The notes under the pieces: model-generated
What the model saw: only the letters and a program-made list of their open reading frames with translations
Database searches by the model: none
What the model was told of the DNA's origin: nothing
Source: Flexilinea sp.
GTDB taxonomy: Bacteria > Chloroflexota > Anaerolineae > Anaerolineales > Anaerolineaceae
Assembly: GCA_017432685.1 (NCBI GenBank)
Contig: JAFRIR010000028.1
Span: forward strand, 1-45,314
DNA length: 45,314 nt
Reading direction: 5' to 3'
Made by a program: the position numbers and the translations under genes
In this document: piece by piece, positions 1 to 45,314 of the stretch
Position numbering within the stretch: the stretch's first letter is position 1
Layout of the letters: each line of letters begins with the position of its first letter

Positions 1-20
1 AGACAATAGTACACGGGGTT

Positions 21-719
21 CGACGCACACGAGGCCGGTTCGGATGTGCCAATGGTGATCCGCGTCCACAGTTTCGCTGCTGATCTCTCACCGCCCCGCG
101 TCTCAACCGCTGCTGAGGCACATCCGGCCCGGTCTCCGTGTGCTTTTGCGGATGCGGTGGGACAATGGCACGCAAGTAGATAGCACACAGGAGGCTGTCC
201 TTCTGTGCCTCTCGTGCGTCAGGATCTCATTGCACTCGCCGGTCAGGCCTTAGCGTCTCGGACTCACAGCTCTCATGGCACAGAAGGGCAGTCTCCGTGT
301 GCGGCACATTCCCGGGATTCGACAGGCCCCGTAAATGTTCTTTTCCCTCGCAAGTGGCCTATATCTGGGATTCGGCGCACACGAGGCCGGTTCGGATGTG
401 CCAATGGTCATCCGCATCCACAGTGCCGCTGCTGATCTCTCACCGTCCCTCGTCTCAACCGCTGCTGAGGCACATCCGGTCCGGTCTCCGTGTGCTTTTG
501 CGGAAGCGGTAGGACAATGGCACCTGATACGGCTGTCCCATATTACAGGCAAGAAGATAGCACACGGAAGGCTGTCCTTCTGTGCCTCTTTTGTGTCAGG
601 ATCTTACTACACTCGCCGGTCAGGCTGCAGCGTCATGGACTCACGGCTCTCATGGCACAGAAGGGCAGTCTCCGTGTGCGCCACATTCCAGAATTGGTGG
701 TTGACAAATGTTCTTTTTT
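21..719. repeat. Tandem duplication, about 352-bp period, two copies
   Basis: Copy 1 begins near 21 (CGACGCACACGAG) and copy 2 near 373 (CGGCGCACACGAG), and similarity continues to about 719. Both contain an inverted pair, GGCTGTCCTTCTGTGCC (193-209; 570-586) with GGCACAGAAGGGCAG (277-291; 654-668), followed by TCTCCGTGTGC. That ending resembles the GCAGACCTCGTGTGC core of the structured repeat family elsewhere in the window. Open frames here are in several registers and resemble no protein, so I treat 1-900 as noncoding repeat DNA. Confidence 0.75.
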
Positions 720-727
720 ATGGTAAA

Positions 728-756
728 GGGGGACGGTTCCGGGGTAACCGTCCCCC
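728..756. repeat. GGGGGACGGTT/AACCGTCCCCC hairpin
   Basis: Perfect 11-nt arms at 728-738 and 746-756 with a short loop. It is one of several copies in the window (2930, 13862 variant, 26862, and two inside the gene at 32309-33787). Confidence 0.75.
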
Positions 757-796
757 TGCCGTCGTCCCCATGCCGTCGTCGTCTGCTTATTTAAAA

Positions 797-828
797 CAAA
801 AAATCCGCCTTGAGAGATCAGACGGATC
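797..828 (-). terminator. Rho-independent terminator downstream of the 911-2566 gene
   Basis: Read on the minus strand, ATCCG (827-823) pairs with CGGAT (807-803) and is followed by a T-run (803-798). It lies about 85 nt past the minus-strand stop at 911. A second hairpin (846-869) sits between. Confidence 0.5.
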
Positions 829-845
829 ATCGTTTCCGGGCTTTT

Positions 846-869
846 GGATGCCCCCCGAAGGGGGCATCC
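846..869. terminator. Strong GC hairpin, 10-bp stem
   Basis: GGATGCCCCC (846-855) pairs with GGGGGCATCC (860-869) across a CGAA loop, 40 nt beyond the stop of the minus-strand gene. There is no T-run on the minus side, so it may be an RNA-stabilising end or part of a two-hairpin terminator. Confidence 0.5.
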
Positions 870-910
870 ATATTTTATTCAAATTTCGCCGGAATCAGTC
901 CTGCTGATGA

Positions 911-2566
911 TTATTTGGGGGCTGCGACACAATTGGTGTTATTGTGATCGGAGTAGACCTTACCGGTGATGTAGAAACCGTAGTCGGTGAAGTTGACAGC
1001 ACCGGTCATAGCTGTATCAGCATTCAGCTGGGACGGGACATCGGTGACCTTTGCGCGGCCGATGAGGATCACATCTTCGCCGGCGGGCAGTTCGATCTTG
1101 CTGCCATCAGCATCGATGGTGCTCAGGACCCAGTTCCAGGACATCGGGGTTCCGCCGTTGACAGCGACCGCGACGTGATCAAGATTGATGACTTCGTCCT
1201 TCATACCGTCGTTCTTCAGGCGGACAGCCATGTAAGCGTACTTACCGCATTTCTGATAGATACCCCAGAGGCCGCCCTCGTAGACACCGTAGGCGCCGGA
1301 GGCTTCGATGGCATCATCTTTTTCCATGCCGTAGAAGGTCATGAAGGGCTTCAAAGGATCCATGACGGAGAGGCGGGTCACCTTCGGGCACGGGAAGTCA
1401 ACAGGTTTAAAGAAATCTGTCACGAATTTATCCATACCACCGACACGGAAGTTGAACGGAATATCTGCTTCATCCCAGAAACGAAGGACTTTGCTGGGGA
1501 TATTCAAAGAGATATCAAAGCGAATCAACGCATTTTCAGTCAGAGCAATACCTTCTCCATATTTGCAATAGTCAGTACGCGGAGCGCCATTGGCATTATT
1601 GTAAATGGTGTATTTGCAGGTATAGTCTTTGACATGAGAATATTCCCAGGTAGAACCATCCCACATCGGGAAAATAATTTCCGCAGGAATTACAAAACGA
1701 GAATGGAAAGCAGAGTTCTTTTTACCGCCTTCGTTGGCAATTGTCGCCTGGAAGCGGGCTTCACCGGTATTCTGGTCATATTTCGCGCGGACAGCCGGGA
1801 GTTTGGAGCTAATAGAATAAGGATTCAAACTCAGTTGGCAATAATCCTTTTTCGGATCCAATGTGAAATCTGCCGGATACGCAGCTGTTCCTTTTGCGGT
1901 CCAACTCGGCTTATCAAAGAGTGCGGAAAATGTATTGGAGAAGGTTAATGCAACTTCTATTCCCTGTCCCGGTAAATCAGTCGGTTCTGAAATCACTTCT
2001 TCTGCATAGGCATAAATTGTCATTTTTGCAACACCCTTGCTGTTGAATTTCACGGAACGGCAATTATCGCCACCGGAGGAAGTGCATTTCGCAATGGAAA
2101 GCTTTTGATTAAGTCCGCTGTCATACTTTGCGGTAACAGTGAGATCCCTGATATAAGTGGTTTTCTTCGGACCATATTCTAATCCAATAGCTTCCCAACC
2201 GGACTCATTACCATCTCTCTTAAATTCAACATCGATTTTATAGAGTCCATCACCGCATGGATCAATGGAAGCTTTTACATCAAGAGAGTAAACGTCAACC
2301 GGAGCTTTTGCTTCAAGTTCAACGTCATCTAATGTAACCGCTTTCGGTTCAGGAAGATTCGGAATAACTTCCATGTCTTCATTTGACCACAGGAAATCGG
2401 AATCGATATCCGCGAAAAGATCCGGGAAGACAATATCAAGGTCAGAGAAGACTGTCAGGACAGTTTCTTCATCCCAGGTTTCTGTGAAGTCTGCTGCGAA
2501 GACTCCCACCGACATGCTCAGGATCGCTACCAGAGCCAACAAAATACTTAAAGTTTTCGTTTTCAT
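911..2566 (-). CDS. Secreted protein of unknown function (551 aa)
   Basis: I do not recognise a family. The protein opens with a clear Sec signal peptide (MKTKTLSILLALVAIL, hydrophobic to about residue 24, likely cleavage after VFA before ADFTE). The rest is acidic, rich in aromatic and beta-branched residues, with scattered cysteines that could pair outside the cell. There is no C-terminal anchor or sorting signal, so it is predicted to be released or loosely attached. The ATG at 2566 is preceded by ATGAGGTCAAAGC, a good ribosome-binding site. It is monocistronic: the upstream 450 bp are repeats and the next minus-strand gene ends at 3025. Function cannot be inferred from neighbours. Confidence 0.85.
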   Translation of the reverse strand: MKTKTLSILLALVAILSMSVGVFAADFTETWDEETVLTVFSDLDIVFPDLFADIDSDFLWSNEDMEVIPNLPEPKAVTLDDVELEAKAPVDVYSLDVKASIDPCGDGLYKIDVEFKRDGNESGWEAIGLEYGPKKTTYIRDLTVTAKYDSGLNQKLSIAKCTSSGGDNCRSVKFNSKGVAKMTIYAYAEEVISEPTDLPGQGIEVALTFSNTFSALFDKPSWTAKGTAAYPADFTLDPKKDYCQLSLNPYSISSKLPAVRAKYDQNTGEARFQATIANEGGKKNSAFHSRFVIPAEIIFPMWDGSTWEYSHVKDYTCKYTIYNNANGAPRTDYCKYGEGIALTENALIRFDISLNIPSKVLRFWDEADIPFNFRVGGMDKFVTDFFKPVDFPCPKVTRLSVMDPLKPFMTFYGMEKDDAIEASGAYGVYEGGLWGIYQKCGKYAYMAVRLKNDGMKDEVINLDHVAVAVNGGTPMSWNWVLSTIDADGSKIELPAGEDVILIGRAKVTDVPSQLNADTAMTGAVNFTDYGFYITGKVYSDHNNTNCVAAPK

Positions 2567-2755
2567 GCTTTGACCTCATTTCTCAACGAAATTTGATGAA
2601 TTTTCTTCCACCACCCTTTTTGAGGGGGCAGGTTAACTGATATTTGTGCAATATCAGTGCCAACCAGCAATATTTTGCCCAATGAATTTCGCAGTTTTTC
2701 TTTTGAGCATTTTTCGCTGTTCTTATTAGTTGCAAGGAAAATGCCAAAGGGGAAA

Positions 2756-2790
2756 GGAGTTAGGAGTTAGGGGTTAGGAATTAGGGAGTA
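2756..2790. repeat. Heptanucleotide repeat tract (TTAGGNN)
   Basis: GGAGTTA GGAGTTA GGGGTTA GGAATTA GGGAGTA: consecutive 7-nt units with fixed GG and variable inner bases. Confidence 0.8.
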
Positions 2791-2848
2791 ATGGTTTCGC
2801 ATCGCCGTCCTGTGGCTGAACATCCCAAGCCTCATTCGGCAATGGGAA

Positions 2849-2895
2849 CCTGCTCCGAAAGGTACAGGCTTCGCCTGGTTTAGATTCGGAGCAGG
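2849..2895. repeat. Long imperfect hairpin
   Basis: CCTGCTCCGAA (2849-2859) is inverted at 2885-2895, enclosing a smaller CAGGC-TTC-GCCTG hairpin near 2865-2877. Noncoding; role unknown. Confidence 0.55.
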
Positions 2896-2929
2896 AGCTT
2901 CGCCCCGGGGAAGCACTTAGCAATTAGAA

Positions 2930-2958
2930 GGGGGACGGTTCCGGGATAACCGTCCCCC
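2930..2958. repeat. GGGGGACGGTT/AACCGTCCCCC hairpin
   Basis: Second copy of the family seen at 728-756: arms 2930-2940 and 2948-2958. Together with the other tracts it fills the 2567-3024 gap, in which I see no gene. Confidence 0.75.
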
Positions 2959-2965
2959 CCATCTG

Positions 2966-2993
2966 AATAAAGAAAGACCGCGCAAGCGGTCCT
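2966..2993 (-). terminator. Rho-independent terminator of trpB
   Basis: On the minus strand GACCGC (2991-2986) pairs with GCGGTC (2981-2976) across a tetraloop and is followed by a T-rich run, 31 nt past the trpB stop. Confidence 0.75.
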
Positions 2994-3024
2994 CCCTAAT
3001 TTGAACTTTAAACTTTGAACTTTT

Positions 3025-4386
3025 TTACGCCTTCGGGAAATACTTTTGCAGTTCCTCATCCGTCGGAATGTAGTCTTCCATCTGACCGTTGTGGAACTTT
3101 TCGTAGGCGACCAGGTCGAAGTAACCGGTGCCGGTGAGACCGAAGAGAATGGTCTTTGCTTCACCGGTTTCCCTGCAGCGCAGCGCCTCATCAATGGCGC
3201 CCTTGATGGCATGGGAGCTTTCCGGAGCCGGCAGGATACCTTCAACTCGGGCAAACTGTTCGGCAGCTTCAAAGACTTCCGTCTGCTTGTAAGAGCGGGC
3301 TTCCATATAGCCATCATCATAGAGCTGGGACAAGATCGGGCTCATGCCATGATAACGCAGACCACCCGCATGGTTCGGGGCCGGGATGAAGTCGCAGCCC
3401 AGGGTGTACATCTTCGCCATCGGGCAGACCTTGCCGGTATCCGCGAAGTCATAGGCATAAACGCCGCGTGTGAAGCTCGGGCAGGATGCCGGTTCCACCG
3501 CGATGATGCGATAGTCCTGTTCTCCGCGCAGTTTTTCACCCATGAATGGGGCGATCAAACCGCCCAGGTTGGAACCGCCTCCGGCGCAGCCGATGATGAT
3601 GTCAGGTTTCTCACCGATCTTGTCAAAGGCTGCCTTGGTTTCCAAGCCGATCACAGATTGATGCAGCAGCACCTGGTTCAGCACCGAACCGAGCACGTAG
3701 CGGTAGCCCGGGTTGGAGACAGCCACTTCCACTGCCTCAGAAATCGCACAGCCGAGGGAGCCATTGGTTCCCGGATGCTCCTCAAGGATCTTGCGGCCGA
3801 TATTGGTATCCATGGAAGGAGACGGGGTGACGGAAGCGCCATAGGTGCGCATCACTTCACGGCGGAAGGGCTTTTGTTCATATGAGACTTTGACCATGAA
3901 GACCTTGCAGTCCAGATCAAAATAGGAACAGGCCATGGAAAGCGCGGTACCCCATTGTCCGGCGCCGGTTTCCGTGGTGACGCCCTTCAGTCCCTGCCTT
4001 TTGGCATAGTAGGCCTGGGCAATGGCGGAATTGAGTTTATGGGAGCCGGAGGTGTTGTTGCCTTCGAACTTGTAATAGATCTTCGCCGGCGTCTGCAGTT
4101 TCTTTTCCAAAAAGTAGGCACGGACCAGCGGAGAGGGACGGTACATCTTGTAGAAGTCGTAGATCTCCTGCGGAATCGGGAAGAATTTGCTGTCGTTGTC
4201 CAGTTCCTGGGCAACCAGTTCTTCACAGAAAACCGGCGTGAGTTCTTCGGCCTTCAGCGGTTTTTTAGTCCCGGGATTGATGAGCGGTGCGGGTTTGTTT
4301 TTCATGTCCGCACGGAGGTTGTACCAAGCGGTCGGCATCTCGTTTTCGTCGAGGTATGTTTTGTAGGGAATGTTATTGGTTGACAT
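3025..4386 (-). CDS. trpB: TrpB2-type tryptophan synthase beta chain
   Basis: PLP-dependent TrpB-like enzyme of the TrpB2/TIGR01415 group, 453 aa, longer than the usual 400-aa TrpB1. It should join indole (or indole made elsewhere) with serine to form tryptophan in the cytoplasm. Visible signatures are GNNTSGSHKLNSA with the PLP lysine at about K117, ETGAGQWGTALS at 139-150, and the phosphate-binding loop GCAGGGSNLGG at 266-276. No trpA lies nearby, as is common for TrpB2 genes. The start ATG at 4386 follows GGAGTAAAAA. Transcription appears to run from the promoter at 4946-4974 through a T-box leader, so expression should respond to uncharged tRNA. The leader's UGGC in the T-box and candidate UGG specifiers fit tRNA-Trp, which agrees with the enzyme call. 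TrpB2 could alternatively salvage indole or act on other beta-substitution substrates. Confidence 0.92.
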   Translation of the reverse strand: MSTNNIPYKTYLDENEMPTAWYNLRADMKNKPAPLINPGTKKPLKAEELTPVFCEELVAQELDNDSKFFPIPQEIYDFYKMYRPSPLVRAYFLEKKLQTPAKIYYKFEGNNTSGSHKLNSAIAQAYYAKRQGLKGVTTETGAGQWGTALSMACSYFDLDCKVFMVKVSYEQKPFRREVMRTYGASVTPSPSMDTNIGRKILEEHPGTNGSLGCAISEAVEVAVSNPGYRYVLGSVLNQVLLHQSVIGLETKAAFDKIGEKPDIIIGCAGGGSNLGGLIAPFMGEKLRGEQDYRIIAVEPASCPSFTRGVYAYDFADTGKVCPMAKMYTLGCDFIPAPNHAGGLRYHGMSPILSQLYDDGYMEARSYKQTEVFEAAEQFARVEGILPAPESSHAIKGAIDEALRCRETGEAKTILFGLTGTGYFDLVAYEKFHNGQMEDYIPTDEELQKYFPKA

Positions 4387-4403
4387 TTTTTACTCCTTCG
4401 TTT

Positions 4404-4436
4404 ATAGGGTTCAGGGTTCAGGGGCCAGGGTCCAGA
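4404..4436. repeat. Heptanucleotide tract
   Basis: GGGTTCA GGGTTCA GGGGCCA GGGTCCA: four 7-nt units between the T-box terminator and the trpB start, hence inside the trpB mRNA leader. Confidence 0.65.
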
Positions 4437-4439
4437 AAT

Positions 4440-4580
4440 ACAGAACGGAACACCCGGGCCAGTTATCTGCTGCAGCGAAGCCTGCACAGGTGACTGGAAT
4501 CCGCGCTGCGTCGCCTGTTTCTGAACAGTTACCTCCTGATTTTTATAACAGGACAGAAGTCCGGGAGACAGCAATGAATA
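4440..4580. repeat. Degenerate relative of the 104-bp structured repeat family
   Basis: Contains CTGAACAGTTAC (4531-4542), matching the terminal repeat of the 104-bp elements, plus GCAGCGAAGCCTGCACAGG resembling their hairpin. Full element boundaries are not preserved. It lies in the trpB leader downstream of the attenuator. Confidence 0.4.
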
Positions 4581-4642
4581 TGTGATGAAACTTCTGCAGG
4601 CGCTCAGCGCCAGCTGATTGAAAAATAAGACATAACTACTCC

Positions 4643-4682
4643 AAAAAAAAAGCCCGGCAATCATTTGATATTGATTGCCGGG
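4643..4682 (-). terminator. Attenuator terminator of the T-box leader
   Basis: Perfect 11-bp stem (4682-4672 with 4663-4653 on the minus strand) followed by nine Ts. It is the termination-state structure of the T-box switch. Confidence 0.88.
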
Positions 4683-4939
4683 ACAGATTATTCAAAACCT
4701 GCGGTGCCACCCCGCTTGGCGTCTGTGGACGCCCACTCTTGCATACCAACATATGCCGCCTTTTGTTTACGGAGAGTCCGCGCTCCGTCTTCCATACTCG
4801 GAAGGTCTGCCTTCCATTCCGGTCGCCCTCAGAAGCCCATTCAATATATACATTTCCTTCCGCGCTCTCACCACCGGCGGTTCTCTGTAAAGTCAAGCGG
4901 TATAATTTACTTACACTTCTTCAACGGTTTATGATGTTG
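4643..4939 (-). ncRNA. T-box riboswitch (probably tRNA-Trp) controlling trpB
   Basis: On the minus strand the T-box core GGGTGGCACCGC lies at 4714-4701, followed by a Rho-independent terminator (CCCGGCAATCA / TGATTGCCGGG, 4682-4653) and a T-run (4651-4643). Upstream is a Stem-I-like stretch with CAGAGAACCGCCGG then GGTGGTGAGAGCG. Mechanism (family knowledge): uncharged tRNA pairs with the specifier codon and with the T-box, stabilising an antiterminator. The variable T-box base is C (UGGC), which pairs with a G73 discriminator as in bacterial tRNA-Trp. UGG triplets that could be the specifier lie at 4816-4814 and 4839-4837; I cannot fold the RNA to decide between them. Confidence 0.9.
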
Positions 4940-4945
4940 AGCATG

Positions 4946-4974
4946 TTTATAAATCCCTTTTTATGTTTTGTCAA
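4946..4974 (-). promoter_or_regulatory. Sigma-70-type promoter for the T-box/trpB transcript
   Basis: On the minus strand TTGACA (4974-4969), a 17-nt spacer, then TATAAA (4951-4946). Transcription would begin near 4939, just upstream of Stem I. Confidence 0.8.
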
Positions 4975-4999
4975 TGAAATTTGGGAAAAGTGATGATTT

Positions 5000-5082
5000 C
5001 GGGGACGGGTCCCGCAGGGGCCTGTACCCACCGTCACAACCCTTGGATTAATGGGTACAGGCCCCTGCGGGACCCATCCCCG
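5000..5082. repeat. Large inverted repeat, 31-nt arms
   Basis: The arm at 5000-5030 (starting CGGGGACGGGTCCC) is the reverse complement of 5052-5082 with a single mismatch, around a 21-nt loop. It lies between the divergent trpB leader promoter and the rdgB promoter. A fragment of the arm (GGGGCCTGTACCC) recurs near 16631-16643. Confidence 0.85.
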
Positions 5083-5097
5083 GTGTGCAGTTCGTGT

Positions 5098-5126
5098 TTG
5101 CGTTTATTTCTGTTTGCGTTTATAAT
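5098..5126 (+). promoter_or_regulatory. Promoter for rdgB
   Basis: TTGCGT (5098-5103), 17-nt spacer, TATAAT (5121-5126). The start codon follows about 48 nt later. Confidence 0.7.
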
Positions 5127-5174
5127 GATAGACAAGTGAATTTTGCCGCACAGGCTGCGGAAAGGATTATACAG

Positions 5175-5780
5175 ATGAAAATATTGATTGGAACAAATAA
5201 CGCGCACAAAGCGCAGGAGATCCGCGACATGCTGCCGGAACATGAGATCGTACGGCCAAAGGATATCGGTTTGGACCTGGACGTGGACGAAAACGGCAAA
5301 ACCTTTGAAGAGAACGCGCTCATCAAAGCCCGTGCCTTCGCCAAAGCCTCCGGCATTGTGACCCTGGCGGATGACTCCGGTCTGGAAGTGGATTGTCTGA
5401 ACGGTGAACCCGGGATCTACTCCGCCCGTTATTGTCCCAAGCCCGGTGCCGATGACGCAGACCGGCGGCAATATCTGCTCCAAAACATCCGTGCATGCGG
5501 AGCGGAACGTCCCTGGCACGCCCGTTTTGTCTGCGAGATCGCAGTCGTTTTTCCGGGGGAGCACCGCACCATTCTTTCCCGCGGGACCTGTGAAGGGGAA
5601 ATCATCCCGGAGGAAAGAGGTCACTCCGGTTTCGGCTATGACCCGATTTTCTACAAACCGGACAAGGGAATGACCCTTGCCGAAATGACCGAAGAAGAGA
5701 AAAACGCCATCTCCCACCGCGGGAATGCGGTCAAAAAAATCGCGCCGCTGCTTGCGGAAGTCGAGGCGAATGAAGAATGA
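5175..5780 (+). CDS. rdgB: XTP/dITP diphosphatase (non-canonical purine NTP pyrophosphatase)
   Basis: Hydrolyses dITP, XTP and ITP to monophosphates, keeping deaminated purines out of nucleic acids; cytoplasmic house-cleaning enzyme of the HAM1/RdgB family. The 201-aa product has the family landmarks in order: ILIGTNNAHKAQEI at the N-terminus, LADDSGLEVDCLNGEPGIYS around 69-88, GFGYDPIF, and SHRGNA near the end. I chose ATG 5175 rather than an in-frame upstream ATG at 5085: it matches the family N-terminus and length and follows AAAGGATTATACAG. It has its own promoter at 5098-5126 and is probably co-transcribed with the serine dehydratase 77 nt downstream, although the gap is a heptamer tract. 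Confidence 0.95.
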   Translation: MKILIGTNNAHKAQEIRDMLPEHEIVRPKDIGLDLDVDENGKTFEENALIKARAFAKASGIVTLADDSGLEVDCLNGEPGIYSARYCPKPGADDADRRQYLLQNIRACGAERPWHARFVCEIAVVFPGEHRTILSRGTCEGEIIPEERGHSGFGYDPIFYKPDKGMTLAEMTEEEKNAISHRGNAVKKIAPLLAEVEANEE

Positions 5781-5848
5781 AGGATGTAGGATGTAGGATG
5801 TAGGATGTAGAATGCAGGATGTAGAATGCAGGATATAGGAAACAGGAG
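5780..5848. repeat. Heptanucleotide tract (GGATGTA type)
   Basis: Repeats of GGATGTA, drifting to GAATGCA and GGATATA, fill the spacer between rdgB and the serine dehydratase gene. Confidence 0.85.
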
Positions 5849-5857
5849 AAGCAGAGC

Positions 5858-7075
5858 ATGGATACCATCAAACATTTATTTCGGATCGGGTATGGTCCCA
5901 GCAGCTCCCACACAATGGGACCAAAACGGGCCGCTGAAATTTTCTATCACAAAAATCCAAACGCCAACCGTTATGTCGTCACACTTTACGGCAGCCTGGC
6001 AGCCACCGGTAAAGGACACATGACCGACAAAGCCATCAACGACGTGCTGGGCATTGAACGGACCACCATCATCTGGCAGCCCGACATCATGCTGCCCTAC
6101 CATCCGAACGGGATGGAATTCGAAGCATTCGATGAAGCCGGCGGCATCATCGATGACTGGACGGTTTACTCGGTCGGCGGCGGACGGATCGATGACAAAG
6201 GCGACCGCATCCCGCCGGAAACCATCAGCAACATCTATCCGCACCGAAACATGCGCGAGATCCAGAAATACCTGAATGAAACCGGCATGAACTTCTGGGA
6301 ATACGTGGAAGAATGCGAAGGCTCCGAGATCTGGGATTACCTCCGCGAGATCTGGCAGGTGATGAGTGACGCGGTGGACCGCGGGGTCCGCTCCGAAGGT
6401 GTGATCCCGGGCGGACTGGGCATCACCCGAAAGGCAAACCTCTATTTCCGCCGCTCCCAGCTCACCCGTGACGGATTTATCCATTCCACCCCAATGACGG
6501 CCTTTGCGCTGGCAGTTGCGGAAGAAAATGCCACCGGCGGCAGGATCGTCACCGCACCGACCTGCGGTTCCTGCGGTGTGCTGCCCGCTGTGCTGCGCTA
6601 TTTCCAGAAAAAGATGGATATCACCGAAACCAACATCCTGCGAGCCATCGCGACCGCCGGTGTTTTTGGCAATGTTGTGAAGCACAACGGTTCCATCTCC
6701 GGTGCGGAAGCAGGCTGTCAGGCGGAAATCGGTGTCGCCTGCGCCATGGGAGCTGCAGCGGCTTCCTACTTCTATTCCGGCTCCATCCGGCAGATCGAAT
6801 ATGCCGCAGAATCCGGGCTGGAACACCACCTGGGGCTCACCTGCGACCCGGTTGCCGGGCTGGTTCAGGTGCCCTGCATCGAGCGAAATGCCGCAGCAGC
6901 CAACTCCGCGCTCTTTTCCGCCCAGTTTGTGATGTTTTCTGATGGAGCTCACCGGGTCAGTTTTGATGATGTGATCGAAGTCATGATGCACACCGGCATC
7001 GACATGCCCCGGCTTTATCGTGAAACATCCGAAGGCGGCCTGGCAAAGGTTTACCGCATCCCCACGGGAGCGTAG
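5858..7075 (+). CDS. sdaA: L-serine dehydratase, iron-sulfur dependent, single chain
   Basis: Deaminates L-serine to pyruvate and ammonia with a catalytic [4Fe-4S] cluster; cytoplasmic and oxygen-sensitive, consistent with an anaerobe. The 405-aa protein combines the N-terminal beta domain (GYGPSSSHTMGP at 11-22; GSLAATGKGH) with the alpha/catalytic domain (TAPTCGSCGVLPAV, C236; SGAEAGCQAEIG, C287; TCDPVAGLVQVPC, C329 and C340). These cysteines are the expected cluster ligands plus one extra. It resembles the single-polypeptide SdaA/SdaB type rather than the split Firmicutes SdaAA/SdaAB. The ATG follows ACAGGAGAAGCAGAGC. Serine supply links it to TrpB chemistry, but it is on the opposite strand and separately controlled. 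Confidence 0.93.
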   Translation: MDTIKHLFRIGYGPSSSHTMGPKRAAEIFYHKNPNANRYVVTLYGSLAATGKGHMTDKAINDVLGIERTTIIWQPDIMLPYHPNGMEFEAFDEAGGIIDDWTVYSVGGGRIDDKGDRIPPETISNIYPHRNMREIQKYLNETGMNFWEYVEECEGSEIWDYLREIWQVMSDAVDRGVRSEGVIPGGLGITRKANLYFRRSQLTRDGFIHSTPMTAFALAVAEENATGGRIVTAPTCGSCGVLPAVLRYFQKKMDITETNILRAIATAGVFGNVVKHNGSISGAEAGCQAEIGVACAMGAAAASYFYSGSIRQIEYAAESGLEHHLGLTCDPVAGLVQVPCIERNAAAANSALFSAQFVMFSDGAHRVSFDDVIEVMMHTGIDMPRLYRETSEGGLAKVYRIPTGA

Positions 7076-7076
7076 T

Positions 7077-7139
7077 TCAGGTGTCAGGTATTAGGTATTA
7101 GGTGTTAGGTTTTAGGTTTTAGGTTTTAGGTTTTAGGAA
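7077..7139. repeat. Heptanucleotide tract (TTAGGTN)
   Basis: About nine units drifting from TCAGGTG and TTAGGTA to TTAGGTT, ending TTTTAGGAA directly before the ATG of the next gene, so the last unit is the only purine-rich stretch available as a ribosome-binding site. Confidence 0.85.
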
Positions 7140-7895
7140 ATGGATGCCAGGACAGCCTCGGAACTTCTTGAAATCAACCGGCGTTTTTACAGTGAATTCG
7201 GAGACGCATTCGCGGCCACCCGGCGCCGCATTCAGCCGGGCGTCAGCCGGGTGTTGCAAACCATCCCGGTACAGTCCGCTTCCGATTGGCTGGACCTGGG
7301 CTGCGGTTCCGGAGCTTTGGGCTGCATTTGGGCAGCCCAAAATCGTCAGGGTTCCTATACCGGGCTGGATTTCAGCGGGCCGCTGCTGCGGGAAGCGGAA
7401 AAAGTCACCGAAGGCCTTTCCGGCGAACAGCTGCAGATCCGCTATGTTCCCGGGGATCTGATGGATCCGGACTGGCCGGCGGTCCTCGCGGGGAGAAAAT
7501 TTGACGGTGTGCTGGCATTCGCTTCCCTGCATCATATCCCGGGGAAAGAAAATCATCTGCGGATCTTCCGGCAGGTCCATGAACTCCTCAAACCCGGCGG
7601 CACCTTCATCTTTTCCGTCTGGCAATTTCAGAATTCGCCGAAACTGATGCAGCGCATCCAGCCCTGGAGCAAAACCGAAATCGACGCGGGCGAACTTGAA
7701 GAAGGAGATACATTGCTCGACTGGCGCCACGCTTTGCCGGAGAATAAGGAAAAACAGGGTCTGCGCTACGTGCACCTGTTCCACGAGGACGAATTGAAAG
7801 AAATCGCCGAAGACTCCGGATTTGAGGTTTCAGACAGTTTTTATTCCGATGGAGCTGAAGGAAATCTGGGACTCTACATGATTTTAGGCAATTAG
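7140..7895 (+). CDS. Class I SAM-dependent methyltransferase, Trm9/ALKBH8-like
   Basis: A 251-aa Rossmann-fold methyltransferase. Motif I is WLDLGCGSGALG (50-61); an acidic motif II-like region and the post-motif LAFASLHHIPG follow; and the C-terminal RYVHLFHEDELKEIAEDSGF resembles the R-Y-x-H-L-F-x-x-x-E-L signature of Trm9/ALKBH8 tRNA wobble-uridine methyltransferases. Bacterial members of this group are mostly uncharacterised, so the substrate is uncertain and could be a small molecule. The start is ambiguous because the ATG at 7140 abuts a heptamer tract, but it gives a normal domain start. It is the third gene of a plus-strand run after rdgB and the serine dehydratase. Confidence 0.85.
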   Translation: MDARTASELLEINRRFYSEFGDAFAATRRRIQPGVSRVLQTIPVQSASDWLDLGCGSGALGCIWAAQNRQGSYTGLDFSGPLLREAEKVTEGLSGEQLQIRYVPGDLMDPDWPAVLAGRKFDGVLAFASLHHIPGKENHLRIFRQVHELLKPGGTFIFSVWQFQNSPKLMQRIQPWSKTEIDAGELEEGDTLLDWRHALPENKEKQGLRYVHLFHEDELKEIAEDSGFEVSDSFYSDGAEGNLGLYMILGN

Positions 7896-7938
7896 GATGC
7901 AGGATATGGAATTCAGGGGATAGGATATAGGAGTTAGG
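7893..7938. repeat. Heptanucleotide tract
   Basis: GGATGCA GGATATG GAATTCA GGGGATA GGATATA GGAGTTA GGAATAT; the GGAG of the penultimate unit is at ribosome-binding-site distance from the ATG at 7942. Confidence 0.75.
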
Positions 7939-7941
7939 AAT

Positions 7942-9690
7942 ATGACGAAGAAATTATTTGTTTTTTTATTTGTACTCGTCACAATGTTGTCAATGACGCT
8001 GAACTGCGGGGCAGCCGGAAACACCAGCGACCAGGTCATCATCATCGGACAAAACGGCATTTATGATTTAAACGGAGCCATCAACGCACTGAACAAAAAT
8101 GCCGGCAACGCGGTGATCTATATCAATGGATCGACCGGATTAACCCAGCAGGCAGAAATACCTTCCAACCTGACCGGGCTGAAATCCGTGACGCTCGCTT
8201 CTTACACGGGGGCACAGGCGACCGTCTCAATGAACGGCAGTGTGATCTGCGCAAACGGAGTCCCCGTTTCCGTTGAGCAGGGCGTATCCCTCACAAACGG
8301 TTTTCTGGTAGGCGGCAGCTGCATCGGACAGCCGGGGGAAAAAACTGTTGATGATTCCACGATCATTCTCAATGGTTCGGCGGATTTTGTCATCGGCGGC
8401 GGCCTGGCCATGGGCAGCGGGGCGGTTTCATCCGTGAAGAACGTGAACATCATCATCAACGGCAGTGCAAACTCGATCCATGGAGGCGGTTACGCCTTCA
8501 ATGGGGGAACCGCGGATGTGAGCGGTACCGCAAACCTCATCCTTTCCCGAACAGGAGCCATCAATAACGCACTGTATGGCGGCGGATACGCATCCGGAGC
8601 CGGCAGCAGCGCACCGGTGGCAGCTGCACATGTCATCGCCCTGGGTGCTGCGGGAAGTGTTTACCAAAGCAAAGGTCTTGGTGAAATGGGGGGAAATGCG
8701 GCAGTCGGTTCCTATAACATCGAACTGATCAATTCTCAGATCATCCCGACACAAATGCCTTCCTATGAACCGGGACCGACTATCATCCGCCCGGATATGA
8801 ACACTACAACAGTGATGTACATCGGGCCGAACCAACAGGCACAGAACTTCACCGACGCTGTCAACCTGCTGCCGATGAGAAATGCCGGAAACGTTGAGTT
8901 CCGCATCATGGGCAATTTCCGTCAGGAAAAAGACGTCATCATCCCGGCTGACCGCGGGGTCCTTTCTCTCACCGTCACCGGAAATAATAACACGCGCATG
9001 ACTGTCTCCTGGCCGGAGGATGTAGGCTTTTTCGCCAACGGCATCCCCACCACCATCGCGAACAGCGTTGTGTTCAAGGATGGTGTGATCTATGGCGGCG
9101 CAAACGTATCAAACAACCAATATTCCATACTGCAGTCCACGTACCTGGATATCAGCGGTACAGTCAACAAAGTCATTGCCGGGTCTAAGGCAAAGGGTGC
9201 GGGAGCGAATGCTCACGTTACCAACCCAACGCTGATCCTTCGCGGGAGAGCCACAGGCTGGCTCTATGGCGGCGGTGCCGCGCTCTATGGCGGTTACAGC
9301 ACTGTCGACGGAACAGCAGTGCTCAACGTTACCCAGGGCGCAGTTGTTGAGTTAAGCGTGGCCGGCGGTGGCTATGCCTTTGGAGCTGGCTCGCAATCTG
9401 TCGTCAAGGATTCCAATCTCAACATCGCAGGCTCAGTTACCTATGCGGTGTTCTTAGGCGGGTACGCGGATCAAAGCTCAACTGCCATTACCACAGGTCT
9501 CTCTTACCTGAACCTGGAAAAAACAGGAAATGTCAGCCAGAGCGTCTGGTATGGCGGACGGGCTTTCAACAAATCGACCGTAACACTGGACACAGCCAGA
9601 GCGCAGATCTCCGGCCGAGTAGGCGCAACTGTCCACCGTGAAGGGCGCGCATCAGATAACGGCACAGTCAAAACACGTGTCATTCAATAA
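7942..9690 (+). CDS. Secreted repeat protein, probable beta-helix
   Basis: A 582-aa exported protein with a signal peptide (MTKKLFVFLFVLVTMLSM, to about residue 25). The mature part has two similar halves. Each opens with an N-terminal block (IIGQNGIYDLNGAINAL near 32; YIGPNQQAQNFTDAVNLL near 292) followed by short strands and turns of the form GGGYAF, YGGGYASGAGS, YGGGAALYGGY and GGYA, typical of right-handed beta-helix or adhesin-like folds. No catalytic motif, anchor or sorting signal is visible. Asn/Gly/Ala-rich turns suggest a structural or surface role. It ends in a strong terminator at 9694-9736, so the run from rdgB likely stops here. Confidence 0.85.
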   Translation: MTKKLFVFLFVLVTMLSMTLNCGAAGNTSDQVIIIGQNGIYDLNGAINALNKNAGNAVIYINGSTGLTQQAEIPSNLTGLKSVTLASYTGAQATVSMNGSVICANGVPVSVEQGVSLTNGFLVGGSCIGQPGEKTVDDSTIILNGSADFVIGGGLAMGSGAVSSVKNVNIIINGSANSIHGGGYAFNGGTADVSGTANLILSRTGAINNALYGGGYASGAGSSAPVAAAHVIALGAAGSVYQSKGLGEMGGNAAVGSYNIELINSQIIPTQMPSYEPGPTIIRPDMNTTTVMYIGPNQQAQNFTDAVNLLPMRNAGNVEFRIMGNFRQEKDVIIPADRGVLSLTVTGNNNTRMTVSWPEDVGFFANGIPTTIANSVVFKDGVIYGGANVSNNQYSILQSTYLDISGTVNKVIAGSKAKGAGANAHVTNPTLILRGRATGWLYGGGAALYGGYSTVDGTAVLNVTQGAVVELSVAGGGYAFGAGSQSVVKDSNLNIAGSVTYAVFLGGYADQSSTAITTGLSYLNLEKTGNVSQSVWYGGRAFNKSTVTLDTARAQISGRVGATVHREGRASDNGTVKTRVIQ

Positions 9691-9693
9691 ACC

Positions 9694-9736
9694 AAAAGCG
9701 GTACACCGGGAACGGTTCTCGGTGTACCGCTTTTTT
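9694..9736 (+). terminator. Rho-independent terminator
   Basis: AAAAGCGGTACACCG (9694-9708) pairs with CGGTGTACCGCTTTT (9720-9734), ending in a T-run, right after the stop at 9690. Confidence 0.92.
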
Positions 9737-9746
9737 CAGAATAAAC

Positions 9747-9850
9747 GTAACTATTCAGCACCCGGAAACGCATCACTCAGTACAGTTTTCTTGTGTTGGC
9801 ATCACAACAGCAAGAAAGCTGTCCAGGTGTGCTCCGCTCTGAATAGATAC
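9747..9850 (+). mobile_element. 104-bp structured repeat (copy 1) with terminal inverted repeats
   Basis: Begins GTAACTATTCAG and ends CTGAATAGATAC. The centre forms a hairpin CAGTTTTCTTG-TGTTG / CAACA-GCAAGAAAGCTG with one bulged C, then CCAGGTGTGCTCC. Same size and ends as copies at 13905, 19766 and 39622 (the last inverted). Confidence 0.85.
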
Positions 9851-9870
9851 AAATAAATAAAGGGGATGGA

Positions 9871-12255
9871 ATGAAGCGGAACGCTTTTAATGATGATTGG
9901 TGGTTCACACCGGAGTGGCAGCAAAACCTGATCAGTATTTCAGAACAAGAGGCGGAAACCATCATGGAATCCGTACAGATCCCGCACACGGTTTGCGTGA
10001 CACCTTTCAACAATTTTGATCAGGACTGCTATCAAACAGTCAGCGGATATGTCAAATTCTTTAAGGTTCCGGAAGAATCAAAGGGGAGCCGCATCTTTAT
10101 CTGCTTTGACGGGGCCGCACACCAGGCGGAAGTCTGGTGCAACGGGCGGCATGTCGGAAGTCACCACAACGGATATACTGCCTTCCGCTTTGAATTGACA
10201 GATTTTCTTAAGGTTGACGAAGAGAACCAGCTTTGCGTCAAGCTGGATTCCCGCGAAATCGATGTACCTCCTTTTGGCGGCGTTATCGATTACCTCACAT
10301 ATGGCGGCCTTTACCGGGAAGTCTGGATCGAGGAAGCTCCGCAAACTTACATCAGTGATGTTTTCATCCGCGGAACAGCTGACGGGAAATTCCGCTGCTC
10401 AGTCAAATGCAGCAGAGAGAAAAAAGACACCCTGCAGGTGAATATCTACGACAAAACCGGGCATCTGTGGCACATCGAACAAATCGGTCCGGATGGTGAG
10501 CTTTCGGGTATCGTCCGCAACGCGAAGCCATGGTCACTCGAGAATCCCGCCTTATACACGGCAAACATCCGCCTTTCCCGGGCAGGCACCCTGCTGGACG
10601 AATATACAGTCCGTTTTGGCTTCCGCACGATCGAATTCAAAAAGGACGGTTTTTATCTCAACGGAGAAAAGGTCCTGATCCGCGGACTGGACCGTCACCA
10701 GAGCTGGCCTTATATCGGCTATGCCGTTCCTCCCCGTTTGCAGCGTCAGGACGCGGAGATATTAAAATATGAGCTGGGCTGTAACGCTGTCCGAACCAGC
10801 CACTACCCGCAAAGCCAGCACTTCATCAATCGCTGCGATGAGATCGGGCTGCTGGTCTTCACGGAACTTCCCGGCTGGCAGCATATCGGAGATGAGGAAT
10901 GGCAGGCACAGGCCGTGCAGAACGTGCGCGAGATGGTGAGCCAATACCGCAATCATCCCTCGATCATTTTGTGGGGCGTCCGCATCAACGAAAGCCCGGA
11001 TCATGATGCTTTTTATCAGGAAACTAACCGCGTGGCTCATGAACTGGATGACAGCCGTCCAACCGGCGGCGTGCGGAATTTCCGCGGGAGCCACCTGTTT
11101 GAGGATGTTTATACCTACAATGATTTCTCCCACATCGGCTCTAACGCCGGCTGCGAACCGAAGGATGCAATCACTTCCGACCCGGAAAAGCCCTACCTTG
11201 TCACGGAATATATGGGGCACATCTTCCCGACAAAGCCTTTCGATGATGAAGCGCACCGCACCGAACATGCCCTGCGGCATGCCCGGGTGCTCAATGACAT
11301 CGCAGCACAGGAGGATATCGCCGGCTCCTTTGGCTGGTGCATGTTTGATTACAACACACACCGGGAATTCGGTGCCGGGGACGGAGTATGCTGGCATGGG
11401 GTGATGGATATGTTCCGCAATCCAAAGCTGGCTGCCGCGGTTTATGCCTCGCAGAGTGATTACCAACCGGTCATGGAAGTGAGCACATCCATGGATATCG
11501 GGGATTGGCCGGCTTTCGGCCTCACCACACCGGTCGTGTTCACCAATGGCGGTGAAGTCCGTCTTTACCGCAACCAGGATTATGTGAAAACATTTTACCC
11601 TTCCAAAAAATTCAGCTCCCTGCGGCATCCGCCGATTTTCATCGATGACATGATCGGCGGTCTGCTGCGGTCAAAAGAGGGCTATGACAAAGAAACTTCA
11701 CAGGACCTCAAAACTGTGATCTATGGCTTCGTGCGATACGCCCAGGAGCCTTTCAGCGAGGAGATGCTTGCCGCCAAAAAACGCTTGAATGACGCGGGGA
11801 TCAGCGACAAGAAAATCAGTGAACTGCAAAACCGCTACATGACTTACTGGGGCGAAGACGGCATTGTCACCTGGAAGCTGATTTCCATCAAGAGGGGCAA
11901 GGCTATCGCGACAAAAACCCTTACACCGGGGAGAAAATTCACCCTCGACTTCACCGTGGATAACACAAGGCTGGTCGACCGGGGAGTCTGGGATGTGGCA
12001 ACGGTCCGTCTTTTCTTCCGGGATGAAAACGGCAACATCCAGCCTTACGTGCAGAAGGCAGTGAAGCTCACTGCATCCGGCGCCATCGAACTTATCGGCC
12101 CGGACTGCATCCCGCTTTCCGGCGGTATGGCTGCCTGCTATGTCCGCACCCGCGGGAAGACCGGCTGGGGAAAACTCGAGATCAGTACCGACGGTCTCGC
12201 CCCGATAGAGATCAATTTCCGGGCATTGAAGGATAAGTCGGACAAGAGATGGTAG
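9871..12255 (+). CDS. Glycoside hydrolase family 2 (beta-galactosidase/glucuronidase-like)
   Basis: A 794-aa retaining glycosidase without a signal peptide, therefore cytoplasmic. Domains in order: N-terminal sugar-binding jelly roll (FDGAAHQAEVWCNGRHVGSH, 80-98), Ig-like domain (about 160-255), TIM barrel from about 258 (VRTSHYPQS at 307-315), and C-terminal beta domains. The acid/base is in WGVRINES (E374, after N373) and the nucleophile in VTEYMGH (E446). The family covers beta-galactosidase, beta-mannosidase and beta-glucuronidase; I cannot choose the sugar. The start follows AAAGGGGATGGA. The next gene encodes an oligopeptide/sugar-type binding protein, but the two are separated by a 110-bp repeat tract and a shared transcript is not certain. 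Confidence 0.92.
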   Translation: MKRNAFNDDWWFTPEWQQNLISISEQEAETIMESVQIPHTVCVTPFNNFDQDCYQTVSGYVKFFKVPEESKGSRIFICFDGAAHQAEVWCNGRHVGSHHNGYTAFRFELTDFLKVDEENQLCVKLDSREIDVPPFGGVIDYLTYGGLYREVWIEEAPQTYISDVFIRGTADGKFRCSVKCSREKKDTLQVNIYDKTGHLWHIEQIGPDGELSGIVRNAKPWSLENPALYTANIRLSRAGTLLDEYTVRFGFRTIEFKKDGFYLNGEKVLIRGLDRHQSWPYIGYAVPPRLQRQDAEILKYELGCNAVRTSHYPQSQHFINRCDEIGLLVFTELPGWQHIGDEEWQAQAVQNVREMVSQYRNHPSIILWGVRINESPDHDAFYQETNRVAHELDDSRPTGGVRNFRGSHLFEDVYTYNDFSHIGSNAGCEPKDAITSDPEKPYLVTEYMGHIFPTKPFDDEAHRTEHALRHARVLNDIAAQEDIAGSFGWCMFDYNTHREFGAGDGVCWHGVMDMFRNPKLAAAVYASQSDYQPVMEVSTSMDIGDWPAFGLTTPVVFTNGGEVRLYRNQDYVKTFYPSKKFSSLRHPPIFIDDMIGGLLRSKEGYDKETSQDLKTVIYGFVRYAQEPFSEEMLAAKKRLNDAGISDKKISELQNRYMTYWGEDGIVTWKLISIKRGKAIATKTLTPGRKFTLDFTVDNTRLVDRGVWDVATVRLFFRDENGNIQPYVQKAVKLTASGAIELIGPDCIPLSGGMAACYVRTRGKTGWGKLEISTDGLAPIEINFRALKDKSDKRW

Positions 12256-12364
12256 GTAGGGGGTAGGAATTAGGAGTTAGGAGTTAGGGATTAGGGGTTA
12301 GGATTTAGGGGTTAGGGATTAGGGATTAGGAATTAGGATTTAGGAGTTAGTGGTTAGTGGTTGG
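12253..12364. repeat. Longest heptanucleotide tract (TTAGGNN, about 16 units)
   Basis: Near-continuous units GGAATTA, GGAGTTA, GGGATTA, GGGGTTA, GGATTTA, drifting to GTGGTTA at the 3' end. It fills most of the gap between the GH2 and binding-protein genes. Confidence 0.9.
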
Positions 12365-12430
12365 AGAATGCCGTTAGGGAATGATTCAAAGATTTTTATG
12401 GAAAATTGATATATAGAGGGGATTGTGAAT

Positions 12431-13858
12431 ATGGATGATCAGCTGAGAATCTGGCAGCCGGGAGGAACTTATCCCGATCCACATCTTTGGGTCGAGTCAC
12501 GCAGTGATTTGAATATCCGCTTCGCGGTGTTTGAAGGTCTGGTGGGCTATGACGCTCATCTGAACATCATTCCGCGTCTGGCATCTTCGTGGGAAGTTTC
12601 GGAAGACGCCAAAGAATGGACTTTCACCCTGCGGGAAAATGTATATTTTCACGACGGAACCCCTTTGCGTGCATCCGATGCTGTGGCCAGCATCCGGAAC
12701 GCGTCACGCGCTGATGTTGGCGGTGCTTACGGCACAGGTGCACTGCTTTATTCCTATCTCGGGAATGCGCAGCTGGAGCTTCTTGATGAGAAACGTTTCT
12801 GCGTGAAGCTTGAGCAGCCGATGGCCGACCTTCCGGATCTGCTCGTTTATATCATGATCATCCCGGAGAAATCCATAGGGTCCGCACCGGAAACCATCCC
12901 CGGCACAGGGCTTTATCGTCTCGAGAAACACGAAAACAACCGGTTTATTCTGAAACGTCATCAAGCAGGCCGGGACCACACTGTTCCATTCGAATTACAT
13001 TTTATAGCAGAAAAAGATGCGTCCAAACGTGCTGCGGCATTTTTGAACGGTGAAGCTGATATTATCACAGAGCTGGAATGGCCGCAGACCACCGGCATTG
13101 ATGCCGCTGCGGATTCCGCTGTGATCGAATACCACCTGCCGGTGGCCATTCCGCTGATGCTCAACTGTTTCACCGGACCGTTTGCGGACGTGAGGGTCCG
13201 TCAGGCAGTGAATTTTGGGACGGACGTGGATGAGATCATCCAAAAAGCCTGCGGGGGGACCGCTGTGAAACTCACCGGTCCGCTCACACCGCACCATTTC
13301 GGTTACGACCATCACGCAAAACCTTATCCCTATGACACCAAAAGGGCCTGGCAGCTGCTCGCGGAAGCCGGTTATGCCGATGGGCTGGAAGTGACCATGT
13401 ACCGTCCCGCTGTCATGCCGAATGAATCCGGACTGGTGGCAAAATGTCTCAAAGAACAGTGGGCACGGATCGGGATCAAACTTCACATCGAAGTTCAGCC
13501 CGACCGTGAACAATATTCACAGGATGTCCGCGCAAAAAAGATCCGCGACCTGTGCATCTTTGATTCCACACCGCTGAGCACCTACCGCGTGCTGCATGAA
13601 AAGCTCGATTCCTCTGTCCGCGGTCCCTGGTGGCAGGGATATGACAGTCCGGCGTTCAACAGTCTGCTTGCAAAAGCCGCCCGCACCATAGACAGCGACG
13701 CACGAAAGAAACTTTATACTGAAGCCCTTCAGCTCTGCACCGAAGAAGCCCCCTGGGTCTTTCTCTATTCCCCCATCCGCTTTTTCGCTCTCACCTGGGA
13801 CCTGTTCGACCAATATCCCGGCCTCTGCCAACGCGCTGATGGTCTGATCTCATTTTAA
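12431..13858 (+). CDS. ABC-type extracellular solute-binding protein family 5, lacking a signal peptide
   Basis: A 475-aa protein of the family 5 (DppA/OppA/NikA) fold: LNIRFAVFEGLVGYDAHL, LASSWEVSEDAKEWTFTLRE and VYFHDGTPLRASDAV near the N-terminus, and VRQAVNFGTDVDEI in the second lobe. These proteins normally bind peptides, nickel or sugars outside the membrane and deliver them to a permease. This one has no signal peptide or lipobox, because the fold begins within ten residues, and no permease or ATPase is adjacent. Either it works in the cytoplasm or the export signal was lost to the repeat tract just upstream. GAGGGG lies nine bases before ATG 12431; a GTG two codons upstream (12425) is the alternative start. 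Confidence 0.88.
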   Translation: MDDQLRIWQPGGTYPDPHLWVESRSDLNIRFAVFEGLVGYDAHLNIIPRLASSWEVSEDAKEWTFTLRENVYFHDGTPLRASDAVASIRNASRADVGGAYGTGALLYSYLGNAQLELLDEKRFCVKLEQPMADLPDLLVYIMIIPEKSIGSAPETIPGTGLYRLEKHENNRFILKRHQAGRDHTVPFELHFIAEKDASKRAAAFLNGEADIITELEWPQTTGIDAAADSAVIEYHLPVAIPLMLNCFTGPFADVRVRQAVNFGTDVDEIIQKACGGTAVKLTGPLTPHHFGYDHHAKPYPYDTKRAWQLLAEAGYADGLEVTMYRPAVMPNESGLVAKCLKEQWARIGIKLHIEVQPDREQYSQDVRAKKIRDLCIFDSTPLSTYRVLHEKLDSSVRGPWWQGYDSPAFNSLLAKAARTIDSDARKKLYTEALQLCTEEAPWVFLYSPIRFFALTWDLFDQYPGLCQRADGLISF

Positions 13859-13861
13859 AAT

Positions 13862-13888
13862 GTGACAAGGGGACGGTTCTTTTGTCAC
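13862..13888 (+). terminator. GTGACAA hairpin of the GGGGACGGTT family
   Basis: GTGACAA (13862-13868) pairs with TTGTCAC (13882-13888) around GGGGACGGTTC, and TTTCTT follows. It lies directly after the stop at 13858 and probably terminates that gene. Confidence 0.6.
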
Positions 13889-13904
13889 GTTTCTTAAAAA
13901 GTCG

Positions 13905-14008
13905 GTAACTATTCAGTATCTGGCGGCGCAACACACAGTACAGTTTTTTCGTGCGGGCTGCGCCACAGCGAAAAAGCTGTCCAGGTGTGCTTCGTCCTGG
14001 ATAGTTAC
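13905..14008 (+). mobile_element. 104-bp structured repeat (copy 2)
   Basis: GTAACTATTCAG ... CTGGATAGTTAC; hairpin CAGTTTTTTCG-TGCGGGC / GCCACA-GCGAAAAAGCTG with the same bulged C; CCAGGTGTGCTTC follows. The rest of the 13859-14304 gap holds a deleted relative (14018-14062), a palindrome (14106-14118) and no gene. Confidence 0.85.
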
Positions 14009-14017
14009 AAAAATCGC

Positions 14018-14062
14018 AGCTATTCAGTACCTGCTGCACTGTACAGGTGTGCTCTATCCTGT
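14018..14062 (+). repeat. Deleted derivative of the 104-bp repeat
   Basis: GCTATTCAGTACCTG is followed at once by ACAGGTGTGCTCTATCCTG: the two flanks of the element without the central hairpin. Confidence 0.5.
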
Positions 14063-14105
14063 CACGGCAAAACGGGAACACGTTCCGTTTTTCCATAATA
14101 GAAAT

Positions 14106-14118
14106 ATTGTCAGACAAT
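14106..14118. promoter_or_regulatory. Palindrome ATTGTC-A-GACAAT
   Basis: Perfect 6-bp arms around one base, about 190 nt upstream of the diguanylate cyclase. Eleven bases (TGTCAGACAAT) recur at 24967-24977 upstream of the recombinase-fold gene. A possible operator; weak evidence. Confidence 0.25.
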
Positions 14119-14304
14119 CGCTTAAATTCTGTTTTTCTGTTATACTTATTATGTCAAAAATTAAATGGTTGTTTCCCTTCAGAGGTTCACCATCGGAGAA
14201 AGTCTCATAAAGGGACAGTCTCCGGGAAGTTCCTTCTGAATAGTTTCGTTAAAAATGAATTTTTCGCGTTATAACAAAACCTCTTAATTTCGGAGAGTAA
14301 AAAA

Positions 14305-15789
14305 ATGACGAATTCTACGACAGTTTTCAAGCCACAAGGAACGATAGCACATACACTTGTCCAAATGATGCAGGATTTTGCACACACCAACCGCATGAAA
14401 CAACAGCAGCTGGGCGAAATTGAAGCAGAACCTGGGAACAAAACTCAAAAGCCAATCCATAAAGTCTCCGCCAACAAAGCCATTATCCCGATAATCGTGA
14501 TCCTGGCGATCCTGCATGTTATGATCATCTATCTAATCATGGCGATCAACCAAACCTCCAGTGAACTTTCCACAACACAGCGTCTGGCAGGCATATACTC
14601 CGGAGATGCAAATTCCATGATGTCCAACACCATGCAGCTTTCGGAAACCACAAGCAGCTACATTCTGATGCCGCGGATAGATAACGGTGAAGTAAATTAC
14701 CGCTCATTATTTACCTTTACGACTGCATTCTTTTCCAACAACCGGGGAGAACAGGTTTTGGAACGGTTCAAGACCTACAATGTCAGTGATCCGGTCAAGG
14801 GCCTGATGGCTGAAGCGAATGCGAGTTCGGAATTAATGATCGACCGGCAGCTTCATGCCATAGCGCTGATGAACAGCGTCCATCCGATACCGGATATTGA
14901 ACCGCTCAATACGCTCCCGATTCCAGCACTGACCGCGGAAGAGCTGGCAATGAGCCCGGAACAGCGGGAAGCTCTTTCCCGGGAACTGGTGCTTGATGAA
15001 GTTTATACCGAAAACAGAGGACTGCTCAGCGCAAAAGTTGGTCAGGCAAACGGGATGATCCAGGGTGCCGCACAAGCCAAAACAGGAGAACTCTCACAGT
15101 ATATTGGCAAACTGAGGACGATCATGTGGATCACGACCGGTTCTATCGTGGTCATTCTGATCATAACCTTTGTGATGCTTTACCGCTGGATCCTGAACCC
15201 ATTGGGGAAGTTTACCCAGCAGATCCCGACCGGTGAGCCGCTGGATGAAAAAGAGGGGTTTAAAGAAGTGACGGTATTAGCTGCGGCTTATAATGACGTT
15301 CTGAAACGCCGCAACGCGCTGGATGCCATTCTGCGTTCCGCTGCGGAAACTGATGCGCTGACCAACCTGCAGAACCGCTACAGCTTTGAGCGCTATATTC
15401 TGGAACTGGAAGACAGCAAATCTTCCATGGCTGTGCTGCTGTTTGACGTCAATTATCTCAAACAAACCAATGACACACTCGGTCACCTGGCCGGTGACCG
15501 TCTGATCTGCACAGCGGCCAATTGCATTTCCGACAGCTTCGGTGAGAAATGTTACCGTTTTGGCGGAGATGAATTCGCTGCCATCGTTGAGGACTGTACG
15601 CCGCAATCCCTGAACCAAATGATCACAAACTTCCTGGCGGATATAAAGAAGAACAATGTGAGCATCTCCTATGGATATGCCTACACGCCTGACCTGAGCA
15701 AGACCTCGATCAAAAAGCTCATTGATGAGGCTGACCGCAATATGTACACCCAAAAGCGGGAAACCCACCGGGAGCATGATTCTAAATAG
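14305..15789 (+). CDS. Membrane-anchored diguanylate cyclase (GGDEF)
   Basis: Makes cyclic di-GMP from two GTP. The 494-aa protein has a cytoplasmic N-terminal tail, TM1 (about 59-81), an extracytoplasmic sensor region of about 190 residues without a domain I recognise, TM2 (273-296), a short linker, and a C-terminal GGDEF domain. The active site RFGGDEF is intact (GGDEF 420-424) and preceded by DALTNLQNRYSFERY and FDVNYLKQTNDTLGHLAGDR. The inhibitory I-site RxxD that would sit five residues before GGDEF is absent (SFGE instead), so product feedback is probably missing. Its start follows CGGAGAGTAAAAA. It is monocistronic, ending in an inverted heptamer structure at 15787-15866. Confidence 0.93.
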   Translation: MTNSTTVFKPQGTIAHTLVQMMQDFAHTNRMKQQQLGEIEAEPGNKTQKPIHKVSANKAIIPIIVILAILHVMIIYLIMAINQTSSELSTTQRLAGIYSGDANSMMSNTMQLSETTSSYILMPRIDNGEVNYRSLFTFTTAFFSNNRGEQVLERFKTYNVSDPVKGLMAEANASSELMIDRQLHAIALMNSVHPIPDIEPLNTLPIPALTAEELAMSPEQREALSRELVLDEVYTENRGLLSAKVGQANGMIQGAAQAKTGELSQYIGKLRTIMWITTGSIVVILIITFVMLYRWILNPLGKFTQQIPTGEPLDEKEGFKEVTVLAAAYNDVLKRRNALDAILRSAAETDALTNLQNRYSFERYILELEDSKSSMAVLLFDVNYLKQTNDTLGHLAGDRLICTAANCISDSFGEKCYRFGGDEFAAIVEDCTPQSLNQMITNFLADIKKNNVSISYGYAYTPDLSKTSIKKLIDEADRNMYTQKRETHREHDSK

Positions 15790-15866
15790 GGGATAGGGGA
15801 TAGGATATAGGGGATAGTGTTTGCGATCGATACACTATCCCCTATTTTCTATATCCTATATCCTAT
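15787..15866. terminator. Inverted heptamer tracts forming a shared hairpin between convergent genes
   Basis: GGGGATA/GGATATA units (15788-15819) are mirrored by TATCCCC/TATATCC units (15835-15864) around TTTGCGATCGA. The structure lies exactly between the convergent genes ending at 15789 (+) and 15870 (-) and is a plausible two-way terminator built from heptanucleotide repeats. Confidence 0.6.
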
Positions 15867-15869
15867 TCT

Positions 15870-16601
15870 TTAAATTCTTTTCCCGATCATCACGGATAAT
15901 TGCTGCGCTGTGACGCCTGGATAGAGCTCTTCCATCCAATCGCAGATTTCATCGTAAGCATGCATGGGGGAGAGGCCGTAAGAGTCATTCACAAATTGCT
16001 CACCCCAAATCTCTTCCGGACGGGCATAGACAGAAACTTCCCAGCCGTAATCAAGTCCGAATTTATTTTTCTTTTGCCGGAAATCACTGATGACAACATA
16101 GAGCATGTTCTCCAATGAGGTCATGGTCCCGTCAAAGTTTTTTTCACCGCCTTTACCGAAACCGGCCTCGCGTCGGATCTGCCAGCCGGGCATTTCCGGC
16201 ACACCGGTGAGGCAGTCTAAAACCTTTTTTTGACGAAGCTGAGCCTGTCCGGCATACCATAAGGCTTCGAAATCATACCCGTTTCTGCGGTAGGAAATGA
16301 AAGTTTTGAGCCAATCCAGCGAGATCATCCCGGCCTTACCGCCGAAAAATTTTCCATAAGCTATTTCATGGGATCTGGCTGCGTCCTTGCGCCATTCCCA
16401 GGGGTCACGCTCCGGGTCACCGCTCCACCAATAGCGGGGATTGGCATATTCCTCGACCGAAAAACCTTCGATCTCGTTGCGGAAAAGCGGAAGAAACCCA
16501 ACCTTGTTGATGAGGGCGGTCATCTCGTCAAAATTATGCACACACTCCGGATCGTCATCCGGCAATCCATACATGATCCATCTGTCTATATCACTTGCCA
16601 T
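15870..16601 (-). CDS. AlkZ-related protein (uncharacterised, winged-helix relative)
   Basis: A 243-aa cytoplasmic protein. Phrases such as GFLPLFRNEIEGFSVEE, ARSHEIAYGKFFGGKAG and YRRNGYDFEALWYAGQA match, from memory, the group named AlkZ-related proteins, distant relatives of the AlkZ/YcaQ DNA glycosylase winged-helix family. The residues needed for glycosylase activity are not evident to me, so a repair role is not claimed. Aromatic-rich motifs (RYWWSGDPERDPWEW) dominate the N-terminal half. The start ATG 16601 follows AAAGAGGAAAA. The alpha/beta hydrolase gene ends 50 nt upstream of it on the same strand, so they may be co-transcribed. Confidence 0.7.
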   Translation of the reverse strand: MASDIDRWIMYGLPDDDPECVHNFDEMTALINKVGFLPLFRNEIEGFSVEEYANPRYWWSGDPERDPWEWRKDAARSHEIAYGKFFGGKAGMISLDWLKTFISYRRNGYDFEALWYAGQAQLRQKKVLDCLTGVPEMPGWQIRREAGFGKGGEKNFDGTMTSLENMLYVVISDFRQKKNKFGLDYGWEVSVYARPEEIWGEQFVNDSYGLSPMHAYDEICDWMEELYPGVTAQQLSVMIGKRI

Positions 16602-16651
16602 TTTTCCTCTTTCCCGGGATTGGACCTGAAGGGGCCTGTACCCTGTGCTTC

Positions 16652-17377
16652 CTAAAATACTTCTGCAATTTTCTCCACGGTGATAAGGATTTGTTCCTCT
16701 GATGTTATCAGTGCCTGCCCATCACCTTTTTGCGGTCCATAACTGCCGAAACCGGCATGGCTGCCGCCATCAATGACAAATTCTACAGCATCATCAGGAA
16801 AATTTGAGCGATTTTCGGCATATATTTTTAAATTCAGCACTTTGTCCTCACTGCCGTAAAGGGAAAGGACTTTCAGCCCACTTTCCCGCAGATCCGATAC
16901 AGAATAGGCAGCCAGCAGCACCACCCCATCCAGCTGCTCAGGATGTTTTGCCGCGTAAGAGGACGCCATCGTACCGCCAAGGGAATGGCCTGTGATGACC
17001 CAGTGACTTATCTCCGGAAAATCAGTAAGGACCCTGTTTGCGGCATCCGGGTCAAAAATGGCCAACTTCAGCGGCATTTTCAGCAGTACACACAAAAATC
17101 CCCGATTTGAGAGGGACGTCATTAGCGGAACATATGCCCGGTGGTCAACCTTTCCGCCGGGATAAAATATCAGGCCGGAAGAAACATTTTCCGGATGAAA
17201 CACGATCCGATCCGGTTCCTCACGGATCGTTACTCCGGGAATGTCCCGAGAAAGCAGAGCCAACGCTTCTTCCGAGGCTTCATAATCATCATTGATGTAA
17301 ACCACTGTTCCCAATAAAAACAGTAAAAGGAACAGGATCACAAACAGCCACAAACGTTTTCGCTTCATCAGTTTCAT
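16652..17377 (-). CDS. Membrane-anchored alpha/beta hydrolase
   Basis: A 241-aa alpha/beta-hydrolase-fold protein (dienelactone hydrolase / hydrolase_5-like) with an N-terminal membrane anchor (MKLMKRKRLWLFVILFLLLF) and the catalytic part outside. The nucleophile elbow is TGHSLGGTMA; downstream SLYGSEDKVL supplies the acid and GGSHAGFGSYGPQKGDG the histidine. The C-terminal GDGQALIT-containing region is typical of this hydrolase group. Substrate unknown. A TTG 30 nt upstream would extend the frame, but ATG 17377 is preferred; a TTGAAC-N16-TATAAT promoter (17391-17386 for the -10) lies so close that the mRNA could have a very short or no leader. Divergent from the S41-like gene. Confidence 0.85.
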   Translation of the reverse strand: MKLMKRKRLWLFVILFLLLFLLGTVVYINDDYEASEEALALLSRDIPGVTIREEPDRIVFHPENVSSGLIFYPGGKVDHRAYVPLMTSLSNRGFLCVLLKMPLKLAIFDPDAANRVLTDFPEISHWVITGHSLGGTMASSYAAKHPEQLDGVVLLAAYSVSDLRESGLKVLSLYGSEDKVLNLKIYAENRSNFPDDAVEFVIDGGSHAGFGSYGPQKGDGQALITSEEQILITVEKIAEVF

Positions 17378-17404
17378 TATGCCGATATTATACAAAATAA
17401 TGGA

Positions 17405-17429
17405 CAAAGTTCAAAGTTCAAAGTTCAAA
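17405..17429. repeat. Heptanucleotide tract (GTTCAAA)
   Basis: Three units of GTTCAAA in the divergent promoter region; on the minus strand they read TTTGAAC and supply the putative -35 box of the hydrolase gene. Confidence 0.7.
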
Positions 17430-17476
17430 TATTGAGTATAATAAATCAATAATGGAAAGTCCCCAAGGAGGAGTGA

Positions 17477-19231
17477 ATGAAAAAATATTTGCTGGTTTTA
17501 TTGTCCGTTTTGCTGCTGGCCGGGAGTGTTTGCGCTCAGGATACAGACAAAACTCACACGATCGTTGAACGTACCTACAAATTCTATGACGGCATGATCG
17601 ACGACGTTTTTGAAGAACCGTTCCCGCTGTATTTCATGGATGGCGTAGATGACCTGCCCTATGTGGAGCTGGAATCCTGGATGGAGCTGCAGATCAAGCT
17701 CATGCGCGAGTGGCTGAGTGATCCAAACTATGATCTGATGTTCAACGCAGAAGGAACCGACGCGGCCTATGTGCGCGAAAACGAGTATCACCTGCAGTTT
17801 GATTTTGCAAAAAAAACCATAGCTTTTGATGATTTCAATGCTTTTGTCCACAGCTCATCCGAGGGATCATTACTTGATCTGCTGAGCGCCAGCGGTTTTA
17901 CAGAAGCGGGTGAATCCGAACTGTACCAGCGTAATCTGGATGCCTCCTATGACCGTTATGGAGATGAAGTCCGAATCGACCTTGCAAGTTACAACATTCC
18001 CATGATCATGCAGGATGGAAAATATTACATGCCGCTGCAGACCATGAATGACCTGCTGATCTCGCCGGTGATCCGTGCCACCATCCTTTTCAACGGCGAA
18101 TGTTTGATGCTCATCAACAGGGATCTGTTGGGCACCGTCAGCCGCGGGCTGACTGAGTTGGGTGAATTATATTACGCAGCCGAGAAAACGGAAATGAGCA
18201 AGGAACTGGCTGAATTCGGTTACTGGGAACTGTGTTTTGTTCTGGATAACCTGTACGGGCTGAAAGAACCCCATGAGATCGAATATTTTGACCAGTTCTT
18301 CTGGCAGATGGGCTTCGATGAACAGTTCAAACAGGCTACTGCAGAAGAAGCCGACGCACTGCTTTATAAGTTCATTGATTTTTACCTCGATGATCTGCAT
18401 TCCGAATTTATTGCTTATTCCTACCGGGTCGGTCCGAAAGAAGTAGAGTGGACCACAGGCCCGGCAACACGCAAGCTGGATGAATCCGTTGCGACTTACG
18501 GAAAAGCCCGTGCGGCATTTTACGATGAGGGATATTTTGATGAAAATCCGGAACCGTATATATATGAAGAAGTTGGCAACACCGCTTATATCACCTTTGA
18601 CCACTTCACAAACAATGCCGGAAACGTCTATTATGATGCGATCGCCAACGGTGAAAACCTGCCCAAGGATACGATCGGCCTGCTGATTTACGCCTACGAC
18701 AAGATCTATCGCCAGGACAGCCCGATTGAAAATATTGTCATTGATCTTTCCAACAACACCGGCGGAGCGGTAGATGCGGCAATTTACCTGATCGGCTGGG
18801 TGTTGGGAGACGCCCCGTTCTCTGTCAAGGACACCTTTACAGGGGCTCTTTCAACTGCGTCTTACCGCGTCGATGTGAACCTGGATCGTAAGTTTGATGG
18901 ACGCGACATGGTCGTGGACGACAAAAATGTATATGTCCTGATTTCACCGATCAGCTTCTCCTGCGGCAATCTGGTCCCTGCTGCGCTGCAGGCCTCGGAC
19001 AAAGTGACGATTCTCGGACGCACTTCCGGCGGCGGCAGCTGCATCGTTCAGCCGCTCTCCACCGCCTGGGGGACCTTCTTCCAGATCTCCGGTTCATCCC
19101 GCATGTCCTTCCTCAAAAACGGTTCATTCTATGACATCGACACCGGCGTGACCCCGGATTACACCATCACCAAACCGAACAAGTTCTATGACCATGAAGC
19201 ATTGACGGATTATATCAATAATTTGTATTAA
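17477..19231 (+). CDS. Secreted S41-like (tail-specific) protease
   Basis: A 584-aa protein with a signal peptide (MKKYLLVLLSVLLLAGSVCA, cleavage before QDTDK). The C-terminal third is a peptidase S41 / C-terminal processing protease domain: IVIDLSNNTGGAVDAA, ISPISFSCGN with the likely nucleophile S495, and VTILGRTSGGGSC as the strand after it, which normally carries the lysine partner. The N-terminal 350 residues are helical and unassigned. No PDZ domain is obvious, so it is closer to the tricorn/IRBP-like stand-alone S41 proteins than to CtpA. A strong site, AAGGAGGAGTGA, precedes ATG 17477. Monocistronic. Extracellular peptide turnover is the likely role. Confidence 0.85.
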   Translation: MKKYLLVLLSVLLLAGSVCAQDTDKTHTIVERTYKFYDGMIDDVFEEPFPLYFMDGVDDLPYVELESWMELQIKLMREWLSDPNYDLMFNAEGTDAAYVRENEYHLQFDFAKKTIAFDDFNAFVHSSSEGSLLDLLSASGFTEAGESELYQRNLDASYDRYGDEVRIDLASYNIPMIMQDGKYYMPLQTMNDLLISPVIRATILFNGECLMLINRDLLGTVSRGLTELGELYYAAEKTEMSKELAEFGYWELCFVLDNLYGLKEPHEIEYFDQFFWQMGFDEQFKQATAEEADALLYKFIDFYLDDLHSEFIAYSYRVGPKEVEWTTGPATRKLDESVATYGKARAAFYDEGYFDENPEPYIYEEVGNTAYITFDHFTNNAGNVYYDAIANGENLPKDTIGLLIYAYDKIYRQDSPIENIVIDLSNNTGGAVDAAIYLIGWVLGDAPFSVKDTFTGALSTASYRVDVNLDRKFDGRDMVVDDKNVYVLISPISFSCGNLVPAALQASDKVTILGRTSGGGSCIVQPLSTAWGTFFQISGSSRMSFLKNGSFYDIDTGVTPDYTITKPNKFYDHEALTDYINNLY

Positions 19232-19237
19232 CAGAGC

Positions 19238-19298
19238 ACATGGGGTCTGCCCTGCTGATGCCGCACAGCCGGCACAGCAGGACTGCACCCGTGTGTGG
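19238..19298 (-). repeat. Partial structured repeat, reverse orientation
   Basis: CCTGCTG and CAGCAGG arms around GATGCCGCACAGCCGGCA, with GTCTGCC/GACTGCAC flanks, match the hairpin of the 104-bp family read on the other strand. Directly downstream of the S41-like gene, so it may also end its transcript. Confidence 0.55.
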
Positions 19299-19299
19299 A

Positions 19300-19425
19300 A
19301 GATTAGGAGATAGGATTTAGGGATTAGGGGGTAGGATATAGGGAAAGGTGTGATGATGCATGAAAACCCGGCTTCCACTCATCAACTACTAATCCCTAAT
19401 CCCTTACCACTATCTCCCTAAAAAC
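19300..19425. repeat. Heptamer tracts in opposite orientations
   Basis: Units GGAGATA, GGATTTA, GGGATTA (19304-19344) face complementary TAATCCC and TATCTCC units (19389-19420). This is the same inverted arrangement as at 15787-15866 and 41525-41665. Confidence 0.75.
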
Positions 19426-19471
19426 CATGATAAAATAGGAACCAACACATCAGTATTGAACCGGAGGTAAT

Positions 19472-19699
19472 ATGGATTCAGTTTTTGAAGATGTAAAAAG
19501 TGTTATTTGCGATGTTCTGAAAATTGACGGCGCCAACATTACGCCGGAAACCCGCTTTATTGAAGACCTGAAGGCCGATTCTATGGATCAGTTCTTCCTC
19601 ATTGATGGCTTCAGCGAAAAGTTCAACATCACCATCTCCGATGATGATGCAACCGGCATCAAAACCGTCGGCGACGTCGTGAAGCTCCTTTCCAAATAA
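19472..19699 (+). CDS. Acyl carrier protein
   Basis: A 75-aa acidic helical protein carrying acyl chains on 4'-phosphopantetheine. The attachment serine is S37 in LKADSMDQFFLIDGF (DSM rather than the common DSL), followed by EKFNITISDDDATGIKTVGD, the standard helix II-III region. Length and start (CCGGAGGTAAT before the ATG) are typical. No fatty-acid or polyketide genes are near, and a strong terminator at 19716-19756 ends the unit, so this could be the housekeeping AcpP or a specialised carrier; the non-canonical FFLIDGF after the serine leans toward a second carrier. Confidence 0.93.
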   Translation: MDSVFEDVKSVICDVLKIDGANITPETRFIEDLKADSMDQFFLIDGFSEKFNITISDDDATGIKTVGDVVKLLSK

Positions 19700-19715
19700 G
19701 CAGGGGAACAGCATC

Positions 19716-19756
19716 TATAACAAAAGGGACCTTCTTCAAGGTCCTTTTTTGTTATA
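19716..19756 (+). terminator. Rho-independent terminator
   Basis: TATAACAAAAGGGACCTT pairs with AAGGTCCTTTTTTGTTATA; the T6 run makes it work on the plus strand, 17 nt after the ACP stop. Confidence 0.9.
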
Positions 19757-19765
19757 AGAAATTAT

Positions 19766-19868
19766 GTAACTGTTCAGTACCTGGCGCGCATCACGCAGTG
19801 CAGTCTTTTTGTGCCGGCGGAGCGGCAGCAAAAAGGCAGACCAGGTGTGCTCCATCCTGGATAGTAAC
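19766..19868 (+). mobile_element. 103-bp structured repeat (copy 3)
   Basis: GTAACTGTTCAG ... CTGGATAGTAAC; hairpin CTTTTTG-TGCCG / CGGCA-GCAAAAAG with the same bulged C; CCAGGTGTGCTCC follows. Its end is 8 bp from the stop codon of the minus-strand gene at 19877. Confidence 0.85.
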
Positions 19869-19876
19869 CCATGCAC

Positions 19877-22800
19877 CTAAGGCAGAATGAACTTGTTGAT
19901 GCGGTTGTTTTCGGTATCCGCCACCCAGATGGAGCCGTCAGGGCCCATTGTGATGCCGGTCGGCATAGAGAAATGGTCGATGTCGCCGCCATCCGCGTTC
20001 CAGGTGCGCACCAGTTTTCCGTTCATATCATACTGATGGATCAGACTGCCTTCCGGATCGGTGAGGAAAATGGAGCCGGAAGCTGCAGAACCGGTAAGAT
20101 AAGGCTTGTTATTCAGCGACTGAGTGAACCAGGCATTCACATCAAAGACCAGGGTCACACCGTCCTGCAGTCCCTTACCGGATACGTCAAAGACCTGCAC
20201 CCGCTGGTTCCAGGTATCCGCGACTGCCAAATGATCATCATCCAGCAGCGCGATCCCGACCGGTTCATCCATTTCACCCATGCCCATACCGGAGACACCG
20301 AATTTGCGGATGAAATTGCCGTTTTCATCATAGATCATAATGCGCTTGTAACCGGTATCGCAGACATAGACCGTATCTGTTGAACTGATGGCAATTGCAC
20401 GCGGCCCATAAAAACTCCCGCCCGGAGTGGATGGGTCGTTGGCACGCCAATCCGTGATGAAGGCGCCGTCCGCATCAAATTTGGCGATGCGGTTGTTCCA
20501 GGTGTCAGCGACATAGACGTTGCCCTTTGAATCCACCGCGATTCCCCAGGGCTCTGAGAAAAGGATCCCGTTCGCGTTGTTCCACTGGCCCAGGTAAAGT
20601 CCGGACTTGCTGAAATACTGAATGCGGTTGTTGCCGCTGTCGCAGACGTAGACCCGCTCTCCATCCGGAGAAATCGCCACATTCCGCGGGCGCTGCAGCT
20701 GACCGTCACCGGTACCGCTGTAACCAATGGAAAGCACCGGGTCCAGCTGTTTGAACAGGGTCTCCTCGTCATCCAATGTCACGGTGGAAGTGCCGCTGAT
20801 GACCTGTCCATCCCCCAGTTTCCAGATGCGGTTCATCAGGTCTTTGCGGATATACATCACCATGCGGGAACTCGGTTCCCATGTCTCCCGTGTGAGCGTT
20901 CCTTTGCCGGTGACCTTCGCATACTCGGAATAGTCCCGGTCCAGCCAAATCTTGAACAGCGCGGACCGCATTTGCGGATTCGTGAGCGAACCCACGATCC
21001 GCTGCGGGGTCAGATTGAAATAATCCTGGTTCGGCCACCAGAGCCGGATATATTCATAGCGATAGTAATTATCCTTGACAATCGGTTCCAGACGGGAATC
21101 CTTCGCGGTATTAGCAGTGATCACATCATAATTCCGCAGGTCCCGGGTCGGGTTATCCTCACCAAAATATTTTTTGTTGGTGTAATCCCGCAAATACCAC
21201 CAGAAAGGATAATTCGTGTCATTGTCGTAAGCAACGCTGATGTTCTTCCCCTGGCCGGTCTTGACGCCCAGATCCTCGATCATCTCAAAAGCGACCTTGG
21301 AACCCGGTCCGCCATGAGCATAAACCAACAGCTCATTGGGGTAGTCATAATTGATGAAGCTGGAAACAAAAGCCGTGCGGGTCTGCAATGTGATCAGAAC
21401 CGCCATAACGATCAAGGATAAAGCTTCCAATATCGATTTTGCACGCCCTTTCCGCCAGAAATGATGAACCATCAGGATCCCCGCGGCAAGGAACAATACT
21501 ACCGTCACACAGCGGAATGTCGCACGAAGCTGCTCCAGGTCCTTGCCGGCAAAAGGCTGGGGAACACTGTTGAACACCTTCACCAATCCGCAGCAGCCAA
21601 ATACTGCCACGACCAATCCCAAAAATCCAAGCAAACCCTCTTTGGAGAAAAGCTTTTTCCAGGGGAGGATCTCGATGAGATAGTCCAATCCCCAGGAAGC
21701 GGAAAACGCCAGCGGCATAGCAATATGCACCGTCAGCCAGGGCATTTTCTCGCCCGCAATGGAATAAGCGGCAAGCGAGGTAATCCCCCAATAAAGGAAA
21801 AAGAGCAGCACCGGCAGTTTTTCGGCCTCCGGCTGAACATCAGGAACCGAAGCAAGCAGGATCTCTTCCGCATCCAATTCTTCCGAAAAATCCAGTTCAT
21901 CGTCAGCTTCCGGTTCATTCACAGAGAGCTCAGCGTCCTCCTGCTCCGGGAGATCAGTGATTTCATCAATAATAATGACCGTGTCATTCTCCTCATCTGA
22001 AAGGATCTCACCCGGAACAGTCCAGAACTTGCGTTTTTTGATCGCGATGATGAGGGCGATGATCGTCCCCGCAATGGCGGCAAATTCATAAACAGGCAGC
22101 TGGATGAGCGCGTAATAATAGATCGGCTGTCCGCCGCGCTGGACCGATTGCTGGGAAAGCCAGTAACCGAGACCGCCAATAATGCCGGTGAAAAAACCGT
22201 GAATGTTGGTGAAGACGGTGGTATAGAAAAAGGCGAAAATCATGTAAAAGGCGGCAGCACTCTTCAGAAACACGGAGCGGTTCCACCACATACCGATCGC
22301 AAAGGAAAGCACCAGCAGGATGATCAGAACAATACCGGTACGCAGGATCCCGGAAGCGGAATAATCCAGCGGGTCCCAGCCCAGCAGATGGACCGGATAA
22401 GCAGTCAGCTGCGGCAGGATGAGCGCGCCAAGGAAAACAATAAGATTGAAAGACGGTGAAGTGCGGATCGTCTTCCAGCTCAAAGCCCGGACTGTATAGA
22501 TGATCATCCACAGGATCAGGAGAACACCGATTCCCGCGAGAACCATTGTCAGGATCGGCAGAGAACCGTTCCCACCCAAAAGCATCAGGGAAAGCAGCGC
22601 ACCCAGAACAAATAAAACACCGGTCAGGAAATAAGTCGCGGCATTCGCCCGGATTTTCGTACTCTCCCAGGGCATTTTCCAGAGATCACGCAGAAACAGG
22701 AAACCGCAGAAAAGCAGCAGCTGCGCGCAGTAAAAATAAGCCACTTCCTTTGTGGTGAACTGCAGCGCGGTGGTCACCGCCAGAATATAGAGAGCTTTAT

Positions 22801-23317
22801 TATCGCGTTTTTCGTAATAACGGAAAAATGCATAAAAGGTCAGTGCAGCGAAGAGTTCAATAAACGCTTCATTGCGGGTGTAGCGTCCATAGTAGAGAAT
22901 ATAAGGCGAAACGAGGAAGAAAAGCCCAACAAGCAGCGCACCCACCCTGCCCAGATATCTGCGGAAGGCATACAATACAAAAATCACTGCCGCCAGACTG
23001 AAGGCCGCCGCCGGGACGCGGGACGAAAAGTCACTATCCCCCAGCAAAAAGTAGGACAAAGCCAGCATATGGAATTGGAAAGGTCCGTGCGTGACAGGAT
23101 TATGGGCATAGCCATTCCCTTGATACAAACTATACGCAGGCGTTACGTGATTGATCTCATCATGTGACATCACCCGGGAGCCAATCAAAATAAACCGGCT
23201 CAGGATCGCCAACAGAATAATAACGGCAAGGATCAGCTTTTCCCAGGAAAACAACGGGAATGCCTTCATCACCGGTTTGTCCAGCCACGCAATTTTTGTA
23301 TTTGTCTTTTCGTTCAT
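19877..23317 (-). CDS. Agl23-like (TIGR03663) membrane glycosyltransferase with C-terminal NHL repeats
   Basis: A 1146-aa two-part protein. Residues about 25-660 hold a dozen or more membrane segments of a GT-C fold. The first external loop has SRVMSHDEINHVTPAYSLY, with the acidic pair expected of a lipid-phosphate-sugar-dependent transferase, and YYGRYTRNEAFIE in the next loop. An acidic cytoplasmic loop (about 440-500) is unusual. Residues about 850-1146 form an NHL beta-propeller with repeats such as GERVYVCDSGNNRIQYF, GNVYVADTWNNRIAKF and GSIWVADTENNRINKF, predicted outside. Agl23/TIGR03663 proteins are linked to protein N-glycosylation or flippase activity in archaea; the role in Chloroflexota is unproven. 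AGAAGG precedes ATG 23317. The class A beta-lactamase-fold gene lies 42 nt upstream on the same strand, likely the same operon. Confidence 0.85.
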   Translation of the reverse strand: MNEKTNTKIAWLDKPVMKAFPLFSWEKLILAVIILLAILSRFILIGSRVMSHDEINHVTPAYSLYQGNGYAHNPVTHGPFQFHMLALSYFLLGDSDFSSRVPAAAFSLAAVIFVLYAFRRYLGRVGALLVGLFFLVSPYILYYGRYTRNEAFIELFAALTFYAFFRYYEKRDNKALYILAVTTALQFTTKEVAYFYCAQLLLFCGFLFLRDLWKMPWESTKIRANAATYFLTGVLFVLGALLSLMLLGGNGSLPILTMVLAGIGVLLILWMIIYTVRALSWKTIRTSPSFNLIVFLGALILPQLTAYPVHLLGWDPLDYSASGILRTGIVLIILLVLSFAIGMWWNRSVFLKSAAAFYMIFAFFYTTVFTNIHGFFTGIIGGLGYWLSQQSVQRGGQPIYYYALIQLPVYEFAAIAGTIIALIIAIKKRKFWTVPGEILSDEENDTVIIIDEITDLPEQEDAELSVNEPEADDELDFSEELDAEEILLASVPDVQPEAEKLPVLLFFLYWGITSLAAYSIAGEKMPWLTVHIAMPLAFSASWGLDYLIEILPWKKLFSKEGLLGFLGLVVAVFGCCGLVKVFNSVPQPFAGKDLEQLRATFRCVTVVLFLAAGILMVHHFWRKGRAKSILEALSLIVMAVLITLQTRTAFVSSFINYDYPNELLVYAHGGPGSKVAFEMIEDLGVKTGQGKNISVAYDNDTNYPFWWYLRDYTNKKYFGEDNPTRDLRNYDVITANTAKDSRLEPIVKDNYYRYEYIRLWWPNQDYFNLTPQRIVGSLTNPQMRSALFKIWLDRDYSEYAKVTGKGTLTRETWEPSSRMVMYIRKDLMNRIWKLGDGQVISGTSTVTLDDEETLFKQLDPVLSIGYSGTGDGQLQRPRNVAISPDGERVYVCDSGNNRIQYFSKSGLYLGQWNNANGILFSEPWGIAVDSKGNVYVADTWNNRIAKFDADGAFITDWRANDPSTPGGSFYGPRAIAISSTDTVYVCDTGYKRIMIYDENGNFIRKFGVSGMGMGEMDEPVGIALLDDDHLAVADTWNQRVQVFDVSGKGLQDGVTLVFDVNAWFTQSLNNKPYLTGSAASGSIFLTDPEGSLIHQYDMNGKLVRTWNADGGDIDHFSMPTGITMGPDGSIWVADTENNRINKFILP

Positions 23318-23325
23318 AAACCTTC

Positions 23326-23357
23326 TTCCCTCTTCATTCTTACTTCTTCATTCTTAC
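23326..23357. repeat. Short heptanucleotide tract (TTCTTAC/TTCTTCA)
   Basis: Alternating 7-nt units TCTTCAT and TCTTACT occupy the 42-bp gap between two minus-strand genes. Confidence 0.5.
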
Positions 23358-23359
23358 AG

Positions 23360-24838
23360 CTAATTACTCTGATTAAAATATTGATAAACAGCATTCGAGA
23401 TCTGCGAAGCCATCAGATTGGTTGGGTCAAACACCAGCTGTTCAGGATGGTAGAAAAACATCACAAACACATAGGTAGCCTTTGGCGTGTAAACGATCCC
23501 CGCATCACTGATGTTGTGGATCAGGCCGTCTCTTTCGAGGATCCACCCGTGTTTATGCGCGACCCGAACCGTTTCCGGAATACCGGCTTCCAGAAGTACT
23601 GCTGTTTTGTTCTTCGAGAGCTCTTCGATCATGGTGGTACATTCCTGCTGCGTGAGCCGGTCACCATAGAACTCCTTCATCGCACCGCCATTATACATCG
23701 AACACAAATAAAGATCATCCAACATCATACCCATGTCAATAGCGGTCGTCTGGTTATAGGCATCCGGGTCAGTGAAAACATCTGTCCGGGAATTAGCCGT
23801 CGTTTTATGCCGCACCAGCAAAGGAGCTCCATTATAAAACAAACCGCCCAAAAATGTATTGGTATAACCCAGTCCCCGCAGGTCCTCCGTAAAGAGGTTC
23901 GGAGCCATGTTGCCGCTGATGGCCTGCAAGAGCTCATCGGCAGGGGAGTTCTCAGAAATTTCGATCATCAACTCCAAACTGCGCTGCATATTTGCCGGCA
24001 GAGGCAGATCGCGGTTGGCGAAAGTGTACATCATGATCGGCACTTTGATGGTGGATGCCGCGGTGAATGAAACACCCGTCGGAATGCTCTGCATATCCGA
24101 AAAAGCGATGTTGATCTCATTACGGCGGTCGAGATCCAGGATATAAAACTCCGCTACTCCATCAAACTCGTTTTGCTGCAGGATCTGGCGGATCATATAT
24201 TCAAGGCTGAGCGAAGAGGCCTGCGGAGGCGTCGTCCGGTTATAAGGCAAAACCACACGACGCTCTGAAGACGAACGCAAAGCCTGCTGAACCATTTGAA
24301 TGGAGCGATTGATATCCAATTCTCTTCCGGACTCGCCCTGGGAAAACCCTACAGCACCCTGCACCGGGATCGGGGCTTTGGCAGGCTGGTCATAACGGGG
24401 GACGATTTCATTGATCAGGTAATCCCGCAAACGCTCTTCGGAGATCGTCGCAGAAAGCGGAACCGGCTGCGGTTTTGGCAGAGAATTCCACATATAATTC
24501 CAGAAATCTTCCCAGAATCCGCGTCTTGTACGCTGCAAATCAGCCGCTGCCAGCATCGTTTCCAGGTTCAGTGAAAAGCCAATAGAGTTCGGGCTGACCT
24601 GAATGACGGAATCACCATAAACCATTTCGATCGGAATACCATAAGCACGGATCAGACGTTCCGCAGCCTGCGTGGAGTTCAGCCCGCCAACCGGAATATT
24701 CCCGATCGTCAGGTCCAGCGGATAGTTGGAACGCATCTGGGAATAACGGATCAGCTGGAACCCTGTCAGCATAAAAGACAGGAAAATCAGTCCCAACGAT
24801 ACCCAGGATAATATTGCAATGGTGTTTCTTCTTTTCAT
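23360..24838 (-). CDS. Membrane-anchored class A beta-lactamase-fold serine hydrolase
   Basis: A 492-aa protein with an N-terminal TM (about 8-28), a VanW/PG-binding-4-like region (LDLTIGNIPVGGLNSTQAAE), and a C-terminal penicillin-recognising domain: SxxK as STIK (262-265), SxN-like SENSPAD (295-301) and a KTG-equivalent HKHG in RVAHKHGWILER. True resistance enzymes are smaller and secreted, so a role in peptidoglycan or peptide turnover at the cell surface is more likely. A TTG (24850) would add four residues; ATG 24838 is taken, although neither has a strong ribosome-binding site. It probably leads a two-gene unit with the Agl23/NHL gene. Confidence 0.87.
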   Translation of the reverse strand: MKRRNTIAILSWVSLGLIFLSFMLTGFQLIRYSQMRSNYPLDLTIGNIPVGGLNSTQAAERLIRAYGIPIEMVYGDSVIQVSPNSIGFSLNLETMLAAADLQRTRRGFWEDFWNYMWNSLPKPQPVPLSATISEERLRDYLINEIVPRYDQPAKAPIPVQGAVGFSQGESGRELDINRSIQMVQQALRSSSERRVVLPYNRTTPPQASSLSLEYMIRQILQQNEFDGVAEFYILDLDRRNEINIAFSDMQSIPTGVSFTAASTIKVPIMMYTFANRDLPLPANMQRSLELMIEISENSPADELLQAISGNMAPNLFTEDLRGLGYTNTFLGGLFYNGAPLLVRHKTTANSRTDVFTDPDAYNQTTAIDMGMMLDDLYLCSMYNGGAMKEFYGDRLTQQECTTMIEELSKNKTAVLLEAGIPETVRVAHKHGWILERDGLIHNISDAGIVYTPKATYVFVMFFYHPEQLVFDPTNLMASQISNAVYQYFNQSN

Positions 24839-24933
24839 AAATCGTTTCAAGCGAATGATATTTTTCGCATCTTAAACATGACATTAATAATTTTACCATT
24901 TCGGTAAAAAAAACTATAATTTCAATTGTACTT

Positions 24934-24960
24934 TTGACATTTAACAAAACCTATTATAAT
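24934..24960 (+). promoter_or_regulatory. Candidate promoter of the recombinase-fold gene
   Basis: TTGACA (24934-24939) and TATAAT (24955-24960) separated by only 15 nt. The palindrome-like GATGTCAGACAATT (24965-24978) covers the expected start of transcription. Confidence 0.5.
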
Positions 24961-25069
24961 TATAGATGTCAGACAATTACCGAACACGTTTTTGCTGCAA
25001 TATTTCTTTTCTTTATCCTGTTCGGAGTTGAAATGGATCAATCCGTTATTTAACGAGAAAGGATGGTAC

Positions 25070-25999
25070 ATGTATAATAGCAACGCGGTTACAAACCAGT
25101 TTATCAATGCTGATTCCACTTTTCCTGTCGCGATACGTGTCTGGGAAGGGTATCTGAGTGATCAGAATAAATCCATCTACACGATCAAAGCATTCAAGGG
25201 CGATATTCAACTGTTGGCTTCCTATTTTTCACCGGACAAGACCATCGGTTCAGTCACCACCAAGGATCTTACCAATTTTTTGGATTGGATGAATAATGAG
25301 CGGCGGGTTCCCTGCAGTCCTAAAACCAATTCCCGCCGGATCACCTCCATCAAGTCATTCTATAAATGGCTGAAAACCTTCGGAGCAATCGAAGAGGACC
25401 CCGCGGCTGCCATTGACCAAAAGCCGGTTGAGTCTCCCCTTCCGGAGATCCTGACCCGTGAAGAAGTTGAACGGGTCATGGCTGCTGCTGACAGTTATCG
25501 GACGCAGAAAAAACCGGACGCAAGAAACAAGGTATTGCTTGAATTGCTCCTTTCCACCGGCATCAAAAAGAGCGAAACGCTGGGAATTTCCAAAAACCAC
25601 ATCGAACGGGATGATCCTGAAAAGCCAAGGCTGCATGTCCGCTATGGCAATGCCAACAACCGGGCAAAAGACAGGATCATCGACCTGCCCGCTTCCTGGC
25701 TGGAGGTTTATGACGAATATCTGACGCAGTACCGTCCGACGGACAAGATCTTCCCCTGGTCTCCCCGCCGGTTGGAATATCTGCTCGAGGATATCGGAAG
25801 AGACGCCGGTCTGACAAAACATCTCTCCTTTGCCATGTGCCGCTGGACCTGTTTCGTCAAAGATTATGTTGACAAAGTCCCGATGGAGGTCATCCGCGAC
25901 AAGATGGGGGTTTCCCAGGTACAATGGCGGGATATTTTTACAAAAATCAAGGTTCTCGCAGATACCTACAAAGGCTCTGTTGATGCCGCTGAAGCATAA
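25070..25999 (+). CDS. Tyrosine-recombinase-fold protein with lost catalytic residues
   Basis: A 309-aa protein with the full XerC/D-like layout: SAM-like core-binding domain (about 15-110) and catalytic-fold domain (about 125-300). Against XerD (from memory) the C-terminal 40 residues align without gaps, yet nearly all active-site positions are changed: Arg-I is K166 (TGIKKSETLG), the HxxR histidine is A255 (AMCR), the second His is V281 (KMGVSQ), and the nucleophile tyrosine is F290 (RDIFTKI); only Arg-II (R258) stays. The open, well-conserved frame argues against a decayed pseudogene. A DNA-binding or regulatory role is inferred. ATG 25070 is chosen because AAAGGATGGTAC precedes it; an upstream in-frame ATG at 24992 lies within the leader. 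Single gene with its own promoter and terminator. Confidence 0.85.
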   Translation: MYNSNAVTNQFINADSTFPVAIRVWEGYLSDQNKSIYTIKAFKGDIQLLASYFSPDKTIGSVTTKDLTNFLDWMNNERRVPCSPKTNSRRITSIKSFYKWLKTFGAIEEDPAAAIDQKPVESPLPEILTREEVERVMAAADSYRTQKKPDARNKVLLELLLSTGIKKSETLGISKNHIERDDPEKPRLHVRYGNANNRAKDRIIDLPASWLEVYDEYLTQYRPTDKIFPWSPRRLEYLLEDIGRDAGLTKHLSFAMCRWTCFVKDYVDKVPMEVIRDKMGVSQVQWRDIFTKIKVLADTYKGSVDAAEA

Positions 26000-26010
26000 A
26001 ACACATTCAA

Positions 26011-26043
26011 AGAAGCCATACAATTACGCGGCTTCTTTTTTTC
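26011..26043 (+). terminator. Rho-independent terminator
   Basis: AGAAGCC (26011-26017) pairs with GGCTTCT (26030-26036), then a T-run. Confidence 0.85.
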
Positions 26044-26049
26044 TAACCT

Positions 26050-26122
26050 TGAAGAACGCAGCACACCTGAACAGCTTTCTTGCTGCTGCACAGTCAGCAA
26101 AAGAAAACTGAATGGCGTGCTG
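26050..26122 (-). repeat. Degenerate structured repeat, reverse orientation
   Basis: GCAGCACACCTGAACAGCTTTCTTGCTG resembles the reversed 104-bp element (GGAGCACACGTGGACAGCTTTTTTGCTG at 39638), but terminal repeats are not intact. Confidence 0.5.
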
Positions 26123-26148
26123 CATTTCCTTATTTTCAGAGGACCATT

Positions 26149-26856
26149 ATGAATTTCACTCACAAAAAGTCTATCCTTTTTCTGATATCGACACTGCTGA
26201 CTTTCGTCTTTTCAGCCCACGCATTTGCAGACGAGGAACGCTATATGATCGAAGATATAACCCTGAACAGCGGCTATTCCATGCCCGTGATCGGACTGGG
26301 CACCTGGTCCCTTTCCAATGATCAGGCGGAAAACTCCGTCTATCACGCACTGAAAACCGGTATGCGCCTGATCGATACCGCCCGCTATTACCGCTGCGAG
26401 ATTGGCGTCGGCCGCGGTATCCAAAAGACAATCGATGAGGGATTCGTCACCCGTGAAGAGATTTTCGTCACCTCCAAGATCATGCCCTCCGATTACGACC
26501 GTGCCGCGCAGGGGATCAACGACTCCCTCTCCGACCTTGGTCTGGACTATCTGGACCTGATGCTCATCCACCAGCCCGGCTGGAACGATGAGGCTGTTTA
26601 TAAAGCGATGGAAGACGCGGTCCGCGCCGGAAAGGTTCGCTCCATCGGCATCTCTAACTACTATACGCCCCAGGCTGTGGATGAAGTGCTTTCCTATGCG
26701 GAGATCCTGCCGGCGGTGATCCAGAATGAAAACCATCTGTATTATCAGAACACCGAGCTGCAGGAATATGTGAAACAGTGGGGGATCCTGGTCGAATCCT
26801 GGTACCCTTTCGGCGGACGCGGCCACACCGCAGAGCACTTTGGCAATGAAACATAG
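26149..26856 (+). CDS. Exported aldo/keto reductase, C-terminally truncated
   Basis: A 235-aa remnant of an aldo/keto reductase (NADPH-dependent carbonyl reductase). A signal peptide (MNFTHKKSILFLISTLLTF, ending SAHAFA) precedes the barrel, which is unusual since the family is normally cytoplasmic. Strands with the catalytic tetrad are all visible: RLIDTARYY (Asp, Tyr), VTSKIM (Lys) and LMLIHQPG (His). The chain stops after GGRGHTAEHFGNET, where intact relatives continue for roughly 80 residues with the IPGSSxPxHIxEN-type cofactor-binding segment. A GGACGGTT-family hairpin starts six bases after the stop, so repeat insertion or deletion probably removed the 3' end. Without NADP-binding residues it is unlikely to be active. 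The start was set at 26149 by the signal peptide. Confidence 0.8.
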   Translation: MNFTHKKSILFLISTLLTFVFSAHAFADEERYMIEDITLNSGYSMPVIGLGTWSLSNDQAENSVYHALKTGMRLIDTARYYRCEIGVGRGIQKTIDEGFVTREEIFVTSKIMPSDYDRAAQGINDSLSDLGLDYLDLMLIHQPGWNDEAVYKAMEDAVRAGKVRSIGISNYYTPQAVDEVLSYAEILPAVIQNENHLYYQNTELQEYVKQWGILVESWYPFGGRGHTAEHFGNET

Positions 26857-26861
26857 GAACA

Positions 26862-26897
26862 GGAGACGGTTCCGGGATAACCGTCCCCCTTTTTTTG
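26862..26897 (+). terminator. GGAGACGGTT hairpin with T-run
   Basis: GGAGACGGTT (26862-26871) against AACCGTCCCC (26879-26888), then T7: a GGACGGTT-family copy that also fits a Rho-independent terminator. Confidence 0.7.
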
Positions 26898-26910
26898 CCC
26901 CCTGAATTCG

Positions 26911-27267
26911 TCAAAAATCAATATCCGGGACGAGCTTTTCTGTCTTGCGCAGAAGGATTGTGATGAGGTCATTGCACTCGCGCCGCATGCTGATATAGGT
27001 CCGATCCTCCAGATAACCTTTTTCATAGACCAGATCCAGAAAATGGACAGTTTTGACCGTACAGAGCATGGCGTGATGGAGGTCGTCAATATATTCCATC
27101 TCATCGTTGTCCGGGTCCAGCCGGGTGATGGCGGCTCCGATCTGTCCGCCGTAATTCATAATGTTTTCCGCAAGATTTTCCTCGTGGGCTTCATCTTTCA
27201 GATAGCCGTAAAGTTTTGCGAGTCTTTCCGAAAGCCGTACAGCCTTTTCTTTCGCGATTTTTCTCAT
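26911..27267 (-). CDS. Four-helix bundle protein (IVP-like)
   Basis: A 118-aa all-helical protein resembling the four-helix-bundle family first seen in 23S rRNA intervening sequences (IVP/TIGR02436-like): KLYGYLKDEAHEENLAENIM, YIDDLHHAMLCTVKTVHFLD, TYISMRRECNDLI. Function of such proteins is unknown; related bundles often sit beside reverse transcriptases or are stand-alone. ATG 27267 follows AGGAAAGGAACCTACC; a longer frame back to 27357 would run through repeat DNA and is rejected. It is the last minus-strand gene after the radical-SAM locus, separated from the HemW-like gene by a repeat fragment, so membership in that locus is doubtful. Confidence 0.75.
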   Translation of the reverse strand: MRKIAKEKAVRLSERLAKLYGYLKDEAHEENLAENIMNYGGQIGAAITRLDPDNDEMEYIDDLHHAMLCTVKTVHFLDLVYEKGYLEDRTYISMRRECNDLITILLRKTEKLVPDIDF

Positions 27268-27299
27268 GGTAGGTTCCTTTCCTGATTTATGCAGCTCGG

Positions 27300-27358
27300 G
27301 TGCCGGGAAGCAGTCCCGGAGGGGCACAGGCCCAGACCAGGTGTGCGCTGTTCTCACA
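27300..27358. repeat. Fragment of the structured repeat
   Basis: Contains GCAGTCCCGGAGGGGCACAGG and CCAGACCAGGTGTGCGCTG, matching the CAGGTGTGCTCC side of the 104-bp family, between the four-helix and HemW-like genes. Confidence 0.45.
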
Positions 27359-27362
27359 ATTA

Positions 27363-28697
27363 CTATTTTATTGCATTAATCGGGATGTCATCAAGCATTT
27401 GCTGAATAAACCAGGAGCCATTGGCGAGCAGCTGTGTGGACTCGCCGTCATCCGTCACACGCAAAAAACCTTTTGCGATCCACCTTTGGAACAGGCTCAG
27501 AGCACTCTCCGGTCCCAGGATAGAAACAAACGGCTCGGGCAGGGGATGTCCGCTGCGGACCTCCCGCTCCAGACGGGCATAAAGACTTTCCGCATCAGTA
27601 CGCTTCAACCCACCCAAAAGGCCGGGATTCCCATTCACTATACCTGCACGATATTCGTCCAGTTCCGCGTGACGGTAAAGGAAATCACCAAAATAACCGT
27701 CCGCGATCGTCCCAAAGGAGAGCAGGTCTTCTCCGCGGGAAGGGGAGGTAAAATAGCGGTTATCGTCCCGTCCCTTGGCCATATGGTTATAGATCTTCAG
27801 CCGGAACCCGTGCTTCTCCGCCAGCCAGAAGGCGTATTGATATTGCCGCCACATCGCGGTGATGTCCGGATCGAGGATACCGTGGTGCTCAAAGAAAGCC
27901 CGGTTGCGCGGCGAACGCACCAATTCATAGATCGAAAAACCTTCCACACCCGCAGCGGTCAATTCCGCAACATCCGCGAGGATGTCCTCTTCCTGATAGT
28001 GCGGCAGCCCGATGATGATGTCCGTACTGACGGTCCAGCCGCTCTCCACCGCATAGCGTATCTTTTCGAGGACCTGCTTGCCGGGTTCTCTGCGGCCGAT
28101 CGCCCTGCGGATGGGGTCGCACAGGGTCTGGGTTCCGACATGCAGCCGGGTGAAACCAATTTGCATAAGGTCATCCAGAACTTTTTCGTTAAGGTCTGAA
28201 GAAGTTGACTCAAGAGCTAATTCTGTACTTTCATTAAGCTTAAAATATTCCCGGATCCTATCCACCACACGGCACAAGCCATCGACACCGATGGTCAGCG
28301 GGGTACCGCCGCCAAAATGAACAGTCGAGAGTCGTTTTTTCCTCAGAGTGGGATTGTCCCTGCCCCACAGGCACACCTCCTGCTCCAGATATCCGGGATA
28401 ATCAGCCAGTTCCGGCGCCCGGGAAGGAGTCAGCGGAAAGGAATAACAGTCACAGTAACCGCAGCGGGTTCGGCAGTAGGGGACATGAGCGTAGATACAG
28501 AAAGCTTCTGCGGGGGACAAGGCGGCAGCGGCCTTTACCTCATTCAGCAGTTCCGACCCGGATGAGGTCATGGGACGCCGCGCCCAGAGCGGCCGCGGCA
28601 TCGCGCGTTCCCGCAGAATTTCCGGCAGCGGACGGTCATCAAAACGCCTTAGTCCGGCTTCCTGTTGTTCGAGTCTTGTTTTAAAATCGGTTGTCAT
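27363..28697 (-). CDS. HemW/HemN-like radical SAM protein
   Basis: A 444-aa radical SAM enzyme of the coproporphyrinogen-III-oxidase-like group. The cluster motif is CRTRCGYC (C75, C79, C82) with one further Cys two residues on (YCDCY), followed by VHFGGGTPL and IIIGLPHYQEED, standard for HemN/HemW. It has a 65-residue N-terminal extension. HemW proteins handle heme; HemN makes protoporphyrinogen; others are methyltransferases. No heme genes are present, and it lies downstream of a radical-SAM/CxC-protein locus, so a role as accessory enzyme there is possible but unproven. No clear ribosome-binding site precedes ATG 28697, because the upstream sequence is heptamer repeats. Confidence 0.87.
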   Translation of the reverse strand: MTTDFKTRLEQQEAGLRRFDDRPLPEILRERAMPRPLWARRPMTSSGSELLNEVKAAAALSPAEAFCIYAHVPYCRTRCGYCDCYSFPLTPSRAPELADYPGYLEQEVCLWGRDNPTLRKKRLSTVHFGGGTPLTIGVDGLCRVVDRIREYFKLNESTELALESTSSDLNEKVLDDLMQIGFTRLHVGTQTLCDPIRRAIGRREPGKQVLEKIRYAVESGWTVSTDIIIGLPHYQEEDILADVAELTAAGVEGFSIYELVRSPRNRAFFEHHGILDPDITAMWRQYQYAFWLAEKHGFRLKIYNHMAKGRDDNRYFTSPSRGEDLLSFGTIADGYFGDFLYRHAELDEYRAGIVNGNPGLLGGLKRTDAESLYARLEREVRSGHPLPEPFVSILGPESALSLFQRWIAKGFLRVTDDGESTQLLANGSWFIQQMLDDIPINAIK

Positions 28698-28845
28698 ATG
28701 CGGTAGGTATTAGGTGTTAGGTATTAGGTGTTAGGTGTTAGGATGTAGGAACTAAGGGTCAGGGACCGGGGACCAGGGGCAAGTGTTTGCTCGTCATCTT
28801 GTCGCCTACCACTGGTCCCTGGCCCCTGTTCCCTGATCCCTGATT
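28698..28845. repeat. Heptamer tracts, partly inverted
   Basis: TTAGGTG/TTAGGTA units (about 28704-28748), then GGGTCAG GGACCGG GGACCAG (28755-28779), facing CTGGTCCCTGGCCCCTG (28812-28828) in the opposite sense. Noncoding spacer between the CxC protein and HemW-like genes; the inverted pair could form a terminator. Confidence 0.75.
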
Positions 28846-30207
28846 TCAGTCCGGATACCAGTAATGAGGACCAACGCCCTCACAGGAACAATAGCTATAC
28901 CCTTCGCAGGAACAATAACTGTACCCCTCGCAGGTGCAGACCACATGTCCCACACAGGAGCAGACGTCACCGGCTACGCAGTTGCAGACGCAGACTGCCC
29001 CTTCCGGGATCGGAGAGCCGCAGGGCAGCGTATAAGTCACCGTTTGTCCGGTCACGGGATCTGTCCCTTTCACCTCGATCCCCTTGGTATCGTCCTTCAT
29101 TTCTTTAAGGTCCACCGGGCAGCCAAGGAGCTCAAAATCCGGCAGGCTGATGAACAGGATGCTCTTGTCTACAGCCACAGCGCAGGAGCTCCCATCTTTG
29201 GCAACAGCGATCGGGAGCCATTTCGCAGCGACTGTGGTCAGGCGGTGCAGCACAGCCCCGTCTTCCATAGAGACCAGGACGATCTCCTTATCCGTCCCGC
29301 CAAGGATGCCATAGCTTCCATCCGGTGTAACAGCCGCGGACAAAATGCTCTGGTCCAGATCCTTTTTCCAGATCACATGCCCATCCGTCAGGGAAACGAG
29401 ACGGTATTCCTCATTTCCCTTCGCGCAAATCAATGCTTTTGCGCCGCCCGGGAGGACCGCATAAACCGCATTGGGGACGGCATCGGTTCCAACATAATTC
29501 TGAATCGTCCCTGACTGAACGTCGAAGATACTAAAACCCTTCTGCCGCAGGATGAACAAATACCGGCCGTCACTCAGGACTGTGATATCCTGAAATTTAT
29601 TATCTTCCGAGATCTCATAGAGCTTTTCCTGGTCAGTATAGCTGAAATCCCCTTCCCGGTTCAGCTTGAAGATCACATTTCCCGTGACACCGTAGATATT
29701 GCCATGGGTATCGGTGTCCAGACCGTTGAAGCTGCTGGTTTTCACGACATTTACTTTGATCGATCCGGAAGAGGTTTCCTTCAGCTCCGGCAAAAGGAGC
29801 GGACGGATCGAACTGGAACCGCCCATGAGCGCCAGTGAGTTCCCGTTGATGAAAGCCATGGCGAGGAGCTCTTCGTTAATGTCCTTCGCCTTCTCGCTTT
29901 TCTCCAGTGCATGGGAGCTATAATCCCAGCATTTCTGCTGAGAAGCACTGTCAAAGGAAAAGAGATGTTTTCCGTCTGCAGAGATCATCAAGTCAATGAT
30001 CGTGTTTTGATGTGCCGGGGCGGATTTGCACAGCGTCGTCAGGTCCGAGGCGGCATGTGCCGGTTTGACAAAGCGGGTGTTCATCCCGACACCCATCACG
30101 GCGGCACCGAGTCCGGCCGCTTTCAGAAAATCCCGGCGGCTGAGCTGCCAGGTCATTCCATCCTGCCGGAGCGCGTAAACCTCCGGACGCTCGTTTTTGT
30201 TGGTCAT
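28846..30207 (-). CDS. Tat-exported beta-propeller protein with CxC octapeptide tail (candidate modified precursor)
   Basis: A 453-aa protein. The N-terminus is a twin-arginine signal (SRRDFLKAAGLGAAVMG, 23-39), so it folds before export. Residues about 60-385 are WD40/YVTN-like blades (ADGKHLFSFDSASQ, DGRYLFILRQKGFSIFD, PDGSYGILGGTDKEIVLVS). The C-terminus is extraordinary: after a TLPCGSPIPEGAVCV linker come octapeptides CNCVAGDV, CSCVGHVV, CTCEGYSY, CSCEGYSY, CSCEG (408-444), ending VGPHYWYPD. Eleven cysteines in about 40 residues, strictly spaced CxC-x5. It is the only Cys-rich peptide encoded among four radical-SAM genes and an RRE-like gene, so I infer that the tail is their substrate. 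Alternatively it could bind a metal or Fe-S cluster unmodified. AAAGGAG precedes ATG 30207. Upstream lies an 840-bp repeat array, so it may have a separate transcript. Confidence 0.9.
   Translation of the reverse strand: MTNKNERPEVYALRQDGMTWQLSRRDFLKAAGLGAAVMGVGMNTRFVKPAHAASDLTTLCKSAPAHQNTIIDLMISADGKHLFSFDSASQQKCWDYSSHALEKSEKAKDINEELLAMAFINGNSLALMGGSSSIRPLLLPELKETSSGSIKVNVVKTSSFNGLDTDTHGNIYGVTGNVIFKLNREGDFSYTDQEKLYEISEDNKFQDITVLSDGRYLFILRQKGFSIFDVQSGTIQNYVGTDAVPNAVYAVLPGGAKALICAKGNEEYRLVSLTDGHVIWKKDLDQSILSAAVTPDGSYGILGGTDKEIVLVSMEDGAVLHRLTTVAAKWLPIAVAKDGSSCAVAVDKSILFISLPDFELLGCPVDLKEMKDDTKGIEVKGTDPVTGQTVTYTLPCGSPIPEGAVCVCNCVAGDVCSCVGHVVCTCEGYSYCSCEGYSYCSCEGVGPHYWYPD
28867..28986 (-). other. 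CxC octapeptide-repeat tail coding segment
   Basis: Codons 408-447: five units with Cys at positions 1 and 3 of each 8-residue period. Units 4 and 5 are also nearly identical in DNA (24-bp period), indicating recent duplication or conversion of units. Tyr and Gly occupy fixed inner positions in the last three units. Confidence 0.85.
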
Positions 30208-30262
30208 ATATACTCCTTTCGCGATATTAGCGTTTTTTCTTCACCTGTTCCGTATAGTGTAC

Positions 30263-30660
30263 GCCCTGGTCTGCCTTGCTGTTGCCGCGAAGCCGGCACT
30301 GCAAGTCTGCACAGCCGTGCGTCTCCGGACGTTATAGAGCATGTCCTGGTCTGCCTTGCTGCTGCCGCGAAGCCGGCACACTGCAAGTCTGCACAGCCGT
30401 GCGTCTCCGGGCATCACAGAGCACGTCCTGGTCTGTCTTGCTGCCGCCGCGAAGCCGGCACTGCAAGTCTGCACAGCCGTGCGTCTCCGGGCATCACAGA
30501 GCACGTCCTGGTCTGTCTTGTTGCTGCCGCGAAGCCGGCACACTGCAAGTCTGCACAGCCGTGCATCTCCGGACGTCACAGAGCACGTCCTGGTCTGTCT
30601 TGCTGCTGCCGCGAAGCCGGCACTGCAAGTCTGCACAGCCGTGCATCTCCGGACGTTCCA
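30263..30660. repeat. Tandem array, five units of 80/82 bp alternating
   Basis: Unit starts 30263, 30343, 30425, 30505 and 30587. Lengths run 80, 82, 80, 82 because every second unit has CACACTGCAAG in place of CACTGCAAG. Each contains CTTGC...TGCCG-CGAAGC-CGGCA...GCAAG, the hairpin of the 104-bp family in reverse orientation. The alternation implies duplication of a 162-bp dimer. No spacers, so not CRISPR. Confidence 0.92.
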
Positions 30661-30706
30661 CAATCCCGCACAGGAGTGCAGTCCTGATGTGCGGGCTGCG
30701 CCGCAG
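30661..30706. repeat. Hairpin junction between the two arrays
   Basis: AATCCCGCAC ... GTGCGGG and CAGTCCTGATGTGCGG, the left half of a structured-repeat hairpin whose right half (CCGCAGCATCAGG) begins the 44-bp array. The same junction occurs once at about 34350-34394. Confidence 0.7.
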
Positions 30707-31101
30707 CATCAGGGCAGACCTCGTGTGCTCCGTTCCAATTTGTGCAGCAGCATCGGGGCAGACCTCGTGTGCTCCGTTCCAATTTGTGCAGCAGCATCGG
30801 GCAAACCTCGTGTGCTCCGTTCCAATTTGTGCAGCAGCATCAGGGCAGACCTCGTGTGCTCCATTCCAATTTGTGCAGCAGCATCAGGGCAGACCTCGTG
30901 TGCTCCGTTCCAATTTGTGCAGCAGCATCAGGGCAGACCTCGTGTACTCCGTTCCAATTTGCGCCGCAGCATCAGGGCAGACCTCGTATGCTCCGTTCCA
31001 ATTTGCGCCGCAGCATCAGGGCAGACCTCGTGTGCTCCGTTCCAATTTGAGCCGCAGCATCAGGGCTGACTTCGTGTGCTCCGTTCCAATTTGCGCAGCA
31101 G
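30707..31101. repeat. Tandem array, nine units of 44 bp
   Basis: Units begin CATCAGGGCAGACC and end TTTGTGCAGCAG or TTTGCGCCGCAG, starting at 30707, 30751, 30795 (43 bp), 30838, 30882, 30926, 30970, 31014 and 31058. The last unit supplies the final residues and stop codon of the radical-SAM gene at 31060. With the 80/82-bp array it fills the 850-bp gap before the CxC protein gene. Confidence 0.95.
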
Positions 31102-32364
31102 CAGTTCCAGCGTGAGAGCACGGTTGATCTCACAGCGGTTATAAGGCCATTCCCCGTCCGCCGCCGGGATTCCCCGGGTGAAGCAGTCACCGGCGCAGTG
31201 ATAGTAACAAAAACACTCCGTACATCGATCCCTGCGGTGCAGGATCTCACGCATCTGCCGTATGCGCGCCTCCTCATCAATATAGATCCCTGTCTTATCG
31301 GCATGACCAAAGACCCCGCCGCACTGGCCGTCGCGGCCGGTGGTCTCGTAGCAGCCGGTCACCTGTCCCAGCGGATTGACCGTCAGGCTCTCTCCGAGCG
31401 GCGCCAGACAGAAAGCAGAATAAACACCTTCCGGGCGAGCACCGGAATAATACAAAATCTTTCCGTGCTCTCCCGCGATCTCCCGGGCATCCAGAAAAGC
31501 CCTCACAAAACGTTCTCCCTGCTTACGAAAAGCCTGCCCATGCGCCCCGCGTGACTGGAAAAAAGCCGGTTCCGCCTGGATCTCCCGGCAGCCGGTCTCT
31601 TCGCAGAGAAAGCGGACATCCTCCGGCAGCCGTTCAAAGCGTTCCGGGATCACCGTCATGCGGATGTTGAAGGGATAGCCGGCTTTTGTGAGCTGCCTCA
31701 CCGAACGCATCACCCGCTCAAAGGAAGGGCTCCCGCCCGGCAGGGGACGCTGCCGGTTCTGTGTTTCCGCGGCTCCATCCATGGAGATCGTCATGCCGTT
31801 GATCCGGTCCATCAGCCATTTGCCGTGTTCCTCTCCCCAGCAGCCGTTCGTGACAATATGGAGCAGCGAACGCAGCGGTTTCTGCCGCGCATAATCGGCC
31901 AGCTCCCGCATGGCATTCCAATGCATGGTCGGTTCCCCGCCTCCATGGAAAGTCACCGAAAAATGATCCCGGCCTGATCGCTGCGCGTTTTCGCAAACCA
32001 TATCGATCGCAAGCCGGGCCACAGCCGGATCCAGATCAAGATCATTGGTCTCTCCGCCATTGGCATAGCAGTAAATGCAGCGCAGGTTGCAGCGATTGCT
32101 CATCAGCAGTGCGGCAGAAGTCGGACAGAATTCTTTAAGGTTCGGCTCGGGCGGTTCCGGTGGGTCAGCTTTCGTGAAGCCAATGCTGTCGAAAAATTCC
32201 AGCACATCCGGCTCATCCGCAAGGACCCCACGCTCCCGGGTGTCACAAAAGCGCTGTGCACATTCCGCCATCGCACCGTTGCCCAGGAACAGCAAACCGA
32301 TGAGCGGCCTATAGATCAGGTATTTCGTCTGAAAAGGAATCAAATAAAGCGATTTCCCTCGCAT
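31060..32364 (-). CDS. Radical SAM/SPASM peptide maturase (A)
   Basis: A 434-aa radical SAM enzyme. The [4Fe-4S]-SAM motif is CNLRCIYC (C92, C96, C99), followed by FHGGGEPTMHW, VTNGCW and SMDGAAETQNRQRP. A C-terminal SPASM domain binds auxiliary clusters: FCLAP, TGCYE, and CTECFCYYHCAGDC with a final NRC. SPASM proteins modify peptides (sactipeptides, ranthipeptides, PqqE, anSMEs). The start at 32364 follows GGAGGGGATAG and overlaps the preceding gene by 56 nt, so translation is coupled. The C-terminal LLRKLERSTRSQP is encoded by the last 44-bp repeat unit, so the original stop has been replaced. Likely acts on the CxC tail of the propeller protein. Confidence 0.9.
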   Translation of the reverse strand: MRGKSLYLIPFQTKYLIYRPLIGLLFLGNGAMAECAQRFCDTRERGVLADEPDVLEFFDSIGFTKADPPEPPEPNLKEFCPTSAALLMSNRCNLRCIYCYANGGETNDLDLDPAVARLAIDMVCENAQRSGRDHFSVTFHGGGEPTMHWNAMRELADYARQKPLRSLLHIVTNGCWGEEHGKWLMDRINGMTISMDGAAETQNRQRPLPGGSPSFERVMRSVRQLTKAGYPFNIRMTVIPERFERLPEDVRFLCEETGCREIQAEPAFFQSRGAHGQAFRKQGERFVRAFLDAREIAGEHGKILYYSGARPEGVYSAFCLAPLGESLTVNPLGQVTGCYETTGRDGQCGGVFGHADKTGIYIDEEARIRQMREILHRRDRCTECFCYYHCAGDCFTRGIPAADGEWPYNRCEINRALTLELLLRKLERSTRSQP

Positions 32365-33787
32365 CTATCCCCTCCACGATAGGATCTTCATCTTTCATCT
32401 TTACTCCGGCAAAGCCATACTCCCGCGCATAATCAAGAAGCCATACTTTTGCCGTCCTCAGCAATTCCGCTTCCGTAAGCGTCCGATTGACGCGGCAGCG
32501 GAAGGAGCCGAAATCCTGCAGTTCACTGCGCTGTGCCGGACAGATATCCGGGCAGCCGCGTGAGCAATGGAAACGGTTGAAACAGCCTATACATTCCGGA
32601 TCTTCGGCTGAGAGTGTTTCAAAAATCTTCCTGTCCCAGGGCAAATTCACTCCCTTCTTTTCCGCTTCCGCCACGGAGGAAACCGCAAAGCATGCCGAAA
32701 CACCCTCCGGCGGAACCAACTGCAGTACCCTGCGAAAGCAGTGGCAATAGCGTCCATGGATCTCATCCGGCCGGCTGCCGCTGTAACTGAGTCCCGGAGC
32801 GTGCTCTTTCGCTTTCAGGAAATATTCACAAAATTCATCCGCTGCTGACAAATCCGCATCCTGCCGATAAGCAGGCTCCATACGGATCACATCCGCATGA
32901 AGAACTTCCCGGCAATATGAGGTAATTTCCGGGATCCGGGAAAAATTCTCTGGCAAAACTGTCACACGAACTGTCAGCTGTCCCTGAAATTCTCGGATGA
33001 TCCCAGCGGTCCGCTCAACGAAAGCGGAAGTGTTTCCGCCGCTCCGCAGCGGACGCTGACGGTTTTGGATATCCGGCGGGCCGTCCACAGAAAGTCCGAT
33101 CTGATCGAAATTCTTCGCGAAAAGAACCGCACGCTCTTCCGGCATCACGCCGTTCGTCGCAAGATAGGAGTAAAACGGGACCTGTTCCTGCATACTCATA
33201 GTCTTCAAATCGGCAAGCAGCTCCGGCAGCCGGGGATCCATGGTCGGTTCGCCGCCGCCATGGAAAACAACCGTAAACGATTTTTGTTCTTCTCTGCAAT
33301 TCGAAAGGATCCTTTTAGCGGCATTCATGATATGTTCCCGGGAGAGCTGAAGCGCGCTGTCCCTTTCGGGTTCCGCAAAGCAGTAGGTGCAATACAGGTT
33401 ACAGGTCAGCGAGGTGTAAAGTGTCAGGCAGAGGGGTTTGTAATTTTCCGGGCTGAGAAGAGTGTTCCATTGACTTACTGCCTGTTGAGCAAAGTTGATC
33501 AATTCTAAGGTGACGGTTTCTCCTGGAACCGTCACCCAGGAATTGATCCGTCCAAAAGGTACGGTTCCAGGGGAAACCGTCCCCTTTAGAGCTGTTCCCT
33601 TAAACCCGAAGGGGAGTTCACCGGAAAGAAGTCCCAGGATCTCCTCCGCTTCCGCCTCGCGGGCAGCGGCAAGATAGCCCGGCGCATAAAACAGCGTCAA
33701 CTCTTCAAATTGCCGCGTAAAGATCGGCAGAGCCTCTCCTTCGATTTGGCAAAACTGCAGCCGCTCAGTCAGGAATTCCCGGTTCAC
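32309..33787 (-). CDS. Radical SAM/SPASM peptide maturase (B) with repeat-derived insert
   Basis: A 492-aa relative of maturase A. Radical SAM motif CNLYCTYC (C129, C133, C136), FHGGGEPTMD, SVDGPPDIQNRQRP, then SPASM cysteines (CHCFRR, SACFA, ECIGCFNRFHCSRGCPDIC, RCRVN). Between the N-terminal domain and the barrel, residues about 62-98 (FKGTALKGTVSPGTVPFG, then NSWVTVPGETVTLELIN) are encoded by two GGACGGTT-family hairpins inserted in frame. A GTG at 33787 with GAGGTG seven bases ahead is preferred; a GTG at 33802 is the longer alternative. It overlaps the RRE-like gene by a few codons. The tryptophan/asparagine pattern shared with maturase A suggests gene duplication. Confidence 0.88.
   Translation of the reverse strand: MNREFLTERLQFCQIEGEALPIFTRQFEELTLFYAPGYLAAAREAEAEEILGLLSGELPFGFKGTALKGTVSPGTVPFGRINSWVTVPGETVTLELINFAQQAVSQWNTLLSPENYKPLCLTLYTSLTCNLYCTYCFAEPERDSALQLSREHIMNAAKRILSNCREEQKSFTVVFHGGGEPTMDPRLPELLADLKTMSMQEQVPFYSYLATNGVMPEERAVLFAKNFDQIGLSVDGPPDIQNRQRPLRSGGNTSAFVERTAGIIREFQGQLTVRVTVLPENFSRIPEITSYCREVLHADVIRMEPAYRQDADLSAADEFCEYFLKAKEHAPGLSYSGSRPDEIHGRYCHCFRRVLQLVPPEGVSACFAVSSVAEAEKKGVNLPWDRKIFETLSAEDPECIGCFNRFHCSRGCPDICPAQRSELQDFGSFRCRVNRTLTEAELLRTAKVWLLDYAREYGFAGVKMKDEDPIVEGIDAREIALFDSFSDEIPDL
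33509..33584. repeat. Two GGACGGTT-type hairpins inside a coding sequence
   Basis: GGTGACGGTT...AACCGTCACC (33509-33536) and GGTACGGTTCC...AAACCGTCCCC (33558-33584). They keep the frame of the radical-SAM gene open on the minus strand. Confidence 0.85.
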
Positions 33788-34229
33788 AGACACGCACCTC
33801 ACATAACCTTAAAAATATCGCACGAACTGTTTTCTTCGTCTTAGCCTCATCCCAGCCGGTATATTTTCGTACCTTAACAAAAACATCAGACATCTTCTGC
33901 ATGCTGTTGAACTGGTTGAAGATGAACAGTGCGGGGGAGTTCACCGCAAAAAGCGGCATGGGGTCAACGGACGCGGAGGTTTCTGCATAAACCACACCCT
34001 TTTCCAGGCTGATCTTTGCCCGACTGTTGACGATCGGCCATATCTCTGCAAATTGAACCTCATCAAAAGCAGTCAGATCTTCGATATGATAACTGGGCGA
34101 ACCGCTGCGGCTGCGGGTCCGTTCCTCCGCATTGTCGGCGGCAGCTGCCAGCATTCCCCTGCGGGAAACCCGGATGCGCATCTGTCCAGTCGGTTCCGTC
34201 ATATGGTCAAGATCGATCAGCATTTTCAT
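33765..34229 (-). CDS. PqqD/RRE-like protein
   Basis: A 154-aa protein whose C-terminal 60 residues fit the PqqD-like RiPP recognition element pattern: VNSPALFIFNQFNSMQKMSD, then VFVKVRKYTGWDEAKTKKTV and a final RAIFLRLCEVRV strand/helix, equivalent to LNxxAxxIW...TxxEIxxxLxxxY...VxxFLxxLxxxGL. RREs bind the leader or scaffold of a precursor and present it to the maturase. The N-terminal half (MRIRVSRRGMLAAAADNAEE and a basic stretch) is unassigned. ATG 34229 is preferred because GAGGGG lies ten bases upstream; a longer frame to 34421 runs through repeat DNA. Sits between radical-SAM genes C and B, overlapping B. Assignment rests on pattern, not alignment. Confidence 0.65.
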   Translation of the reverse strand: MKMLIDLDHMTEPTGQMRIRVSRRGMLAAAADNAEERTRSRSGSPSYHIEDLTAFDEVQFAEIWPIVNSRAKISLEKGVVYAETSASVDPMPLFAVNSPALFIFNQFNSMQKMSDVFVKVRKYTGWDEAKTKKTVRAIFLRLCEVRVCEPGIPD

Positions 34230-34275
34230 GATAATTCGTCCCCTCATCGAAGCAAGTGGCCCCAGCACGGAGCAC

Positions 34276-34416
34276 GCCTGGTCTGTCTTGCTGCTGCCGC
34301 GAAGCCGGCACTGCAAGTCTGCACAGCCGTGCGTCTCCGGACATCCCTCAATCCCGCACCGGAGTGCAGTCCTGATGTGCGGGCTGCGCCGCAGCATCAG
34401 GGCTGACCTCCTGTGC
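34276..34416. repeat. Single-copy version of the 80-mer + junction + 44-mer repeat
   Basis: One 80-mer-like unit (34276 on), the CCCGCAC...GTGCGGG junction, and one partial 44-mer (34395-34416), in the same order and orientation as the amplified block 30263-31101. It lies in the spacer between genes C and RRE and runs into gene C. Confidence 0.9.
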
Positions 34417-35370
34417 TTCACCCATCATTGGTTGGATCCGCCGCAGACGCGCAGCCAGACAGCCGCCGCAGCATTCTTCCGTCTCAAAAAACTGACACTG
34501 TGAACATTCCGGAAAGATTCCAAAGGAATGCCAGGGTCTTAACTTTTCATTAAAGAATTTATAAACAGACTTTGAGTTTTCAAAATCTTTAAGATTCGCC
34601 TGCATCAGGTTTGACAGAGCAAAACAGGGCAGGATGGTCCCACCTGTACACAGGTCCACCACCGGCGTACACTGTGAGCTGTAATGAAATCCGTTCGCCT
34701 GTAATTGTGCGAAGTTCCGCCCGAACATACAGCGCACAAAGCCGCAGTCAGCTTCCAGTTCGATCCCACACCCCGCGGTCAGGAAGGACTGCCCGAAAAG
34801 CGCCTGTCCGACGGCCGAATAGCGTTTCGGATGCAGGGAGCGATTCTTTCCACCCCAGGTCGGATGAGCCAAACCGATGCGGATCAACTTCCGCAAGCCA
34901 AACCTTCCGATCAGTTCCATTGCGTACCTTAAAGAAAAGTCTGCAGAAGTCAGCGTCATACCCAGCGTAACTCGCTGTCCCAGCAACGCCAAAGCATTTC
35001 TCCTGCGCTTCCGGGCTTGCTCACCAAGAGCAGCATTGAGATTTACGACCACGGTACACACATCCGGAGCAAGTGATGCCAGCACCTCCAGGGCTTCATC
35101 CGGCATACATCCATTGGTAAATACCATGATGGAAAAGCCCTCTTCCCTGCCAAGCTTAACAAAATCCGCGAAATCCGGATGCAGGGTCGGTTCTCCGCCC
35201 AGCAGCCGCAGCTCACGGATCCCGGCCCTGCGGGTAAAATCCAGATAGGAGCGCATTTCACTTTCCGCCATCTGCACCGCATCCATCCGCAGCATACGGG
35301 ACCGGGAATCTGCCGCAAAACAGAACTCACAATCCGCATTGCAAATGTTGGTGATGATCTGGTTCGCCAT
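34348..35370 (-). CDS. Short radical SAM enzyme (C)
   Basis: A 340-aa radical SAM protein whose cluster motif is almost at the N-terminus: MANQIITNICNADCEFCFA (C10, C14, C17). It continues with LRLLGGEPTLHPDF and VFTNGCMP. The C-terminal third has a SPASM/twitch-like set of cysteines (CGIELEADCGFVRC, CTPVVDLCTGGTILPC, CSQCQFFETEECCGGC). ATG 35370 overlaps the upstream stop in TGATG and follows GAGGAGCGGAATTG. The last 20 or so residues (EAQEVSPDAAAQPAHQDC, TPVRD) are encoded by the repeat at 34276-34416, so its native stop was displaced. Probable tailoring enzyme in the same system. Confidence 0.87.
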   Translation of the reverse strand: MANQIITNICNADCEFCFAADSRSRMLRMDAVQMAESEMRSYLDFTRRAGIRELRLLGGEPTLHPDFADFVKLGREEGFSIMVFTNGCMPDEALEVLASLAPDVCTVVVNLNAALGEQARKRRRNALALLGQRVTLGMTLTSADFSLRYAMELIGRFGLRKLIRIGLAHPTWGGKNRSLHPKRYSAVGQALFGQSFLTAGCGIELEADCGFVRCMFGRNFAQLQANGFHYSSQCTPVVDLCTGGTILPCFALSNLMQANLKDFENSKSVYKFFNEKLRPWHSFGIFPECSQCQFFETEECCGGCLAARLRRIQPMMGEAQEVSPDAAAQPAHQDCTPVRD

Positions 35371-36977
35371 CAATTCCGCTCCTCTGTCAATGCAGTCCAC
35401 ACTTTTTCCGCATCAACAGCCGTCATCCCCGAATGCTCCAGTTGAAAGCGCAGCGCCTCCCCGCCTTCCGGAACGCGAACAAAACTTCCAACCGTATCCG
35501 CGATCAGGATACGATCTCCGTCCCGGACCCAGCCAATTTCTGCATCTCCTGCCGCACAAAAATCTGTCAACGGGAATGGCTCCGCTACAGGATGATCCTC
35601 TGAAGCAGAAGGCCCGGCAAATGCAATGTCAGTCTCAAATCCGGGCAGAAGACTCCGGAAATCCGCGGTACCCGCAAGCCGCTCAAGAAAGGACCGGTCC
35701 AAAATCAACTGATCCGCCATGCTCTCATAACCGAGCTGCCGGAACAGCTGCCATAGCATCAAGGCCTTTGTGATGAGGCAAAAATTACCGCTTCGTTCCG
35801 CCTTCAGCACACAGCCGCCCGCACAATGCGCATAACAGAAGCACCCCCGGCAGCATTCCCGGTTCCTTTCAACCAGCTGCCGCTGAGCGTCCAGAGAATC
35901 CTGATGAATGTTCATCCCGTCTGTCCCAAGCAAACCGAAATGCAGATCCGGCTTCCCCAAGCGCTGATTTTCCGAAAGCTGCCAGCAGGATCCAATCTCT
36001 CCCTCAGGTGTAACGATCAGCGCATCCTTTCCCATCGGACATAGGGAGTTGTTAATTGAGGAAAGATCAGCAGAGGAACAAACCAGCCGGATCTTTTCCC
36101 TCTCCAAAACCCGAAAGGCATCTGCCCAGTTCCGCACAAACACATCCGCATCCGGCGGAGTCAGTTCATTTTGACGGGCCAGGTCACTTTCGATCATCGG
36201 TTCCAGACAAACCGCTTCCGGCTGGAAGCACCTTGCAATAAATGCAGCCCATCGCCCGAGACTTTCTGCATTTGCCGCAGAAACACAGGAGCGAATGATG
36301 AAATCACAGCTCCCGCGGGAAAAGATGTCCGCGCTCCGGCAAACTGTCTCAAACGATTCCCTGCCCTCCGGACCCGGACGATGACGGTTTTGCACCTCCG
36401 GAAAACCATCCAGCGAAAGTACCACGGTATCGAAATACTCCGCGATCCAGCGGGCTTTGGTTTCGGGATAAAAGCCGTTGGTCGTCACTTCAAAATGAAC
36501 CGAAGCCTCAACCTTTTCAGCCAATGACCGGGCGTAATTCACCGCGAACACCACTTCTTTGAAAGCGGCAAAGGGCTCTCCACCGAAGAAATGAATATTC
36601 CAATCGCTCCGTCCGGCATCCCGCATCACCCGGGCATAACCATCCACAGCCATGCGGATCTGTGAAAATGACATCAGCGGATGTTCCCGCACGGTTACAA
36701 AATCACAGTAAGCACAGCGCATCATGCAGCCGCGTGTCGGGACCAGGCCGAGGAAAAGGGGATCCGGCGGACCTACTCTCATTTCCGAGCGGTTTCCTGC
36801 ACCCCGAAGGGAACCGATCCATGGCGCGTCTCCCGGAACAGGTTTCGAACTGTCCCAAAGGCAGGCAAAAACGATCTCAGCCATAGTCCGATTGACCAGC
36901 GTTGTGATCCCGTGGAACGGCGCATAGATCAACACCGGTTCCTGGCCAAGCGGGAGAAACCAAACGTCTTTTGGCAT
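35370..36977 (-). CDS. Radical SAM/SPASM enzyme (D) with C-terminal extension
   Basis: A 535-aa protein. Radical SAM motif CMMRCAYC (C84, C88, C91) after an 80-residue N-terminal domain, FFGGEPFAAF, VTTNGFYP and SLDGFPEVQNRHRP; SPASM cysteines CPMGKD, GSCWQ, ECCRGCFCYAHCAGGC and NFC. Beyond SPASM, about 120 residues (from around 420) form an extra domain without a recognised fold. ATG 36977 overlaps the FGE-like stop as TGATG (a GTG one codon upstream is in frame), so translation is coupled to that gene. The QNRHRP motif recalls the QNRQRP of A and B, suggesting three paralogues. Confidence 0.9.
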   Translation of the reverse strand: MPKDVWFLPLGQEPVLIYAPFHGITTLVNRTMAEIVFACLWDSSKPVPGDAPWIGSLRGAGNRSEMRVGPPDPLFLGLVPTRGCMMRCAYCDFVTVREHPLMSFSQIRMAVDGYARVMRDAGRSDWNIHFFGGEPFAAFKEVVFAVNYARSLAEKVEASVHFEVTTNGFYPETKARWIAEYFDTVVLSLDGFPEVQNRHRPGPEGRESFETVCRSADIFSRGSCDFIIRSCVSAANAESLGRWAAFIARCFQPEAVCLEPMIESDLARQNELTPPDADVFVRNWADAFRVLEREKIRLVCSSADLSSINNSLCPMGKDALIVTPEGEIGSCWQLSENQRLGKPDLHFGLLGTDGMNIHQDSLDAQRQLVERNRECCRGCFCYAHCAGGCVLKAERSGNFCLITKALMLWQLFRQLGYESMADQLILDRSFLERLAGTADFRSLLPGFETDIAFAGPSASEDHPVAEPFPLTDFCAAGDAEIGWVRDGDRILIADTVGSFVRVPEGGEALRFQLEHSGMTAVDAEKVWTALTEERN

Positions 36978-39466
36978 CACTGCGAATCACTTACAACACA
37001 GCGGAAACCGCGGTCCAGAGCAAAAGATGACCCGAGTGCATAGAAGCGATCGACTGTCCGGGCATTATTCTCAGCGACCTGAGCAGAGCTGCCGCGGATC
37101 ACACGATACCCGCCGGCTTCCGGCCCGGTGGGATCAACCGGCTGATTCGTGACGGTGTACCAGTTCTCCTGATAACGATCCGAAACCCATTCGGAAACAT
37201 TGCCACCCATGTCATAGACGCCAAAGCTGCTCACATCCTCCGGATTGGCATCCACTGCAAGCGTATCATAGTTCCCGTTTCCGGAATAATTCAGGTTGGC
37301 AGCCACAAAAGTGTTGCCCCACGGATAGGCATTCCCCTCAGGACCCTTTGCGGCATATTCCCATTCGGCTTCAGTCGGCAGCCTGCCGCCGGCCCATTCG
37401 CAATAAGCATTGGCCTGAGACCAGTCGACATAGATCACCGGGTAATTGTCGTATTCCGGATTCCCATAGTAGGAAGGACGGCGGAAGGATTTGACCTCAT
37501 GCGGTTCCGTACAGGCACCATCCGCCACACAGAGGGCATATTGTCCATTCGTCACCTCGTAGGCGTCGATCCAGTAATCCGAAAGCGTGACTTCATGCGC
37601 AGGTTTTTCATCAATAGCACCTCTGGGATCACCCATCGTGAAAGTATCCCCGGGAATAGCAACCATCTGCGCGTCATCGGTTTTCCGCACACCGGGATTC
37701 ATCAGTTCATCGATGTTCTCTTCGCTGATCTCAAACAGTTCCGGGGTGACACTGGCCGCATCGGCAAAACAGCGGAAACCGATATTGTCAGCAGCGTGAC
37801 CCGGGAAGGTCTCCAGCAGCGTCTCCACCCCGATGGTCTCCGGATAACTGTTCCAGGCACCGCCGGCAGCAAGAGAAATATTTTCATCCTCACCGGCTGC
37901 GATCCATTCCCAGACGTTGCCCAGCATCTGCACCATGCCATAGACTGAACCGCGGGAACGATAGGATGTGACCGGGACTGTCAATGCGAGCTGGTCTGCA
38001 CTGCGAAGAGCCCTTTTGCGGTTGGTACCGACGCTGTTCACCGTGGAGGCACTCACCTTAGATCCCTCCGCAGGGGCCGCAGCTGTCTGCCACTCCGCAA
38101 GTGTCGGCAGCCGCATCCCGGCCCATTCGCAATAGGCTGCGGCATCATCGCGTGTCACAAAAACCATCGGCAGGTCCGCGGCTTTTTCGCTCAGCCCCGG
38201 ATAAGCGAATTCATCCAGCGCTTCCGGCATTTCACAGGCGCCATCCGTGACACACATTTCATATTGTCCGACACTCACCGCATAAAGAGAGGCCAAAACA
38301 TCATTTTCAGTCAGGAGCAGCAGCGAGCCATCCGCTTTTGCGATCACAGCTTTCCCGGCAGGGACCGGCAATGTGTTTTGCGTTTCATCGTCTTCCATGG
38401 TGGTGTTGACCGCTTCGGTCGGGAGCCGGTTATCTGCCTCTTCCGCCATTACTTGTTCTGTCTCTGCCGCAAGCGTTTCAATGACTACCGTCGGAGTTGT
38501 TTCTGTTGTTTCATCGGGTTTCCCGCTATCCAACCCCGTTGAACTGTCGAATTTTGCGAAAAATCCTTCGGTTGGAGTTGCTTCCGTTTTCTCTTCAGTT
38601 TGCGTCACTGTTCCCACTTCAGACTCCACCGCCGGCAGAACTTCAGCGTCAGGCAGCACCTCCGCATCAATCTCAACAGTCGGCTTTGATGGCTCCAGCA
38701 TGGAAGCCCCTTTTCCACCACTGAAAAGATCAGAGATCAGCGACTTTACATCGGAAAAAAGGGAAAACACCGCCCAATCGTTCAGAGAAGTACCCGGGCC
38801 CTTATAGGAAGCATCCTGGAATACCACCGGACCTGGGTCATGGACATCAGCCGTGAGCGTTTTTGTATCCTGAGGTCTCTCCTTCAGCGAAGCCAGGCCA
38901 CCCGCGTTCACATCCCGAAGTGCCGCCATGGCCCTTTCCGCTGTACCGTTTTGCCTGATCTGACGGTTCAGGAACCAGCCGCCCACCGCCAGCAGCGCGA
39001 AAGCAGCAAAAAACCAGCTGCCGTTTCGTGGTCTGTTCATCGCATCGATCGCGGAACCGAGCTTGCCAAGAGCCTCATTATTGGCTCCGGCCTTCTTAAG
39101 TCTGCGGACAAAATCTTCATAATTGCCCTTTTGCAGCAGCCAGATCAGCAGGATGAAGGTACCAACCACGGGGATCAATCCGACCAGCACCCACCAGCCC
39201 TTCCGCGGCAATGTGTGCAGACGCCGGACTGTTGCTGACAAAACCGGGATGACCGTCAGCAGGTAATAAAAACACCAGAGCGGCAGCACCCAGGGGACAT
39301 AAAAGGCCGGCAGCTCATAAGAGGTGTCCAGCGAAAACCGGGCTAACGGATAAAGCGGGAGGATCAAAATCAGAAAGTGCAAAATCATAGCCGACCAATA
39401 ATTTCCGCGCTTCATATAGCCGGAAAAATTCGCGTAATTCCGAAACAGACTGATATATGATTTCAT
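36977..39466 (-). CDS. DUF805 membrane protein with two FGE-sulfatase-fold domains
   Basis: An 829-aa first gene of the radical-SAM operon. Residues 1-115 form a DUF805-like membrane domain (RRLHTLPRKGWWVLVGLIPV); one more TM lies near 153-172; a Thr/Glu-rich linker (about 230-370) follows, then two formylglycine-generating-enzyme-sulfatase (FGE-sulfatase) fold domains (about 375-595 and 612-829: PAHEVTLSDYWIDAYEVTNG, GGRLPTEAEWEYAAKGPEG, YDMGGNVSEWVSD). Bona fide FGE needs a Cys pair near RGGSW/SYC; the second domain reads RVIRGSSAQVAENNARTVDR without it, so catalysis is not expected and the fold may bind ligand or protein. The C-terminal domains face outward, the compartment to which the CxC propeller is exported. 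ATG 39466 follows GGGGGG. Confidence 0.88.
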   Translation of the reverse strand: MKSYISLFRNYANFSGYMKRGNYWSAMILHFLILILPLYPLARFSLDTSYELPAFYVPWVLPLWCFYYLLTVIPVLSATVRRLHTLPRKGWWVLVGLIPVVGTFILLIWLLQKGNYEDFVRRLKKAGANNEALGKLGSAIDAMNRPRNGSWFFAAFALLAVGGWFLNRQIRQNGTAERAMAALRDVNAGGLASLKERPQDTKTLTADVHDPGPVVFQDASYKGPGTSLNDWAVFSLFSDVKSLISDLFSGGKGASMLEPSKPTVEIDAEVLPDAEVLPAVESEVGTVTQTEEKTEATPTEGFFAKFDSSTGLDSGKPDETTETTPTVVIETLAAETEQVMAEEADNRLPTEAVNTTMEDDETQNTLPVPAGKAVIAKADGSLLLLTENDVLASLYAVSVGQYEMCVTDGACEMPEALDEFAYPGLSEKAADLPMVFVTRDDAAAYCEWAGMRLPTLAEWQTAAAPAEGSKVSASTVNSVGTNRKRALRSADQLALTVPVTSYRSRGSVYGMVQMLGNVWEWIAAGEDENISLAAGGAWNSYPETIGVETLLETFPGHAADNIGFRCFADAASVTPELFEISEENIDELMNPGVRKTDDAQMVAIPGDTFTMGDPRGAIDEKPAHEVTLSDYWIDAYEVTNGQYALCVADGACTEPHEVKSFRRPSYYGNPEYDNYPVIYVDWSQANAYCEWAGGRLPTEAEWEYAAKGPEGNAYPWGNTFVAANLNYSGNGNYDTLAVDANPEDVSSFGVYDMGGNVSEWVSDRYQENWYTVTNQPVDPTGPEAGGYRVIRGSSAQVAENNARTVDRFYALGSSFALDRGFRCVVSDSQ

Positions 39467-39621
39467 GCGTACCCCCCGATAAACGTATTAACTGAATATT
39501 ACCACAGGATTTATATGATGAATAGCCCTATTTTTTATGCCTTCTTTACAAAACGATCATATTGCATTATAACGAAATAAGGGAATAAATGGTGGGCACA
39601 CTGCCCACTTTTCAAAATATG

Positions 39622-39725
39622 GTATCTATTCAGTACGGAGCACACGTGGACAGCTTTTTTGCTGTTGCGAAGCCAACACAAAAAAACTGTACTCTGTGAT
39701 GCGTCGACGGGTTCTGAACAGTTTC
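39622..39725 (-). mobile_element. 104-bp structured repeat (copy 4, inverted)
   Basis: GTATCTATTCAG ... CTGAACAGTTTC. Internal order is reversed: CGGAGCACACGTGGACAG then CTTTTTTGCTGTTG-CGAAGC-CAACACAAAAAAACTG. It occupies the middle of the 305-bp divergent gap 39467-39771, in which no gene is seen. Confidence 0.85.
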
Positions 39726-39771
39726 AAGATATGAATCATTAAACATACAGAATTCTGATAAGAGAGGGAAA

Positions 39772-40656
39772 ATGAACATTATCGAAGGCTTTATCCCCTT
39801 TATGGGGTATCAAACATACTACCGCATCGTCGGACCGGAAAAGACAAAGAAAACACCTCTGGTACTGCTGCACGGCGGCCCGGGATCAACGCATAATTAT
39901 TTTGAAGTGCTGGATTTCCTTGCCGAAGAAGATCAGCGGCAGTTCATCATGTATGACCAGATCGGCTGCGGCAGCTCCTACCTGGACGGACACCCGGAGC
40001 TGTGGACCCGCGAGACCTGGGTGCAGGAGCTCATCACACTGCGCGAATTTTTGAACCTTAAAGAAATCCATTTACTCGGACAATCCTGGGGCGGAATGCT
40101 GGCACTGGAATACGTCTGCAATTACAAGCACGAAGGCATCAAAAGCCTGGTCCTTTCCTCCACCCTGCCCTCCAGCCAGCTCTGGGGAGCAGAACAAGCA
40201 CGGATGATCAAAGAACTACCGCTGGAGATGCAGCAGGCCATCCAAAGAGCCGCAGAAACCGGTGATTACGAAGCGGAAGACGTCAAAGCCGCTGAGGCGG
40301 AATACATGCTGCGCCATTGCTCCGGTCCTTATGGGGATGATGCTCCGGAATGCCTGACCCGAGAAAAGCGTACCGGACGGGAGGCTTATGTCGTCGGCTG
40401 GGGACCGAATGAGTTCACCCCGCTCGGAACCTTAAAAGATTATGATGTCACCGACAAACTGGGAACCATCCGTGAACCCGCGCTCATCATCAGCGGCGGG
40501 AACGACCTCTGCACGCCCTACCTCGCCAAAACCATGGCTGACGGCATCCCCAACTCCCGCTGGGAGCTATTCCGCACCGCCCGCCACTCCTGCTACGTGG
40601 AGGATACGCCCCGCTATGCCGCCTTCCTCAAAGAATGGCTGAACGGGAACGATTAA
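39772..40656 (+). CDS. Proline iminopeptidase-family alpha/beta hydrolase
   Basis: A 294-aa cytoplasmic peptidase S33 enzyme that removes N-terminal proline (or another residue) from peptides. HGGPGSTHNYFEVLDFLA is the oxyanion motif, GQSWGGMLALEY the nucleophile elbow, SGGNDLCTP the acid and ARHSCYVEDTPRYAAF the histidine region. The short cap (EYMLRHCSGPYGDDAPE) is family-like. ATG follows GAGAGGGAAA. Divergent from the radical-SAM operon and ended by a perfect hairpin; functional link to it is not implied. Confidence 0.92.
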   Translation: MNIIEGFIPFMGYQTYYRIVGPEKTKKTPLVLLHGGPGSTHNYFEVLDFLAEEDQRQFIMYDQIGCGSSYLDGHPELWTRETWVQELITLREFLNLKEIHLLGQSWGGMLALEYVCNYKHEGIKSLVLSSTLPSSQLWGAEQARMIKELPLEMQQAIQRAAETGDYEAEDVKAAEAEYMLRHCSGPYGDDAPECLTREKRTGREAYVVGWGPNEFTPLGTLKDYDVTDKLGTIREPALIISGGNDLCTPYLAKTMADGIPNSRWELFRTARHSCYVEDTPRYAAFLKEWLNGND

Positions 40657-40706
40657 GAAATACCGCCATCCTAAAGTTTAATTTCAGATAATCCAAAGTG
40701 ATAGAA

Positions 40707-40746
40707 CATCGGGGGACCGGACAGCTTACTGTCCGGTCCCCCGATG
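40707..40746 (+). terminator. Perfect 18-bp hairpin
   Basis: CATCGGGGGACCGGACAG (40707-40724) pairs with CTGTCCGGTCCCCCGATG (40729-40746), 50 nt after the stop. It has no T-run, so it may stabilise the mRNA end. Confidence 0.7.
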
Positions 40747-40843
40747 TATTCTGTTGTCATCTTTTTCACAAATTCCACAAGATTCAAAGCTTCATCTAAG
40801 GTTCGGATAGTAAGATTAGTTACAGAGAAAGGGGAAAAACCTT

Positions 40844-41524
40844 ATGGACATTCATTATCGGCACGAGTGGAAACATGAGATCAGCTATGCGGATCTGCTC
40901 TCCATTCGGGCACGGCTGAGGGCTGTCGCACAGCCGGACAGCCATGCCATCGGCGGCAAATACCTGATCCGCAGCCTGTATTTTGACAATCTGAATGACA
41001 AAGCGCTGCGTGAAAAGATCGACGGGGTCAACATGCGGGAAAAATTCCGCATCCGCTATTACAACGGCGACCCGTCAAAGATCATTCATCTGGAAAAAAA
41101 GAGCAAGTTGAACGGGCTCGGGACCAAATACTCCGCCCCGCTCACCATGGCGGAAGCGCAATCCATCGTGGACGGAAACATCGGCTGGATGCTGAATTCC
41201 CCGCACGCTTTGGTCCAGGAGCTTTACTGCAAGATGCGCTATCAGGGCATGGCGCCGAAAACAATTGTGGACTACACCCGGGAGCCTTTCATTTACGCTC
41301 CGGGTAACGTCCGTGTGACTTTTGATTACGACATCCGCACCGGACTGGGATGCACGGATTTTCTGAACCCGAACTGCGTCACCATCCCCGCGGGAGACGC
41401 ACCGATCATCCTGGAAGTGAAGTGGGACGCCTTTCTGCCCTCCATCATCCGGGATGCGGTCCAAACCCCCGGACGTCGTGTCGGTGCATTTTCAAAATAT
41501 GCGCAGTGTCGGATATATGGGTAG
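40844..41524 (+). CDS. VTC-domain protein (polyphosphate polymerase-like)
   Basis: A 226-aa VTC fold (tunnel domain) of the triphosphate tunnel/CYTH relatives: RHEWKHEISYADL, LIRSLYFDNLNDKAL, REKFRIRYYNGDPSKIIHLE with KKSKLNGLG, and EVKWDAFLPSIIRDAVQ. Yeast Vtc4 makes polyphosphate; bacterial VTC proteins next to DUF4956 and Cthe_2159-type proteins are a recurrent surface cluster of unproven chemistry. Conserved K/R/E in the tunnel are visible. The start follows GAGAAAGGGGAAAAACCTT. The next gene begins 154 nt downstream after a heptamer tract. Confidence 0.88.
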   Translation: MDIHYRHEWKHEISYADLLSIRARLRAVAQPDSHAIGGKYLIRSLYFDNLNDKALREKIDGVNMREKFRIRYYNGDPSKIIHLEKKSKLNGLGTKYSAPLTMAEAQSIVDGNIGWMLNSPHALVQELYCKMRYQGMAPKTIVDYTREPFIYAPGNVRVTFDYDIRTGLGCTDFLNPNCVTIPAGDAPIILEVKWDAFLPSIIRDAVQTPGRRVGAFSKYAQCRIYG

Positions 41525-41665
41525 AATGTAGATCGTAGGATGTAGAATGTAGGATTCAGGAACAAGGAACAAGGATTTATTTAGGAGATAGGATAAGGGA
41601 TATAGGAATATAGCAGATACACCTAACCCCTAACCCCCAACCCCTAACCCCTAACATCTAAAATT
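41525..41665. repeat. Heptamer tracts, inverted
   Basis: GGATGTA and GGATTCA units, then TTAGGAG/GGATAAG, then complementary CCTAACC-type units (41620-41660). Confidence 0.85.
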
Positions 41666-41678
41666 AAGGAGAACAACA

Positions 41679-42350
41679 ATGACATTTAATGATATTTTCA
41701 AATCAAGTTTTTTGGATAACGTGACTTCTGTCAGCGTATTGGACATGGTTTTGACCATGGTATTGGCATTCTGTCTGGGAATGTTTATCTTCCTCATTTA
41801 TAAAAAGACTTATTCCGGCGTGATGTACAGCTCTTCCTTTGGCGTAACGCTCGTCGCCCTGACCATGATCACATCCCTCGTGATCCTCGCGGTGACCTCC
41901 AACGTCGTTCTTTCCCTCGGTATGGTCGGTGCGCTTTCCATCGTCCGCTTCCGTACCGCGATCAAGGAACCGCTGGATATCGCCTTCCTTTTCTGGGCTA
42001 TTGCTGTCGGCATTGTCCTGGCAGCCGGCATGATCCCGCTGGCCGTCTTCGGATCCGTCGTCATCGGCATCATCCTGCTGGTCTTCGCCAACCGCAAGGA
42101 CAGCTCCAACCCGTATATCGTCGTTCTGAACTGCGCTGATCACGCCAGTGAAACGAAAGCACTCGAATATCTGCAGTCCAACACCAAAAAGTGCATCGTC
42201 AAGTCCAAGACAGCCCGTCAGGGGAACGTTGAAGTGAACATGGAAGTCCGTCTCAAGGATGACAACACCGATTTCATCAACACTCTCTCCGAAATCGCCG
42301 GTGTCTCCAGTGCGGTCCTGGTCTCTTACAACGGGGACTACATGGGATAA
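41679..42350 (+). CDS. DUF4956 membrane protein
   Basis: A 223-aa protein with four N-terminal TMs (LDMVLTMVLAFCLGMFIFLI; SFGVTLVALTMITSLVILAV; LFWAIAVGIVLAAGMIPLAV; GSVVIGIILLVFA) and a cytoplasmic ACT/ferredoxin-like tail (from about 140). SLGMVGALSIVRFRTAIKEP is the DUF4956 hallmark. Function unknown; nearly always beside a VTC-domain protein. ATG follows AAGGAGAACAACA; spacing to the downstream gene is 12 nt, so they are co-translated. Confidence 0.88.
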   Translation: MTFNDIFKSSFLDNVTSVSVLDMVLTMVLAFCLGMFIFLIYKKTYSGVMYSSSFGVTLVALTMITSLVILAVTSNVVLSLGMVGALSIVRFRTAIKEPLDIAFLFWAIAVGIVLAAGMIPLAVFGSVVIGIILLVFANRKDSSNPYIVVLNCADHASETKALEYLQSNTKKCIVKSKTARQGNVEVNMEVRLKDDNTDFINTLSEIAGVSSAVLVSYNGDYMG

Positions 42351-42362
42351 AAGGAGCCTGAC

Positions 42363-44399
42363 GTGTCTACCGATAAACATATCGACCGCATCTGCATCAT
42401 CATCACGCTCATCGCTCTGCTGGTGACTGTGCTCTTCATGAATGGTGAGAAGCTCGGTATTGAACGGATCGTCGATGCGGACGCGGAAAAGTATTCGGAC
42501 CTGGATCAATTCACTGCCAATGATCAGAACGGTGAATGGGATACCACCGGCGCGACTGTTATCACGCTGAACGGTGAAAGCGCCTCGGTATCCGGAAACG
42601 GCGCCTATGTCAACAACGGCTCTGTTGTCATCACCAACGCAGGGAAATATCTGCTCTCCGGCACATTGACGGATGGTAACATCAGCGTGGATGCATACAT
42701 CTCCTCGAAAGTATGGCTGCTGTTGGATGGGGTGAACATCACCTCATCCGACAACGCCGCCATCCGGGTGGAGGAAGCGGACAAGGTCTTCCTTACTCTG
42801 GCGGAAGGCAGCGAAAACTTCCTGTCCACAGGCGAAACCTTCAGTGACACCGCCATTGCGGATGGGACCAATGGAGCAATCTATGCGCATGATGACCTCA
42901 CCATCAACGGGACAGGCGCTCTCACCATCGTCAGCGGATATAAGCACGGTATCGACGCCAACGATGACCTGATCATCACCGGCGGGACGATCAATATCAC
43001 CGCACCGCTGGACGGGCTGCACGCCAACGACAGTCTGCGCATCATGAATGCGGACCTCACCATCGATGCCGGAGATGACGGACTGATGGTCGCGAAAGAA
43101 AACGGTTACCTGCACATTGAATCCGGCACGATCAACATCAAAGCCGACGGAGATGCCATTCATACAGCCGGTGATATCACCATCGACAGCGGCAGCATCG
43201 CCCTGAGCGCCGGAGATGATGGTATCCATTCCGATACCAACGTCCTTATCAATGACGGTGTTCTGCTCATCAGTGAATGCTATGAAGGCATTGAAGCGGT
43301 CACCATCGATATCGCAGGCGGTGACATCACCATCTACCCGAGTGATGACGGCCTGAATGCAAACGGCGGCAGCGACATGTTCGGCATGCCGGGCGGCTTT
43401 GGTCCCGGCGCTTTGGGACAGAATACAGAAACTGCCACACCGACCCCGACGGTGGAAACGCAAGAAGACGATTCCACCTGGGTCCGCATCAGCGGCGGCA
43501 ATTTGACCATTATCAATGAAAATGCACGTGATGCTGACGGTATTGACTCGAACGGCGATTTGATCATCACCGGCGGCACCATCCGCGTCAGTCTGCCCGG
43601 CGGCGGTACCAACAACGCCATTGACTACGGTTCTGAATCCGGCGGGAAAGCCACCATCAGTGGCGGTAACCTGGTCGCTGCGGGCGGTTCAATGATGTCG
43701 GAAAACTTTGATGAAAGCTCGGAACAGCCGGTCATCATGTACAACCTGACGGAAACCGTGGAAGGCGGTACGGAAGTCCTGGTATTGGACGCGGAGGGCA
43801 ATGAGATCCTCAGCTATACTCCGCCGCAGAGCTTTAACTCGATCTTCCTGAGCTGTCCGGAGATGAAAGTCGGAGAAACCTATACGGTTATCATCGGCGA
43901 AACTGAAGAGGAACTGACTATGGATTCCGATGCGATCACGCTCGGCAGTGCCGGAATGGGCTCTTTCGGTGGTGGTTTCTTCCGCGGCGGTGGCGGCGGC
44001 AGAGGAGGCAGAAGCAGAGACTGGGAAACTGCCACGGTGACACCTGATGGCAGTACCACTGACAGTACCGCGGAACCCGGTGAGATGCCGAAGGGCGGCG
44101 GATTCCCCGGCGGTCCCGGTGGGATGATGCCTCCGGACGGGCAGATGCCGACCTTCGATGGAACGGAAATGCCGGAATTTGACGGAACAATCATGCCGCA
44201 GGACGGCGGATTCCCGGGCGGTCCCGGCGGGATGGGCTTTGATCAGCGGCAAACAGCTGAAGAAGAGGAAGAAACTGCGGCTGTTTCCACCGCGAAATCA
44301 CTCTCGGAGTTCAGTCCTGAAACCTGGATCCTGCTGGGAACATCCTTCGCAACGATCCTCGCAGCCATCCTTTTTGCCCTGAAGTTTAAGCGCTTCTAA
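42363..44399 (+). CDS. Cthe_2159-like carbohydrate-binding-domain surface protein
   Basis: A 678-aa protein with an N-terminal signal anchor (IDRICIIITLIALLVTVLFM). A parallel beta-helix of short repeats follows (VWLLLDGVNITSSDNAAIRV, LTIVSGYKHGIDANDDLIIT, GDDGIHSDTNVLINDGV, SDDGLNANGGSD), matching the acidic-polysaccharide-binding Cthe_2159 family. Asp-rich turns (GDDG, SDDG) are probable calcium sites. Then come a Gly/Arg linker (GGGGGRGGRSRDW), Gly-Pro-Met repeats (PGGPGGMMPPDG and PGGPGGMGFDQR), and a C-terminal TM (WILLGTSFATILAAILFALK) with a short basic tail. It is likely membrane-anchored at both ends. A GTG at 42363 follows AAAGGAGCCTGAC. Confidence 0.87.
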   Translation: MSTDKHIDRICIIITLIALLVTVLFMNGEKLGIERIVDADAEKYSDLDQFTANDQNGEWDTTGATVITLNGESASVSGNGAYVNNGSVVITNAGKYLLSGTLTDGNISVDAYISSKVWLLLDGVNITSSDNAAIRVEEADKVFLTLAEGSENFLSTGETFSDTAIADGTNGAIYAHDDLTINGTGALTIVSGYKHGIDANDDLIITGGTINITAPLDGLHANDSLRIMNADLTIDAGDDGLMVAKENGYLHIESGTINIKADGDAIHTAGDITIDSGSIALSAGDDGIHSDTNVLINDGVLLISECYEGIEAVTIDIAGGDITIYPSDDGLNANGGSDMFGMPGGFGPGALGQNTETATPTPTVETQEDDSTWVRISGGNLTIINENARDADGIDSNGDLIITGGTIRVSLPGGGTNNAIDYGSESGGKATISGGNLVAAGGSMMSENFDESSEQPVIMYNLTETVEGGTEVLVLDAEGNEILSYTPPQSFNSIFLSCPEMKVGETYTVIIGETEEELTMDSDAITLGSAGMGSFGGGFFRGGGGGRGGRSRDWETATVTPDGSTTDSTAEPGEMPKGGGFPGGPGGMMPPDGQMPTFDGTEMPEFDGTIMPQDGGFPGGPGGMGFDQRQTAEEEEETAAVSTAKSLSEFSPETWILLGTSFATILAAILFALKFKRF

Positions 44400-44404
44400 C
44401 AATA

Positions 44405-44433
44405 TGAGACACGGGAACAGGGCAACTGTCTCA
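44405..44433 (+). repeat. Small hairpin after the surface-protein gene
   Basis: TGAGACA (44405-44411) pairs with TGTCTCA (44427-44433). Confidence 0.5.
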
Positions 44434-44478
44434 AAATACATGGAGACCGCCCTATTACCACAAAATTAAACTTTTGTC

Positions 44479-44507
44479 AACCGCCAATTCTGGCGGTTTT
44501 TTTATTT
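44479..44507 (+). terminator. Rho-independent terminator
   Basis: AACCGCCA (44479-44486) pairs with TGGCGGTT (44491-44498), followed by a long T-run. Confidence 0.93.
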
Positions 44508-44528
44508 TAAAAAACGTGTATACTGTTT

Positions 44529-44592
44529 ATCAGGATTCAGGATTCAGGAGCCAGGGGCCAGAATCAGGAACAAGGAGCAAGGAGCAAGTAGT
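44529..44592. repeat. Heptanucleotide tract (GGATTCA/GGAGCAA)
   Basis: GGATTCA GGATTCA GGAGCCA GGGGCCA, then GGAACAA GGAGCAA GGAGCAA. Confidence 0.8.
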
Positions 44593-44599
44593 TAGAAGT

Positions 44600-44690
44600 T
44601 ATAGTGAACGTCATAATAATTTTTACTTTGATTCATAACCAACGCAAATGACGGAATAGCAAAGTAGTTTTATTTTTGACGTTTACTATA
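44600..44690. mobile_element. MITE-like element with TA target duplication
   Basis: TAGTGAACGTCA (44602-44613) is inverted as TGACGTTTACTA (44677-44688) with TA on each outer side. About 87 bp, AT-rich, no coding capacity. TIR plus TA duplication suggests mobilisation by an IS630/Tc1-type transposase; none is encoded in this window. Confidence 0.65.
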
Positions 44691-44734
44691 GAAGTTACAA
44701 GTTAGAAGTATTTCGCAAAGCGGAATCTTTATTT

Positions 44735-44800
44735 GAACTTTGAACTTTTTACTTTGAACTTTGAGAATCTGAACTCTGAACTCTGAAATCTGAACACTAA
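44735..44800. repeat. Heptanucleotide tract (TTTGAAC/TCTGAAC)
   Basis: Units TTTGAAC, then TCTGAAC, in the leader of the next gene; the rest of the 44400-44815 gap holds the features listed above and no gene. Confidence 0.75.
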
Positions 44801-44815
44801 AAGAAAGGAGCGGAC

Positions 44816-45314
44816 ATGGCATACGAAAAAGGCCAAAAAGTTCTGGCAGAAGCCAGGAATGTTGCTGCGGAAGTCAAGCGTGATGCGGGACTTTCCACCA
44901 AAACATCCATCCGGGCTGATTTGCTGAATGCGGATGTACACGCTTTCAGCACGGACGTCATCGACTACAACAACGTCTCTGCCGCCATCATTGAAGAAAA
45001 TGAAGAACTTTTTGCCCTTTCCCGCTGCTGTGATCCGTTTGCTCCGCAGTATCTGACGATCTGCAAAACCCTGACGAAAACCATCGAACATTTAGGCAGT
45101 GTTTTCCTCACCAAAACCTCGATGTCTATACTTCATTATGACACCACCGGTCTGGAAAAGCTGACTATCGACGCGCTCTTACGCATGGTTTCCTTCAATT
45201 TCCGCAAGGTCCATGACACCCTGCAGCGAAAGAAGAAAGATTCACAGGAATTTGATATCCAGCTCTATGAACAAATGCTGAGCTTCGCGAAAGTTCTGCG
45301 CCGTTTAGGCAGCA
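44816..45314 (+). CDS. Unknown helical protein, 3' end outside the window
   Basis: The 166 residues visible begin MAYEKGQKVLAEARNVAAEV and appear soluble and mostly helical (amphipathic stretches KLTIDALLRMVSFNFRKV and QMLSFAKVLRRLG). I do not recognise a family. The ATG follows AAAGGAGCGGAC, a good site. No signal peptide. The frame is open to the window end, so the length is unknown. Confidence 0.75.
   Translation, partial: MAYEKGQKVLAEARNVAAEVKRDAGLSTKTSIRADLLNADVHAFSTDVIDYNNVSAAIIEENEELFALSRCCDPFAPQYLTICKTLTKTIEHLGSVFLTKTSMSILHYDTTGLEKLTIDALLRMVSFNFRKVHDTLQRKKKDSQEFDIQLYEQMLSFAKVLRRLGS

Follow-up and report, generated by a model that had tools for sequence, protein, structure and literature searches.

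A minus-strand block in the window, i.e., the whole 45,314-nucleotide stretch of Flexilinea sp. DNA analyzed here, joins several radical SAM genes to a gene for a Tat-signal beta-propeller with a Cys-rich C-terminal tail. All genes named in the original prediction are open reading frames on this strand at the positions it had assigned. The extent given for the block (28846..39466) was too short, since a fifth radical SAM gene, E, had been missed; E is part of the block because its family is found in 24 tail loci, including the window.

36977..39466, minus strand: 829-aa protein with a DUF805 segment and two FGE-fold stretches (Pfam FGE-sulfatase 250.9 bits, DUF805 62 bits, both above cut-off)
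35370..36980, minus strand: radical SAM/SPASM enzyme B, SCIFF-maturase/PapB-like (SCIFF maturase 96.9 bits, cut-off 425)
34348..35400, minus strand: radical SAM enzyme C with SPASM-like cysteines (Pfam Radical_SAM 56 bits; cysteine patterns)
33765..34229, minus strand (open reading frame to 34421): predicted RRE-fold protein, 154 aa (first ATG of the conserved part; AlphaFold2 and Foldseek)
32309..33802, minus strand: radical SAM/SPASM enzyme D (Pfam Radical_SAM above cut-off)
31060..32364, minus strand: radical SAM/SPASM enzyme A, core class (best NCBIfam match PapB, 112.6 bits, cut-off 340; class A in trees)
28846..30207, minus strand: carrier with Tat signal, beta-propeller, and Cys-rich C-terminal tail, 453 aa (Pfam, NCBIfam, AlphaFold2, Foldseek)
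30169..30186, minus strand: putative leader motif PEVYAL, with its P at position -16 relative to the twin arginine (motif count in carriers vs controls; P8 nearly invariant in A3)
30052..30138, minus strand: twin-arginine signal RRDFLKAAGLGAAVMG... (TIGR01409 32.5 bits, cut-off 16.7; R24 and R25 invariant in A3)
28969..29034, minus strand: conserved tail core YTLPCGSPIPEGAVCVCNCVAG (22-column identity)
28876..28962, minus strand: variable CxC repeats CSCVGHVV-CTCEGYSY-CSCEGYSY-CSCEG (window open reading frame; family repeat unit)
28849..28866, minus strand: C-terminal motif HYWYPD, family consensus YW[YH]PN (motif class in 40/68 loci)
27363..28697, minus strand: radical SAM enzyme E, HemN/HutW-like (HutW 168.7 bits, cut-off 400; outside the originally predicted block)

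Radical_SAM scored above the Pfam cut-off in A, B, C, and D. The four genes thus stand as predicted, but C, described as a short enzyme without SPASM beside three SPASM-bearing ones, carries a SPASM-like cysteine set (CTPVVDLCTGGTILPC and CSQCQFFETEECCGGC in the window), the first half of which is present in 27/27 class C proteins and the second half in 24/27. The last ~20 codons of C lie in repeat DNA. D is fused to E in four loci (L044, L047, L075, and L081). Every enzyme family scored far under the NCBIfam cut-offs, and the named families closest to the core enzymes, all below cut-off, were the thioether-forming maturases PapB, QhpD, and SCIFF/CteB. For the two enzymes of class S scanned, these were QhpD (135.9 bits) and PapB (134.4 bits) for L042, and PapB (129.7 bits) with QhpD third (111.7 bits) for L056; the best solved-structure match of the A/S profile was CteB (5wgg, E = 2.3e-48). 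The DUF805/FGE gene had been counted as part of the system: it is real, but it is a lineage-specific accessory rather than a core component, found at the identical position in six clusters, all of one genus. Read by eye, its C-terminal FGE stretch bears RGSSAQVAENNARTVDR at what we take to be the place of the active-site cysteine pair of aerobic FGE.

The proposed PqqD/RRE-like gene was borne out by structure prediction. This small protein had no Pfam or NCBIfam match, yet its AlphaFold2 model (pLDDT 85.1) is predicted to adopt an RRE fold: Foldseek matched it to lasso B1, the PbtF RRE, and PqqD with probability 0.99–1.00, TMt 0.65–0.80, and E 0.013–0.05, with no match reaching E 0.001 and with chains of an unrelated mycobacterial methyltransferase in the two top rows. 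The best solved-structure match of the family profile was PqqD (3g2b, E = 0.0048). The 5′ part of its open reading frame (33765–34421) is repeat DNA, and the protein probably starts at 34229, not 34421. It carries a ~60-residue N-terminal extension in which an Arg-Arg pair is invariant across 22 aligned members. A 98-aa protein of locus L015 reached 15.3 bits for the PqqD Pfam (cut-off 23.4). A stand-alone PqqD gene is absent from the window, and fusion of a PqqD part to enzyme B was unsupported (0.4 bits).

In the window carrier, TAT_signal scored above the Pfam cut-off and the propeller models below it. The AlphaFold2 model (mean pLDDT 72.8) is confident in the propeller and falls below 50 at residues 1–16, 18–51, and 396–453; its best Foldseek matches were WD40-type propellers, the top one 7-bladed and designed. 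The carrier has the features of a Tat substrate, i.e., an RR motif with a hydrophobic segment (TIGR01409 above cut-off) and a TatC (196 bits) in its own genome. The anatomy originally proposed was incomplete, as a putative leader upstream of the Tat motif had been missed. In 52/66 Tat-bearing tail proteins vs 0/18 control Tat proteins, a PEVYAL-like motif precedes the twin arginine by exactly 16 residues, as scored with a regular expression composed after inspection of these same proteins, and with controls drawn entirely from the window’s genome and its relatives, some of them mutually similar. The same motif at -16 occurred in 0.04% of shuffles. From this register, the motif is likely to be a leader.

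The window tail, CVCNCVAGDVCSCVGHVVCTCEGYSYCSCEGYSYCSCEGVGPHYWYPD, had been described as a series of CxC repeats. Such repeats are present in the window, but the CxC-x5 repeat varies across the family and is absent from some tails, and the conserved parts are instead the PCGSPIPxGAVCxCNCVxG core and the C-terminal HYWYPD. Across 30 proteins, mean pairwise identity was 0.81 for the tail core (22 columns) vs 0.34 for the propeller (301 columns). The family repeat unit, derived from 243 CxC occurrences in tails, is C[ST]C[VNDQ]x[VHIY], with V, N, D, Q, I, M, E, or L directly after CxC in 239 of the 243 cases. Tyr, Trp, His, and Cys are all conserved in the tail. [YH]-P-[NDT] stands at the C terminus in 40/68 loci, one of them with YRYPN; the window ends in YPD, unlike the YPN of the family. 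Some tails have few Cys, e.g., that of the first carrier of L015.

The propeller is not what defines the substrate: setting aside one frame-split propeller, 15/85 tail proteins had no propeller match (three of them truncated, one with an SH3 domain). Carrier open reading frames with a Tat signal span 238 to 1246 aa. A single tail type on several carrier types, a conserved extreme C terminus (YW[YH]PN), and a lipobox-like site in 27/66 carriers would all suit a sorting or anchoring tag comparable to PEP-CTERM, modified and perhaps cleaved or surface-attached after Tat export. We consider this very unlikely, as some tails are internal, with another domain downstream (L036, L043, L061, and L066), and as inspection by eye revealed no processing enzyme beside the tail except an M20-like amidohydrolase in 3 loci (L033, L034, and L037).

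The tail was found in 67 loci of other genomes from at least 11 phyla (assigned from record titles, which include Ca. Scalindua, Nitrospira, Accumulibacter, and many Chloroflexota), with Chloroflexota and Acidobacteriota supplying 37 of the 67 and several loci near-identical or from one assembly. Because of this recurrence and of a second complete cluster on contig C3 of the same genome, the observation is more than chance. A classified radical SAM gene shared the locus with the tail in 59/68 cases, and a radical SAM gene was present in 61/70 once two truncated genes were included together with two loci whose tails are not in the table. The idea that radical SAM enzymes act on a tail carried by a Tat-exported propeller is partly upheld, as a gene association across at least 11 phyla, but not with the propeller as the defining carrier.

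In the remaining 9/70 loci, the tail lacked a radical SAM gene within the fetched stretch, which is partly covered by contig ends (within 0.2 kb in 4 of 9) or by enzymes elsewhere: six of these genomes matched the core-enzyme profile at other positions, four strongly (one a fragment) and two near 1e-29, perhaps from other classes. The profile had no match in the other three genomes. G013 has a 111-residue tail remnant in which two core cysteines are replaced, and it lacks a core-type enzyme; G108 has the tail within a 62-residue open stretch with the core intact, and in G103 the tail runs into unread bases. Of these three, L089 is the one listed with an intact core. Conversely, among 101 relatives, a close A homologue (E < 1e-100) was present in five, none of which lacked the tail; the tail was present in six, the sixth being G013. 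Enzymes without a visible tail were seen in G003 and G017, where the clusters extend to contig ends.

The 9/70 loci without a radical SAM gene in the fetched stretch, the few Cys in some tails, and the frequent use of CxC clusters as metal ligands are consistent with an unmodified metal-binding or disulfide-bonded appendage whose neighboring radical SAM enzymes modify something else. This is unlikely, as no alternative substrate recurs. The 2389 short open reading frames around the genes of 68 loci yielded no recurrent small Cys-rich precursor (5 families occurred in 3 or more loci, none Cys-rich among the members listed), and neighbors of ≥75 aa in families found in 3 or more loci, read by eye, offered no other candidate, comprising E, kinases, transporters, and the like. 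The sole same-genus genome without a core enzyme has a tail remnant minus two core cysteines, and the leader-like motif keeps a fixed spacing before the Tat signal. Ending modules also track enzyme class, though from few independent changes.

Specifically, class A (29/40), class C (27/40), RRE (30/40), and PqqD (24/40) were all found in YW[YH]PN loci vs 0/28 of the others, as was the E family (24/40, window included, vs 0/28, or 1/28 counting a weak L042 match, E = 1e-35, that was left out). Of the YW loci, 38 have a classified enzyme, and each of these has at least one of classes A–E, while the C-terminal YW[YH]PN is absent from all 21 S-only loci; a CxC[VMILF][PA][VI] module occurs in 19/24 loci with S and 2/35 without. 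This correlation amounts to about 3–4 changes on the core-enzyme tree, and the independent pairs number only 2–3, all concordant and with no statistical force.

The tail could also be modified into a redox cofactor or electron-transfer site, as with CTQ in quinohemoprotein amine dehydrogenase or PQQ from PqqA, rather than a structural crosslink. The rank of QhpD among the NCBIfam matches of the two scanned S enzymes (first for one, third for the other), the PqqD/RRE partners, and the conserved Tyr, Trp, His, and Cys point in this direction. We find it quite unlikely, however, as no recognizable oxidoreductase is found among the carriers (WD40-like propellers, SH3, or linker proteins), as the Trp-Tyr motif is missing in S-only loci, and as no dehydrogenase subunit was noticed by eye among recurrent neighbors.

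We favor, with a probability of about 0.68, a RiPP-like protein tailoring in which the carrier tail would be crosslinked by leader-guided radical chemistry in the cytoplasm before Tat export. The observed anatomy, gene association, putative-leader register, predicted RRE fold, and ending/enzyme match point to this reading; from them we infer that the tail is the substrate, what kinds of bond form, in which order the steps run, and any link between maturation and export. The leader segment would sit directly ahead of the Tat twin arginine, with the Cys-rich core at the other end of the protein, its C terminus. This leader may be held in the cytoplasm by the RRE-fold protein, by N-terminal parts of the enzymes themselves, or by both while SPASM radical SAM enzymes take hydrogen from tail residues to form crosslinks. 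By analogy with the related QhpD, PapB, and CteB, the most likely bond would be a thioether that ties a Cys in a C-[ST]-C-[VNDQ] unit to an Asp, Asn, or aliphatic side chain close by. In a multi-enzyme version, B, C, D, and E with PqqD/RRE proteins would work at the C-terminal YW[YH]PN, where [YH]-P-N may form an aromatic-to-Asn three-residue cyclophane. The folded, crosslinked protein would then be exported by Tat, probably as a lipoprotein in part of the family.

A bolder version, which we advance tentatively and judge less probable than not, would make this a widespread and undescribed protein-scale RiPP class, whose leader is built into the Tat n-region and whose core is at the other end of the folded carrier. 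Separate radical SAM sets would write separate C-terminal modules (S for CxC[VI]P[VI], A–E with RRE/PqqD for YW[YH]PN), and the RRE protein, by the twin arginine, would delay Tat export until the tail is finished. Our literature searches returned no description of radical-SAM-tailored tails on exported proteins. If tailoring of this kind is real, radical SAM peptide chemistry would reach beyond small natural products and, in many phyla, complete the tails of large proteins bound for export, the Tat signal would double as a RiPP leader, and matched enzyme/motif modules would be at hand to crosslink the C terminus of a folded protein. It would also provide a natural test of whether Tat export awaits chemical modification. 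The named strain Flexilinea flocculi TC1 (L025) has the full gene set, and the system is therefore testable.

Among known systems, QhpD works on QhpC in the cytoplasm, prior to export, where it forms Cys-to-Asp/Glu thioethers, and the interaction needs an N-terminal leader (PMC7876137). QhpD/QhpC (TIGR03906) resembles the present system as a SPASM radical SAM enzyme acting on a protein, and QhpD ranks near the top of the NCBIfam matches for class S. However, class S reaches 135.9 bits at L042 against a 453-bit cut-off, and the other enzymes scanned score less; QhpC is a small ABC-exported subunit, whereas the carrier here is large, exported by Tat, and tailed at its C terminus, and QhpA, QhpB, QhpE, and QhpG were not noticed by eye among recurrent neighbors. 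Ranthipeptides (PapB/freyrasin, CteB/thermocellin, and SCIFF), in which Cys is joined to Asp, Glu, Asn, or Thr (PMC11002830), share maturases that are the best matches of A and B, although neither cut-off is reached (PapB 112.6 vs 340 bits; SCIFF 96.9 vs 425). They differ in that no short Cys-rich precursor recurs here, the putative leader and core lying at opposite ends of a folded Tat protein, and in that many loci here have several enzymes each. For triceptides, the consulted part of the same source gives Tyr and His as known aromatic partners and Asn as a known acceptor, with the Tyr/His-Asn pairing not seen there (PMC11002830). The tail [YH]-P-N would fit the aromatic-x-Asn pattern, but no scanned enzyme was closest to triceptide families (YhhB 57.7, AmcB 54.6, and GrrM 48.2 bits at best vs cut-offs of 310–445). 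As in PqqD/RRE-guided RiPP pathways, a small predicted RRE-fold protein adjoins the radical SAM genes, although it is divergent, with an N-terminal extension and no Pfam match. Overall, modifying enzymes are encoded together with the candidate precursor (radical SAM in 61/70 loci), and this gene system, recurrent in many phyla, is probably a large relative of the small modified peptides known as RiPPs, with tail crosslinking that would precede export.

Overall, the minus-strand gene block described in the original prediction is present in the window as stated, and all of its genes have family-library support with the exception of the small RRE protein. Beside the radical-SAM genes A, B, C and D, the features considered here are:

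27363-28697, E, a fifth radical-SAM gene, HemN/HutW-like
28846-30207 (-), the carrier, a Tat-signal beta-propeller with a Cys-rich C-terminal tail (a core and CxC repeats, ending in HYWYPD)
33765-34229 (-), the RRE protein, small, with a predicted RRE fold
36977-39466 (-), the FGE/DUF805 gene

For the carrier, the Tat signal scored above cut-off and the propeller matches below. An AlphaFold2 model (30 aligned proteins) gave a confident propeller with low-confidence ends (pLDDT <50 for residues 1-16, 18-51 and 396-453), and its best Foldseek matches were WD40-type propellers, led by a 7-bladed designed one. The window's own genome encodes TatC and holds a second complete cluster on another contig (C3). 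We rejected the FGE/DUF805 gene as a core component because it lies within the block only in six same-genus clusters (the window, the C3 copy, L025, L026, L100 and L103); weaker FGE matches also occur in L047, L038/L087 and L058.

GC-rich tandem arrays with 82- and 44-bp units lie between A and the carrier gene (30261-30657 and 30703-31103), with a further GC-rich repeat unit at the C/RRE junction (34385-34417). The two intergenic arrays were rejected as part of the system, since units like those of the second are scattered over the genome (103 candidates, of which 40 places were scored) and lengthen some reading frames. Short arrays of TAGGTGT-like 7-bp units are also found in the window (5777-5840, 7086-7137, 12257-12362, 28704-28742, 41622-41655 and others).

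Next, we evaluated the spread of the tail, using a ten-row tail alignment and two short peptide patterns on one genome per species (84,980 species). The 93 stretches that matched yielded 67 distinct confirmed loci, a count that includes four from one Bryobacterales assembly as well as the overlapping L038 and L087. By record title, these loci belong to Chloroflexota (21), Acidobacteriota (16), Pseudomonadota (9), Bacteroidota (6), Thermodesulfobacteriota and Verrucomicrobiota (3 each), Armatimonadota, Nitrospirota and Planctomycetota (2 each), Actinomycetota and Nitrospinota (1 each), with one unassigned; one more tail is found on a plasmid of Ca. Chlorohelix allophototropha. A viral spread was rejected, none of 106 pattern matches being confirmed as a tail.

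The tail forms its own family. Among 30 aligned proteins, mean pairwise identity was 0.81 in the 22-residue tail core vs 0.34 over 301 propeller columns. A propeller profile matched 69 of 85 tail proteins (L087 included); of the 16 without a match, three (L030, L031, L040) are truncated and one (L038 9689) is a frame-split propeller. The remaining 12 are clear non-propeller proteins, near-identical pairs included, of which that of L029 carries an SH3 domain. The alternative that the tail is part of the propeller only was rejected on these 12. Downstream of the core, variable units follow the pattern C-[ST]-C-[VNDQ]-x-[VHIY], with the residue after CxC (243 occurrences) being V 99, N 50, D 47, Q 20, I 7, M 7, E 5, L 4, A 3 and H 1 times. 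In the carriers of the window, L015 (12200), L029 and L042, the tail had no match to any Pfam or NCBIfam model; for the L036 carrier, the family matches considered were the best 25 of 68. Separately, an extra C-terminal domain follows the tail in L036:7508-10570, L061:7541-10621 and near L089:10156, and presumably resembles the intramolecular chaperone of phage tail spikes (peptidase S74).

Radical-SAM proteins were classified from a FastTree of 149 sequences, cut by hand into A, S (the class of single-enzyme loci), B, C, D and E; the placement of a few rows is unsure (S?, B?), and 8 of 157 matches lacking CxxxCxxC were set aside. Classes A and S are the core enzymes. The two class S enzymes scanned matched QhpD and PapB well under cut-off (135.9 and 134.4 bits for L042, 111.7 and 129.7 bits for L056), and the best matches of A and B were PapB or SCIFF maturases, again well under cut-off. 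The closest solved structure to the A/S profile was 5wgg (E=2.3e-48), given in the available text of PMC7876137 as CteB. Gene C, originally read as lacking SPASM, does have SPASM-kind cysteine groups, and a PqqD domain fused to the C terminus of the window's B was tested and not supported. E occurs in 24 loci, window included and a weak L042 match left out. It is apparently fused to D in four loci (L044:15453-18248, L047:9388-12156, L075:2539-5001 and L081:9869-12880), where both families matched, with two Radical_SAM stretches in L047; E is therefore tied to the system.

We examined 70 loci (the window, L015, L016, L021 and L023-L089, with L087 dropped as overlapping L038, here and in the ending, module, tree, leader, CxC and short-ORF counts). 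The main table holds 68, as L071 and L089, with no tail ORF of at least 60 aa detected, were read separately. A classified radical-SAM gene lies within the fetched stretch in 59 of the 68, and in L072 and L082 the radical-SAM gene is cut by the contig end. The expected pairing of tails with radical-SAM neighbours failed within the fetched stretch in 9/70 loci (L021, L027, L041, L064, L068, L071, L077, L088 and L089), four of which (L041, L068, L071, L077) have the tail ≤0.2 kb from a contig end. At the genome level, a core-enzyme profile gave a match in six of the nine, as strong matches (G101, G105, G107), a strong fragment (G102) or matches near 1e-29, perhaps to other classes (G104, G106). 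This profile had no match in the genomes G013, G103 and G108. In G013, of the same genus, the tail is a 111-residue remnant (L021:8622-8957) with two core cysteines replaced (PEGAEIP for the family PCGSPIP, CNS for CNC); in G103 (L064) it runs into unread bases; and in G108 (L089) an intact core lies inside a 62-residue open stretch, which therefore points to decay or assembly error.

The converse pairing, of the enzymes with a CxC protein, stood for close A homologues, found only in genomes with the tail: among 101 relatives, six genomes carry the tail, and a close A homologue (E<1e-100) occurs in five of these and in no other. The RRE protein occurs in seven of the 101; in the two additional genomes (G003 and G017), the clusters extend to a contig end, with no carrier gene seen. 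In the G017 cluster, a 139-aa gene that we take to be TatA/TatB-like (L099:6900-7319) sits between radical SAM B and a PqqD-like gene, and another gene (L099:10421-10939) looks by eye like one in the cluster of G014 (L020:14239-15165).

A separate small Cys-rich precursor was considered as a rival substrate. Among 2389 ORFs of 22-85 aa from the 68 loci, five families recurred in at least three loci, some by eye resembling other frames of longer genes, and none was Cys-rich among the members listed; single short ORFs with at least 5 Cys numbered 107 (40 of them listed). Within this scope, such a precursor was rejected. Longer neighbours (at least 75 aa, clustered by BLASTP, with families in at least three loci read by eye) comprised E, protein kinases, transporter parts, an M20-like amidohydrolase (3 loci) and others. 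A defence system was likewise rejected, the PADLOC matches being viperin against the radical-SAM fold only (24.8-58.2 bits).

The RRE protein received no name from Pfam or NCBIfam. Its model (22 sequences, pLDDT 85.1) comprises four strands, then three helices, with a short strand last. Foldseek returned nothing at E 0.001 or better: the top two rows were chains of a mycobacterial methyltransferase (TMt 0.21), followed by leader-bound lasso B1 proteins, the PbtF RRE and PqqD (probability 0.99-1.00, TMt 0.65-0.80, E 0.013-0.05), and the best solved-structure match of the profile was PqqD 3g2b (E=0.0048). A small PqqD-like protein of other loci, below the Pfam PqqD cut-off, was not seen in the window. 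An Arg-Arg pair in the RRE protein (window 34158-34163) is invariant across the 22 aligned members, precedes a helix and looks like the twin arginine of the presumed client.

Next, we compared tail endings with enzyme sets. The C-terminal motif YW[YH]P[NDT] occurs in 40/68 loci (once as YRYPN); these include the PqqD-like protein in 24, C in 27, the RRE protein in 30, A in 29 and E in 24, while the other 28 loci hold none of the five, one weak E match (L042) apart. Where a YW locus has a classified enzyme (38 loci), at least one of A-E is always present, and the motif is absent from 21/21 loci with S as the only class. The module CxC[VMILF][PA][VI] is found in 19/24 loci with S vs 2/35 without, in a test confined to loci with a classified enzyme. 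Both modules stand in series, CxC[VI]P[VI] then YW[YH]PN, in L049, L059, L027, L071 and L087, including two of the three S+B+C loci (L049 and L059, not L038). Fisher P values for ending against enzyme set were 5e-8 to 5e-11, but the loci lack independence. The core-enzyme tree (53 rows) shows three changes of the ending and four of the extra genes, and the 2-3 independent pairs all agree, short of significance. Correlations across loci rest on few events, and we take the match of ending to enzyme set as suggestive.

When carriers were aligned on the twin arginine, a PEVYAL-type motif appeared at a fixed place, and is likely, from its sequence register, a leader. It starts exactly at -16 in 52/66 Tat-bearing tail proteins (no RR match was found in 14 of 83, several truncated or split, with L038 1202 counted here because the regex does not capture its DRRAFW; of three false RR matches that were removed, one, L067, has the motif further on). 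Among the 66, 14 lack the motif at -16, and most of these show by eye a variant there or immediately alongside. The motif was found at -16 in 0/18 readable tail-less Tat proteins from the own genome and relatives (33 Tat loci, 13 without a readable RR frame and 2 carriers) and in 0.04% of shuffled n-regions. In a first control of 12 ORFs inside the loci, three carried it, all L038 propeller proteins with tails that lie past the end of the locus or in a different frame. Because the regex, [PASE][EQRKA][VIL][YFVHDL][APSDGT][VLIR], was composed after seeing the same proteins, near-identical loci were counted apart and some controls are alike, more weight falls on the register, which stays fixed across many phyla.

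Taken together, we infer that the tail is crosslinked in the cell under guidance of the putative leader, with Tat export following. Thioethers would be the likeliest bonds, and a [YH]-P-N cyclophane at the tail end is a bolder guess. According to the available text of PMC11002830, the partner of Cys in ranthipeptides is Asp, Glu, Asn or Thr, whereas triceptide enzymes link an aromatic residue (Trp, Phe, Tyr or His) with the one two positions later. Titles and abstract openings of the matches listed contained no description of the present arrangement, and five motif strings had no match in the papers searched. A Bacteroidales RiPP survey groups a radical-SAM enzyme with QhpD and ranthipeptide maturases, the terms 'WD40' and 'propeller' being absent from its available text (PMC10352776). 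Peptide conflict systems, as far as the available part of PMC7159879 describes them, bring together peptides, propellers and radical SAM in arrangements other than the present one. For QhpD, the available text of PMC7876137 describes three Cys-to-Asp/Glu thioethers formed in QhpC in the cytoplasm, before export, with a 28-residue QhpC leader required for the interaction.
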